Assembly: GCA_022497155.1 (NCBI GenBank)
Contig: MU385775.1
Location: forward strand, 1-64,000
Length of the DNA stretch: 64,000 nt
Reading direction: 5' to 3'
Source: Whalleya microplaca
Lineage: Eukaryota > Ascomycota > Sordariomycetes > Xylariales > Xylariaceae
Shown: one piece after another, positions 1 through 64,000 of the stretch
Numbering within the stretch: position 1 is the first letter of the stretch
Layout: every line of letters begins with the position of its first letter
Program-made: the position numbers and the translations under genes
Notes under the pieces: generated by a model
Databases searched by the model: none
Told to the model about the DNA's origin: nothing
The model's input: only the letters and a program-made list of their open reading frames with translations

Positions 1-39
1 ATTTAATTATTTTAATATATATAATTAATTTTTATATAT

Positions 40-215
40 TTATATAATTAATTTTTTAAAGTGCTTTTTTTTTTATATATAATTAATTTTTTAAAGTGCT
101 TTTTTCTTTTATATATAATTGATTTTTTAAAGTGCTTTTTTTTTTTATATATAATTGATTTTTTAAAGTGTTTTTTCCTTTTATATATAATTGATTTTTT
201 AAAGTGCTTTTTCCT
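40..215. repeat. 36-base tandem repeat, about five copies
   Basis: The string AAAGTG recurs at 58, 93, 129, 165 and 201, which gives a period of 35-36 bases. Each unit reads roughly TATATAATTGATTTTTTAAAG followed by a T/C run. Because 36 is 12 codons, the array stays open in one frame and gives a repeating hydrophobic peptide (FLLYIIDFLKC). That is a by-product of the period and not evidence of a gene. Confidence 0.8.
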
Positions 216-356
216 TTTTATTAGAACGCCCCACTTTTTTAAATCATTTATTTAATTTTACCCCACCTATTATACCCCCCTTCACTACACCTTTTACCAC
301 ATATCACATATTATATAATTTAATTAATTTTTACCATAACTATTACACTTATTATA

Positions 357-1196
357 TCCCGTAATTACATTTAATTGACTTCAATTAATTGATTAATATA
401 ATCGCGAAATAATCGACTTTTAAGCAAATATAACCGGTAATAAACATATAACTAATTTACTTTTTTTACCTTTATTACTCCTATTATTTCCCGCGATCGC
501 TGTTACGGCCGAATCAGGACTAGTCAGGATCAGGATTGGAATCAAGATCAGGTGGGGTACGCAAACGCTGCAATCACCTGGATGACTAAGCTACCCCACC
601 TTGCGTACATAGTGATTTCTAGCAGGCCTTGTTAGGCTTGCTTCCTTTTTTCCTTTTCCTCCCCATGTTGATAATTTTACTAGTAATACAGCCAGATCCT
701 AAGCCCTGTCTTTCGCAAAAGGCGTATACCCCGTAACAATCGCATTTAATTAAATTTAATTAATTAATTAATATAATTGCGAAATAATTGATTTTTAAGT
801 AAATATAACCGGTAGCAAATATATAACCAATTCACTTTTTTTACCTTTATTACTTTTATTATTTCCCGCAATCGCATTTAATTAAATTTAATTAATTAAT
901 TAAAATAATCGCAAAATAATCGACTTTTAAGCAAATGCGACTAATAAAAAGCTTATAACTAATTTACTTTTTTTATTTTTATTACTCCTATTATTTCCCG
1001 CAATCGCATTTAATTAAATTTAATAAATTGATCGAAATAATTATAAAATAATCGATTTTTAAGTAAATATAACCGGTAAAAAGTTTATATATAACCACTT
1101 CACTTTTTCACCTTTATTACTCCTATTATTTCTTACGGTCGCTTTTAATTAAATTTATTTTATTAGTTGAAATAATTACGAAATAATTAATCTTTA
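357..1196. repeat. Tandem array of a unit of about 130 bases, split by an insertion
   Basis: Each unit starts near CGCATTTAATTAAATTTAAT, passes AATAATCGACTTTTAAGCAA and a CTTTTTTTACC stretch, and ends TATTATTTCCCGCAATCGC. Unit starts are near 366, 741, 873, 1015 and 1140. The first two copies are separated by the 501-738 insertion. Copies differ mostly by C/T and G/A changes, as expected after RIP. Function unknown. Confidence 0.8.
501..738. mobile_element. Solo-LTR-like insertion with 5-base target duplication
   Basis: This 238-base island has ordinary base composition inside the AT-rich array. It begins TGTTACGG and ends CCGTAACA, an 8-base inverted terminal repeat with TG...CA ends. It is flanked on both sides by ATCGC (496-500 and 739-743), which is part of the array unit and is present once per uninterrupted unit. 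TG...CA ends plus a 5-base duplication are the hallmark of LTR-retrotransposon integration. Inside, GGTGGGGTA near 551 is matched in inverse by TACCCCACC near 590. It lacks the heavy C-to-T decay around it, so it either arrived later or is too short to attract RIP. Confidence 0.65.
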
Positions 1197-1800
1197 ACTA
1201 TATATTTATTTATATTAAACCGATTATACTACTTAAAAACTATTTATAAGTAACTATTAGCTTAAGGTATAAAACGAAATATCCAGCTAGTAATTATTTA
1301 CTAACTATTATAAATAAATAACTTAAAGTTTAATGCCGGAACTAAATCTTAACGTACGTTATTAAATAATTCCCAGTCTAAGGGTTTAATTTCCACCACT
1401 AATTAAGCTAAAATAAATACTCCTAAATAATTAATAAATAATTATATACTTATTTTTTATAATATAAAATACCGATATTACTAAATCTATAAATGTAATA
1501 ATAAATAAAGAAACTGCTGATAATAATAATCCAAACCCTTTAATAAAACAATAAAATAATCATAAAATAATCGGATATTAATAGGCTTTATAAAAAAAGC
1601 GTAAATTTTCGCGAGTTATAAAGCTTATATTAAAAAAGAATATAATTAAGCCTTAGCTTTAGTTTTAGCCTAATAATTAAAAAGTATTAATTTTAATATT
1701 AGAAATCGACAATTAAATTTAAAAATAACTATCTGCAAAAAACCAGGGTATAATTAAAAATAACGCCGACAATAATACCGAAATAAATAATAATAACCTT

Positions 1801-1947
1801 AGAAATAAAAATACTAATACCGATAATTTTATAAATAAAAATAATAATACCGATAATTCTACTAATAAAGATAATAATACTAATAACTTTATAAATAAAA
1901 ATAATAATACCGATAACTCTATAAATAAAAATAGTAATAACGATCGG
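1801..1947. repeat. Decayed 30-base tandem repeat
   Basis: Units start at 1801, 1831, 1861, 1891 and 1921, each like ATAAATAAAAATAATAATAC followed by CGATAATTCT. The period is a multiple of three and the copies differ mainly by C/T transitions. This would fit a once-coding minisatellite that decayed, but no surrounding reading frame survives. Confidence 0.7.
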
Positions 1948-3149
1948 TATTATAATAAAAAATTCCAGATTATATTAAACTTAAATAATAATCTTAATTT
2001 TATTTTTTAAAACAATAACCGGAATAAATATAATAAAATAGTACTTAATTATAAAGTTAATAACGATAATAAAGATAACGAAAACGATAAAAAAATGGAT
2101 ATAAATAATAAAGTTGCTATTACGACTACTAAAAACTCTACCGAAAAAAAATAGCGATACATTAATATAAATCTACTACTTTTAAAAAGAAAAAATACCG
2201 ACTTTAAGCCTAAAAAAATTTAATTTACCGTAAATAAAAAAGGCCGTAAAACTATAGCTTATAAAACACTTATTTTATTAACTAAAGAAAAACCTTAAAA
2301 ATAGACAAAAAAAAAACTCCTATTTTTAATACGCCTAACGCGTAACAACTAAAAACACGCAAATAAAAGCCAAAAAATACGTAAAAAAATTATTTTATAA
2401 TTATTTTATTAATCTAATTATAGTCGCTATTTTATATAAAATTTGTTATTACTAAAAAAATACCGACTTTTTAATTTCTAAAGCTGTTTTTTAATAACTC
2501 GTCCGGGAAGTTTTTTAATAATTTAATATAAAATATAAATAGTAAGTTTTTATTATATTTAGTTTTTAAAAAGCAACTAAATTTATTATAACGGAAATAA
2601 TAAAAAATATAGTTATTAATAAAATAATTATAAAATAATTTAATAAGTTTTTAATATTTAATTTAGCTTATATTTACGCTAATCGAGTTATATTATAAAT
2701 TAAAAATATAACTTTAATAAAAATAGTTATTAGTTGTTTTTTAATTTTATAAAAAGTATAGTTAAAAAATTATATACCTGATTTATTAAAATAATAAATA
2801 TACTGTAAGGAAGTAGCTCGGAAAAATCGGGCGGTATAAAAAAAAACGGCTTTAAAATAATATTAAGTTATATTAGCTCGATAAGCTTTAAAAAACCGAA
2901 AGATATAAAAAAAAAATTAATAATTTAAAACTGTAAAAAAATAATTTTTTATAGCTTAATTAAAGTAATAATTTAATAGCATTTAGTTTTTAAAAAATAC
3001 TGGCGTTTAAGATATAAAACTTTATATAAATACCTTTATTATTTATTAGTATAAGTATTTAAGCATTTGCTAATTTATATTAATATATAAGTTTTAGTTA
3101 ATTATTTCATAATTATTTCGAAATTCTATCTGTCCCATTAATATATATA

Positions 3150-3290
3150 TATTTCCTATAGGAATCTTATAGGAATATATAATGGGAGGGAAATTTCGTG
3201 GGAGTCCCACTATTAGCGTGGGACTTATATGGGAGTCCCATCACTTCCCATGGGAATTGGTGGGAGTCCCATAGGACTCCCATATATAAG
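3150..3290. repeat. Cluster of small palindromes built on GGGAGTCCC
   Basis: The sequence TGGGAGTCCCA occurs three times (one ends in C), with the related palindromes TTCCTATAGGAA and TTCCCATGGGAA and the inverse GGACTCCCAT among them. The cluster lies exactly at the junction between the AT-rich block and the truncated isochorismatase gene. It may be the end of a small mobile element or a breakpoint-prone hairpin cluster. Confidence 0.6.
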
Positions 3291-3295
3291 TCTAG

Positions 3296-3811
3296 ACCAC
3301 CTCAGCACTCCCCAACATAGAAGATCTGATTTCCTACTTCCAATGCTTGTCGGCGCCAATTATCTTCACACAGCATGGGCACTCAAAAGAGGAACTCACT
3401 GAAAAACCATCACCAAACCAACTCGTACGAAAATGGGGCGCATCTGGTTCGATAGCCTACGGCTCCGATGACTGGCAGTTCCAGGACAGCCTGAACCGTT
3501 ATACTTCTATGCGTGGGTCCACTGTTGTGGCAAAAAACACTTATGACGCATTCATCAACACGAATCTAGGCCAGGTGTTAGAGAAGAAGGCTATCGACAG
3601 AGTCGTGGTTTGTGGTGTCATGACGGATTGTTGTTGCGATACGACAGCCCGAAGTGCATTTAATCGAGGCTACGAGACATGGTTAGTGGGTGATGCCTGT
3701 GGTAGTGCGAATAAAACGCAACACGAGGCAGGGCTCAGAGGGTTTGGATTTGCTTTCGGCAAGGTACTCACAACAGAAGAAGTGATCGGATTGTTAAGAG
3801 GCGATGAGTGA
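3296..3811 (+). pseudogene. Isochorismatase-family hydrolase, 5'-truncated
   Basis: The open frame begins after a TAG at 3293 and ends at a TGA at 3811. It reads ...NIEDLISYF and then APIIFTQHGHS, a typical isochorismatase/nicotinamidase-like core. The catalytic Lys is visible in VVAKNTYDAF and the nucleophilic Cys lies in VMTDCCCDTTARSAF, near the cis-peptide-type VCGVMTD motif. The N-terminal strand carrying the catalytic Asp (DMQN/DxQ type) should lie about 25 residues further upstream, but there the sequence is palindromic junction DNA and AT-rich repeat. No ATG is found at a sensible place; the first candidate in frame is a TTG at 3347. I read this as a gene beheaded by rearrangement at the repeat border. 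An upstream exon displaced by the insertion is a less likely alternative. Confidence 0.75.
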
Positions 3812-4045
3812 TTCTAGGTAAAGCATGTAGGTATTACTGCGGGGAGTAACCTATGATAAACCGAAATTGGTCCAGGTTTCTGGCTAGTGCATTTTCATTT
3901 GTTTGTTAAGAGGATAGAGTTACTCAACTTGATATGAACTCTATCGCTACTATCTTATGATTCTGTTTCTAGGAGATATGAAATCCATGCACACGCTCCA
4001 TTTTAGCAACTTTGATGTCGTCAAGATATACCTGGCCGAGTTTGG

Positions 4046-4979
4046 CTAAACGGCGCCTTGATAAAAGGTGACCTGGAACCTCCCATTATCTGAGTAGATG
4101 ACCGGATCAATTTCATCTACCAGATACACACTGCTGGGATCCAAGAATTGAGATTCCCAAGTCTTGGTGTCATTATTTGCATCCGCTCCAATGATCTTGT
4201 CCAAACACCAAGCCCCAGATGGTTTTTGGGCCCACGCACTCGTGGGCGCACTGAATAGAAGATCTAGGGTGAAGCCTCTGATATCTTGGGAACCATCGAG
4301 CGACTGTATGATGGCCGCGCCGTCGTTGCCCTGAAGTAGGGAGATGTCGCCCCACGAAGAGCCATCAACATGCCAATTCATCTCTGCCCATGTGCCTAGG
4401 AGATGCTTCTTTCCATTGAGATTATGGTAGTTGCCGCGCACTATTCGCCCGCGGAAGGTCGGGCATACGGTTACGAAAGCGAAGGATAACGAGGGTATCT
4501 GCGATGGATGTCAGCAGCGCTTTATAGATCTCAATAGACAAGTATGGTTGCATTTGTATTTGCGCATACATTTATATACTTATATGGAACGAAGTCATGG
4601 TCGCTCTCGTATAAAAAGAACATGGTTCCATTGCCGTTATGATGGATGGGGTCGAAATTCCAAATGACTACGCCACGGCCACCGGTATCATTGTCGCCAG
4701 CTGTACGACAAAGTTAGCAAGGACGCTCTAGTGAGCAAGAGATGTAGATGGCTTCCCTGTATATATCGGCTTTTGAGTCTCCTGTCGACAGAATATCTGA
4801 GGATCCGCTGGGATTGTACCGTTATTCGGGGTCGTGCTGTTGATCCATGGAGGTATGAAGCCAGCTCTAGTTGACACTCGTTGTACATGTACACTGGAAG
4901 CACCGATGGGCGCTGCGGAGGTTGTAAGGGGAAGGCTAAATATAGAACACAGACACGATGCTACCCGTATGAAATGCAT
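4046..4979 (-). CDS. Secreted protein of unknown function, three exons
   Basis: Proposed exons are 4979-4820, 4700-4570 and 4498-4046, giving about 247 residues. The start is MHFIRVASCLCSIFSLPL, a clear signal peptide. Exon 2 reads GDNDTGGRGVVIWNF and exon 3 starts IPSLSFAFVTV, runs through WHVDGSSWGDISLLQGNDGAAI and ends FYQGAV. The second intron (GTATGC...GCTGAC...CGCAG) keeps frame cleanly. The first intron's donor (GTACAA at 4819) is less certain, because a GTCGAC donor about 30 bases further also keeps phase. The domain with SWGDISLLQG and a Gly/Asp-rich strand pattern resembles secreted beta-rich proteins common in plant-associated fungi, but I cannot name a family. It lies next to a GH10 xylanase on the same strand. 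Confidence 0.7.
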
Positions 4980-5621
4980 TTTCGTATGGAGGAGGTGAAT
5001 AGGGGTATGGTGAATAGGAATACAAAGCGCTTTAGGGATACTAGGGATCGTTGATATGTTGGAATCAGATTATGAAAAAGAGAATTGGTACTACATGGTT
5101 GAAGTTGGTCTCTTAACATATGTAAATCTTGTAGTCAACGGGATGATTACTTCCAGTTTCCTGAACAACCGAAAACGTTCAGTTGTTACTTCCCTCATTG
5201 GAGTAGGACTTCCGAGATTGTGTGTAAATAAGCATACCCCAATAGTCCCATAGACAGGTACCTCCTGTGTTCGCGTTTAGTGATAAACTTGGAACAGGCA
5301 CTTTGTTTGAGTACTCACTTAGACTACTGAATTGGCCTTATAATCTATACTTCTCCGGTTATACATGCATTTGATTCCTCAGATATTTCCGAGAGATAGT
5401 TTCAATAATGCTCGATAATTGGTCGGTGTTATGTATAAGAATAGCAATGGCATGTTAAAATTAACATATATAATACCAGGAACTACCTGAAGAGGTTGGG
5501 AAAATATATGAGTTTCGAAATGCCATTATATAACTGATATCCCAATGCTGGTCATTGGTTTCATGAAGTAGTATATGAGTAGAATGGCCGGCTCCTCATT
5601 TACCTACGTCGTACCACTCTA
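4980..5621. other. Intergenic, no gene seen
   Basis: This short AT-leaning spacer is the upstream region of the secreted-protein gene and the downstream region of the xylanase gene. Only short, non-credible frames are present. Confidence 0.6.
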
Positions 5622-6848
5622 TTAGTACTTCGACGTGGAGCTGCCAGAATTGTTCTTCAACGCTTCAATGGTGGAATCATACGCGGAATGCTTGCTGAAA
5701 TCTTCGAACCAGAGCAGTGCGTCACCTTCGCCTTCGAAAGTCAACGGAACCCAGCTGAAAGGGTCATAGAAATCCCAGATCGTAACCCCCACACAATCAG
5801 GGACCTGCACACAAGCGCCGACAGACTACAAATGTAAGTCAGTATTTTCAATGCTATGAGATAAGTCATATCAAAACTGTCAAAAGCAAACTTACATTCT
5901 TATAGGCCTCTGCTTGCCAGCCCAAGCTCGTCTCATTGGACGGTGTTTCAATTCTGACGTCCAATTCAGTTACTGCTACCTCGACACCGAGCGCAGCAAA
6001 TGATTGCATAACAGAGATCTGTTGGTCGAGCGTCGGAGCGCTGTTCGCCGCGAAGTGTGCTTGCAATCCAACTCCATCAATCTTGATACCCTCGTCCTGA
6101 AGCAATTTGACAATCCGTATGGCACCCTCGCTCTTTGCACCAGGCCACTCTATATTGTAGTCATTGTAGTAAAGCTTGACGTCCGGCTCGATTTCCGCTG
6201 CAAGGCGGAATGCTAGTTTAATATATTCTTCGCCAAGGACCTTATAGAAAACCGATTCGCGGTATGTGCCATCCTCATTCAGCGCCTCGTTAACCACGTC
6301 CCACGCATAACATTGCCCCTTGTAGTGTTCCATGACGTTTCTGACATGGTCGGTAATAACTTCTCGTAGATCCTCTGGCTCCCACTCCGTTTCCTCCACC
6401 CATGGCGCAAGTTGGCTGTACCAAACTAGATTGTGGCATCGCAGAATCTGGCCCGTTTCAGCGGTGAGGGAGGTGACGACGTCACCTTCGGTAAAATTAA
6501 AGACACCCCGTTCCGGCTCGGTGAAGAGCCACTAGAAGGGCTAGTGCATTAGCAATAGTACGGGCTTGAGGTCCAGTTGGAATGATAGCCCTATAATGTG
6601 CGACGCACCTTCTGACCATTTGTCGGTGTTGTTTGGCCAAACTCTTTGGTGTCTCTCATGATCTCATCGTACTTTGGATAAGCCTCCTCAAGACCAGCGC
6701 GTTCTCGCTTCCCTGGCGAGTCTGTTGCTGCGCCAAAATATTTCAGACCTGCTTCTTTTGCGTAGACATCCAGTTGAGCCGCCGTTAGCGGTAGTACTAT
6801 AGTTGTCAAAGACGCTAACAGCAACATATTCAGTTGACCAATGAACAT
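5622..6848 (-). CDS. Endo-1,4-beta-xylanase, glycoside hydrolase family 10
   Basis: Exons are 6848-6609, 6531-5896 and 5825-5622, giving 359 residues. Residues 1-24 form a signal peptide (MFIGQLNMLLLASLTTIVLP), so the enzyme is secreted and cuts xylan in plant cell walls. Family signatures are in order: FGQTTPTNGQK joined to WLFTEPERGVFNFTEGD across intron 1, then HNLVWYSQLAPW, the acid/base Glu in WDVVNEAL (about 162), LYYNDYN, GVGLQAHF, and the nucleophile Glu in AVTELDVR (about 269). The C-terminal exon gives VTIWDFYDPFSW. The introns are small, with GTGCGT/CTAG and GTAAGT/GTAG borders and conserved frame. There is no carbohydrate-binding module, only a short Ser/Asn-rich tail. The length fits a single-domain GH10 enzyme. 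Confidence 0.93.
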
Positions 6849-7802
6849 TGTACACTAGATCTGTAGTTTGAATAGTCTCGATAATCTAAAGGCTGAGGAC
6901 TAGGAGTGAAATGAAAAGACCAAAATCTCACTTTCTCGGGGAGCTCGCATCATATATGTGCAAGAGACACCCCACGATCAAGACGTATCCAAGATTCAAT
7001 GCAAGATCCCGAGGCAGACTATTGGACATTCTTGGGCCAAGGGAGACGCTGGCGAATCACGTTCTTGGGAGAAATTCTATTAATCTCGCAACATATATCG
7101 CCTGAAAAACAGGACGGTCTGTTCCATGTGGAGTATAGTGACCCACTGTCCTGGTAGCTGGCAGGGCGATTTACTGTAGAGGGGTGACATGCTATGAACA
7201 AGGTAAAGCTGGCAGAGGAGTAGAGGTGTAAACAGGGTTGTCGTGCTGATACTACTTGAGTGCGGAGAAATCTTCCCCAAACGACTCCAAATTTAACCGG
7301 CTCGGATCCAACGTTAATGTTCTTTGCCGCCGGCCTCACGGTCTGACTAGCGGCAAATATGGAGTCATTGCCTTGCCCATGCGAGGAGCATGTACTATGC
7401 CTCTGCTCTATGGTCGTACAGTTGCTGATATTTTTGTTGGATCAGGAGAGCTACCATGGCTCGTATTGATATACGTCAGGTCCAAGGGATTTCCAAGGGA
7501 GGTTTAACTACTTACAGACAAATAGTGTCAGTAATCTCACTTAATGATGTTCTTGTATGTTTGATTTATATCGGTCAAAGTCGGATTCATCAGAGCAAGA
7601 AAACTAACTTGGAAAAATTACTATTCGCTTTAACTATTCTGCCCCCTCACACCAAATGGACACTGCTCTTTAATTAGGAAGAGTTCCTAGCAATTTGTGT
7701 ATATCTTTCAAAGACTACCAGGGTACATATGATCCCTAATCACAAATCGACGAAAGTTGAAGCCAGGACACGCTACCACCCTTACTCGAAAGACCTCTAC
7801 TG
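6849..7802. other. Intergenic, upstream region of the xylanase gene
   Basis: Several short frames exist on both strands but none shows domain motifs, consistent splice signals or coding-like composition. This stretch must contain the xylanase promoter. I did not find a convincing regulatory site by eye. Confidence 0.5.
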
Positions 7803-8693
7803 TTAATGTAAGGAGTCTAGATATCCTTCTAGCTTCCTAGGCTTCTTCTTTAATGCCGTTGAGTTAAAAAAGTGGCTCGCCCAACACCATTTCTCAAGCA
7901 GGGCGGGGCGTGGCATTGTGCGCGCATCCCAGGAGATGTCATCCTCTTCATCCATATCATCAACATCAATGTAAAAGTGATGGCAACTTTTCACGTTGCG
8001 AAAAGGATTCTTGTCATAACAGTGGTAATTCAACTTGGCAAGGTCCTCAATGGGCAGTATTGAATGCCAGCCCTGGAAGTATTCGGCCTGGTCGATGTAT
8101 TGAAATTCCACTGCAAAATATTTGGTTAGTGAATTATGGCATCCAGGGAAAGATGGCGACTAACTGATGTTCTTAACAAGCTTACACTGGTCCGAAGTCA
8201 GTGGCGAGGTCCAGCACAGCGATGGCAGCTCTCTGTAATGCACGCAAAGGTCATCGAAATCCAGGTCGGCACCCTCAAGGAGGAATGTATCCATGTCAAA
8301 GTTAATATGTAATATCCCGCACCTCATGTCGTCGGTTTTCGTACGGCCCTCAAATCCAAATTCACTATCGTTGTCTTCGGTCTCAGACCCATCATTATCG
8401 CTATCCTCTTCATAGCTATTATTCTCGACCGTCGTGCATTTGCGATGCTTATCCTTATGGACGTGGAACACAGGGAGCTGAACAGGGTAGAAGTCCTTGG
8501 CAGCCACGCGGCTTATGATATTGACAGAAAAGGCAGGACATGCGAGGAAAGGAGTGAGTATAATTCGGCGAGTAGATTTGGCTACTAAAACTAGACGGCT
8601 CTTGTTGTAGTCGAGAATATAAGCCTGCCATATTTGCAACTGAATCTCGTTAGGCAAGTTAGGGAAATGGCGGAATGCAGTCAACGATGACAT
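7803..8693 (-). CDS. 2EXR-domain protein
   Basis: Exons are 8693-8165 and 8110-7803, giving 278 residues. The intron (GTTAGT...CACTAAC...TTTGCAG) keeps frame. The N-terminus FRHFPNLPNEIQLQIWQAYI matches the 2EXR signature (F..FP.LP.EIRL.IW) seen in many copies in filamentous ascomycetes. A central acidic stretch (EEDSDNDGSETEDNDSEFG) is followed by FDMDTFLLEGADLDFDD and, in exon 2, VEFQYIDQAEYFQGWHSI. The family has no established biochemical role. It is often expanded near HET genes and in accessory regions. There is no signal peptide or membrane segment. Confidence 0.82.
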
Positions 8694-9407
8694 GATGATT
8701 TCTGCAGGTTGAGAATAGAATCAGAATAAACGCTGCTTTATCCAGGGCTGTGTGTCAATAGACTAGCCCATTAGGTAATGTTGGAATTTGGGAGAAGCCT
8801 AACAATCCTAATAAAACCATAAGGGGTGTTCAATATACCCAGTATATACTCTTGGTTATGGGCAACTATTTATTATAGGCAAACCCTTAGCTTTCATGCA
8901 CCACTAAAAAGTGGTGAAAAATAACAAGCTAATCATTGACGAATAAATATATTTCAGTCTTTGTTTAGAAGAAGCTATCAGCTGAAGATTGAGCGGAATG
9001 AAAAGGTTCTTTGTTTCTTACTTCCTTGACTTCACCGCATTCTACCATAGCACTTGTCCGCCGACGAATTAAGCGCCACAAAACTGACAACTCTACATAA
9101 GTCAACATATATCGCCTCCCAAAGGTATGTGGCAGACCACAATCAAATGAAAGTTGATCTATTTTGCAAGAGTGACATGGGACTTAAGATAGCTCAATAG
9201 TTTCTTGATTTCTCACTTTCACATTTGTTACATTGTAAGACAGTAAAACAATATCTGAATACTTTTCTTGAACTTTAAAACATACGAGCTTTTATTCAAA
9301 CAGACGCTAAACACTAACTTGCTAAAACACTTTAAACAAATGTACTACTTTAATCCAACCAAATACTGTGAATCAACTTGAGGGCTTCGTATACGAATGC
9401 TGGCATC
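8694..9407. other. Intergenic, no gene seen
   Basis: This AT-leaning spacer contains no reading frame with coding character. It includes the likely promoter of the 2EXR gene on the minus strand. Confidence 0.55.
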
Positions 9408-9848
9408 TTAATGACGCACGGCTAGGTCCTTCAACTTACGTACGATACTGAGCAGCTCTTCTGTCTTAGAGCTCTCCACCGCAAGCTCCTGGCGGAGGTT
9501 CTCAATTGTCGTATTCTGCACTTGTATTTCCGCCTCGAGTGTTCTGATAACTTTGCGCTGCTCATCAATCATCATCGTCATGCTGTCTAATGATCTGTTC
9601 TTAGTTTCTATAATGAGCTTCTGGATCTTCTGGACCTCTAAAAGGACCTCGATGCTTTGGCTACATCGTTCAGCTGCCTCAGATTGCTCCGCGAGGATGG
9701 AGCTTAGGTCGCCTAGGATCTGGCCTCTTCTGTCTGTTTCTGATGTGGGTTTCAGGGTGTCAGAGATTTCCCCGAGGCTCTTAGCGGAAGCGCGACGCGC
9801 ACGGCGGGAACTTTTGGCCTGCAGCCAATTCGATATGCGATGGAACAT
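9408..9848 (-). CDS. Small coiled-coil protein, unknown function
   Basis: A single-exon frame of 146 residues. The N-terminus MFHRISNWLQAKSSRRARRAS is basic and amphipathic. From about residue 45 to the end there is continuous heptad-like helix (SILAEQSEAAERCSQSIEVL, MIDEQRKVIRTLEAEIQVQN), so a coiled coil is very likely. There are no enzyme motifs. The antisense frame of 101 residues over the same bases is a shadow. I do not recognise a family. Candidate roles such as a cytoskeletal or membrane-tethered adaptor are guesses. Confidence 0.6.
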   Translation of the reverse strand: MFHRISNWLQAKSSRRARRASAKSLGEISDTLKPTSETDRRGQILGDLSSILAEQSEAAERCSQSIEVLLEVQKIQKLIIETKNRSLDSMTMMIDEQRKVIRTLEAEIQVQNTTIENLRQELAVESSKTEELLSIVRKLKDLAVRH

Positions 9849-10865
9849 GTCTTTTTAGTGAGGTGATGTTACTATACAGAACTTTTTTTCATTATGGCTC
9901 TCAACGCAAGGTAATGTTGAGATGGTGGCTGAATGGAGCTCCTTAGTCGTTGCTACACGGGCACTAGGTAGATATAGAAGCCGGATAATCATACAATTCT
10001 AGTGTTTGCAAACAAAGTCATTGTATCTCTCTGTTCATTGTTCCAGTCCAATAACACGTAGTATCTTGAGTAACATTGATTTTTGGGAAACAAAGAAGCC
10101 ATTATGATACAACGGTAATGAGCCTTCATTGCATGTGGGCCATAGAAAATAACGTAGTACACATCTCAAGAACTTGCAAACATTTTATAGAAGTTCTTCA
10201 AGCCCGTATGTATGTTGCTAGGCTATTGACTTAGTGCCGTGTATGGACCGGCCGACGAAAGAGATTACGATAGTGGCAACGCTTCCCTTGACAACCTCAT
10301 TCACACTAACTCAGTGAGAAAACCACATTGCTCAGTGAATATATTGGCCATATATGCGCCGAAAGGTAAGTGCCAGGACATGCACCAAACTTTGCTATCC
10401 TGGAGACTGATCTAAATCCATCGATTTTACGTTGTCCCTGCTTTCACGTTACGCTGCACTTAGATTTGCAGTATTATGAACATCAAAGGCGCTCATTTTG
10501 AAACGTAACTGAAGGTGACCAATATGAGGTACACAAGCTATCAAAGAACCTCGTTTGCTCAGTCTGACTCATGTTCAGTAACTTGAGTCTTCATCCGATC
10601 AGACATATATGATGAGGAACAACCACAGCACTCTTTTACTCTGTCAACCCATCTCTAAACGATATTCTCCGGAGTATCAGATCGAATTTGATGCAAACAT
10701 TCAGATATCCGATCCGATTGCTGGACGCGAAAACCCGACCTCAACAGCATCCGAGCTCAGCAGGCTGAGGAGACGTTTCACACATAACAGTCACCAGTCA
10801 CTTCGCCCCTACCCGCCTACCAATCAATCATCCGCCTGCCGTCCGACCTTTCCTCTGAAGCTCCC
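9849..10865. other. Intergenic spacer
   Basis: About 1 kb with no defensible gene. The last 100 bases become C-rich (ACCCGCCTACC-type), like a leader of the small ORF that starts at 10866. A frame starting at 10609 overlaps that ORF in another register, but its Ser/Thr/Arg-rich sequence looks like a shadow. Confidence 0.5.
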
Positions 10866-11270
10866 ATGCATCCCAACATGGCGTGCTTCCAACCGCCGTA
10901 CCCCGACGCCGACCTCGGCTTCCAGTACCACGCCGTGCAGTGCTGGATGCAGAACCTCGGCTTCCTCCTCTGCGCGCTGGAGCAGCAGGTCCTGTACGCG
11001 CAGACCCTGGACCCCGACTCGCCCCTGTGGGAGTCCTGGAACGCGTACCTGGTGGCGGAGTTCTCGGCGCTGGCCGCCGGCGTCGTCTACCACCGCGAGT
11101 GGCTGCTGCACCTGGAGCGGGAGGCCGTGGCCCAGGCGCACCGCGACAGGTTGCGCAGGCTAAATCAGGCGCTTGAGGCTGCGCACGCGGAAGCAGTCGC
11201 TGCGAGGGCCAGGAAGGAGGCTATGTTGAGGGGGTTGAAGCGGGCTCTTAAGGAGGGCAACAGGTGGTGA
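10866..11270 (+). CDS. Small helical protein, unknown function
   Basis: A 134-residue frame starting MHPNMACFQPPYPDADLGF; an alternative ATG lies four codons in. It is strikingly GC-rich at third positions compared with its surroundings, which supports selection for coding. The sequence continues with an amphipathic region (FLLCALEQQVLYAQTL) and a long helix rich in Ala, Arg and Glu (LEREAVAQAHRDRLRRLNQA), ending in basic repeats. The overlapping frames on both strands are low-complexity shadows. No family is recognised, and an intron or a longer transcript cannot be excluded. Confidence 0.55.
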   Translation: MHPNMACFQPPYPDADLGFQYHAVQCWMQNLGFLLCALEQQVLYAQTLDPDSPLWESWNAYLVAEFSALAAGVVYHREWLLHLEREAVAQAHRDRLRRLNQALEAAHAEAVAARARKEAMLRGLKRALKEGNRW

Positions 11271-12583
11271 GGAGGTACCTGTTGTTGGAAAGAATCTTCT
11301 GGGCGTTCATATCTATAAGTGTTGGAGCATATATCTTGCGTTTGAGCATTGGAGTTCAGGATGTATAGATAAGCACCTGGCGTGCGATGAGAAACATACT
11401 GTGGCGTTCAGATCTGTGGGTACCATTTGTGCGAGTTGGGATAGATACATCTTATTTGTATATCACGGGTCGAGGGTCAACTTGATTATATAGACTTGAG
11501 TGCTTATGACAATATTTATGTACTAATTATATCGTGTTACAGTTGGATACGCGAATATAGTATTCCTATATGCTAGTTCAGCTTAAGCTGTCCTGTTTCC
11601 TCTCCAATCTACCTGCACATGTAGACCTAGCCACTATGCATATGTAATGTGTTCAAAAGTAACTATCGCAAGTTGAAATGGGTGCCAGGCTTGCTATGAA
11701 GTTAGATTAGCTTGTCATGCATCATGTAATTAGTCAAGTACAGCAATAAAGCTTAAAGAATTAAGATATTGTCACATCGTGTAATTTTATGCAGCCGTTG
11801 CTTTTCTCTATCCGTACAACCACCCACTGAATACAATACACCCGTGTTGATCAATATTCCTCAAGACTAGGATAGAAACCTCTCAATCGGTTAACTCTTC
11901 GGCTTGCGACGACGCATAACTGCGTATACTGCCTCTTATCGAATCACTGAGCGTGGTTCAGTATCGAGTGGGTTAATTGCAAGGACAACATACTAATATC
12001 AAAGCATAATGACTTGAGGTTCAGCTATTCTAGAGTGGCAGATGGCCCGTTATATATACACAATGCTACTATGTGCCTTGTACTGTACCAGTCCTTGGCC
12101 CAATTCAACACTTCAAGGCAATGAGTCTCCTGCTATTGGGAAGCCTCTGAGAGGGCTGGTCTCATCAAGCAGTATAATCATATATATCAATACAGTTTAA
12201 AGTTTCAACTATGTCCATGCCTGACTCCGGTTTTCCCCATCGGACTCAGGCTGATAGCTATGATCACCTCTCAAGACATTCATGGCAGACACAAATCGCA
12301 GCCACATCATTCAAAAGCGATATTAGAATCTTCATAACGTGATCTTTCCTAGGTAGGAGGGTATAAGACCAAAAATAAGACGGCGTATCTCAGGTTTCTA
12401 GTGTGTATACAAAGTACCAAAGCAGCGTACGCTCATGCATCTGTGCGATGCAATCGATGTCGCCGTGCTGTTTCTTACCGGGCCAGCTTTACCCGGGATC
12501 CATCGCCGGACATGCGAGGGACCGAAATCTTTTACAAATAAAGACAATCAACCGACTATGCGCCCCCCGCCGAACGCCCATTT
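11271..12583. other. Intergenic, no gene seen
   Basis: About 1.3 kb of AT-leaning sequence between the small GC-rich ORF and the 3' end of the GT31 gene. I see no coding frame, tRNA-like structure or strong repeat. Confidence 0.55.
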
Positions 12584-14248
12584 CTAATGCTTTTGCCAAA
12601 CCAGTTCGACGACCTCGTCGATCTCGCCCAAGGCGGAATTACCACCCCGCACGTATAGTTGTTTCAGATCGCCATTGCTCATGAGCTGTGACTCCCGCAG
12701 CTTGTAGCTCTGCTTCTGCTCCGCCTTATACCGCTCCCTCAGCGGGCCAATGCCGTATTCAAAGCCATCCTGACCTCTAATCCACGTCGCCTCTACGGTG
12801 TCTAAGTCCACGGAATCGAGGCCCTCCGGATACCTCGCGATGGAAAACCCGTTCGTCAGCACCGTATCTTTGCCGAACCGCCACCGCTGGAGGAAGCAGT
12901 CTCCGCAGAACGAGGCCGCCGTTGCTATCTTGTCGACTGGTTCGTCGTACCAGCTCTTCCAGTGGTGGAGGTTCAGAGGCCGGAGGCCGGCCTCGAAGAA
13001 TCCGCTGACGTCGCCCCTGATGTCCTGCTGGTACAGGCCCGGCAGAATGGTGAGCCTCGCCTTGGAGTTAGAGTATATGCAGTCCCGAATGATAATATCA
13101 CCTTCCTTCTCGTGTCCTTCATTAACACATTGCAACACCGTGCCACTAAGCCTTTTCGCCAGCGACGCAGACAAGAATGCGCCGGCGCCGCCGAAAGCCA
13201 TCATCCCATAACGGCGGACCTGTTCGAAGTCCTCGGACAGTGTTCCCACGTACGTATCTTTGTTGTGGTTCAGTGTGGCGAGGGAATCCGATAGGGGTTT
13301 CAGATGGGGAAAGAAGGTGTCGTCGTCCAGGAAGCCGTACCATTGGGTATCGGCGTGGCCGTGCTCCATCATGGGAAGAAAGACAGCGAAATGATTCTGT
13401 GACGTGGTATACTCTTCATCGAGCGGCTTTATTAGCGTCACATCCATGCCGGCCACCTTAAACTTCTGACTCAGCTCGTCCATTTCGCTGGGTAGTCTAC
13501 TACTCGCGTCCGTTACGACAGCCACAAGTTTCGCACCGGAACCGGAAAGCCATGTAGCAAAGGGTTCTATGGAAGAGTCAAGTCGGTGATAGTCGGTGGC
13601 AACGCCGAAGGTGAGGTGCGTGAATGACTTCTGAGCATACGGCTTGGGGACTTCAAGCTTGATGGGCGTGGATTCGGGCACTTTCGCGTTCCGACAGTTC
13701 CAAAGGTTGATCTCGACTTGGTCCTTGATCAGCGGTTCGGTAATGTTGGCCACATGGTCTCTATCAATGGTAGCCGAGAAAACGGGGCGGATGTGATGTC
13801 GACTGTAGCGCACACGCTCTGTGAATTCTAGCTGCACGCTGGCGCGCACCAGCAACTCCAGATCCTTGGGACAGTCTTTGCTGTTAGGCACGGGCAAAGG
13901 ATGTTCGCCCTTGACGGCATCTCCTTCGGCGCTGCTGTCGAATCCGGGCGCGGGGGCTGGTGGCGAGTCTGGATGCTGAGCTGCCGGCCGCGGCGGCGTT
14001 GATCCCCCATTGTTATTCGGTGCCTTCGCTGGGACCCCTGGGCTGAGGATTCCGTCGGTGCCCTTGGTTACGTCGGTCGGGTTGGGTTCCTGTGTCGGGG
14101 TCGCATCTTGAATAGAAGCGACATGAGAGCCTCCTGTTGTGTAAGGCTGCTGGCCTCGGTTATAGAGGTGGAAGGTTGTGTAGGTTACGAGGAAAAGGAG
14201 GACGGCGCTGGCGAAGACAAATACGCGGGGCACCTTGGAGTGAAACAT
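12584..14248 (-). CDS. Glycosyltransferase family 31-like type II membrane protein
   Basis: A single-exon frame of 554 residues. A short cytoplasmic tail (MFHSKVPR) and one membrane segment at about 9-29 (VFVFASAVLLFLVTYTTFHL) precede a Pro/Ser/Asn-rich stem up to about 125. This is the layout of a Golgi type II transferase. The catalytic part contains FGVATDYHRL and WYGFLDDDTFFPHL, with the metal and nucleotide-sugar binding DDD at about 308-310, followed by FGGAGAFLSASLAKRL and a GDIIIRDCIY segment, as in fungal fringe-like GT31 proteins. The probable role is adding a hexose to protein or lipid glycans in the secretory pathway. Donor and acceptor cannot be read from sequence. The 5' leader is rich in GTAT/TACG repeats. 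Confidence 0.85.
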   Translation of the reverse strand: MFHSKVPRVFVFASAVLLFLVTYTTFHLYNRGQQPYTTGGSHVASIQDATPTQEPNPTDVTKGTDGILSPGVPAKAPNNNGGSTPPRPAAQHPDSPPAPAPGFDSSAEGDAVKGEHPLPVPNSKDCPKDLELLVRASVQLEFTERVRYSRHHIRPVFSATIDRDHVANITEPLIKDQVEINLWNCRNAKVPESTPIKLEVPKPYAQKSFTHLTFGVATDYHRLDSSIEPFATWLSGSGAKLVAVVTDASSRLPSEMDELSQKFKVAGMDVTLIKPLDEEYTTSQNHFAVFLPMMEHGHADTQWYGFLDDDTFFPHLKPLSDSLATLNHNKDTYVGTLSEDFEQVRRYGMMAFGGAGAFLSASLAKRLSGTVLQCVNEGHEKEGDIIIRDCIYSNSKARLTILPGLYQQDIRGDVSGFFEAGLRPLNLHHWKSWYDEPVDKIATAASFCGDCFLQRWRFGKDTVLTNGFSIARYPEGLDSVDLDTVEATWIRGQDGFEYGIGPLRERYKAEQKQSYKLRESQLMSNGDLKQLYVRGGNSALGEIDEVVELVWQKH

Positions 14249-14425
14249 GTCACTCTATCCGTCGCATTGCTGGGAAGATAGACGAATACAGGATAAGGAT
14301 GTACGTATGCGACAGGGTCTATCGGCGAAGCCTATCCTCCTGTATATTTGCTCGGGTAGGCAAACAGGTAAGTAGGTTTTCGCTCAATACTTTCCCAAGA
14401 ATTAAGTTAGGTGAAGCTATCGTGT

Positions 14426-14465
14426 GGAGGTATGTACGTATGTATGTAAGGTATGTATGTGTAAG
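14426..14465. repeat. GTAT/GTAC microsatellite
   Basis: A degenerate (GTAT)n/(GTAC)n tract in the leader of the GT31 gene, reading GTATGTACGTATGTATGTAA. A second tract of the same type is near 14605-14625. Confidence 0.7.
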
Positions 14466-16740
14466 TATAAAGGGGATACGGCAAAACGGCACAGTCGGAG
14501 ACGGCGAGACAGCGAGACAGCAAAGGGTACAAATACAATACGTGTAAGAGAGGGAGAGGAAAAATGATAGCAACTAGGGACTAGTTAGGTCGGTGGCTTG
14601 GCGTAGGTATGTACGTATGTATGTACTGTAGGTAAAGAGAGAGAAAAAGACGAAGCTATCCCAGACAAGCCGGCGTTCGTATTGCAGAGGCAAAAGCGAT
14701 GCAGAGAGATGCAAGAGACGCAGAGACGCAGAGACGCAGAGGGCGCAGAGACATAAAGATGCAAACCGGAGATGTTTTTCTACTGTGTTTGAAAGCACGC
14801 AGGGCACGCAGGGCACGCAGGCACGCTCAGCAAGGGCTGTGAAGAGAGAGCAGACACTGGCAGAGCCGTCGAAGAACACGAAACCACAAAACCACAAAAC
14901 CGCAAAACACCCTGACGATCCTACCTTCTGGTCTGATACATGGGAGATTCCCCATAATGCCCATCATTCCTTCCTTGGGCGCACGTTAATGGGATATCCT
15001 GGTCGATCCAAAAGGTGACCTGACCAAATAAAAACCCATGCGTGTTGGGTGACGTATTTGTACGGCACCTATCCGGAAACAGCTCAGATTTTTTTGGACG
15101 GTCTAACCCGGCTGGGATTAGTGTGACGAGCCCAGCCTGCCTTGCCGTTACACAGCATCCAATAGCAACGCCGAACGTCATTTGGGTCCCCGATATTAAG
15201 AGACCTGCGTGCATTACCTAAGCGGGCATTGTACTGCCTACCTACCTCGGTACATACAATCCTCCATGGATGTAGGTATGCCCAGGTGTATATATGTACA
15301 TTCTATGTATGTTACATATGTACTGGGTATGCATCAATACAATACGTACAAATAGTAGTAATCTGTAAGAAGGCATGTGCAATTATTACAATACAATACA
15401 CTTGAGACACATACCCTATTTAGCCACATAAGTCATCCCGATGGCGGCCGCAACATTACCGAATCAGTCTTCCATTTAAGACACTGACTCGCTAACCGTG
15501 TTGCTTATCAGGTTTTGCGTGTTGCCAGGTTTCCAGGTTTCCAGCTGCCAGGTTTCCTATTAGCAGGAGAGCGAAAGACGCAGACGAAGACGAAGACGCG
15601 TCCTCGGCCGACGACGACAAGCGCCAAAACGACAACGACAAAAAACGCCAAACGCCAAACGCCAAACGCCAACAATGTGCCACAATTTTTATTAGTTTTT
15701 AGTAAAGAACAGACGCCGCAGGACCCGGTGGCAGGCCGCTAGGATGTCAATCCGTGCCAATCACTGCCAATCCGTGCCAAGACGGCGCCCCGCTAGTCCC
15801 GGTTTAAAAATCAACATTGTCCAATCATCCGGTTTGGCTTCAGCTGGCCGCCGGGCTGCCTAACAGGTACCTAGTGACAGCCCGGTAGCTAACTTTTTGT
15901 GGCTAGCAGGCGGCTTTATTAGGGGGCTTTACTATGGTATTAGATGGCTTTAGAGGTGTTCCAGGCCAATTTCGACATCTGCCACCAACAATAAGCGCCG
16001 CGTCTAGTTGCATCAGCGGCTGCCCATCTCCCTCGACGCTTGCGATATTGCATAGAGAACTACGACGGAGTAGGTAAAGGCAAGGGGGTACCGCTACTGT
16101 GGGACGCGTAATCCAGGGTTGACATCTGCCCACACCTTGCCAGGCTTGCATGTGGTCTATCAAGACATGGCAGTTGTGTACGCAACAGCGACCAGCATCT
16201 ACCAGCATCTACGCGGATGACGAGATGACAGACTGGGAAAAGTCCACGTATCATGTGAACAACTGCCTTACTGTGGCAGGGCTGGCAGAGTGGTAAGGCA
16301 ATAATACATACAATATGTATCGATTGAACTACTGCGGTAGCTGACTAGCAAGCTCTCACTACCAAGCCGTCTCTAATATCCCCAAATTAAAGATTTAAGT
16401 AACATGAAGAATTAACGAGTCGCAATAGGCTTTAAGAGTACCTAGTTAATGAGGCGGTGATCCCATGTACGCAAGTATGTATGTATACCAAATAATAAAT
16501 CAATGAAAAAGCTTCTGCCCAGCCAGCCAGCCAGACGATCCAATGGCTCCAGCAGTACCTAGAGAGGCGGCAGAGCGGCTTGTGTGCATGCATGCGCTTC
16601 TGCGCTGCTGCGGCGTGGAGAGAGAGAGGGGGGGGGGGGGGTATCACCGCCATGTGCGTACATACATGTCGAGTACCACCTCGGCTCCTCGGACCCCTCC
16701 AGGCTATCAGATGGTTGTCTCTAATTGAAGCATCTGCAGG

Positions 16741-16811
16741 CCTGACGGCTTGGGATGCTTGGTGCTGTACAACCATGCGGCCGCGATCATGATCGCGGCC
16801 AGGCCGTCAGG
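16741..16811. repeat. Nested inverted repeat with a perfect 22-base palindrome
   Basis: The half-site GGCCGCGATCA at 16779 is followed at once by its exact reverse complement, a palindrome with no loop. Just outside, CCTGACGGC at 16741 pairs with GCCGTCAGG ending at 16811. The structure could extrude as a cruciform or bind a dimeric protein. No gene is close. Confidence 0.75.
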
Positions 16812-19264
16812 TTTATGTATACATACAAGTAGCGATTGTTAAATTTCCATCAATGAAGCTTCGAGGATGGAAACGCACACGGCAGAGGCTGCAAGGTTCC
16901 TCTTCCCTTATTAGGTATGATTCCCATTTCGCGTATGAGCTTATGCCGGTGTCCCCAGGTGTCCCCCAACCGCTTCATATTTTCAGCTTGAAATCATAGT
17001 CAGAAGCATCAAGCAGACAGGCTGGTAACCTTAAGCCGTGTCAATGATTGTTATCGTGCAATACCCCAGAATCTCCTGAAGAAGGGGGTTGGGGCCCAGG
17101 GGAATGAAACAGATGTCTTACTCTATTCACAACCCATGCATGTTAAACCAAATGTTAGTGTCTCTCTATCTATCTATTAAGGTTTCTCTAGCATGCTTAC
17201 TTGCAGTACCGCCATGGCTCTCGATAATGAGAGTGCAGGATGACAGGAGAGACTACGAAAGCAATCTAGGGCCAACTGTCCGGTTTTGCTCGCAGCAAAC
17301 ATCTACCTGCCAGCCAGCTGAAAGGGGTAAGGAATAACCAAGTGTGGTCCGTTATACTCCGTCCAATATATTGAACTTGAGTGCCGAAGTAAGTAGGGTT
17401 CAGCTGACAACGCGAGCATATCTGCTTACGGTGGCTATTTTTCTTACATTCACATATCACTCACGTATCTATTGACGACGTTGATCGACGTTTGTTCGCT
17501 GCAACAACTCTTAATGGAAGACGACGCTTACGAGTACATTCTCTGTCGACCTCTATTGCCTATTCGTTAGCCTTTTCGTCCCTAATATCAAGCCGACGCT
17601 ATGTATGACTAGACCTTGGCAGAATCCGGGCCGCCTCGGAAGCTTCGCTCAAAGACCCATTCCAGTGTCATGCCAAATATTCGTTTCCAACGCGGTGCAA
17701 CAAAAGTTCCAAATATGAGGCTTCACATTGGAGTATTTTGCATCCACACAGCAAGAACTTCAATGTTGACCGTGTCCTTCCAAGCATAAGGGCGAGCCTT
17801 TTGCACGCCGGATCGGCGAATATGCTTCGTAGGGGTTCAATGTACCTGACTACCACCTAGTCTCATTCTGTATCTATAATCTCAAGGTGCGGAGTCTGAC
17901 TTCTCAGAGCCTTCGACGCGCATGTGCAGGACCAGTTATGGTGATCCACAAGACGCGCTCGGGTTCTTCGTGGGCGTAGATAGCACCGACATCTTAGTCA
18001 GCCCAAGACTACCGACCGTAGCATCGTCAAGCGACAAGTCGTTGACCATGGCGGCCAGCGCCATCGCAAGATTTCCTACGTTTATCGTCCTTTCCCATTC
18101 TCCTGCTCCTTGCCTCCCCATTCTCCGCGCTGTTCGATCTCCAACCGCCGCGCCTACTGCACCGCCATCTCCCCAGCCTCGCGAGCGACATACCAGCGCA
18201 TCTGGCTCTGGCACATAGCGACGAGGCGTCCGCAGCACGCCATCCACCGCGCGAGCCAGGGCCTCTCCGTGGCGTCGGCGACGTCCTTCAGCGGCGGCGG
18301 CGGGAGCTCGGGCACAGAGGTAGCTACCTAGCGCGCGGGGCGCAAATTCGATGGCGAAGAAGCACGGGCTGGGGACAAAGGTCATCGCGCTGGCTTGAGC
18401 GAGGCCCTGCCACGCGGCTGCGCGGCTGCGAGGCTTCAGTACACGTGCTCGAAGGCGTGTTCGCGCTGGCGAGTTTATGGGTCCTTGGTGGCTGTGCCTG
18501 CTTCTGCCGGGGGACGGGGCCCGCTGGTGAACAAGTCGCTCAGAAGGGGGTTCTGAAGGGAATGGATTAGGGACTAGCATCTCGACGGAGGCCTGTTACG
18601 GGGTGATTGGGTCACTATGAGTGGAACTGTCTAGGGCCATCGTTGACAGACTATAGTATCGATGTCTCCTCTTGAGGCTAGGTACTAGTCTATTCAGAAG
18701 AATATGAGGTCGTGTGTGGTTCTAGAGTCTCGTTCAGCAACAGTGTAGCGTCGACTAGGCAGTTGAACTATAGTGTAGTGTTCCGTGTTGTGAAGTAGCA
18801 CCCAGCGGGCGTATTGACACCGACACAAGAAACAATCGAAAGTACTCACCTCTACTTCCAGATTCCCAGTAGTCAACTTGTCAGGCACGCAAATATACGG
18901 ATTCCGAATTCCACATTTCTTTACATCTGATGAGCAGCACCTATACTGCCAGTGTCGACGGCTATCAGAACTTCGAGATGGTCTTAGCTGTGTTCGTGAA
19001 TAGCCAAGTATCAACGAGAGAGCAGGGACATCAATGCCGAGATGGAGTTCGCTACAGAAATCTACCTGCTACTTGATAGCCACTCCCATTTTTCGCCATG
19101 CTGCTCTCAAATGTGAACAGTATATATCATGACGAACGTCTGGCAACATCTACCACAGTGTCGTTGAAGACTAGACTACGCCCTTAGAAGATTATTGTGC
19201 CAAGACCAAAGAATTCTCACTCCGTGCAAGTCCACAATCTTGTTTCCACTGAATCTGCCGAGCC

Positions 19265-21637
19265 TCATGTAAGGCTACTGAACAAAGCGATATCAACGCC
19301 TTGTAGAGCCCAGTCATCTATATCTGCTGCTAGTCCAGGAACGAGCAGGTGGGCCTCTTGCGGACCGCTGGAATTCTCTAGAGACGATGAAACTTGATCC
19401 CAATTTGCCGATCCGGACTCTTGGAGCTGATCTAGTGGATTGAGGTACGATGGTACAGCTTGCCAGTCAGCGTTGACGGGCTGGGCAGCACTGATGTCAT
19501 AGCCAGCTGCGCGGTTTGCAGCGGCTGTTTCTTTCTGCTGCGCCTTATGTTGCTCTCGATTGAGCCGCAGCTCTGGTTCACAGATAAGTATAGGGCTAGT
19601 ATCAGCCGTTTGCGAGGCAGACGCGTTCTTATGCCAGTCTTCGGAGAGTGCCTGTGGTTCGGTAGTATCGGAAATAGTAGGGTAGCTCTTAATCTTGACG
19701 GTCCCGAAGTAGGGAATATGGATACGAAGTTCACTACACTTTTCACCTTTCTCGCGAAGACATCCAGGCTCCTGCTTGTCGAGCTCTGAGGAGGCACTAG
19801 TATGGTAGCATCCTCCCCTAGCAGAATTATTCTCGATAGCGAGGAGTGGTTGGAGAATACTCGATATCTTTTGAGCGATAACATCATGATTTCTTTGCGC
19901 CATCGTCTCCATAATTTCGAGGGTTCGTTGGAGCAGTCCGCGATCGCTCAATCGCTGGTGCTGGAGGGATTGGAAAACAGGGACACCTTTGCCGGGATCA
20001 GTTTTCTGCTGGCGACGAGCTTCTATATGCGTAAGACATAATACCGTGCTAGCAACAAAGACGACAAAATCGATACCACGACAGTAAGCAGTAGCTAAGT
20101 TAGATTCGCGGAAAGCTACGAACTGGGCGACGATCGCACGGCTGGCATTTGCAGCAGTCATTTTGCTGTAATCGTAACTCGGATCGGTGGAAGAGGGCTG
20201 GATCACGTATGGTAGGTGTAGCTGTACTAAAAGATGGCGGTGTGTGAACTGATTCGTAAGGCGGATTGACTCTTCGAATGCCCCAGCGTCGTTACTGGCG
20301 GTGGCAGCAGGGCCAGGAGTCATTAGCCACCACTGCGGCGGCATTAGGGCGGCAGCCTCCTGGAGCATTTTGTCGACCATGTAAGTCGCCGCAAGATCGG
20401 TTCGTTCCGCGCTGTTGCGCTCTAGAATGAGTCCAGCTGCAACCCCCAAGTTACGCTCCATGCACTCCATAGCCGTACAACTTTTTAGTGCCTCAGGACT
20501 AGCGAAGACGTTTTCTCGAGAGCCTTGCGGTAGGCCCAGCATTAACGACAAATACCGGTCCGTGTGTACCAATCGAAACCACATGTAATCAGCATCGATA
20601 CGGTCCCGAGTTTCTAATTCGAGAGCCATGCTAGGATAGTTGGTACCATTATGTAGACCCATCATCTGCGCTATGGACATGGCTCTGCGGTTTGTCACCC
20701 AGGCACGACGGATATTGCCAGCATTATTCAAGTACATGCTCTCGATCATAATACACTCAATGCCATCGAGCGAGCTAACGAGTTCGTCATCGCTAGTCAC
20801 CAGTCTACTAGCGGTATGGACGACGCGGGACATAACGGTGCGGTAGTCCGAGTCCATGCTAGTGAGTTTCTCGACAGAGCATGGTGGGATGCCTTGTAAA
20901 AGAGCGCCTAGCATTAGAAGCCTTCTTGCTATGAGGACTGGATGGGACCCTTCTGGAGGCAGCTGCAGCATGCGTTGCGGAGATGAAAGTTGCCTGGTAA
21001 ATCTAGAGTACGGCATACATACTACGCCATGAAATAATGCCGAAACATCAACCAACACACTCAATATGAGATTGAGATCGGGCTGGCTGGGCCACACCGC
21101 TAGAAGGACACGAGATAGTTCATCAAGACTGTTAGTGACGTTGCTCCCTAGAGCAAGATCAGGGACTGCGATCGGAACGGAAGATTGCAGTTCGGAGTTG
21201 GGGTAAAACTGATCGTCCCTAGAATCTGGCGTCTTCCCTTGTTAGATGAGCACATATCCAAAACAATGGTGGTGACTCTTACATACTAATGACTCTGCAG
21301 ACTCGGCTTGATTCGGCTGATTTCGGCGCAACGTATCCGGCATATCAGCACTGCTCTGCTTGACGAGTTTTTCAACTAGAGATTCCATGCGTCCAAGTCT
21401 ATCAATCCTTTTACTTGCGAGTGCTTCCTCATGGCAAAACTCTTGGCTGATACATTTGGTTCGACGACTCCTGCACCCGTCACAAATGCGTTCTGTAGGA
21501 GCTGCAAAGGTACATCGGATCTTCCGCCTCTTGCACTCCCAGCAACTTTGGGTGCCTTTGCGGACCTTCCGTCTCTTGGGCAAAGCTGGTGTTTCTCCCG
21601 CCGCGGCGGAGTCACAGTGTGTGTCAGCTTCTGGCAT
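19265..21637 (-). CDS. Zn2Cys6 transcription factor with fungal-specific regulatory domain
   Basis: Exons are 21637-21287 and 21232-19265, giving about 772 residues. The DNA-binding domain at about 30-62 has six cysteines in the binuclear-zinc pattern: CWECKRRKIRC, then CDGCRSRRTKC. A basic linker and a helix (RLGRMESLVEKLVKQSS) suited to dimerisation follow. Exon 2 carries the middle homology region: VVCMPYSRFTRQ, GIPPCSVEKL, MIESMYLNNAGNIRRAWVTN, and WFRLVHTDRYLSLMLGLPQG, which resembles the Fungal_trans core. The C-terminus is Gln/Ser-rich. The intron ends CTAACAAGGGAAG, chosen because it restores KTPDSRDDQF-type frame continuity; the exact acceptor may differ by a few bases. The gene is divergent from the NmrA-like gene 585 bases away, which it may regulate (inference). 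Confidence 0.88.
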
Positions 21638-22221
21638 TTTCAGAGTTCAGGTGTATTTTTCTGCTTCTGCGTCCTGCCAAGATAAGATCGTTCGTTGACC
21701 TTCGTTCAACTACAACGGAAAAGTTGGTCCGCAAACCCCAAAGGTCGTTCCTAGAGCCGCGGCACATACATATAACGTAGGTATTTCCACTACGAGCATT
21801 GATATTAGACGAAATTGCGAATCCTTGCTACATAGTCTCAGATAACTACCTATTATGCAGGTATGTAGGCATACGCAGTACGTCCGCCGCGGCGGAGAAA
21901 AGCTGCGCACGGACTCATCTGCTGTGGGAAATGTAACGTCGTAAATCAACCAATCAACTCTCAAGCGGCGTAAACTGGTCCGCGGTCAAAGATTGGACTT
22001 GATAGGTTAGGACTTCTACCAATGCCCTGGATAGAACCTGAGCGAATATATAATACCTAGAGAAGATGATCTGACTTATATTATTTTTTCGTGTACATAA
22101 GTCATCTTCAACAACACTTCGTAACATCATACGTTACGTACTACCCAATTGTGAAGTAGCCATCCTTGAACACGGTCTCGGGCTCTAGGTTAGCATTGCT
22201 TTGCGGTAGCTCAAGTTCACA
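21638..22221. promoter_or_regulatory. Divergent promoter between regulator and NmrA-like gene
   Basis: This 584-base spacer drives transcription both ways. It contains the palindrome TCCGCCGCGGCGGA near 21883, with CGG and CCG triplets in inverted orientation, the kind of site Zn2Cys6 dimers recognise. Another CCGCCGCGGCGG copy lies inside exon 1 of the regulator near 21597. Binding is inference only. Confidence 0.45.
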
Positions 22222-23476
22222 ATGGTCAACGTTGCTGTAGCCGGTGGTTCAGGACGTGCGTCGCGCCGTATTTTCTATACAACAACCTATCAGGGCTGAT
22301 TCATGTTACAGAGGTTTCCCGAGAGGTCATTGAAGCTCTCATGGCGTCAAATAAACATGATATAACTATACTCAGCAGGAGGGTGAGGATTGTTGGAGCG
22401 CTTGCACTCATCTACAACTTGAACACTGATATCTTGAACAGGAGGCGCCGAAGACCACGAACATGCCTGGAATTGAATGGAAGACTGTAGACTACAGTGA
22501 TAAGACGGCCTTGGTTGGAGCCCTTCGAGGGGTCCACACCCTCTTATCTTTCGTCCAGCTTCTATCGGATCCCGATCAGAAGTCGCAGAAGAACCTCATC
22601 GACGCCGCCGTGAGTGCCGGTGTGAAACGATTTGCACCTAGCGAATATGGAAGGTGACAACACCCTAAACTAACGCAATGTATGAGCACGGTGACTTACC
22701 ACATCAAAAGTAAGGGGACGGTCGACATGGTTTGGTGGCAGGGAAAAGAACGAATCAGAGAGTATCTGAAAGAAGTGAATGAGAAAGGAAACGTGAGGTT
22801 TCGTATTTCTATCAATATGAGAATCCAATACCCCAGCCAGTCTACACTAACCCTTCTATTAGAACCTCGAGTACATCCTATTCCAGCCTGGTTTATTCTT
22901 AGACTACCTAGCTTTCCCTTATAAGACAGCGAAATATGTCGACCCGCTTCAAACTGTATTCGACTTCGAGAATAGGCGTGCGATCGTCGTGGATGGCCGC
23001 GAAGACGCTGTTATGACTTTTACTACAGTGGCAGACCTTGCCGCGGTTGTTGCTCAAGCAGTCGATTATGATGGCAGGTGGCCTACGACAGGCGGTATCA
23101 GAGGCAACAGACTAACGTTCTCACAACTCCTAGAGATCGGTAGGAGAGTTCGAGGTGCGAATAATGTCTCCTAAGTGCAGATAAGTGATTAAACTATTCA
23201 CACGATTCTATAGGGTGTCCTTTCACTGTCGACAAAGTGAATGTCGAAGACCTTGAAGCCGGATGCTTAAAGACATCATGGGGCCTGGAAACTGTTCACC
23301 AAGCAGTCCCCGAGGATCAGGCATCAGCTCTTCTCAAGGCTGTTTCTATCGGCATCCTTCTAAGTAGTGCAAAAGGTGCATGGGACTCGTCAGATGAGCT
23401 AAATCAACTTTTGCCGGATTATAGATTTACTCTAGCTGAAGATTTCCTATTAAAGGTCTGGGAAGTAAAGCCGTAA
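22222..23476 (+). CDS. NmrA-like / isoflavone-reductase-like NAD(P)-binding protein
   Basis: Six exons: 22222-22255, 22312-22382, 22442-22653, 22687-22792, 22863-23154 and 23214-23476, giving 325 residues. Every junction keeps frame. The N-terminus MVNVAVAGGSGQVSREVIEA is a Gly-rich dinucleotide-binding loop, followed by ITILSRR (the segment that usually selects NADP), GVHTLLSFVQLLSD, and AVSAGVKRFAPSEYG, as in the atypical short-chain reductases of the NmrA/PCBER group. Later come FQPGLFLDYLAFP and FTTVADLAAVVAQAVDY. Such proteins act either as small-molecule reductases, often in secondary metabolism, or as redox sensors. The usual Tyr/Lys of active SDRs is not evident, so activity is open. 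Intron 3 is unusually short, about 33 bases, and its acceptor is the weakest call. Confidence 0.87.
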
Positions 23477-23519
23477 TAAGTTGTGTTCAATAAAGGTAGA
23501 TGGAATGCGACGGGATAAA

Positions 23520-23795
23520 AAAGATAAAAAAAGATTAAAAAAGATTAAAAGTTATATTAGGCAAAAAGCTCGAACTTGGGGCGTCCCCCAAGCCTACGAA
23601 AACCCCTCCGCCGTACAGCCTCGAGGCTGCGGGTTTTACTTCGTCGTATTCGGTACCTAGGATTACGGAATCAAGGTGTACGCCAGGGTGTTGAACCTGA
23701 GACCTCCGCCGATTTCATAGCACTCCAACCTCAATGGATCCAGTACCCAGAGAGACGAGAGATACCACTACACCATTGGTGGCCAGTTTTTCGTA
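23520..23795 (-). mobile_element. tRNA-related SINE-like element (candidate)
   Basis: Read on the minus strand, the sequence starts near GGCCACCAATGGTGTAGTGG, which holds a good RNA polymerase III A-box (TGGTGTAGTGGT, 23775-23764). A B-box-like GGTTCAACACC follows about 77 bases on (23698-23687). Then come a GC-richer body and a tail of TTTTAATC-type repeats at 23560-23520. The putative acceptor arms (GGCCACC and GTACACC) do not pair, so this is not a functional tRNA. No clear target duplication is seen. A decayed tRNA gene or chance boxes are alternatives. Confidence 0.4.
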
Positions 23796-24563
23796 TCTCA
23801 ATCCGTTGCAAGCTCTGCGGTTATACCTAACTATAAGCTTAACACCGCCCTAAGCACCCATACTGCGCACCTATGCTGCGCACCAATGCTGCGCACCACT
23901 GACACTTTTCATCACTAGAAATGGAAGCTTCCCAAATAAGCATCCATTCATTACATGCCACCATCACAATAATGCACATTCTTCTCCATGCCCGCACAAC
24001 CTGCCTTCTCTCTCCCATCTCCACAAATCAAAACAGTCATGTCATATCCACGTGATCCACGCACGACCTCCCTCTTTTGACAAGGCAATTGCTATTTCAA
24101 TAGTACCTACCTTGGTAGTCTAATTCAATAGTAGTACAAAGTTACCTCCCAAATCACCTCTAAGAAGGTAATCAGACACAATTGCCAATGGCCTCCAATG
24201 GCCTTTATTTGTTGAATAGGTAAGCCTCCTACAGTAGGATAGTCACCGTTGCATTCTTTTTGTAAGATCACTCCATGATTTAGTTATCTGCTTCGCCATT
24301 CGGCTGTTTAAAAGTTATCCGTAAGGTCGATAACTTCCGCCGCTATCACAGCCTCCTTTGGTGCCTCTCCAGCTAATATAGCTAATAGCCGCTATACTTT
24401 ATTAACCCGTGAGCAGTCAATTAATGGCATTATAAGCTGATTCTATGCCTCTATAGCCTCGTGAACCTTCTCAAATATGTTATTGTCATACGGCTACTGG
24501 AGCCAAGACCTGTTGGAAGCTATACGAGATGCAGGAATGCTGCACGAGTACATATATTGGGTG

Positions 24564-24717
24564 TGTTGAATATACGCCCTATAGGGCTGAGGTACGGGCC
24601 TACGTATGGCCGATCCGCCTATACATATATATATAAGGCGGCGTAGCCACCTTCCTATAGCTTCACCTTGCACTAATCAAGTCACCATACTCCTCATTAC
24701 TTTGTCCCATATTGACA
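24564..24717 (+). mobile_element. Solo LTR, 154 bases, with 5-base target duplication
   Basis: The element begins TGTTGAATAT and ends ATATTGACA, nearly perfect inverted ends with TG...CA. It is flanked by GGGTG at 24559-24563 and again at 24718-24722, a perfect 5-base duplication. A TATA-like run (ATATATATATAAGG) near 24625 gives the orientation. The short size fits a Ty1/copia-type LTR left after recombination. No internal retrotransposon sequence remains nearby. Confidence 0.72.
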
Positions 24718-24743
24718 GGGTGCTATTAGATATTATTCGATAC

Positions 24744-24948
24744 TGTTGGAATGTATGACTGCCTTACAAAAGATATGATTACTAGACGGCGGTTATGTCG
24801 GCAACAGACTAGATATGTACCAGAAATACGTATCGCGGCAGCAGGTCTATATAAGACCTGTCGCCGACTATCAGAATTAGATTGAAACTTAAAACCATAA
24901 GCACCCTTAGAAGCCCTAGAGAATTATTAGCTGAATTGACATATTCCA
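24744..24948 (+). mobile_element. Second LTR-like relic (weak)
   Basis: It starts TGTTGGAATG, contains a TATA-like TCTATATAAGACCTG and ends near ACATATTCCA, so the ends are partly inverse. No matching target duplication is found, so the ends are uncertain. It may be a truncated LTR next to the better one. Confidence 0.3.
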
Positions 24949-25798
24949 AGCCCTGATTATAGCCCTTGCTACAATTATGGCGGCTGTGATATATATATTT
25001 ACCTAGGTACCTAGGTAGAGGCCTTTAGAAAAACATGGAAGCTATGGTAAAGGTACATGGAAAACACATACAGATTAGGTGGTGCAGCAGGTTACAATTA
25101 CATTGCGGGAGGGCGGGGATGATGTATATTGTACTGCTATCGAATCAGACTACATGTAGGTACTATTGAAATAGCAATTGCCTTTGGCAAACCAACTCGA
25201 AACTTGGCTTGAAAGAAACTTGTTCTCTGCCTTCCGCCAGAACTAGGTCATACCAATTATTTCATGCCAGCAAGACTCACATGCAGTTCACCTTCGTATC
25301 GAGCAAACAAAAAAGAGCCCATGCACTAAAAATTTGTTTCCTCCCTCCTACCCCCGCCTAATCAAGGTCACCTACTTGCGAATTCACTTCTACTGGCGGA
25401 TTTACTTCTACCTGCGAATTCACTTCTACCTGCGCATTCACTTCTACCTGCGCATTCACTTCTACCTGCGCATTCACTTCTACCTGCGAATTCACTTCTC
25501 AGCCAAGGTGGAAAAAAAATCCCAATAGCCCAAACATATTTCTTGTCCCCGGCTTCTACCAGTTCGAGTCCCTCGGTTTCATCCAACAATATATACGCGC
25601 AAGCTCACTCTCCCGTCAGGTGCACTTCTCGGAAACACTTCAACTTGGCACAAGATTGGGTTGTCCCTGGCACCTAACCTACGTACATGCAAGCTCACTT
25701 CTATGCGAAGAAAACGCGAACCCACAGCATTTAATTTTCCTTGATTTGACCTTTCAGAATTGTCATCTTTTGCACTGTCTTCCCCCCCTCACGCGACA
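24949..25798. other. Intergenic with an 18-base tandem repeat
   Basis: This spacer precedes the 25799 gene. It contains CTAGGTACCTAGGTA-type sequence near 25003 and the 18-base array listed separately. The last 100 bases are C/T-rich, as in many fungal leaders. Confidence 0.5.
25381..25497. repeat. 18-base tandem repeat, about seven copies
   Basis: The unit is TTCACTTCTACCTGCG plus CA or AA. Since 18 is six codons and no stop occurs, both strands stay open across the array. That explains short frames here without implying a gene. Confidence 0.85.
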
Positions 25799-26878
25799 AT
25801 GTCGTTCGCCAAGAGACTTAACGTCCCTGGGCTCGACAAGGACATTTTGAGACGGATCAATGGCGAGCTCGCCTCCAATCTTCGCGACATAGGCGTGCGA
25901 GAGAAAGAGAGTCGCCAGTTCGTAGAAGATCTGGTTCGTGCCATGGCCAAATACCAAGACCTTGTCGGACATGATAAGGATGGATTCTACAACGCCGTGG
26001 AGGGTCTAGTACCCTCATTCAAGCCGGCCACGCGGGGCGACCTTCTGGCATTGGTGGACATTGTGATCCAGTCTCGTCGCATCGATAACATGGTCATGGC
26101 CAAAAACAACCAGGCCGACAAGACAGTGATCGACAAGAAGGATACCGACCAAACTAAGATCGCTAAGGGCCCACATAGGAAGGTGGCCGAAAAGGTGTAC
26201 TCTTTGGTATCCGCCGTGCAGGCACTCCTAGATCTTGTTGACGGAGACCTTACACAAATCTCTAGGGGCGGACCTGAGATCAAGACTACCGCAATGGCTC
26301 TATTTCTTGCGGAAAATGCCCAAATAGGACCTAGTCGGGCCACGCGAAGACAGCCAAAGAAGCCCGAAGGTTGGGTTTCTTATGATGATATCATACCCAT
26401 CGACAACACCAAAAAGCCCGCCCCGCCGGTCCAACCCCCTACCTATATCCCCCTCAAATCGGACGGATCACTAGCGCATATTCTGAAAGTGAAAGGCAAA
26501 GGCGAAGACGATGATGCAATCAAGGACCTGACAAAAGCATTCAAGAAGATTGACTTCGATCCCGAGATGACCGATCTTACCAAGTGCCTGCGCGGCGTGA
26601 CGATTGGAGGAGTTGAGAACCAGCGGGTGCGCAAGGTGCGCAAGGTGCGCAAGAGGCTGGGGATGAGGTACATTCGACCGACGGCAATGTTTTTCCAGCA
26701 CCTATCGCCAGCGGAAGCAAGATGGAGAGCTCTGCATCCCGAGTGTGTCCGTGCCCGCCATATCGAAAGAGCCGCTCAGCAAGACGAGTCCAGAGAGCGA
26801 AGACGGAAGGAGCGGCAGGCGAAGGAACGGGAACAGCTGCGCGGTGTGTACGACTACGACTCCGAGTCCGGCTTGTAG
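25799..26878 (+). CDS. Unrecognised protein, 359 residues
   Basis: A single-exon frame starting MSFAKRLNVPGLDKDILRRI. An ATG 13 codons upstream is also in frame, but 25799 has the better context (GACAATGTCG). The first half is mainly helical (VREKESRQFVEDLVRAMAKY; VAEKVYSLVSAVQALLDLVD). A Pro-rich linker (NTKKPAPPVQPPTYIPL) follows, then a basic stretch with a tandem VRKVRKVRKR, encoded by a triplicated 9-base unit near 26630, that could be a nuclear signal. The C-terminus is strongly charged (RERRRKERQAKEREQ). There is no signal peptide and no enzyme motif. A nuclear or nucleic-acid role is a guess. Confidence 0.7.
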   Translation: MSFAKRLNVPGLDKDILRRINGELASNLRDIGVREKESRQFVEDLVRAMAKYQDLVGHDKDGFYNAVEGLVPSFKPATRGDLLALVDIVIQSRRIDNMVMAKNNQADKTVIDKKDTDQTKIAKGPHRKVAEKVYSLVSAVQALLDLVDGDLTQISRGGPEIKTTAMALFLAENAQIGPSRATRRQPKKPEGWVSYDDIIPIDNTKKPAPPVQPPTYIPLKSDGSLAHILKVKGKGEDDDAIKDLTKAFKKIDFDPEMTDLTKCLRGVTIGGVENQRVRKVRKVRKRLGMRYIRPTAMFFQHLSPAEARWRALHPECVRARHIERAAQQDESRERRRKERQAKEREQLRGVYDYDSESGL

Positions 26879-26950
26879 AGGGCGTCGCATGCTTACCTAG
26901 GTACTGGATGCTGTCATGGTTGACGGTAGGAGACTACCAAAGCACCCATC

Positions 26951-27165
26951 AACGAGCCTGTTAGAGTATTATGAAGAGTACACCGGAGGAGCCTCTGGCT
27001 CTAGGACAAGAGATTCCCAGAGAGGAGATTGAGGTTTGCCCGGAACGAGTCTGTTAAGAGTATTGTGGAAAAATTAAGAAGAAAAAAAAAAACGGAGGAG
27101 CCTCTGGCTCTAGGACAAGACGTTCCTAGGGAGGAGATTGAGGCTTGTCCGGAACGGGTCATGCA
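26951..27165. repeat. Imperfect tandem duplication of about 100 bases
   Basis: The string CGGAGGAGCCTCTGGCTCTA occurs at 26984 and 27093, and both copies are preceded by AACGAG(C/T)CTGTTA(A)GAGTATT (26951, 27044) and followed by GAGGAGATTGAGG. The copies differ by an insertion containing a poly-A run. TGTTA at the start and a TATATAGG box near 27200 suggest part of an LTR, but I could not find a matching end or target duplication. Confidence 0.6.
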
Positions 27166-28187
27166 CGGGATGTGCCAGGGGACCCAGCACAACGGAATCG
27201 TATATAGGCATACTAGAATGTAGCCTCCAATAAACACAATCTTGCTAACTATATATCTCAAGTCTTCATATGGTAACCGTGAGAGTATGAATGGATTAGA
27301 CCTATAGACTGAACAAGGTGGTCTGCAAGATATGGGAAGGTTGTGGTATTAATGCTCTACCTTGATTGTTTGATTGTTGTTAGCAGTGATATGGGTAATA
27401 AACATGGCAAAGAATGGGGTAACCCAGGTAATAATACGGGAAGCATGGCATCGTATGACTTATATAGACTATCTGGTGGTTATTCTCTAGCACAGAACAG
27501 AGGTCGTGTACCTAGTTGATGTGGTTTAAGTGGTTTGGGGGGGTTTGGGTAGTTAGGTAGGCAAGGTAGGTAGGCAGGCAGGGCAGGTAGGTAGTTAAGA
27601 TCGAAGGCGGTCGTTGATTTAAGGTTGTCAGCGGCTGTCTCAATGAAGCTGGCCAATAGCGAAGGGGCTCGCTACCCCAAAATAGCTTGACGTGTACGTA
27701 GCCGCTAGGGCGTCTGGGGCTCTACACCCCTGTTCGCTTGAGGTGGTGAGCCGGCCTTAGTAATCCGTACATTAGGTACCTAGGTACATAGACAGGTACC
27801 TAGGTACTTACATGTATTTGGCCCGTGGCCTGTGGCCTGTGGCAATGTTAAAATTGATTACCTAGGTAGGTATTTTAGGGGGTTTATGGGGCTTATGGGG
27901 CTGACATGTGTACGTACTGCAAGTCTGCAACAGACTGACAGTATTGTGTTGCCCCACCTGTCACCTGCCTGCTGCGAACATGCAACCTTGGAAGGCCTGG
28001 TGCCACTGTCGCGACCTTCTCCAATTTTTGTGGTCTCCTCATCTCAAAACGCCCTTCTACCTAATAAGTAATTAATCGAGTTCTCCTCAACAGAATTTCT
28101 CGAGTGCAATTATGATTGTGCAGCTATGATCGCGCGAAGTTGTTCCCATCCCATCCATCCGTGATTTGAACCCAGCCTCCGGCCACC
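27166..28187. other. Intergenic, no gene seen
   Basis: This spacer contains G-rich simple sequence (GGTAGGTAGGCAGGCAGGGC near 27565) and the palindromic GGTACCTAGGTAC motif near 27775-27810, a motif repeated elsewhere in the window. I find no coding frame. Confidence 0.55.
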
Positions 28188-30470
28188 ATGAAATCGGCCA
28201 CAACGTCGCCTCAATACTGGCGCCTTGAAGGCATCAAATTCCCCCCAGATAAGGAGCCCATGGTACGTTTCCTACTTAGCTGCTACGGCCCGTCTGAGGA
28301 GCTACATAACGCCGTCGAGGATGTCTCTAGCCATAGCTGTCTAGCCATAGCTGGGACTCCTAGACATACAAGGCGGCATTTACTAAATCTGGGCTGTATC
28401 TAGGTTGAAAACCTCCGCATCCGCAACACGCTCCTAGTCCGTGACTACGCTGGCAGCAACAAAGAAATTAGCCCTCGCGAGAGGTTTGAGATCAATCTTC
28501 GTGTTATACTTAAGGCTTACCTATTTTTCCATGAATTCAATTCGTTATTCACTTTTTGGCCCGTGTTCGCATCCTCGCTGTGCAAGTATTGGGGGCAGCA
28601 CGTGCTCAAGGAACTCATTCAGACCTATTTGACAGCCAGGCATGAATTCCTACGCTCTGTACAGCCGGCACGGACTTTTTCTCGCGCTTCTAGCGATATT
28701 GCACAGCTTTTGGACGAATGTATTACCAGATCCAATGGCCCGTATATACCCAGACCACCTCGTTTAGATCAGCAGACACAGCTCAATCTTCAAGAGGCTT
28801 TCAAAGTGAAGCAAGTTGAGTGGCGAACCAACACAGATCGTATCTTAGCTTTGTGGTCGGGTCCTCCCTTGGCTTCGCGTATCTCGGTGGCCCCCGTTCT
28901 ATCCACAGCTCACACGGGACCTGGAAGAATCGAGGAACCCAATTTGGAACGGACCCCGGGCCCTAATACACCACTCAATGATCCAGTACCGACTACACGC
29001 ACACCCCATACCAAGCCTCAATTCTTTATCAAGGGACAAGCGGAGCGAACGCACCCCAACTTCGATAATCCACCCCCGGCTTCTCATGTTTCAGCACCTC
29101 CTCAAGCATCAGCCAATATTCTACGCATCAAAAGAGAAATTGGTGATACAGGACATTGGAGAGGCGCAAATGACAATTCTGCTCGTTCCTCTCGACCAAG
29201 CTCATTTTCAAATAACCAAGATGTTCGTGGGTATAATCTTGATGGCTCTAATGAACATGCACCTCGCCCTTCTCTCCCTGGCCCGAACGACGAGGTCGTA
29301 GTCATTTCAGATGAGGGGTCAGATGCCGATGGCTCTAATGGATCCGATGCGTCACCAAGCTCTTCTGATTCTCTCTCTGCTTCGCGCAAGCGACCAGCGT
29401 CTTTCTTCTATGATCTTGGCCCTTCAAAGCGTCGCGCGGCGACGGATACGGCCAGTAGGGAAGTCGGCGACCATGCGTCGATTTCTCCCGACCCATCTTG
29501 TGCTATCGCGCCTCCAGTTACCGCAAACCAAACTAATACAGGACAATCGGCAGAGTCCGACGCTGATAAAGCAGCACCGGCCGCACCGCTACCTTTAGTT
29601 GATCAGGCACGAGGTGAGATGCAAGATAGTCACGTTGAAGGCCAACCAAGCAAGACACCCTTAAATGTAACCAGCGAGGATTTTAGTGGACAGGAATCCC
29701 CAGCTAGAATCAATGGCTCTGTAGGGACTACTTCAATACCCGCAGAAAGTGCCGATAGAGTGCCAATTCATGAAGATCAAGAAGACACGACTATGGCCGA
29801 CACAGACAAGACGCATGAAGCGAAAGAAACGACTGCGGAGATATTCACAGAAAGGCTTACGGAAAATTACATGGTTGAAAAGATAGGCAAACAATCTTCC
29901 GGTCATCTAGAGTTGCTTGAAAACACCCGCGATGTAACGAGCAACACTTCACAGTCCCCGTCTAAATCTAATCCTCCCACCCCTTCATCGGACCGCAAGC
30001 GTCAACAATCCGAGAACCCCACCCTAGTCGAGGAGCCAAAACACACCAAGGATTCGCCTGAAAAGGATTTCGAATCCCAGATGATGATTAAAGAACTCCA
30101 GCGTCGATTGCACGATGAGCAGCGGCGGACAGATACCATTGAGACTCTGCTCAAAGCGATACAGGAACAACTGGATCATCGCGAGCCGAGCTTGATAGAA
30201 AAGCCGCCAACTACGCCGACTCCCAAGGCCCGAATATCTAGGCTTAGCGTACCTGGGCATCTCGAGAATCTTGAGTTAAGAGATGAAGATATCGAGCTAT
30301 GCATGTCCGGGATCGGTGACGAGATCGCCAAGCTACAGAAGATCGTGCTGATGAAGCTGGCACGGGAAGAAGACAAGGGAACTAAATCGTGGACGAAGAT
30401 GGAGCGCCTCTGGCTGACGCTCGATAGAGCAGCGGATGAGGCGAGGGAGGTCGCCATCGCGGATGCTTGA
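28188..30470 (+). CDS. Large low-complexity protein with C-terminal coiled coil, unknown function
   Basis: Exons are 28188-28262 and 28404-30470, giving 713 residues. The intron begins GTACGT and ends CTGTATCTAG. The ordered N-terminus (YWRLEGIKFPPDKEPM, then NLRIRNTLLVRDYAGSNKEI, and a hydrophobic FHEFNSLFTFWPVF) is followed by about 400 residues rich in Pro, Ser, Asp and Thr. Near base 29290 the peptide NDEVVVISDEGSDAD has the form of a SUMO-interacting motif: a beta-branched hydrophobic core next to acidic residues. Close to the end are a predicted coiled coil (MIKELQRRLHDEQRRTD) and a final helical region (KLQKIVLMKLAREEDKG). These features suggest a nuclear scaffold or SUMO-linked protein, which is inference. 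The family is not recognised. Confidence 0.75.
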
Positions 30471-31917
30471 GTTCTTGTATGGGGCGTATTATAGAGGGCA
30501 TTTACGCTTAGAGCAACTGTGGTTAAAATACATACGTATCTCGGGCGGCAAAACTTGTAAGCTTTACCATGTTAGATATACCCTACCGGCAACGGCATGC
30601 TTGACTTCGCTATAGTTTACTCATCAAGGGGAGTTATCTAGGACGGCGTAGTTAGAGTGGTAGGTAGAACGGGTTAGTGCTTTGTGTCGGTATCATGTAG
30701 CATTGTCAGTCTAATGGGAGATAGATCACTGCTGGGCTGGGGCCTTGCTAGTATGCACCCTAGCATCCAACGGTCATAGATAGGTATCCAAGTGGCGGAC
30801 CATAGTTGAGGCACGCGTCCTGTGCATACTAAAATCAAGCTTTGTCATTCATACGCAGGCGAGTATTTGCTGCTCAACCAGGTGTCGAGGCTTCCCCTTC
30901 CCATCTCTTGCGTCTACTCGTGAATGTTAATGAACAAGATTCGGGGCGTTATACATTTACATATGTTGACCATATCGCCACTTCTACACACAGGCGCCAT
31001 ACTGAGCACACCGTAATTGAGGTCGCAAATCCCACTCGCGAAAAGAATACACATAACGCGCTTGAGTGCGGAAATTTACCAGATGTCCAGCCTTGTGATA
31101 GCAACTTCCCTTCGCATAGGAGTCTTTTGAGCCTACACTGCTACGCAATTCCGGGTTGGCTACCGTATTTTCACTCTCTGATCGACATAATAGTGGAGGT
31201 ACCTACCCCGCGGTACTAATTTTGAAGAAACACAAGTAGCTTTTCTTTTCATTAGCACTCATTGTTTGAGAGCATTACTATGGCCGAATTCTCTGACTTT
31301 AAGTCAGCCGAATAATACGCCGAATAGCTAATGCATGCCTTTATTAACGGCATCGGCAGGAATTAATCTAATGAGGTCAAGCGGGTCAAGGTGGTCAAGG
31401 TGATCAGGGAGGTTAGGGAGGCGTTAAATTGTGTTGCGCCTGAAAAATCCAGTTTGTTTCCAATTTTTTTTTAATTCGTTGCCGAGAGTTAGATTAGATA
31501 AGATGGGATAAGATAAGATAAGAAAACGCGCGCGCTTCGATTTTTTTATTACAGTTTTGGTGGAATTGAAGCTCTTTAAGTGTTGCGGTTAGTTATTGTT
31601 GAAAGAGGTCTGTAAAGTTGTGTGAGGATTAGAAATGATACATCCATCTACTAAGAGAAATGTACCGCGGGGTAGGTACCTCTACTATTACGCAGATCAG
31701 AGTGAAAATAGCCAGGAACAGCGTGAAAATAGCAACCCGCGCAATTCAATTGGAGCTGCGACTAGATACATGAGACAACCATGGCCACCAAGGGAATGAA
31801 AAGTTTGATAGATAAAAGAAAGTGCGCTCTATTGCGAACCTCTAGGCAGGGAAGAGCGATTGTACTTAGGTGTTTACTTAGCCCGACGCTGGATCTACTG
31901 CGACGTTCTCGAATGAA
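30471..31917. other. Intergenic, no gene seen
   Basis: About 1.4 kb between the coiled-coil gene and the convergent UstYa-like gene. It includes GGTCAAG-type repeats near 31375-31405 and a GATAAGATAAGATAAGA tract near 31500. A TTG-initiated frame at 30842 is not credible. Confidence 0.55.
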
Positions 31918-32972
31918 TCAAGGTGGCGGGCGTGGAAGAAACACGGAATCGGGACCAACAGTCGGATCCTCAACTGGCGTCGAGTGCTGATCCGCCCACG
32001 CGACAATTCTGTCAAACTTGCGGCACTTGTGCTGCGTGCTGAAGTCCGGATATGCGTCCGCCCATCCTTCAACCCAGTTGTATGTTACGATGCCGACGTC
32101 GGCCTGGCACATCAGGACCTGGCGCAACATGTCGATGCAGTGGTCAACGTGGGAGCGGAGGACGGGCTCACTGTCAGTGAACTCTGTCGGCTTATTCTCT
32201 GGAAGGTCGTAGTAGGTGCGGTACGTGTATTTGCGGATGAGGTTCTGGCCATTCCTGTGAACCTCTCCTAGGCCAAGATATGGGGACATGGGAGCAGAAT
32301 AGAGACTTACCAGACAGTGTAGCTGGTGAAACACTTCGACTCCGACATCATACATTCCGCCTTGTTCCTCTGCATACTTCACGGCTATGCGGGACTTGCC
32401 GATCCTGTCCACCACTTCACCGTCAACACCGGAGTTGTTCACTTGTTCCGAGTCAGTGAGGATCTAACATATGGGTTAGGTTATCAAGGTCTTACTATGC
32501 GTGATCCACGTCCATGCATCATCAAGCTTCTCATTCGGGGTTCCCTTGTAAACGCTTTCGTATTCCAAGGCCCCGCCAAACACGACGACCTCGTATTCTA
32601 TCGCATTAGAATCCGGCTCAAGTAAAGGTGCTGTTGATGTGAGCTTTTTCTCGAAGTGTCTCATTGATGAAGTGACTGACAGTAGAAAGACGTCTTCGCA
32701 GCACATTCTACGTCTGTACATTGGCATTGAGTCGGTTTAGAACCAGTTAACACAACAATGAGGCCGAGGAAAACCAAGTTAGCGACTCCCGAGGCCACAG
32801 CCAATACCTTTAGAACAGTCCTCCAGTGTGAAGACCCTTCTCTAAAGCGGTAGAGACGAGGGAGCAATCCATCCTTGGAATCGTAGTCGTGGATGCTCCC
32901 TGAGCTCAGCGATAATCTTACGTCCGAATATAAAGGACCGTAAGAAGCGGTCTCTTTCGATTCCTCGTTCAT
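31918..32972 (-). CDS. UstYa-like (DUF3328) oxidative cyclase
   Basis: Exons are 32972-32681, 32630-32496, 32441-32311 and 32244-31918, giving about 294 residues. The layout is that of the UstYa family: a cytoplasmic N-terminus, one membrane segment at about 54-76 (LKVLAVASGVANLVFLGLIV), a lumenal domain with SFYSPLLEPDSNAIEYEVVVF, SVYKGTPNEKLDDAWTWI, and the two hallmark HxxHC motifs, HQLHC at about 181-185 and HVDHC at about 218-222. The second is followed by IDMLRQVLMCQADVGIVTYNW. In fungal dikaritin RiPP pathways these proteins carry out oxidative ring closure on Tyr or Phe side chains of precursor peptides. Here the next gene upstream encodes a Tyr-rich repeat protein. Intron 2's acceptor (AACAAG at 32442) was chosen because the alternatives give stops or a 32-base intron. 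Confidence 0.9.
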
Positions 32973-34726
32973 ATTTTTAAACTGATACTTGAAGATAGGT
33001 TTGGTAAGTAGTTGAATGAGTTGGTGTGGTGCTAGTTAATTTGGAGAAAGGGGACATCTGAAGGATAGTTTAGTACACGGTCAAAGGTCCGACGACGTTC
33101 ATAACCATTTGACTGCGTAAGAGATCCGTGCACAATCTTGAGAGATTATAGCTCAGGGCCATTGAGCATCAGCCATAGACAACCATGATGGCGCACCTCA
33201 TTCTCCATTCGAGTAAACACAGGCATCACGACGTTACTCGGCATATCGATGTGGTCTATTCGGCATTATTATCTAGCAGGCATCTAGGGGTCTCAGTTCA
33301 AGTAGGCTATATTGGAAGACGATACTATAGGATGTAGCTTAGCGAGAGAATGCAGATTTCCTTCTAACAGTGAGACTCGCCTTTCCCATGTGATACAAGA
33401 AGTGTATTCTCGATGTTATACGCAGGTGTAACCGATGGTGCGGAGTTCTGGGGCGTAGTGAAATTGTCGAACACCCGTTACTGTTACAGCCATGTCTCAA
33501 TTATCTCCTATAATCCAATGGAAATATCAAGACATACATAGCATATTTGCGATAAGTTGTGCTAGGTTACAACCTGAATTCAAGCATTGTGCGGGGTTTT
33601 GTGCCCCCTAAAGAGCGCCTTCTAGAATATATGTGTACCGTCACATGTTCATCTAGACCAAGGCATGATGGCATCGTGTGATAGAGTGCCCGAAACTACC
33701 CACTTCATCCTAAAATCCATTGGGCTGCCATGTCCCACGTTATAAGAAGTCTGAGACATTTGCAATTCACGATGATGACGAATTTGTTTACGTCCGTAAA
33801 AAACGAATATTCATTTACTTATGTCTACGTGTGAGGCTGTAAATAATATATAAAAGAGATTGTTTCTGTCGGCGCTTTATGGCGTATCTGGACAGCTGAA
33901 GTATCGAAACGCCCCCGGCAAGGACGGCACCTTAGCCTTACTGTTAACCTGGAGTGGCCGACGTTGTGAAAGACGATCCTATCTTATACGAGAAGAGCGT
34001 GTGCCCCGTATATTACCTTATAATATTTCGAGCCATAAGTGTAATAATGAACCGAAGTTGCTTGAAAGGTCAGCTATATTGGGGGAGCCATATGCTGGTA
34101 TATCAGTAAAAAGAGTGACAACTCAAAGTCACCAGCTTAAAGCTAGACCACTAAAAGAGACTCACGATAGCTAAAAAGGGAGTATATTAAAGTGAATAAT
34201 AATGCTTCGTGTTTCTGTAACAAGCTTGATCTATGTAAGTCGGTAATCGAACTTTTACACAGGCTAGAAGCGTTACGACTATGCATTGATCCGTGACCTT
34301 GTGATGAATGTAACATGGTTTTATTATTATTGGGTAGAAATTAGCCATTGCGTAGTCCCACCGGTCTATCACTTGTGATACATGCCGAAAGATTATCTGA
34401 AGATCTGCCGTGAATCTCAAAACTAGCTGCCGACATAGCCATAGCTACAGGGTGAACCTGGTTACGGTGCTAGCGTGTCTAGGCTACGCATGTAAAACCT
34501 ATCTGGTCTCGTCAACGTAACAGACTCGTGATCGCTCGAGAACTAGGATCAAGTCTGCATGTCAATGTAGTCATTTCATATGCTCCTTTATTGCTCTAGG
34601 AATGGAAGAAAACAGTATAAGTACTCGAGCAAATCCTTCGAAAATCATGCCATCAATCAGCATCTAAAATCATCATAACAGAATCCACAAACTGAAGAAC
34701 GAGTACACAAGTACCTTCCTACCAAC
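32973..34726. promoter_or_regulatory. Divergent spacer between UstYa-like and repeat-precursor genes
   Basis: This 1.75-kb spacer separates the two divergent genes and holds both promoters. A frame of 104 residues at 33860 has no family motifs, signal peptide or codon bias and is likely noise. The last 60 bases before the precursor start are CA/CT-rich (TACACAAGTACCTTCCTACC), a common fungal leader. Confidence 0.5.
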
Positions 34727-35298
34727 ATGCATCTGATCAAGTTCTCCGTCGCCACACTTGGATGGCTTGCTTCTGCCTCGTTCGCCATTCCAGTTACCAG
34801 CAATGCCCTCGATAGGTAATACACCCACCTTTTGAAAAATTCCCCAGCCTTCCTAGAAACGACCTCTAGGACAGTCGGGATCCTACTGAGGTCAAATACT
34901 ATGATGAACCCTCTCCACCTGACCTCGATGCGTACATATTCTGCCATTTGAGGCCTTCCAGTCCAGTCAAAGCTAATGTCTATGATAGTCGTGAGCCTTC
35001 CAAGGTCAAGTATGACAAATATGGGAGAGATGCGAGCAGCTTTGTTGACGTGTACGGTTTCAATATCTTGAAAATTTCAATCTCGTTAGCACTAATATCG
35101 AAGGTAGCCGCGAGCCCTCCAAAGTCAAGTACGACAAGTATGGGAGAGATGATAGCCATGATATCGAAGCGTATGTTTTTAATCTCAAGATCATTTAGTA
35201 CTATTTGGTCCTAATTTGGTGACAGTCGGAATCCTTCCAAGGTCAAGTACGACAAGTACGGCCGGGCTGAATCTTCAGAGGCCGAGGCCTTGAACTAA
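34727..35298 (+). CDS. Secreted tandem-repeat protein, candidate RiPP precursor
   Basis: Five exons are inferred: 34727-34815, 34875-34931, 34989-35051, 35108-35170 and 35226-35298, giving 114 residues. Exon 1 encodes a signal peptide (MHLIKFSVATLGWLASASFA). Each later exon encodes one repeat and all four introns (55-59 bases) are phase 2. The core PSKVKYDKYGR is identical in repeats at residues 50, 71 and 92; a degenerate first copy (residues 31-49) keeps VKY. Repeats are joined by acidic linkers such as DASSFVDV and DDSHDIEA. There are no KR, RR or KK pairs, so a Kex2 site is not seen; single Arg follows each core Gly. Introns have consensus-like branch points (GCTAAT, CACTAAT, CCTAAT). The neighbouring UstYa-like gene and Tyr-rich core suggest a dikaritin-type peptide precursor. 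A secreted disordered repeat effector is the main alternative. No single open frame covers it. Confidence 0.78.
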
Positions 35299-35893
35299 GG
35301 TATCAAGCCGGGGGGAAGATAGCACATTTGAGTCAGCTATACTAAGGTTATCTCGGTATTACGGGTCTCTTAGGGCAGATGTTATTTTGGATATTTTGCG
35401 AAATCTAACGTCCCATGCCGTAGCTATACTTTTGGACGGGAGACAAAGCTTATCGACACTCGCTAAGATATACTTGCTTATCATATGCTATTCCTTTCAT
35501 TCTACAAGAAGGACTTGGTGCGGAGGACGGGGATTAACCATAGTCCAGATAAAATTGTTCATTCGTTTGCTACCGGAGGTGTCCGCAATTTTGCCAGCCG
35601 AACTCATCTCGTCAGCTCGTGTCAGTGATTGTGTAACACAAGAACCCAGTAGAATAACCCCTAGCAACAGATACATGTACATGCATGTGCCACAGTAGAA
35701 AAGGGATATAACAATGTGACGTCATTGCTTTTAATTAAATAAATCACGCTGCTTCGTTAGAGTATTTGATGTTTCTTTTCCCCTCACAATTAGTTGAGCT
35801 TCTCGCCAAACATAAAGAGCATTGACCCTAGGAAGTCTCTATCATAATAATTCCAACTCAGCCCCTTCGACATCGCCAAAAACGAAAAAGAAA
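35299..35893. other. Spacer downstream of the repeat gene
   Basis: A 595-base gap before the acetyltransferase. It contains the probable terminator region of the repeat gene and the acetyltransferase promoter. Only incidental short frames are present. Confidence 0.5.
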
Positions 35894-36836
35894 ATGGCGC
35901 CCTGGGAAATTGTCCCCTGTACCGTTGCCGACGCGGGTGCTCTGGCGCGCAATAACATGGGCGCTTACTGGGAGGACCCGACGTGGATCCTGCTGTGGAC
36001 GAAGGACATCAAGCAGGAGTTTCTCATCGAACAATGTGCAAAGCGCATGCCACGCAATCTACTACGCGATCGCGAAACGCTCCGCCACCAGAAGGCGGTT
36101 GACGCATCATCGGGCGCAGTCGTCGGGTATGCGCGTTGGATTCTTCCTTCTGCTAGAACTGTGACCGCGGGAGGTGAGCCGGAGTGGGCCGAGGCACAGG
36201 TCCCAGACGTCGGTGCCGACGAGAAGAAGTCGTTTGAGCACGTAGCGAGTAATGCATGGTGGAAGTGAGTAACACCCAGAATCATCTATTGAAAATAGAT
36301 TATTTCCTCCCCTGCCTTGATTTGTCTGGGCGAATGAGCTCTGTCCCAGGCGACAAAACTTGCGCTTGTTTGCCACATCATTCGCAAAGAGGATATGCTA
36401 ACTCTGAATGCTACAGTCCTAGGGACGACATGAGTGGCCTAGACGAGAAGAACCTTATAGTGAGGAATCGCATCCTGGCAGATAAACCTTACATCGGTAC
36501 GATAACTCATTTCGCATCATATTTTCCATTTATGGCAGTGAAGAACTTCAGTTTAACCATTCATTTACTGACCAAAGCATAGAGCTGGACTACCTAGCGG
36601 TCCACCCCGATAATAAAGGTAAAGGCATTGGTACAACACTTGTACAGAGTGGCATCGAGCAGGCCGAAAAGATGGGGCTTGATATCTTCACGCTCGCTTT
36701 CAAGATGGGTCGAGGTATCTACGAAAGGCTTGGTTTCAAAGAAGTTGACCGCGTGATCCAGGATGACTCTGCCTATGGGGGTCTCGGCGAATACGGAGCA
36801 TATTTTATGGTGTACCAATGTTCTCACAAGAGATGA
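35894..36836 (+). CDS. GNAT-family N-acetyltransferase
   Basis: Exons are 35894-36264, 36417-36496 and 36583-36836, giving about 234 residues. The start MAPWEIVPCTVADAGALARN was preferred to an upstream ATG 24 codons earlier because the extra segment is low-complexity. The GNAT fold is seen in the end of exon 1 (VVGYARWIL, strand beta-4 region) and in exon 3: LDYLAVHPDNKGKGIGTTLV, where the acetyl-CoA pyrophosphate loop is the Q/RxxGxG/A-type KGKGIG. IYERLGFKEVD is the last conserved helix and strand. It probably transfers an acetyl group to an amine on a small molecule. It is the nearest gene downstream of the repeat-precursor gene on the same strand, so it might tailor the peptide (for example at Lys), but such genes are common and the link is only positional. 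Confidence 0.85.
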
Positions 36837-38167
36837 AATGGCGGAAATGCATCCTCTTCCTGAGAAGTCAAATTAGCCATGTCACCTGCTCGTATATTTA
36901 TCACAGCGTCCATGAGAAAGTCGCATTTGGCCTGCTTCAGCCTGCTAGTGAAGTGTATGACAAGTTGCTACATAATAGGTATTTACTGGCAAGTACATAG
37001 CTTCAGGTACCTGGTAGGTAATGGCTAGGCATCATCTGATTGTTGTTTTGAGCACTCGCATCCTAATCTGTCAGTTTGTTTATCTCCTCACGTCTCCATT
37101 GTTCTATCATCTGCTATCCTAACATCACGTCCTACCGAGAACCCCCAGGTAGCTTCGCTCGACTTTATATATGCGCCTCAATAATAAGGTAGTATGTTTG
37201 GTCATATATCTATGCGCGCTTCATTGGTGTTAAATTCGCTGACTGCCGCACAAGAAATCTAACTTAATTTTCGCAACTGGCCTCATGATACCTAGGTATC
37301 GCTCCCTGGTCACATCGTGAAGTCTATTGCCGATAGCAAGGTAAGAATAAAACTGATCAACGTTCTACGATGCATTTATTGATATCTTTCCACTGGAGAC
37401 TTCCTTACTCCTGTCGCCAGAGATCTCTAATATGGTTTGTGAGAAAGTTCTTGTCAAACGGAGGACGTCGCCCACTACGTCCACAGTGACGGTTTAGACG
37501 ATCTACCAATTAACTCGCGTGTAGGATTACGGTAGATATAGGTACTCATTTAAGATAGTGCTTACGCATTTTGGAACACTCAATATATTTGGAATGATCG
37601 GAACACTCAATATATTTGGAATGATCACTCTAACTATTAAAGCCTTCGGATGTGCCCCTAATTCATGAAGAATGAGTGTTCTAATAAGGAGCCCTTTTAG
37701 ATAAGCACCGTAGCTCCATAATACCGAGGGTCCGTGCTTGGTCCCGAAAATCTGGTTGCTTATCAGTTCAGATCCGAAATACAGATTACCGTTCGCAGTC
37801 ATGACGTCACTTCTTTGAAGCCGGCGTATGACGGAGTACGGGAGCACCGGGACAGCTCGAATACGCTGCTGGTCAACAATGGCGCTTCGAGAAAAACGAA
37901 ATTTCGCTCTCTCACGATTGGATAGCCTACGGAGAGGCCCAGTCAACTTATCGTCAACGTCGGTATCGCCACTACTCGCGCAATTTCATCGGAAGGCACG
38001 GAGTACGCTCGCGTTTGTAGTACCACGAACAAATCCCCGTATTCCTGTCGCTGAGTCATCCTCTGCATGGCCAAGGATATAACAACTTTACACAACTCCC
38101 TACCTATGCTTCGAAGTTTCTCGTCCCGTCACACCATACTGTACGAGCCGTACATCCTTATTCCACG
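36837..38167. other. Intergenic with a 27-base direct repeat
   Basis: No credible gene is present. At 37573-37599 and 37600-37626 the 27-base unit GGAACACTCAATATATTTGG plus AATGATC is repeated exactly. This makes the peptide PNILSVP occur twice in a minus-strand frame that otherwise lacks coding character. Confidence 0.6.
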
Positions 38168-39191
38168 ATGGCTTCCGCAAGCATAACGCCAAGCTTTGGC
38201 GCCGGAGACTACGTCAAGTTCTTCGGCGCCGGCGCACTTGCAGCCACTCTCACTCACGGTGTAAATATCCCAACCTAGCCCTACACATTCGTCCCTCGTT
38301 CCTCCAAAATCTCATGAAGATTGACCAAGTTCACAGGCCGCAACACCCATAGACGTAGTCAAGACACGGATACAGGTCGACGATGCGCTCAAGGGGCAAA
38401 ACATGGTGCGCGCCGCGCGGCAAATCGTTTCCAAGGAGGGCGCATCCGCCTTACTAACCGGCTTCGGCCCCACCGCCGTCGGGTACCTGGTGCAAGGTGG
38501 CGGCAAGTTCGCCGGGTACGAGTACTTCAAGAAGAGGTTCATCGACATGACCGGGTCGCAGGAGAAAGCGACCCAGCGCCGCACGGCCATCTACCTCGGC
38601 GCCAGCGCAACCGCCGAGTTCTTCGCCGACATCGCGCTCTGCCCGCTCGAGGCGACGCGCATCCGCCTCGTCTCGCAGCGGGGGTGGGCGTCCGGGCTGA
38701 GCTCCGGGTTCATGCGGTTGGCCAGGGAAGAGGGACTCCGGGGTTTCTACTCCGGTTTCATCCCCCTGCTCGCGAAGCAGGTTCCCTATGCGGTGGGCCA
38801 GTTCTCCGTTCACGAGGCTGCCGTCGAGGTCATATATCGCATGATGGGGCCCGATAGGAAAGCCAAGATGACGCAGTTACAGTCCACGGGTGTGGAGCTG
38901 AGTTCGGGGATCGTCGCCGGTGCAGCGGCGGCGGTGCTTTCGCATCCCGCCGATACGCTGTTATCGGCGATCAACAAGGGCGCGGGGGATCCGAAGCAAG
39001 GCGTTACGAGTAGGATGTTTTCGCTTGCGCGCGAGTTTGGGCCCAAGAGGTTGCTACTGTCCGGCTTAGGGCCGCGTGTGGTCATGACGTGCGGGTTGGT
39101 GGCTGGACAGTTCGTCATTTATGCGCAGTGCAAGACGCTCGTGGGCGCTCCTCCTGGTATAGAGATTCATAAAGAGACATCATTGAGTTAG
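38168..39191 (+). CDS. Mitochondrial carrier, phosphate-carrier type
   Basis: Exons are 38168-38260 and 38337-39191, giving 315 residues. Three carrier repeats are visible through their signatures: PIDVVKTRIQ in repeat 1, PLEATRIRLV in repeat 2 and PADTLLSAIN in repeat 3. GPTAVGYLVQGGGKFAGYEY and PLLAKQVPYAVGQFSVHEA are characteristic of the phosphate carrier subfamily (yeast Mir1/Pic2 type). The protein probably imports phosphate, or in the Pic2 group copper or phosphate, across the inner mitochondrial membrane. The intron starts GTAAAT and ends TTCACAG, and phase 0 is kept. It is a housekeeping gene, although its position next to possible secondary-metabolism genes is noted. Confidence 0.9.
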
Positions 39192-39285
39192 AATAGAACG
39201 ATTGTATTATTTTACAGAGGCACTTCTCTGAGCTCGGAAAACTAGAGTGTTTGTAACATTGCCCCTTACATGAACCCCTCCCTTA

Positions 39286-40188
39286 CTAAGTAAGGCGTCC
39301 TTGCGAGGGCCAAATCCCCATTCTCTTCCAGAAGCCTCGCCCATCTAGTACTCTCCCCAGCAACTTCGTATCCCTCGGCAATGCTCGCACTCCCTCCTCG
39401 ATCATGAGCTCACCAACCCAAGCTAACAACTCCCTCTGCCTCGAGGCCTCCGCTTCATCAACCTCCCCACCACCACCATCACCGCCGCCCTCCGCTGTCT
39501 TTAGCGCCTGCACCGCCCAGTCCTGCGCCAAGTCCCACCAATCATAGACGTGCAAATCACAGAGCAGCCAGCGCTTCCCCGGCGTGAAATCCCGATGCAG
39601 CGCAACGACAGCCCGCGCCACATCCTCGCCGTGGATGACATGCAGCGCGCCCTTGCCCTTCAGATCCGCCTTCGTCCGCACCACGCGCCCGAGCCAGGTC
39701 CGCGGCTTCCGCGACCCGCCGTACAGGCCCGCGAGGCTGAGGACGGCGGCGTCGGCGCTCGCCATCAGCTCGTCCTCGGCGACCGCGCGTGGGTTGGTCG
39801 CGTCGTACGGCGCGTCCTCGTCTTGCCAGTGCGGCGCCGTCCAGATGCTCGTCACGCCGAGCTGGATGAAGCGCGGCTTGGGTCCGTGGGCTTCCGAGGA
39901 GTGCGAGGCCTCGTATAGATGGACGAGATGCGCGGCCGGGCCGTGGCCTGTCAGCGGGAAGACGATCAGCACGGTCTGGGCGTAGGGCAGGGCTTTGAAT
40001 TGCGTGAGGTCGCTGGAGCTAGGGTCATATTTAAAGGCGATGGTGCCGTCGCGGCCGTCCGTGGTCGTGGCTGCCCAGGCGATGTGCTCGCGCTCGAGGA
40101 GCGGGACGAGGAAGGTGGAAGTCCAACCTGCTCCTAGAATCAGGAGGGGGACGTGCGAGGTGTTGGTTGCGGATTCTGTTGTCTGCAT
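39286..40188 (-). CDS. NAD(P)-binding Rossmann-fold protein, epimerase-like
   Basis: A single-exon frame of 300 residues. The N-terminus has a dinucleotide-binding GxGxxx loop (PLLILGAGWTSTFLVPLL). Further on are IQLGVTSIWTAPHW, the acidic stretch DEDAPYDATNPRAVAEDELM (the SxxK/NxxxxAED-type region of extended SDR-like proteins), LSLAGLYGGSRKPRTWLG and HVIHGEDVARAVVALHRDF, as in bacterial YeeZ-like and fungal epimerase-like proteins. The canonical YxxxK is not evident, so catalysis is uncertain. A run of Gly/Asp (EGGGDGGGGEVDE) is inserted near the C-terminus. It converges on the carrier gene with only 94 bases between them. Confidence 0.8.
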   Translation of the reverse strand: MQTTESATNTSHVPLLILGAGWTSTFLVPLLEREHIAWAATTTDGRDGTIAFKYDPSSSDLTQFKALPYAQTVLIVFPLTGHGPAAHLVHLYEASHSSEAHGPKPRFIQLGVTSIWTAPHWQDEDAPYDATNPRAVAEDELMASADAAVLSLAGLYGGSRKPRTWLGRVVRTKADLKGKGALHVIHGEDVARAVVALHRDFTPGKRWLLCDLHVYDWWDLAQDWAVQALKTAEGGGDGGGGEVDEAEASRQRELLAWVGELMIEEGVRALPRDTKLLGRVLDGRGFWKRMGIWPSQGRLT

Positions 40189-40944
40189 TTTTGTCGTTGA
40201 CGAAGTGGTGTGACATTTGAATATGGGAATAGAGACAGTTGGAAGTTAGTTCAATTTATATGTAGACTAGGTTGTCGGTAGTGGCGTTCGCAACAGACTC
40301 ATGCAGGGGAGTGGGGGTCAACCAATGACACTGTATTTGTTGTGTCGTACTCGACTCTCTCTGCTGTGGCAGGTTGACGCGTGGCTAATTTGGTTGAGTT
40401 AAATTTAGTATGAATGAAGCATAACTCTAATTCAACTTCAACATTCGGAGGCTTATACATTTGAGGTTACACAGGACACCGTTTACAACAGGAGAAAATT
40501 GGACGACGTAAGAAGACACTTGTTAGTTGAAATAATGCTGATGATGTATGTAGTTTACCTGTGACAAGGAAGTATTTTAAATCGGGATACACAATGTGTC
40601 CCTACATTACGTTACACATGTATAACGCTCGTCCGTATCGGCATTCGCTAATTCCAACATTACGCACAACATCGTAGATGTTATAATATATACATGTACC
40701 CTATTGTATAAATATAGGAAGGGAGCGACATATACTTAATATTACCTTGGTATCCTGTTCTCGGATGTCTTATTATTGAAGCACTTGGCACTTGTCCGAG
40801 GAAAGATAAAGCTATATAGGGAGTATTGTCTGGTTCCTAGTCATTTCTTCATCACTACCTTCCCAACAAGATTCAGCTTCCTCCTCTAGTAGAGCTCTTG
40901 GTAGTATCTAAGTAGGGATTAAATGCAGTTCCACAGCTTCTCGA
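40189..40944. other. Intergenic, no gene seen
   Basis: This 756-base spacer holds the promoter of the Rossmann protein gene and the 3' side of the P450 gene. It is AT-rich from 40420 on. I see no repeats or reading frames of note. Confidence 0.5.
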
Positions 40945-42857
40945 TCAAGAATTGCTCTTGTCGTCGCCGTATAAGTCCATTGCAAGAGTATTTCGAGAAT
41001 AGAACGTCGACATCTTGTATTTACTCTCCCCACGATATTGCTCCAGTTCTTCCAAAGCTATTTTACCTTCCCGCTCCATGGTCTGGTGGAACTCCTCGCT
41101 GCGAGGTGTGATACTGCACTCGAATGGTTGGGGTCGCATGTTGAGTCCATTCCTAGATTATTACTGTCAGCTTTATTTGCAAGCAAATCCAATACAAATA
41201 GACTTTTATGGTGTTGAACAGAGGGCCAACTCACGTATAGTTAAAGATGTCCACCTCAACAATGCTTCCGTCCGCACGCTTTTTCCTCTGGATATTAAAC
41301 CCCCATAGGAGCCTGGCCACTGTGATCCAGACTCCTTGTTCAGCCAGTGCCTGTCCCGAACATACCCGCCGACCCCATCCAAATGTCATGTATCCTCTTT
41401 CTCCTGGAAAGGGTCGGCTGTCTGGGTGCCCAGGAAGGAATCTGTTTGGATTGAAACGGTCGGGGTCGGGAAACTCGCGCTCATTGTGATGAATAGCCCA
41501 TACGTTGCCTTGAATCCATGACCCTTTGGGGATCAGCCAGCCGTTGTAGTAATCATCTTGTGTCGGCGCATGAGGCTGACCTCCAATAATAGCCACCGAC
41601 CGCCACCGCAATACCTCCTTAACAAATGCTTTGACGTAGGGTAGATTTTCCTCATCTTCCCAGTTCGGACTCCGGTGTGGGCCAACTACGCGATCAAGCT
41701 CTTCTTGTGCCGGTATTACAGCCTCCGGGAACGCAACGCAAGCCAGGATAAACGTGATCAATGTACTGCTACTCGTGTCGGATCCAGCACCAAACAGATT
41801 GCCCGTCAATGCAGAGATTTCTGCTTCCTTCAAGTCGTACTTCGATCGTTCCGCGAACAAATGATTGACGAATGAACCTTCGTGACCCCCTTTCTTAGCA
41901 GCCTCGTCAGCCAGCGCGTAGAAGAAATTAAAGCCCCGTTTCTTCCCGAGACCATACTTCCAAGGCGCAATCTCATTGGGGAATTTCGCTAAAAACGGAA
42001 ACGTCTCCATGAGCATGGGAAACGTCTTGCCAGGCACGTTCAGGTCCGCAGCGAGATGCATCGTGGCGATGACCTCGGTAATAATCGGATCATCCCAGCT
42101 CGCGACGCGGCGCCCAAATGCAATGATGGATACGACGCTGGTGGCGTAGCGCTCGAAGTGCTTGACGTAGTCGGCCGGTGCCCTCAGCAGGTCATACGCC
42201 ACAACCCTACTCTCGTTGTTCTGGAACTGCCGGTACCGCCGCACGGACTGGATGCCGACGCCGTGATGCATCAGCTTGCGATGTACGCGCCAGCGGTCGC
42301 GCTGTTCAGCGCTCGCCGTGTACATGTTTACCAGGTTGTCCTGCCCGTTGCCGAGTTCCGCGAAGACGATCATGCGCGGTCGAGATGAGTAGACACCTGC
42401 ACGCTTCTCGAAGAGTTCGGATGCGGCCCATGCGTCGTTTATCCAGATGGTCGGGTTTCTGCTAGATGTCAGCATAGGCTTGTATAGAGAGAATGTCGGT
42501 GTCTCTTACCGCCCAACCCATACCGTGATTAAAGGGGCATTATATTTCTTAGAGAGCTCTTCGAACCAGATCCACGGCTTGCTATCCGGGAGCATAAACG
42601 TGTTGCCTACTATTGGCCAAGGCAAAGGGCCAGGGGGCTGTGATTATCTGAGTCAGCTTTAATATGCTTACATGGGTGGATAGGGGCTGGCCACTTACCA
42701 TCTTTGACCGCATCCATAGCATGTAAACATAGTCGATTATCAACGTCGCAACGCCAATCACAAGGATTGACCAAACCAGATGTAAGGGCTGAAGTTGACT
42801 CAGAGCCTTGCTCCCAGGCCCTGCCTTCAGGCTCTCGAAAAGCTGGCCGAATAGCAT
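40945..42857 (-). CDS. Cytochrome P450 monooxygenase
   Basis: Exons are 42857-42699, 42637-42510, 42458-41235 and 41152-40945, giving about 572 residues, with every junction keeping frame. One membrane anchor (LVWSILVIGVATLIIDYVYM) is followed by the proline-rich hinge PPGPLPWPIVGN, split from the anchor by intron 1. The I-helix segment is GAGSDTSSSTLITF, the K-helix ExxR is in KEVLRWRSV, and the PERF-type region reads DRFNPNRFLPG. The heme-binding loop FGWGRRVCSGQ carries the Cys ligand. It sits on the ER membrane and oxidises an unknown substrate. The overall pattern resembles fungal P450s of polyketide and other secondary-metabolite pathways. It is 5.6 kb from the repeat-precursor gene, with a carrier, a Rossmann protein and the acetyltransferase between. 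A second ATG about 87 codons upstream exists, but that extension is not P450-like. Confidence 0.92.
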
Positions 42858-44415
42858 CGTCAAAGCCGGGGGGTTACGAATTCTAGGGAGAGCAAAGAGA
42901 AAGAGACACCGGCTTATGGGATAATACCCCGAGGCTCGAGATGCGGGCGCATAAGTCGTCTTTATGTCACTAATCACCAGACAACTAGACTTATATCGGC
43001 GCTGCTCGGCATTTAGCCTCTTCATTTGTATTGGTTGATATAATCTGCCGTGGACAACGTGGGGTAACACCACACTATACTCCTCATCCAATCCTTCCGA
43101 GGCCTTCCCCATACCCACTCAGCCTGCAAGCACTAGCAATAGCGTCCTCCCCACGTCCATCTTTAGCCTAGTGCTATGTGTGTCTAGTCCAACCGTAGCT
43201 TGGGGAATTGGAGACGCTGCTTCTCTCAGGGAGTCGGCATAGTTTCATGAGTACACGGAGACCGAGGTATATATTGACCACATATATACTATATTATCAA
43301 GCGGAAATAAAACAACACTGGCAGTGTATTCGCCAGGCTACCATAGGCCATCCGCAAAGCAAATTTTGGCGAACCCTTTCTCTTTGCAACGAAGAGACTT
43401 GCCAAGTATGTACGTCTCTTTTATCGCGTGTACAATCGTCCCTGCTATCACCCATGCCTAGCCTGGAAATTTACAATAATCATATATATACCGTGAGGCT
43501 ATAGTGAAATACAGGGGTTTGAATTCAAACTAGGGGCAAAGGTTAGAGTTAGAATACGCACCTTACTAATATTCATGGAGATGGTAATAACCAATGGGGA
43601 CATAGGTATTTCAAATGATACCTATGGCGAAAAATGGGTACTTGCATCATAGTTCATGGAATATAAGCCACATGCTGATTAAACTGCCGAATATAGTCTG
43701 TACATCGCTCCCAATATCATCAATATTTTGCAGTTAATACTCACTACCGAGGGTACTGGAATAGGGGCATCCTAAAGTATAATAGGGAGCAGGTATGAGA
43801 GGCTATTCGCGAAGCCGAACCATTACAGCTAAATAAACCGTCACAGACGGCACTAAGTCACTTGATCAAGATTAAAGAGGCTGAATCATTTGTGTAACTA
43901 AAGAGCCTGGAGCGCAAGAGAAAAGAAAGAGGATGGCCAACCATAAACCTTAGATCATACATACCCGGTCGGTTATTTTCAGAAAGTAAACCCTACGTCT
44001 GATTACAACACTCAAGATCCTGCTCATCCGTAACGCTACTCTCCTGAAGGCTTGTCTTCTCTTTCAAACGGCCTTCGATATTGGTCTTCTCTCTCTCTAT
44101 ATACTCGCCCTTCTTCCATTGGGCCACCTCCTGACGAAGCCTATCGATCTCCTCTTGTTCCAGAAGATATTAATATTAGCCACTTAGACTTCTGCAGCAT
44201 ATTGTCAATATTGCAAATAGATAGCATAGTTGGCCACACAAAAATATCCTATAGCATTTTGGCAGGAGATTGGTTAATTCGTGACTAGCTAACAGTCATT
44301 ATATCCCTTTGTAGCACCAAGAGCCCTCGAGCATACAACGTGTATTTTGACATTAAGTCATTTCTGAGAAAGCTACCTTGCATGTTTAAGATCGAAATAT
44401 CTATGTGTATTTTTC
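42858..44415. other. Intergenic, no gene seen
   Basis: About 1.5 kb upstream of the P450 gene and downstream of the HET gene. There are several short frames but no motifs. Confidence 0.5.
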
Positions 44416-46524
44416 TTAGATAAAAGTGAATGTCTCTGTTGTGCTGTACTTTTCAAATGCTTCGTGTAAAATCTTGTGATCCCTCCACCCACTGGGACTA
44501 TGTTGAGGGTGCAATATGCCTAGCCTCGAATAAATCTGGTGTTTCTTGTCTTCTCTGTGTAAAATCAAGTATTGAGACCAATTCTCATCTGTTGAGATGT
44601 AAAGTAGATAGACTTTTTGCGGGGGCTCCTGGCCCGATGTATAATATTCCTTAAGATCCATGTGGACCTTGAACGAATTCACCTCAATTCCCGGACGGTA
44701 TATGCGCAGTGGATCGGGGGCATCTGTATCATTTGGCCAAATGAACCAGACCGGTAGTAATCGGCCACGCAATATCAGAGAGCAACTACTGACAGCCCCG
44801 AAAGGGTTGTCGTCCACAGAGTGGAAGGTGTAGTCGATTACTTCCAGGGCCCATACTATCGCATCCTTACGTGGAGGAAGATAATAAAAAACGGTACCTG
44901 AACAGGCCCAGGACCATGTCGGCAAGGTTGATAGTCTCCGCTTCGAGTCCTCGAGGGGCTCATTTACGCACCATAGCAAGTCCTGTTCCAGAGAACCCGA
45001 CCAGAGGCCAGCTATGTAGTGCTCCCCTGGACGAATAGCCTGGAATTGTTCGGCTACAGCACCGATGGCAGGAAGCTTGTCTTCCTCGTTGGTCAAGTGC
45101 ATACCTTGATAGCCAGAAACCATGGTCCTCCATATCCAGATGACATCCTCTGTCGCAAGATGAACTCTCGGGAATATTGCTTTCTCCAAGGTGCCAGGCT
45201 CCTTAGAAAATATACTGTCCTGACGACTGCGGACAACCACTTCATTACCCTGTGGCTGCTGGCTTATTTGTTTCTCAGCCTTGTTGACGATCTTGTCGAA
45301 AAACTTTTGTTTCTTGAAAAATCCTGTCAGGATTTTGTTAGGAAGAAATTCATTTTGAGTGAGACCGCACTCGCAACTGGCAGCGCAGAAGCACTCAAAG
45401 GCCAGCTCCTGTTTTGTGAAAAATACAACTCTCGTTGATATCAAGAGTTCCTGATAGGCCCAAGCCCGGGAGAACAGAGGTGCTGCATCATCGTTCCAGC
45501 TAAAGTATGTGCCATGGAGTTGTCGCATATAGAGGGGCCAACGTTGATCGTTGAAGCATAGCTCGGCTAGCAATATTGGATTGAAGTCGCTCATGGCAGA
45601 GAATAATCCAGAATCGCTGTTGTCTCCCCAAAGAGCTGCCAGAGTTACGTAGGAGTGCTTGTAGACGTTAAACATTCGCCCTGATTCCCGAGCCCAGTCT
45701 TCCGGGTCATCCTGAACTATACAAACGCCATCAATCCACAGATACTTGAGGCCTAATCGACGTGTAAAGATAACCGCGTCCTGGAAAGTCTTAGGGAACG
45801 TAGACCATGCCATACGATTCTTGTGGCCCTGTAATCTTGAAGGCGTCGTCTGGCAAGCAGGTTGGTGCCCACCCCAGCAATAACTAAGTGCAGCATACCG
45901 TGATCCGCTAGGCACGTTTTCGACGAGTCGCACGTCCCCATCCAGGTCGTCGGGATTGACATCAATGAGTCGTGTAGGGACTGAATACGAACCAGTTACC
46001 TGAGATTCCCAACAATGCTGATGAGATTCGATTTGGTCTTTGGCCCAGAGGGAAGAGGCTTGTGTTGAGGTGTCAATGCATGTTCGTGGTGCCTTGGGTA
46101 TTGGGCGGAGAGCCTCCACTTCGCAGAACTCTGAAGGGCAGAATAAGGCAAATGACCTATGGAAGGCTCGATGCGGGTAGAATTTCTCTTGGAGTTCCTG
46201 TATTGGGGGCCTCCCGTTCTTAAGGATGAGTCCCTTCTCATAAGCCAGTAGTTCAATTTGGCAGCGTATGCAATTTTTCCTATCAGGGTTTGAAAAGAAT
46301 ATGATTAAACTCATTACGGATTGCATTAGTTTCCTCGGATCACCCATCCATCGACAAGATTTACAAAGAGGTTTCTCAGCCCAACTAGGTGACATGGAGT
46401 CAGGAACGCTGGGCCGTGAGGAATTCCACCATTCGGGTAGGATGATCTGGGGGGGGGGGCTGGGCTTTCGTCGGCTTCCTCTGTGGGAGTTGACGAGTGT
46501 TGCTGTTCCATCTCGCGGTGGCAA
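44416..46524 (-). CDS. HET (heterokaryon incompatibility) domain protein
   Basis: A single-exon frame of 702 residues. The HET domain starts at about 209 with RYAALSYCWGG and continues through WSTFPKTFQDAVIFTRRLGL, LKYLWIDGVCIVQDDPEDWA and MFNVYKHSYVTLAAL, matching the three conserved HET blocks. Before it are two CxxC pairs, CKSC at about 54 and CIRC at about 85, suggesting a zinc-binding N-terminus. The Arg/Lys- and Pro-rich first 30 residues look disordered. A long C-terminal region with conserved Trp-containing strands (LPTWSWACSGTVFYYL, typical of HET proteins) completes it. HET proteins trigger programmed cell death when incompatible strains fuse, and may act like fungal innate-immune receptors. 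A run of nine or more G near 46450 lies inside the coding region. Confidence 0.93.
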   Translation of the reverse strand: MPPRDGTATLVNSHRGSRRKPSPPPQIILPEWWNSSRPSVPDSMSPSWAEKPLCKSCRWMGDPRKLMQSVMSLIIFFSNPDRKNCIRCQIELLAYEKGLILKNGRPPIQELQEKFYPHRAFHRSFALFCPSEFCEVEALRPIPKAPRTCIDTSTQASSLWAKDQIESHQHCWESQVTGSYSVPTRLIDVNPDDLDGDVRLVENVPSGSRYAALSYCWGGHQPACQTTPSRLQGHKNRMAWSTFPKTFQDAVIFTRRLGLKYLWIDGVCIVQDDPEDWARESGRMFNVYKHSYVTLAALWGDNSDSGLFSAMSDFNPILLAELCFNDQRWPLYMRQLHGTYFSWNDDAAPLFSRAWAYQELLISTRVVFFTKQELAFECFCAASCECGLTQNEFLPNKILTGFFKKQKFFDKIVNKAEKQISQQPQGNEVVVRSRQDSIFSKEPGTLEKAIFPRVHLATEDVIWIWRTMVSGYQGMHLTNEEDKLPAIGAVAEQFQAIRPGEHYIAGLWSGSLEQDLLWCVNEPLEDSKRRLSTLPTWSWACSGTVFYYLPPRKDAIVWALEVIDYTFHSVDDNPFGAVSSCSLILRGRLLPVWFIWPNDTDAPDPLRIYRPGIEVNSFKVHMDLKEYYTSGQEPPQKVYLLYISTDENWSQYLILHREDKKHQIYSRLGILHPQHSPSGWRDHKILHEAFEKYSTTETFTFI

Positions 46525-48539
46525 TTTGAGATGAAATGTTAACCCAGTAGTATATTTCGATCGATTGAGTAAGTATCTATCTCTTATGGCGGTTGCGAAT
46601 TGCAGTACAACAATAGTGACGTGAATCTGACATGAATTGATCTCTTTTGCTGCGTTCTTTCAGCAGCATTGTATCAAGTATGTATGTATGTATGGGATTG
46701 CTGGCGGGGTAGAAAGACGCGATCAGCTCAATCCCACGGCATTATGCAAGTTGGTAGAAGTCTTGCTTAAGACATGAAGGGATTGGCGTGCTGCTTCCTC
46801 TGGTTCACACAGATTCCCCGAATGCTACCCTTACGACCATATGTTGTATGTAAGTATATAAGTAGTATGACGAACTGGTTATTGCTACCTAAATGATCAA
46901 GATACTTTCATACGTACGTACAGCTAGATCCGCATATATGATTTTTAGTACCTGAGGGCTGAAAGTAGACTTTGTGAGTATCTACATATGTAGTGCGAGG
47001 AACTCCGATGTCTTTATCAGATTAGTAAGCCCTGCTATGTATGTGTACGGATTAATGACACATGGCTTTCTCTGATCCTCACTAACTAACTAACTAGTTT
47101 TCAAGTCAGTATCAGGCTCACAATGTTGTCGTGGTTATATAATATGAGATACATGTACTTATGATACCATGCGAGACTACATACAGCCTACAATATACCT
47201 ACTACTTGAACTGGCCTTGAGCTAGTAAATACAGATCGCCCAGCACATCTTTTCACTGCAGTTGAAGTTAGGTATGGGCTTGCTGCCGAAGACATTGAAA
47301 TTGAGAATATGACATGTATGCGTAAATACTACATCTATATATGGTGTGGCTTCATGAACACTGAATACATGCATATAAGTACTTAGTATGTATGCTGCAG
47401 TCTGGTTTTCCTATCATCGACATATCGGATATAAGGGTCTGCTATATGGCCAACAATGCAAGAGCCTCTTTCAATACCTACTTCGGTATGTAGTTGAGGG
47501 TAGAATTATAGAAAATGTTTTGGAAAGTTAAGCCCGTACCTAGGTAGGATATCTGTGTACTGTAGAATATTATGTACATACAGATTACTGAACATGTCGT
47601 TAATAACCTTCTGGAGTCTAATAAATTAGGGGCTGCTCAAACGCCTCATCTGTAAACCGTGCCTACATGTAGGTACTGCGTACAGTTTACTGCGTACCTA
47701 ATACATATAAAACGTCTGAGATGACGCTAGACCCGAATGGTCAGTGTCCTCCACAACTCCACAGGTGCTCCTGATGCCCCGTGCACTGGAAGCTCCACCG
47801 GCGGACCAATGAGTGGTCGAGACTTCCCCCTGTACAGGGATATATATATGCAAGTCTGGTTGTAGGTACGGATTAGCTTGTACCATGTACTTTGTATTTG
47901 CTCCATGTACTTTGTACTTCATTTGCTGTATTTGGGCTTCTGTCTGATGTTCGTCCAATCCTTGCCAGCCCCTGTCATCAATCACATCACGCTTTTGCAT
48001 CAGGAAACTTTTCCCACTTGCTGCCCTGCGTGCCTGTCCTGCCGGTGTCATTCTGTTCTAATTTTCCTAGAAGACCGTCTGTGTGTTCGTGTAACATCGC
48101 AGGCCGTACATGTGTATTGATATTTTCCTTCGAAATCAAAACTCCAAGCCGCGTCGTGTCGGCTCCTTGCGCCGTCGTCGACCTGCGAAGAGCTTCGTTC
48201 GATCCTCGTCAGTCAGGCCGAGACATCATCACAGCCCGAGAAACGCCGTACCTATCGTCCGAGTTCATTAGCCTGTGCCGACCGAGTCTGCCATCGAACC
48301 CCCGTTTGGTTTCGGTTCGCTTCGTTCTGTTCTGTTCTTGATATCCGTCTGTCAGCAGCTATTCATGAGCACTAGCGTCCCATCAGGCGCCAATCGCCAG
48401 TCCCAAGGCAAACCCCGTCGTCCTCTGCTCCCCTGCTTCCGCTACCCGTCCGATCCTACGACGTGCTCCGGCCCACCAGTCTATTGTACTTGATGTCTCG
48501 GAGGTAGTGGGTGGGGCTGAAGACCGGCCGTCGAGGGAC
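46525..48539. other. Intergenic, 2 kb without a defended gene
   Basis: AT-leaning sequence with a (GTAT)n tract near 46679-46692 and several short frames. From about 48130 the strand becomes C/T-rich and coding-like, and part of it probably belongs to the 5' end of the kinase gene (see that entry). Confidence 0.5.
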
Positions 48540-48595
48540 ATGCAGACAAACAAACAAAAGGCCGAGGCCCTGGGACGGAAGGCCAAGGTTAGTCA

Positions 48596-48658
<63 letters not shown>

Positions 48659-51515
48659 GCAGTCCATACCTTGCCCGGGCGTTTTACCTGTTTTGCTGTC
48701 CGATATGGCAAAGGGCCTCTCTTACTGACAGTGCCTGGCTCTCTAGCTTGCCAGTTCGTACCAAGAACTCCTCGAGTAAGTCTGGAACTCTGGAACTCTG
48801 GAACTCGTCGCTGCTGCTACTTCCGATACTGATGTTGGCGTGCTCTCTCGTAGCGAATTCTCGAATAAAGACCTCAAAAATGTCGGGAACTATACCTTGG
48901 GGAAACTGATAGGGAAGGGTTCCTTCGGCAAGGTCTATCTCGCAAGCCACAAGCTCACCAATGGTTCCAAGGTTGGTCGCCATATCTTCATGTCATCTCC
49001 GTAGGAGCGTCCTGCCTGACTGCCACAGGTCGTCCTCAAGTCAGCCAACAAAGATGACTCGAACCTTGCCCGCGAGATCCATCATCACCGACAGTTCGTC
49101 CACCCCCATATTGCCCGTCTTTATGAGGTTATCGTAACAGAGACGTTGGTATGGCTTGTCTTGGAGTACTGCGCTGGTAGGTTGTAAGAGGTGGGAAGGC
49201 GGGAGCATTGTTGACAGTCTACAGGCGATGAGTTGTACAATTACCTCCTTAAAACCGGCCCGCTGGCTGTCGACAGGACGCAGAAGATATTCACACAGCT
49301 CGTGGGTGCCGTGTCCTATGTTCACCAGCAGTCATGCGTCCACCGCGATCTGAAGCTCGAGAATATCTTGCTCGACAAGCACGAGAACGTCAAACTGGTC
49401 GACTTCGGCTTTACTCGCGAATACGAAGGCAAGTCGAATCACCTACAGACGTTCTGTGGTACAATTTGTTACTCGGCACCTGAGATGTTGAAAGGGGAGA
49501 AATACGCCGGAGAGAAAGTAGATGTATGGAGCTTAGGCGTGATTCTATATGCACTGCTGTGTGGCGAACTACCGTTCGACGACGACGACGACAATGTTAC
49601 GCGGAAGAAGATCCTGTCCGATGAGCCAAAATACCCGAGCAGTCTGTCACCCGAGGCTGTGTCGTTGCTCAAGGCCCTCCTCTCCAAACGACCGCTGCTA
49701 CGACCTACGCTTCCTGAAATCCTTTCCCATGCGTTTCTAGCGGAATATGCACCTCAACAGCAAGCCATCCTGAAGTTGCACCAGCCACCCCCCTTTACCA
49801 CACATCTGGAGAAAGACTGCCTACAACGGATGCGCAGCGCCGGAGTGGATATCGATGCCGTCATCGAGAGTGTCCTCGCCCAGCGGTGTGATGTGCTGGC
49901 TGGTTGGTGGACGTTACTGCTAGAAAAGGAAGAGAGGAAAGCTCGAAGGCGGGAAAAAAGGAGGAAGGAAAAGGAAGCCGAGAATCGAAGTTCCCGTCGC
50001 TTCTCAGCAGCATCGAGCAAGCTAGAACGCATGGCACCAATTCTTGATGAGGACTCGGGTTTGCTGACCGAACCACCCTTACCGAAAGCACGGGGGCGGG
50101 CAGAAAGGAGGAGTGCTCAGTATGGCGACTATACCATCACAGATCTACCCAATTTACCCGAGTCTAAGGAGAAGGGCAATTTGAGCCCGGATGCGGGCAC
50201 GCCACCACCTCCGGTAGATAAAGATTCTGTCCGGTCAGTCAGCTCATCCCGGCAGCAGCGGCCCATACCGCCGCCAAAGGAGGGTATTCTCCGAAGCGCG
50301 AGATCCAGAGGCTCGACGCTGCACCTTGTGACTACCTCGGACGCCTTGGGGGGTAACAATGGACTGGAACCGAACCCTCCTCCGAAAGTCCGCAAGAAGC
50401 CGTCACAGGCCATCGTGGCTACGTGGAGGAACTGGACTCACTGGATCGTGGAGAACACAAGGCGTCATAGGCCTAATAAACGTGGCAGCCTCTCCACCCC
50501 GAATTTAGTCAATAAGGATGGCCAGTCGGGGACGAGTGGGAAGGACAAAAACCCGAGTCCTCGGCCTCATACTAGCAAATATCCAACAACGGCGTCGAGC
50601 GGAGTACCATCAAGCGGCGGAAACTCACCCAGTTTGCCTAATGGGAATGCTAAGGGCCATGGAGCAGCCGCCACCCATCCGGTCAGGAAACCTGTGCCAG
50701 CGCCTCTTATGACAACTCGCCCTGTGGCCCGGGTACCATCGTCTGCCTCGTCGTACAAGCGCCAGTCGTTGTCGCCGGGTCCCCTCACGCCGCGTTCCAC
50801 CATCCGCCGCTCGTCGACCGGTCTTCGGGGGCGCAAATCAACATCATCCTCTCTGTCCTCTGTTCGAACAATGCCACACCACCACCACTCACACTCGAAA
50901 GCCAGCTCCACCAGCTCCAACGGCTCCGTGTCGACGACGAAGACCCCCGGGCGCTCGCCACACCACTCGGTCAAGGTCCTCCCCGCAACGCCGACCAGCA
51001 CGTCCTTCCCGTCTAACATACGCCTCGTGCGCGGGCCGGCGCTAACCCTAAATTTCAACGAGGGGATGCCCTCGGCCCCCTCGTCATCATCATCCCACAA
51101 CAACCCGCCGGGGTCGCCGAACCCGTTCTCGTCGCTGTCGGGCAGCCCGTCGGTGCTGTTCGCGAAGCGCAAGCGCAACCTGTTCAAGGGCCCGATGCTG
51201 AACATCGGCGGCGGCGGCTCGCGGAGCGGGGTAAGCGGCAGCGGCGGCGGCGCGTCGAGCAGCCACGGCCGCAGCCACAGCCGCAGCGCCAGCGCCAGCG
51301 GCCTGGGCCGCCGGAGCGGCGAGATGGCGATCCAGGAGGAGGACGAGGAGGCCGAGGAGCAGGCGGCCGCGGACGCGGACGCCGCCGACCCCGACGACGA
51401 CGTCGAGGAGGTCGACCAGTTCAGCCCCATTCTGCGGATCCCCGGCGAGAAGGTCGAGGAGATCTACGAGGGGGGCGTCGAGGCTGAGGCGAGCGCGGCT
51501 GGGACTGGTAAGTGA
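48540..51515 (+). CDS. Serine/threonine protein kinase with long disordered tail
   Basis: Exons are 48540-48587, 48747-48775, 48854-48971, 49029-49176 and 49225-51515, giving about 877 residues from the first in-frame ATG (MQTNKQKAEALGRKAK). The frame is open and family-like upstream of that ATG (LDVSEVVGGAEDRPSRD, back to about 48370), so the real N-terminus probably lies in an unseen upstream exon. A different-frame ATG at 48366 hints at a frameshift. Kinase hallmarks: IGKGSFGKVYLA (Gly loop), VVLKSA (Lys), HRDLKLEN (catalytic loop), DFGFTREY (Mg loop), TICYSAPEM and DVWSLGVILYALLCGELPF. The type is CAMK/AMPK-like. The tail has a basic KEERKARRREKRR helix and Ser/Pro-rich stretches. Intron 1 contains a long CA repeat. 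Confidence 0.85.
48598..48655. repeat. (CA)n microsatellite inside intron 1 of the kinase gene
   Basis: An almost pure CA/AC run of about 58 bases lies directly after the GTTAGT donor. It also creates shadow frames of Thr-His repeats on the plus strand and Cys-Val repeats on the minus strand, which are not genes. Confidence 0.9.
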
Positions 51516-52620
51516 GGATGCCACTGCCGAGTTGAATAACATAGGGGTTTGACGGTGGTGGTTGTGGTGGTGCTTGTCTTCGTATGAGAAGTATATATAC
51601 CCTGGTGCATACACGTATATACCCTGGTGCATACACGCGTGTATGGAATTGCAGAAGATGGACAGACACAGAAAGACAGAGAGACAGATGGGAGGGAGGG
51701 GGGACGAAAGTCGAAGTTCAAACGGGGTGGGGATTTGTTCAACCAAAGCAACTTTTTACCTTAGGCGTGTAGTTTATATTAGTCGTGTACGAAGAAGAAG
51801 AAGAAGAAGTTGTCGGGTTGGGTGGTTTTGCTGATATAGCAGCAGTGTAGGTGGACTGCTCAGTAAGTGAGCGAGCGAGTGGGTGGTTGTTGTAAGTAGA
51901 TGACGATGTGTGGTAAGGTAAGGTGGTCTACCTACCGAGGCCTACATTGCTGTGCCCATTGAGGCTGTATACCTTGTCTCTTGTCTTGTCTCATTGCGTA
52001 TGATTTATATCTTCTGTTATAAGATAGTTCACATAGTAAGGAGGGGCTTGCTTATATATACCCAAATTGTTTACTTTGGCTTTTTATATGTTGCTGTGAT
52101 GCTTTGAGATGGGAACTGCTCTTGATCTAGGGGAATATGATAGATCACTACATATATCTACAGTATTTGGAGATAATATAAGTAGCTATATTGATTTCGT
52201 GAGAATAACCATTATTTCAAAGTTGACCTCATACAATCTATACAATCTACGCATTTCATTATGTATGCCGTAGATGAATTCAAAAGATGACAATTTCAGC
52301 TATGTCCTTGAGAGGTTGGAGACTCGGACCGCACTCCAATACTATAAGCTACTTGCCGAATGCGGTAATGCAGAGAGATCCGGCCGATAGTAGCCGTTGC
52401 ATGACCCCACATCGGCGATAAGCTGGGGCTATGACGAATGCGTGCTACATACTCATCTATTTTGAATAAATATGAACACAGCTTGAAGCAAGTAACCTTA
52501 CACTTGTGAGTACTCAGGGAGGGGTTCGAAAGTGCGTTATAGTCATCAATTGATTTCATTCATCTATACGTGAGTCAGCTGGCACGTGATATTACGTGAT
52601 TACATCCCGTAGCACCAACA
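51516..52620. other. Intergenic, no gene seen
   Basis: This spacer between the kinase and peptidase genes includes a duplicated TATATACCCTGGTGCATACA near 51593-51640 and (GAA)n near 51791. No coding frame. Confidence 0.55.
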
Positions 52621-54021
52621 ATGAAGCTCTCATCCCTCTCGCTGCTCCTCCTCAGCAGCTCCGGAGCTGTCACCGCGTCAGAGCTCCAGAAGCCCCTCCA
52701 CCTCCAACCAGCCTCAGACTCGTTCCCAGCTTCGACAACATCCGATTCCCGTCTCAGCTCTAATGCGGACACCGAAGCGCCACCCTACCGCGACGAGCTC
52801 GTCTCCCTCCACAAGTCCCTCGTGGAAATATCCTCCATCAGCCTCGACGAGAACGAAGTAGGCAAATTCCTCATCGAGTACCTCACCTCGCACGGCTTCG
52901 TGGCCAAGGCCCAGTACCTGCCTCCCGCGAACACCTCCCACAGCAGCAGCAGCAGCAGCAGCAATGCAGCAGACGAGCCGCCGCCGAAACCCCGCTTCAA
53001 CGTCCTCGCCTGGCCCGCGTCCTCGGCGCAGCATGCGAGCTCCTCCATCTCCGACAAGCCCAAGGTCCTCGTCACGAGCCACATCGACACCGTGCCGCCG
53101 TTCATCCCGTACAGCCGGACGGAGGGCCCGCTGGACGCGGACACGCTGATCGCGGGCCGGGGCACCGTCGACGCGAAAGCCAGCGTCGCGGCGCAGATCT
53201 TCGCCGTGCAGGCGCTGCTCGAGTCCGACGCCGTAAGCGCCGACGAGATCATGCTGCTGTATGTCGTGGACGAGGAGAATGGCGGCGCGGGGATGCGGCA
53301 TTTCAGCGACAGCGTGAACGGGCACCCCGACTCCGGCTCGCACTCCCAATCCAGCTCGAAGTCCAACTCCGGGTCGAGTTTCTGGGAGGGCATCCCGCCC
53401 AACATCAAAGCGGCGATCTTCGGCGAGCCGACGGAGGGCAAGCTCGCGTGCGGGCACAAGGGCTTCTTCGGCTGCACGATCGTGGCGCACGGCAAGGCCG
53501 GGCACAGCGGGTACCCGTGGCTGGGCAAGAGCGCGACGGAGGTGCTGATGCGCGGGCTGGTGGCGGTGCTGGACGCGCGGCTGGGCAGCTCGCCCGAGTT
53601 CGGCGACACCACCGTCAACGTGGGCCGCCTGTCCGGCGGCGTGGCCTCGAACGTGATCGCCGAGCGCGCCGAGGCCCGCGTCGCGGGCCGCGTCGCCATC
53701 GGGCCCGAGCTCGGCGGCGGCGGTGTGGTGGCGGGACGCCTCGCCGATGTCCTGAGGGTCGTGGACGCGGATGCGTTCGAGCTGGATTGCGTTAATGGGT
53801 ACGGCGTTGTCAGGTGCGAGTGCGAGGTCCCCGGGTTCGAGAATATCACGGTTAATTACGGCACCGACGTGCCGAATTTCAGGGGCGCGCATGCGCGGTA
53901 CCTGTACGGGCCGGGCAGCATCTTCGTGGCGCACGGGCGGGACGAGGCGATTCGGCTCGGCGATCTGGAGGGCGCTGTCGAGGATTATAAGAGGCTTGTT
54001 TTGCATGCTGTTGAGAACTAG
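52621..54021 (+). CDS. Secreted M20-family metallopeptidase
   Basis: A single-exon frame of 466 residues with strong third-position GC. The N-terminal signal peptide is MKLSSLSLLLLSSSGAVTAS. The di-zinc site residues are in order: His in VTSHIDTVPP (about 154), bridging Asp in AGRGTVDAK (about 184), the general base and zinc ligand Glu pair in VVDEENGG (about 218-219), Glu in IFGEPTEG, and a C-terminal His in GPGSIFVAHG. The dimerisation or lid domain starts HKGFFGCTIVAHGKAGHSGY. The enzyme is therefore a secreted or vacuolar aminoacylase/carboxypeptidase-like hydrolase that trims peptides or acylated amino acids. Poly-Ser runs in two places look like expanded linkers. Confidence 0.92.
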   Translation: MKLSSLSLLLLSSSGAVTASELQKPLHLQPASDSFPASTTSDSRLSSNADTEAPPYRDELVSLHKSLVEISSISLDENEVGKFLIEYLTSHGFVAKAQYLPPANTSHSSSSSSSNAADEPPPKPRFNVLAWPASSAQHASSSISDKPKVLVTSHIDTVPPFIPYSRTEGPLDADTLIAGRGTVDAKASVAAQIFAVQALLESDAVSADEIMLLYVVDEENGGAGMRHFSDSVNGHPDSGSHSQSSSKSNSGSSFWEGIPPNIKAAIFGEPTEGKLACGHKGFFGCTIVAHGKAGHSGYPWLGKSATEVLMRGLVAVLDARLGSSPEFGDTTVNVGRLSGGVASNVIAERAEARVAGRVAIGPELGGGGVVAGRLADVLRVVDADAFELDCVNGYGVVRCECEVPGFENITVNYGTDVPNFRGAHARYLYGPGSIFVAHGRDEAIRLGDLEGAVEDYKRLVLHAVEN

Positions 54022-54247
54022 GGGCTTTCGTCTGAGGGATGGATGGATGGATGGGTTGATGGGTGGATGGTGGATGGGAGATTTGAGATGGGGTGTGTGG
54101 TGATGATGTGATGAGTAGTATATTTAATACCCCTGAAGCGTGTTGGATGTATTGATCCATGAAGATTAATTAAGATTTTGATTCTCTTCCTGGACAGTAT
54201 TGATGTGATTGCTATTAATTATGAGTAGATTTCACAATATGTGTAGA

Positions 54248-55581
54248 TCACTCCCCAACGATCTGCGCCCACCTCTCCGGCATAACCCCCTTAAAATCGA
54301 ACACCCCATCCGCGCCCCTCTCCACAACCCCTTGCTCCGTGACCACGGCATCGATCAGCGCCGCCGGCGTGACGTCGAACGCCGGGTTCCACACATCGAT
54401 ATCCTGGTGGGCCACGGCCACGCGCGCCGTCCGCTTCACATCCACCTTGCCGTCGACATGATCGATGACGGCGCCGGTGATCTGCGTCAGCTCCTCGGGC
54501 TTCCGCTCCTCGATTTTAATATCGGCACCGCTCGCGGTGGCCAGGTCGATGCTGGTGGTGGGGGCGGCGACGACGAAGCGCAGGCCGTGGTGGCGCGCGA
54601 GCACGGCCAGCGAGTACGTGCCGATCTTGTTGGCGGTGTCGCCGTTGCGCGCGACGCGGTCGGCGCCGACGACGACGGCGGCGATGCGGTCGCGCGCCCG
54701 CCGCGTCGCGAACAGCGCGCCCGCCATCGAGTCCGTGATCAGCGTCGATGGGATCCCCTCGTACACCAGCTCGAAGGCCGTCAGCCGGCTGCCCTGGTTG
54801 TACGGCCGCGTCTCCGTGCAGAAGGCGTGCGAGAGACGGGAGGCGCTGTGCAGCGAGCGGATTATGCCCAGCGCCGTCCCGTGGCCTGATGTCGCGAGCG
54901 AGCCTGTGTTGCAGTGCGTAAGTACGGAGAGCTTGCTATAGTCACCGTTGTCGCCATTGCTGCTGCTGCTGCTGCTGCTGCTGCTACTACCGTTGTCGAA
55001 GGATGGTATGTGCGCGAGCAGCCAGTCCCGCCCATAGGCCCCGATCAGCAGGTTCGTCTCCGTGTCCTTCCGGAAGATCTCCTCGGCGGCGTCCACGTAG
55101 GCTGAGATTATGGACGCGGGGTTTGCGGAACGGATCGCGGATTTCAGATGAGCGATTGCGTTGCTTAGATCCACCGCCGTTGGGCGTGATTGTGAGAGGA
55201 AATCCAGACGCTCATCGGTGTAAGCGATTATGTCCTCTGGCGTGGTGTGTTCTGGTGAGAGTCTTAGTCGCTTACTCTTACCTAATATGAGATAGACATG
55301 AGTGAGACGATACCACAGCTTCCGTTGTGCAGCTCAACACCGTGAGCGAGCGCGGCTACGATGGCGATTGCCGGTGCGCCTGTCAAGAACTGTAAGTGAG
55401 AATTCCGATGTAATAATGTATGATCCCGGAAGATCTCACCTCGCACTCTCATCGACTTTATGCAGTCGAATGCCTCCTCGCTCGTCGAGATAGTGTCGTA
55501 ATGGTGCTCGTGGGGCAGTCGGAGCTGGTCCAGGACTTCTAACTTGCCCCGCGAGTAGCGGATCGCTTGCAGTCCCGACAT
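54248..55581 (-). CDS. MRI1: Methylthioribose-1-phosphate isomerase (methionine salvage)
   Basis: Exons are 55581-55440, 55379-55314 and 55251-54248, giving 403 residues. It starts [20 protein letters not shown]; an ATG seven codons upstream is also in frame, but this start fits the family. Signatures: [19 protein letters not shown] across intron 1, [16 protein letters not shown], the catalytic Cys in [31 protein letters not shown] and the catalytic Asp in [19 protein letters not shown], as in the eIF2B-like isomerase family. It converts methylthioribose-1-phosphate to methylthioribulose-1-phosphate in the cytosol. A poly-Ser insertion from a CAG/CTG-type repeat (about 54957-54985) sits mid-protein and is probably a species-specific loop. 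Intron 2's acceptor (CTCACCAG) was chosen for frame. Confidence 0.93.
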
Positions 55582-56869
55582 GCTGGATATAGATCTCTTC
55601 ACTATATATCACGATATATGATCGAGGTATAATAACTATAAAGATTTGTATCTTAACGGTCTTCTTGGTCGACCGCCCTTCTTCTCAGTCGTCACCGAGA
55701 GCTACAAGAGGGAAGTGTGAAAGTCGTCATTGTACAACGGGTGCTACCGCGTAAATAAGAAGGGTTGCCGCATACCTAATATGGCGAAATTTCTGCCGGA
55801 CCGGACCCCGCCCTATAAGTAGTAGGCGTGCGAATGGAAAGGACCGGCGCAAACCTTAACAGCCAATCATTTGTCACCGTGCCATATGTATATAGTAATG
55901 TACTGAGGTACATAACACACATCCTTGTATGCATTTCTACTATAATCAAGTTCACGTCAAGCTTTCATGTATAGTATTTTATAGGCATAGCATAGTAACT
56001 TCTTATAGGCTTTATAATCACCACCACATGGTGCATTGATAAATTAGGGAGTCAGTTGTAAAATATAAACCTACTTAAATCCTACCTAAGTACGGTTCCG
56101 TATATAAGGAGAACGGTATTATAGTTCTCATGGCATTGTTCCAAGGTTCCGAATCTCTTCACGAAAGCCGTTAGAAAGCCATACTTATGTAGCCTTCCGC
56201 AGAAAGAAAGTATCTGCTACTACATCCTATTAATACTAGATAATGACATAGTGATTATCGCAATCGCTACAATAACTTATAAGTCTTAGCTTCCATACCG
56301 CAAGCAATCCAAGCCTTCTTGTGAGTGCTCGCATACACAGTCACACTGAGACGACTCCTTCTTAGGTTATGACAAAGCTGATATGCCATTGTTGCTAGAA
56401 TGCTGGCGCTAAGTTGATTTGAGTCCGCTTCGGGGAAGCTGGGCACTCTCATATGGCCCATGAGATTATCTTATTCTTATTATCAAGCACCTGGTGCACG
56501 GGGTAGCCTAACAACTAGGTTAGTTTTAGTAGCTGCTTAAAGTCCAAATAATGACACTTAACTCCAGCGATGGAAATATCAATTACAAAATGCTACTATA
56601 TATATCTACAGAGAAGTTCCGATTGTTTCATATATTCCTATATACCTGAACAGCTCCTGCCAGCTGCTGTCGGCTGCCCCCACTCTTCAACGTCGCGATC
56701 GACCAAATGAAGCACCGATTGATGCCTTCATGAAGGACAACAACAAGCACACACGCACTTTCTGGTCGCATACACCATGATAACTACCTCCTACTGACGC
56801 TACAGAAGAAGGGAGAAAACATTGTAGTCCAGCCATGAAGCTGTGAGATACTGCGAAAGCTGTTTGGCC
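55582..56869. other. Intergenic, no gene seen
   Basis: This spacer holds the divergent promoters of MRI1 and the TRAPP subunit gene. It is AT-rich between 55880 and 56640 and contains no credible frame. Confidence 0.55.
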
Positions 56870-59800
56870 ATGGAACGGCCATTCTCTACCTCCAAGGTCT
56901 CCGGTAATGAATACAATACATGCCATGCCCCTTAGAGCAATGCGCCGGTGTAGCTGACTTGCGACAGTCGAGTATTTCGACCCCCACGATGTCTTCAAGC
57001 TTCTGGCACCCGGCCTAGTGCCCCGACTCCCTCTGCGCCACCTGCACTGGCAGTCGCATGCCGGCCCCCTGCGATCCATCGACACCCTCCACATCGAGCT
57101 CATCCCATCAGACGACAAGAGCGCCGTCACCTCTTCTCTTTCGCCTCTCCGCCAGTCAGAGAGCGCCACGAGCACAGCTTCACGCGATGACGGGTTTCAG
57201 ACACAGCAGCTCGGCGTCGGCGGGATCGAGGCCAAGCTCTCCTCAGAGGCCGGTGACCAGTCCGCGAGTCGCAATAACGTACCCGTGCGCCGCCATCAGA
57301 TTCCTGGGTTAAGGAGGACTCCCTACCTAAAGGTGCTACTGGTACGATGCGATGACAACGATTCCTACAAGGGCCACGTACGGCAGGAAATCCGGGAGTG
57401 GATCAAGGTGAACACACCTTCGTCTAGCTCCAAGAAGAATACGGCGGAAAACCACGATGCCTTCGAATGGCTCATTATTCACGTCGTAATCCCCAACACC
57501 GTTGCCGCGACACAGCCCCGTACCACGGGGAAGTCTGATGTCACTGAGAAGGCGACAGCTGCTTCCCGGTGGCGGCCTGGTTCGAGCACGCTTCTCGAAA
57601 AGTTAAAGTCAGACTTCGCCAGCTCCGGCAAGGCAGCAGCGGATCGGATCGCGCAGATTCGTATCGGCGTTAATGATGTCCCTTACGACAGTCTGCCCCG
57701 CGTGGTGCCAGCTGTGCCCAGTGGCTACACAGAGTCCGAGCAAGAGACCGAGAACGCGTGGACGGACCTCGTGTCTAAGTTTCGGGGTCTGATTCTGTCT
57801 AGCTTCGACATGCGCGTCACCCAGTACGAGGAGGACATCAAGGAGAAGGATGCGCAGCGGACCTTGCCCGGATGGAACTTCTGCACCTTCTTCATTCTCA
57901 AGGAAGGACTCGCTCGGGGCTTCGAGAGCGTGGGTTTGGTCGAGGATGCGTTGGTTGGGTACGATGAGCTGAGCGTAGGACTTGATATGATAGTTCAGGA
58001 CGAAGCCTCAGGTGCATCAGAATCGTCTACTAATGCGCTCCTGAACTATACCGAAGAGCTCAAGCAGATCGCTCTCAAGGCTAAGACGGCGATCACCGAC
58101 CCAGAATACAGCGACGGAGAAGAAGTTGTCGACCTGCAGTCGTCCCAGAGTTCTGCTATTCAGCCGAAGGAGTCCTATGACGATATCCCCATCAGCTCTA
58201 CCAAGAAGCCGTATCGTGACATGATCGTTGCCAATAACGTATCGGTCTTCGATTTCCGCTGCTACGTCTTTGCGAGGCAGATAGCCCTTCTACTTCGACT
58301 TGGAAACGCATGGTCGACGAGGGAGGAACTGTTGACAAAACTCAAGGAGCAGCAGGAGGGCCTCTCACATGGAGTTGCTCCCAGAGCACCGCCACCGAAA
58401 CAGAAAGAAAATGAGCACGAGGATCTATCCATGCTGGCTGAGATATGCCGGAGGACCATAGAATTCATTCCTGCAGTGTCACAAGTCATAAGGCGAGATC
58501 TCTTCGCGGCGCTATCAGACACGGCCGAATCTGATGAAGACGATGCCGCTACGACAGTTCAAGAATCCCCCGTTGTCACAGAAGTCGTGGATAACTTAGT
58601 AGCTTCTTTCGCATTCTCGATCGCCCAGCAGATTCTAGCCCAAACGTCTACCAAAGCGTTACCGATACCTCCGTCTACTTTGGCTCCGGCGGATGGCCAT
58701 GAGCCGAAAGCCGCGATACCTGAGCCCAAAACCATGATGCATCCGGCTAGAAATTCGTCTTTGAGGGTAGGAACCGGCGGCGCCGGAGCTGGTCGACCTC
58801 TCCCTAGCCCCAACGTTTTCCCTTCAGGTCGAAGGTCAAGCACAGCAAGTGATCAAGGGGTCTCATCCACGTTTCTCAAGGTGGGGTTAGAGGAGCTTGC
58901 GGCTAGAAGAGCAGAACTCTATATCTTATCACGAAATATTCTCGAGGAATGTGGCAAGAAGCGCGGATGGAGCGATGGCTGGGCAAGCGTACCAGTCGTG
59001 AGCGAATCAACGATGGTCGACATGGTTGATATAGACCTTGGAAGTGATGACAAGCCGGACACAGAAAAGGAGACTTCAGGTCCTCGGGAGGCGATAATCT
59101 CGATTTCCGGTATCAACAGCAAGCTCCTTAGCACAGCTCTCGACAATAGCGAAGATTTCTATCGCTTATACGAGATACTTACGGATAAGGCCCTCCGGCA
59201 CTATACTGTCGCGAGTCATACTCACTCGGTACAGTCTAGCATGGCGGACATTGCGGTCTTAAAATACCACCTCGGAGACTACAGTTCAGCTGCATCATAT
59301 TTCTGGAGGACAACCCCTTTCTTTGGAGAAAGTGGATGGAGCCTCCTAGAACTATCTATGCTTGTCATGTACTCGAGGTGCCTCAAACAGCTAAAGCGAA
59401 AAGACGAATACGTGAAAGTGGTGCTGAAGCTCTTGTCGAAGGCCGCCGCGGCTGAAAAGGATCGCCAACGACACAGATTGACATTGCGGATAGGCAAGCA
59501 GAATGACGTCGATTATCCAGACAGCAGCGCGATCAAGGGGTTCTTGGACGATCTGCTTGCGGAGGCGAAAACACTTCCCAATGAAATGCAAATGCCGCTT
59601 GCGAGCTTCTTTTCTAGCATCGAGGTAGATGGACCTCCGGAATATCACGAGGGTCGCGACAGCATTTCTATTAATCTGAACTTGACCAGTTTGTTCGTGG
59701 ATGATTTCAAGATCGAGAAAGCTAGGGTGCGAATCGTTGGCACCGCTACGAGGTCGCATAGAGATATTTGGTTTGAGCTGAGCGAGCCCACCACAATCCG

Positions 59801-61768
59801 GCCGGGCAAGAACAAGCTTAAGCTGAATAGCAATGTAAGTGTATGCCCCTAAGTACGACATGAATGCTCTTCTGACTATAGTAGTCTGCGATACCTGGCT
59901 CATATGAGATCGATAAGGTGGATCTCACAGCCAGCAACTTGTATCTACATCATGAACGAGAAACTGGTCAGCCCCTGAACAAGGCCAAAGATGTTATAAA
60001 GTCCCCATACGTCACCATTTACCACCGCGCCGATACATTGGACGTCCGGCTCTGCGCCTCGAAACATATTCAACTAGATCGCAATAACACCGTTGACATG
60101 GAGTTGGACTCCGGTTGGAATGATTTGACCGGCGCAGAAGTTCGAGTCAAAGCAGCTACGGGAGGCTTGAGACTGGTTACTAGCGAAGCCAAGTGTCTTG
60201 GATCTTCTGTGGATTTCTCTAAAAAACCAGAGGGCGGCTTGTTTTCCTTTGAAACGATACCCCGGGGTACAATTGTCCGAATACGATTTCCATACACGGT
60301 GGAGCAAGAAATACTCAGCGTGTCCATCCGTGTCGAAGTGTCTTATACGACCGAGGACGGCAAATTTTTCCTTTCGAAAACTCCAGCAATCCAAACTGCA
60401 TTAGCGCTTGGCGTCAATGTTCAGGATGTCTTTAAACACACGGCCCTCTTCTCCCGATTCACCGTGTCGACCGCAAGCTCTAGCCCTCTGCGCTTGTTCA
60501 AGAGTGAGCTCGTCAGCTCCGATGTCTTCGATTCTGAGTTTGGTGTACCGCCTAGCGATCCCGTCATGATCTTCCCCCGACAGCCGGCCAGCCTGTTATA
60601 CAAGATCCGGCGGAAGACAGATGTGAAGATCAACGCCAAAACAAAGAAGACGATGTATCTCAAGTTGCATTACAGCGTCCTAGAAGACGAGATCGAACCT
60701 CTAATTCAAGAATCCCTCACGAAATCTCTACAGGACACCCCACTGCGTCCGTACGCTCGCTTGGTTTGTTCAACGGTCATCCCACACATCCAACGCGATC
60801 TCACCAGCCACGATCTCGAGCGGGCGGCTCTCCTCGGCTCAATCCCCACCGCGTTCCTGTCCACCATCAACTGGGCCAGGTCCTTCGCCGGCCTAGGCAG
60901 GGCACCAGACGGCACCGAGTACGCGCAGGCTCTCGCATCCTTCCTCCAGACCTGGCAGGCCCAGAACCCCAAGCTAGCTCTCACCAGCTCGCCACCCGCG
61001 GAGCCCAGGTCCATCCTCATCCCCGTCGACATACCCTCCGTGACCATCGTGCACACGGCCGACATCCGTCTGCACCCGCTACCCTCGTACTCCCCCTCCT
61101 CTCCTGACCACCCAAACCCGAACCCGAACCCAAGCGCGGAGATGACGGCCGTGTGCACGAACCAGCTGCTCCCCGCGACTCTGCACCTCCGGTGGACGCG
61201 CATCTGGGACACGGCGTCCGGGCCCGGGCCCGGTCCGCGCTTCGCCGACCTCGAGTTCAGCTACGAGCTCACGGCGCCGCAGGACAACTGGCTCCTGGGC
61301 GGGCGGCGCAAGGGGCACTTCGTGATCCCCGGCGACGGCGGCGGCGATGATAATCTCAGCAGCACCGCCGAGACCGAGGCCGAGATCCCCGTCCTCCTCA
61401 TCCCGCTGCGCGAGGGCCGCCTCCCGTACCCCGGCGTCGAGATCCGCGAGGTCGTGCCTCCGACCACGGCGACTACCGGTGATGGGACCGCGGCTGCGGC
61501 TTCGAGTATCACAGCTGCTGGTGGCGGTGGTAGCGCGGGAGCAAGCACTGGGAGTGGGAATGCGGTCGCACAGGCCCCGGGACAGGCACAGGGGCAGGGG
61601 CAGGGATTGGTGCACTGCGAGACGGACTTCCGGAACCTGGGCGAGACGGTGCGCGTCGTTGCGGATAGGGAACGCGTGACGCTGTCGCTCGACGCTAGTG
61701 GGGCCGGCGGCGGACCGCTTGTGCTGGAGGTCGAGAGGAGGACGTTGGAGGGGCGGGTCGTTGTGTGA
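56870..61768 (+). CDS. TRS130: TRAPPII complex subunit Trs130/TRAPPC10
   Basis: Exons are 56870-56903, 56968-59834 and 59885-61768, giving about 1594 residues. Exon 1 encodes MERPFSTSKVS and joins VEYFDPHDVFKLLAPGLVPR, the expected Trs130 N-terminus. The central part has LPGWNFCTFFILKEGLARGF and YDELSVGLD, then ALRHYTVASHTHSVQSSMAD, LGDYSSAASYFW and LLELSMLVMYSRCL, typical of the helical core. After intron 2 come PGSYEIDKVDLTASNLYLHH and IRFPYTVEQEILSVSI, beta-sandwich segments of the C-terminus, then low-complexity linkers (PNPNPNPSA; GGGGSAGAS) before the last strands. TRAPPII activates Ypt31/Rab11-type GTPases in late Golgi traffic. The donor GTAAGT at 59835 is strong; the intron-1 donor is GTAATG. 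Confidence 0.88.
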
Positions 61769-62517
61769 TTTGTTTGCCCTTGGCCCGTATTGTCTTCTCT
61801 GCTGGAAGCAGAGGCAGATGGGCAGAGTTATCTGTCTTATGAACTGCTAGATGTCTTATGTGGGTGTATATGCTATGAGAAAACCTTATGAGGGGTGGTA
61901 GCTCTACATGCTTGGCCTCGGAAGCAGGGGCATTGGTGGATAGATGGTGGTGTTAGTTTGATTCGTCTTGTTGAGATACCATATAGATGTGGGAGTCAGT
62001 GGTTGACCTTATATCCCAATAGAAGTTGATTGAAATACCATGTCACCCATTATCCCACGTCGAGTCACGGCGAATATACCTACCATATTCATCAATCATA
62101 TAAACTCAGCACGAGTGTCCGCATTTAAGATCTCGTATGAACGCGTGAAATCTCCGGGTATCATTGTATAATCTATACAGCCAGCTACTCCTCCCAAGCA
62201 CCTATTTTATCCTCCCGTCGTAGCCTTCGTTCATTCATCCAATGACTGTGAGAGTCACACAGGTAAAGTGTCATTATAGCACGTCCAATCCGTAGAGTGG
62301 TACGGTCTATCGTATCCCGCTCCTTTGCCCCCCTGGAGATTCAACCCATCCATCTATCCATCCGTCCATCTGATTCCCCTGATAGAGCTGAGAGCTGACA
62401 GAGCAGGATAAGCTAGACTAAAGCCAGTTTTACCGACCTATTCGTTCTCACTCGCTCATCCATCCCCACTGCTGCAAGCGAGGCTTCTACCTCACATGAC
62501 GAGCCGTCAGTTCAGTC
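61769..62517. other. Convergent intergenic spacer
   Basis: About 750 bases between two convergent genes. They include CCATC(C/T)AT repeats near 62348-62366 and no reading frame of note. Confidence 0.55.
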
Positions 62518-64000
62518 CTATGACAGCGTGGGCTTGTTAAACGGACTCCACCGATCCATCTCCAAAGCGGGCGCCTTGCCCTCAGCCTTCCACTTAGCCC
62601 GCCACGCCTCCATCTCACGCCCCATCTCGTCCCAGTCGATCTTCTCGCCCTCGCCGTCGTTACCAAACTCCAGCTCCTCCTCGTCGCTCTCGTCCGCTAC
62701 GCCGTTGTTTTCACCATCAACACCAGAAGCGGAAGCACCGGCCAGCAACGCCTCCCGCGCGCGCGCAATCCTCTCGACGACCTCGGCGCCCACACATAAC
62801 CGCGCATCGATCCGGCCCAGCCCCGGCTCCCTCGCGTCGTCGCCACCGTCGCCGGCCATCGTGGCCAGCGCCGCGAGCCCCAGGTACGCGTGGTAGATGT
62901 CGGGCGGGTCGCCGGGGTGCTTGGCGAAGCCGCCGATGAGGTGCTGGGTCTTGTCGATTATGAAGGCGCGCGCGGGCCCGCGCTCGACCAGCCCGCCCTC
63001 GCCGAGCATGCTCAGCGTCCCGCTCACCCACCACGTGTAGCACGAGTCGGCGACCTTGTTCAGGCGGCCGTTGAAGCCGGCGATCGGGATGTCGGCGCCG
63101 GGGTCGAGCGAGAGCGTGGATAGGTCCGGGGGCGCATTGCTGGGATCGTCGTCGCCGTCGTCGTCGGGGCTGGGGTCGTCTGGCGGGTCGAGGTAGGCGA
63201 ATTGCCGGCACGCGAGGAAGTGCACGAGCGCGGGGATCGAGGGGATGCCGGCGCGCAGGTACCGCTGCGGTTCCTGCGCCGCGTTGGGGTTGGCGAAGTC
63301 GAGGAGGGAGAGCGCGGCCGTAGCGCAGTATGCGTATCCGGCTGTTGTTGGGCGACCTGGGTGTCAGATACAGATGCTCATGCGGTCTTTGCAGATTCAG
63401 GGAGGTAGGAGATGACGGAGCGCTTCAGCGGTACTCACCATGACTCTCGTGCGTCGAGCTCTCGGCCACGCCCCCGTCGAACGTCTGGCCTTGCCGTATA
63501 TACGCCACCATCGCATCGACGTCGAAATCCAGGTCCTCATCGCCCGCGCCCCCAAGCGCCCACCGGATCGTGGCCGCGAGGTAGCAGTACCGCATATCCC
63601 TGCCTCCGCCTACGTACCCGTCCTCGGTGATGAGCTCGCCGAAGCTCCCGTCCTCCCGCTGCAACCGCTTCAGCCACCGCAGCGTGCGTACGCGGTCGAC
63701 GCCCTCGAAGGCCTTGGTGCCATCGTCCTGGGCCAGGATGCCCAGCAGTATCAGGGCAAAGTAGGTGGCGGCTATATTGGCATTGTCAGGATCGCCTGCG
63801 ACGTCGATCTCCCGCTCGAAGTCGAAGCGGGTGGTGAACCTCGACGGCAGGACGTGGTGGGGGGAGCCGCAGAAGCCGCCGTGGGGGTGTTGTAGGGACA
63901 GGATCCAGGGCCGCAGACGGGCGCGGTCGTCGGGGGTGATGAGGGAGGCCTTGAGGGGGTCGGAAGGGGGCGCGGAGTAGGAAGAAGCCGAGGAGAGGAG
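62518..64000 (-). CDS. CDC43: Geranylgeranyltransferase type I beta subunit, 5' part beyond the window
   Basis: Exons visible are 64000-63439 (continuing outside) and 63356-62518. Prenyltransferase beta repeats are clear: LRPWILSLQHPHGGFCG, IAATYFALILLGIL, LQREDGSFGE with DMRYCYLAATIRWAL, and TTAGYAYCATAALSLL. The zinc ligands are present: Asp and Cys in KVADSCYTWWVSG and His in DIYHAYLGLAAL, in the order expected for the beta subunit. The enzyme adds geranylgeranyl to CaaX proteins such as Rho/Cdc42, together with an alpha subunit. An acidic insertion (DDPSPDDDGDDDPSN) and an acidic C-terminal extension are unusual compared with the yeast protein. The N-terminus and the start codon lie past 64000. 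Confidence 0.9.

Follow-up and report, generated by a model that had tools for sequence, protein, structure and literature searches.

A candidate secreted multicore precursor of a UstYa-modified peptide with one repeat per exon in Whalleya microplaca

Here we describe an apparently unannotated five-exon gene, the product of which is probably a secreted multicore precursor for a ribosomal peptide modified by UstYa (dikaritin-like). It lies in the window, that is, the whole stretch of DNA analysed, which is the initial 64 kb of C66, a 247,671-bp contig in a genome of 48.1 Mb in 114 contigs. The precursor is of a known kind, varied in two ways: its repeats are bordered by single arginines, and each repeat is carried by one symmetric phase-2 exon. 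An intact gene for a UstYa oxidase adjoins it and is transcribed divergently. When spliced in silico, the five exons yield a protein of 114 residues in an unbroken frame, MHLIKFSVATLGWLASASFAIPVTSNALDS-RDPTEVKYYDEPSPPDLDA-REPSKVKYDKYGRDASSFVDV-REPSKVKYDKYGRDDSHDIEA-RNPSKVKYDKYGRAESSEAEALN, and the gene is laid out as follows:

34727..34815, + strand: exon 1, with the ATG, the signal peptide (residues ~1-20) and a short leader to ...LDS, from the spliced translation
34816..34874, + strand: intron 1, 59 nt, phase 2, GT-AG, without CTRAY near the acceptor
34875..34931, + strand: exon 2, repeat 1, degenerate (RDPTEVKYYDEPSPPDLDA)
34932..34988, + strand: intron 2, 57 nt, phase 2, GT-AG, CTAAT near the acceptor
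34989..35051, + strand: exon 3, repeat 2 (REPSKVKYDKYGRDASSFVDV), 63 nt
35052..35107, + strand: intron 3, 56 nt, phase 2, GT-AG, CTAAT near the acceptor
35108..35170, + strand: exon 4, repeat 3 (REPSKVKYDKYGRDDSHDIEA), 63 nt
35171..35225, + strand: intron 4, 55 nt, phase 2, GT-AG, CTAAT near the acceptor
35226..35298, + strand: exon 5, repeat 4 (RNPSKVKYDKYGRAESSEAEALN) and the stop codon

Judged from the spliced protein by inspection alone, the N-terminus is a signal peptide (MHLIK, a hydrophobic stretch, then SFA/IP, with the slash here and below marking a cut or border). Splicing reproduced the exon and intron coordinates of the earlier note, together with its intron lengths of 55-59 nt and its phase-2 junctions, and all four introns begin with GT and end with AG. 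That no single frame covers the gene was likewise borne out, as none of the three unspliced forward frames spans it. The core PSKVKYDKYGR is present in three perfect copies spaced 21 residues apart, as had been said, and these start at residues 52, 73 and 94; the positions first given for them (50, 71 and 92) are those of the Arg that opens each unit. Three of the four repeats originally counted thus carry the perfect core. The other, the exon 2 unit DPTEVKYYDEPSPPDLDA, is a degenerate first repeat, so that identical cores could derive from three units and not four. All four exon borders fall inside the codon immediately 5' of the unit-opening Arg.

We take the gene model to be very likely real because of a third-position bias among the repeats and a branch-site-like motif in three of the four introns. 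Over the first 14 codons of exons 3-5, a stretch picked after the repeats were seen, third positions account for 10 of the 13 variable nucleotide columns (binomial 0.0016); the pairwise third-position excess becomes weaker when 19 codons are taken. CTRAY lies 6-20 nt 5' of the acceptor in introns 2, 3 and 4, compared with 3.5% of the 4,084 AG dinucleotides in the window, and is absent from intron 1. A frame-independent scan for repeated peptides returned no group for any of three shuffled versions of the 64-kb window; on the real window, it also returned groups at minisatellite-like DNA. With looser settings, none arose in three Markov rounds on 202,615 bases from other UstYa neighbourhoods, and the real DNA gave other groups, some of them plain tandem repeats. 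Neighbouring introns (1-2, 2-3 and 3-4) align with each other more closely than do all but a few of 300 shuffles, which may be a trace of tandem duplication of exon-plus-intron units; since the alignments include the common splice ends, we do not rely on them.

The neighbour of the precursor gene, on the other strand, has the following features:

31918..32972, - strand: UstYa (PF11807, DUF3328) oxidase gene, from a genome family match, Pfam, a splice check, relatives and the database model P0001
32972-32681, 32630-32496, 32441-32311 and 32244-31918, - strand: its four exons, encoding 294 residues
32973..34726, no strand: divergent intergenic region between the UstYa and precursor ATGs, from the coordinates

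The two ATGs are 1,755 bp apart, and the region between them may hold a shared promoter. The UstYa gene is intact, with one transmembrane-like stretch (by eye) and the motifs HQLHC at residue 181 and HVDHC at residue 218. Two such HxxHC motifs, beside a PF11807 match above cut-off, are what we take to be the criterion for a UstYa oxidase. The PF11807 score is 162.4 bits on the genome itself and 182.6 bits for P0001, and the match in the window ranks first among the 34 UstYa rows that the genome yields. P0001 (hypothetical protein F5B20DRAFT_432849, Whalleya microplaca) is the best protein-database match and equals our gene model save for one retained 66-nt intron, the residues of which are absent from all four relatives compared (P0002, P0004, P0008 and P0009). 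At E<=0.001, 69 proteins are related, from Hypoxylon, Daldinia, Aspergillus flavus, Tolypocladium, Trichoderma and others. No solved structure resembles UstYa at E<=1, and the NCBIfam search of five proteins gave weak rows below cut-off only, none of them for P0001. The nearest paralogue among the loci read is on C1 (45% over 106 residues), where no three-copy repeat was found.

It is unlikely, in our estimate, that the repeats are cut from a secreted protein as linear, unmodified signalling or pheromone-like peptides to which UstYa is unrelated. The XP after each border Arg does resemble the Ste13 signatures of pheromone precursors described in the relevant part of PMC6339444, and in the portion of PMC7329392 on neighbouring genes only 22% of 7878 KEPs have a DUF3328 neighbour. 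Yet the 24 merged UstYa loci place about 0.23% of the genome within 1,755 bp plus 500 bp, so that adjacency to UstYa by position alone has a chance of ~0.2%; the precursor has no Cys and matches no mating-factor family in Pfam at E<=1; and each perfect core holds two Tyr. Conserved Cys and Trp are given for the ascomycete alpha-pheromone peptide in that part of PMC6339444, whereas the precursor has no Trp outside its signal peptide. According to the same portion of PMC7329392, DUF3328 genes occur most often directly beside KEP genes, and 65.6% of the repeats that have a DUF3328 neighbour contain Tyr, versus 38.2% of those without one.

The reading that we prefer, a precursor modified by UstYa, has to account for how the cores would be released. 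No KR, RR, KK or RK occurs anywhere in the 114 residues; the usual Kex2 signal is therefore absent, which counts against our explanation. The seven Arg of the protein occupy two regular contexts, one at the unit borders, the other being the KYGR of each of the three good units. The borders read LDSR/DP, LDAR/EP, VDVR/EP and IEAR/NP, with the general form [LVI][DE]xR/[DEN]P. A kexin P-domain is encoded in the same genome, on C11. We infer transcription, cleavage, trimming, cross-linking, a product and a function for the precursor, along a route that would begin with entry into the ER by way of the signal peptide. Kexin, or another Arg-directed secretory protease, would then cut after the single border Arg ([LVI][DE]xR/) and after YGR; a Ste13-like dipeptidase would trim the exposed [DEN]P dipeptide, and a Kex1-like carboxypeptidase the C-terminal Arg; and the adjoining membrane-anchored UstYa would introduce an oxidative cross-link in the Tyr-containing core. 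For expressed KEPs, products that fit cleavage after a single Arg have been reported, and Ste13, by the passage on it in PMC6339444, prefers to remove an XP or XA dipeptide exposed by Kex2, which DP, EP, EP and NP match. On these two grounds we propose the core SKVKYDKYG, with a calculated [M+H]+ of 1087.578 for the linear peptide and 1085.563 with one cross-link. According to that passage, ustiloxin and phomopsin precursors are not among the predicted substrates of Ste13, which counts against the proposed trimming.

The lack of dibasic sites would also suit a protein that is never cut, its repeats acting as a chain in a wall-associated or effector-like secreted product, and the section consulted of PMC6374014 describes fungal secreted repeat proteins that remain wall-bound or serve as effectors. 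We think this very unlikely: Arg and XP are conserved at each border with the exon edges beside them, UstYa is the neighbour, and UstYa loci of the same genome carry KR-separated repeats.

Fifteen further contigs were read around those loci, over unequal neighbourhoods of ~5 to 30 kb; with the window, this makes 16 of the 17 UstYa contigs, C3 and one of two C4 places being left out. Repeat precursors were called by eye, on the strength of an open frame and a start resembling a signal peptide. Opposite-strand rows of real repeats, one L030 row and the minisatellite-like window rows near 35-230, 490-1200, 1800-1950 and 25370-25505 were dropped from the count. On this basis, seven of the 16 contigs carry a repeat precursor (C13, C23, C27, C31, C4, C78 and C66), and five of these seven have dibasic sites. 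Beside the gene on C66, they are:

C13 (L029), about 916887-917130, - strand: three 21-residue TNDYPKYGSASEYEAVN units with KR sites, near three UstYa hits
C31 (L031 6500-7100), about 359500-360100, - strand: three ~26-residue units (PTVDGTSTRGQWVSSYSND...), no dibasic sites, adjoining UstYa, apparently with one intron after the signal peptide
C4 (L041 about 970-1216), near 538870-539116, - strand: three KR-separated 19-residue units P[DAE][KAE]VDFxxVGDEY, close to UstYa
C78 (L040 4800-5001 with L042): four KR units, near UstYa
C23 (L022 8000-8400), + strand: two KR units only, near UstYa
C27 (L026 1550-2650), - strand: about 25 almost identical units of 14 residues, KR in nearly all, near UstYa

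An in-frame stop in the unspliced C4 frame suggests an intron there. The other nine contigs read gave no three-copy repeat; two-copy matches occur in L033, L014, L017, L019 and L027, and some of these nine could harbour a precursor. Among the seven precursors, that on C66 is alone in carrying one repeat per exon. The units of C66 and C4 resemble each other (P.KV.[YF]D..G) at a score reached by 41 of 2000 shuffles, uncorrected for the 15 unit pairs, which is only a hint of kinship; for the C13 units, the resemblance is weaker still, with 171 of 2000 shuffles reaching the score. Dibasic sites in five of the seven precursors, set beside their absence from C66 and the degenerate repeat 1, would fit a decaying or non-expressed relic that has lost both. 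Such a relic seems to us decidedly unlikely, in view of a spliced frame without stop or frame break, the third-position bias among its repeats and the intact UstYa gene next to it.

As a candidate UstYa substrate, the C66 precursor shares with the dikaritin precursors (ustiloxin, phomopsin and asperipin-2a type) a signal peptide, multiple Tyr-containing repeats and an adjoining UstYa. It differs from them in having no dibasic separators and each repeat on its own exon, dikaritin precursors being given, in the part of PMC9769878 that defines them, as a signal peptide followed by repeats separated by KR, RR or KK; and it differs from dikaritin clusters in that a single UstYa is the only tailoring gene recognised in its vicinity. 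The core rule stated for ustiloxin and phomopsin in the text drawn on from PMC7329392 is YxIx, and no YxI occurs in the spliced C66 protein. Like KEPs (Le Marquer 2019, Umemura 2020), the precursor is secreted and has at least three tandem repeats of at least eight residues. Unlike them, it lacks dibasic separators; the Umemura 2020 screen, as set out in that text, asks for three or more tandem repeats, each 8 aa or longer, with KR, KK, RK or RR between them, and the gene thus falls outside the published KEP definition and is not filed as a KEP. The epichloecyclin precursor GigA is also multicore, secreted and from an ascomycete, and its product is a set of Tyr-linked cyclic peptides. In the excerpt of PMC9233826, an N-terminal Ile of epichloecyclins is thought to be linked to an internal Tyr, whereas none of the three C66 cores contains Ile. 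Closest to hand is the C13 precursor, which has the same 21-residue period, a YxKYG motif per unit and UstYa neighbours, but also KR before each unit and all of its repeats in one exon.

In the search for relatives of the precursor itself, no protein among 523 candidates (about 63-200 aa) matched at E<=1e-3. A profile search at E<=1 gave five proteins, all like the C13 precursor and none like that of C66; relatives of the former are P0070-P0074 (Trichoderma, Xylaria, Rhypophila, Hypoxylon and one more source). A search of the genome with the repeats found three matches, all of them exons of the C66 gene itself. In Pfam, the sole row for the precursor was DUF2686 at E 0.23. The string KYDKYGR is absent from the literature searched; YPKYG, YDKYG and KYDKY brought up no title on a fungal peptide among the matches listed, and NDYPKYG-like strings an unrelated match only. 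Nor did any title among the matches listed concern a fungal RiPP precursor with a repeat per exon, a comparison that lies apart from the gene structure of GigA. The earlier note had said that standard searches would miss the gene, and in accordance with this the UstYa protein is in the protein database (P0001) and the precursor search was empty. Its remark that it knew no described family holds for the core string and not for the kind of gene, which is known from the dikaritin and other UstYa RiPP precursors and from KEPs. Its view of the gene as a precursor for several identical short peptides gains support from the adjoining intact UstYa and from the repeat precursors at other UstYa loci of the genome; it had overlooked the UstYa neighbour, the missing dibasic sites and the degeneracy of repeat 1.

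In the rest of the window, Pfam recognised no tyrosinase, methyltransferase or transporter of larger clusters in 26 segments (two of them overlapping, with small exons partly covered). Two other genes were matched that we see no reason to link with the precursor:

41234-42505, strand not given: cytochrome P450, from Pfam
38325-39188, strand not given: mitochondrial carrier, from Pfam

The next gene 3' of the precursor (35891-36700, + strand) looks by eye like a GNAT acetyltransferase, and two segments of it had no Pfam match; a lichen UstYa cluster with an acetyltransferase is mentioned in the excerpt of PMC12048977. The window also contains a HET-domain (heterokaryon incompatibility) gene (44419-46659, - strand), a Fringe/DUF604-like glycosyltransferase ORF (12587-14254, - strand) and a GH10 exon (5869-6531, - strand). 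Short-period, minisatellite-like tandem DNA repeats lie at 25367-25505 and at 35-230, the latter at the contig start.

The same excerpt of PMC12048977 describes two clans of UstYa clusters without a detectable conserved repeated precursor, terms this a mystery and suggests a precursor located elsewhere or a single core. The gene on C66 represents another concrete way to hide a UstYa substrate, with the repeats split over short exons and no dibasic sites, and the question of hidden substrates can be tested directly by scanning around UstYa genes for repeats in a splice-aware, frame-independent way. It is also of a type that the similarity-based survey of RiPPs in Hypoxylaceae would overlook; as stated in the section of that survey bearing on this point (PMC8403587), identification relies on similarity to characterised precursors, and the true diversity is beyond what the survey can estimate. 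We suggest tentatively, as something possible though short of probable, that there is a class of UstYa-modified precursors in which each core has a symmetric phase-2 exon to itself, with a border of single Arg and XP. If so, its genes would escape ORF callers as well as KEP screens based on dibasic sites, and part of the UstYa clusters that seem to have no precursor would be explained. The inner repeat exons are in phase 2 at both ends, which lie near the cleavage site, so that duplicating, losing or skipping an exon would alter the number of cores with the frame kept; in such a class, core number would be variable through exon gain, loss and skipping.
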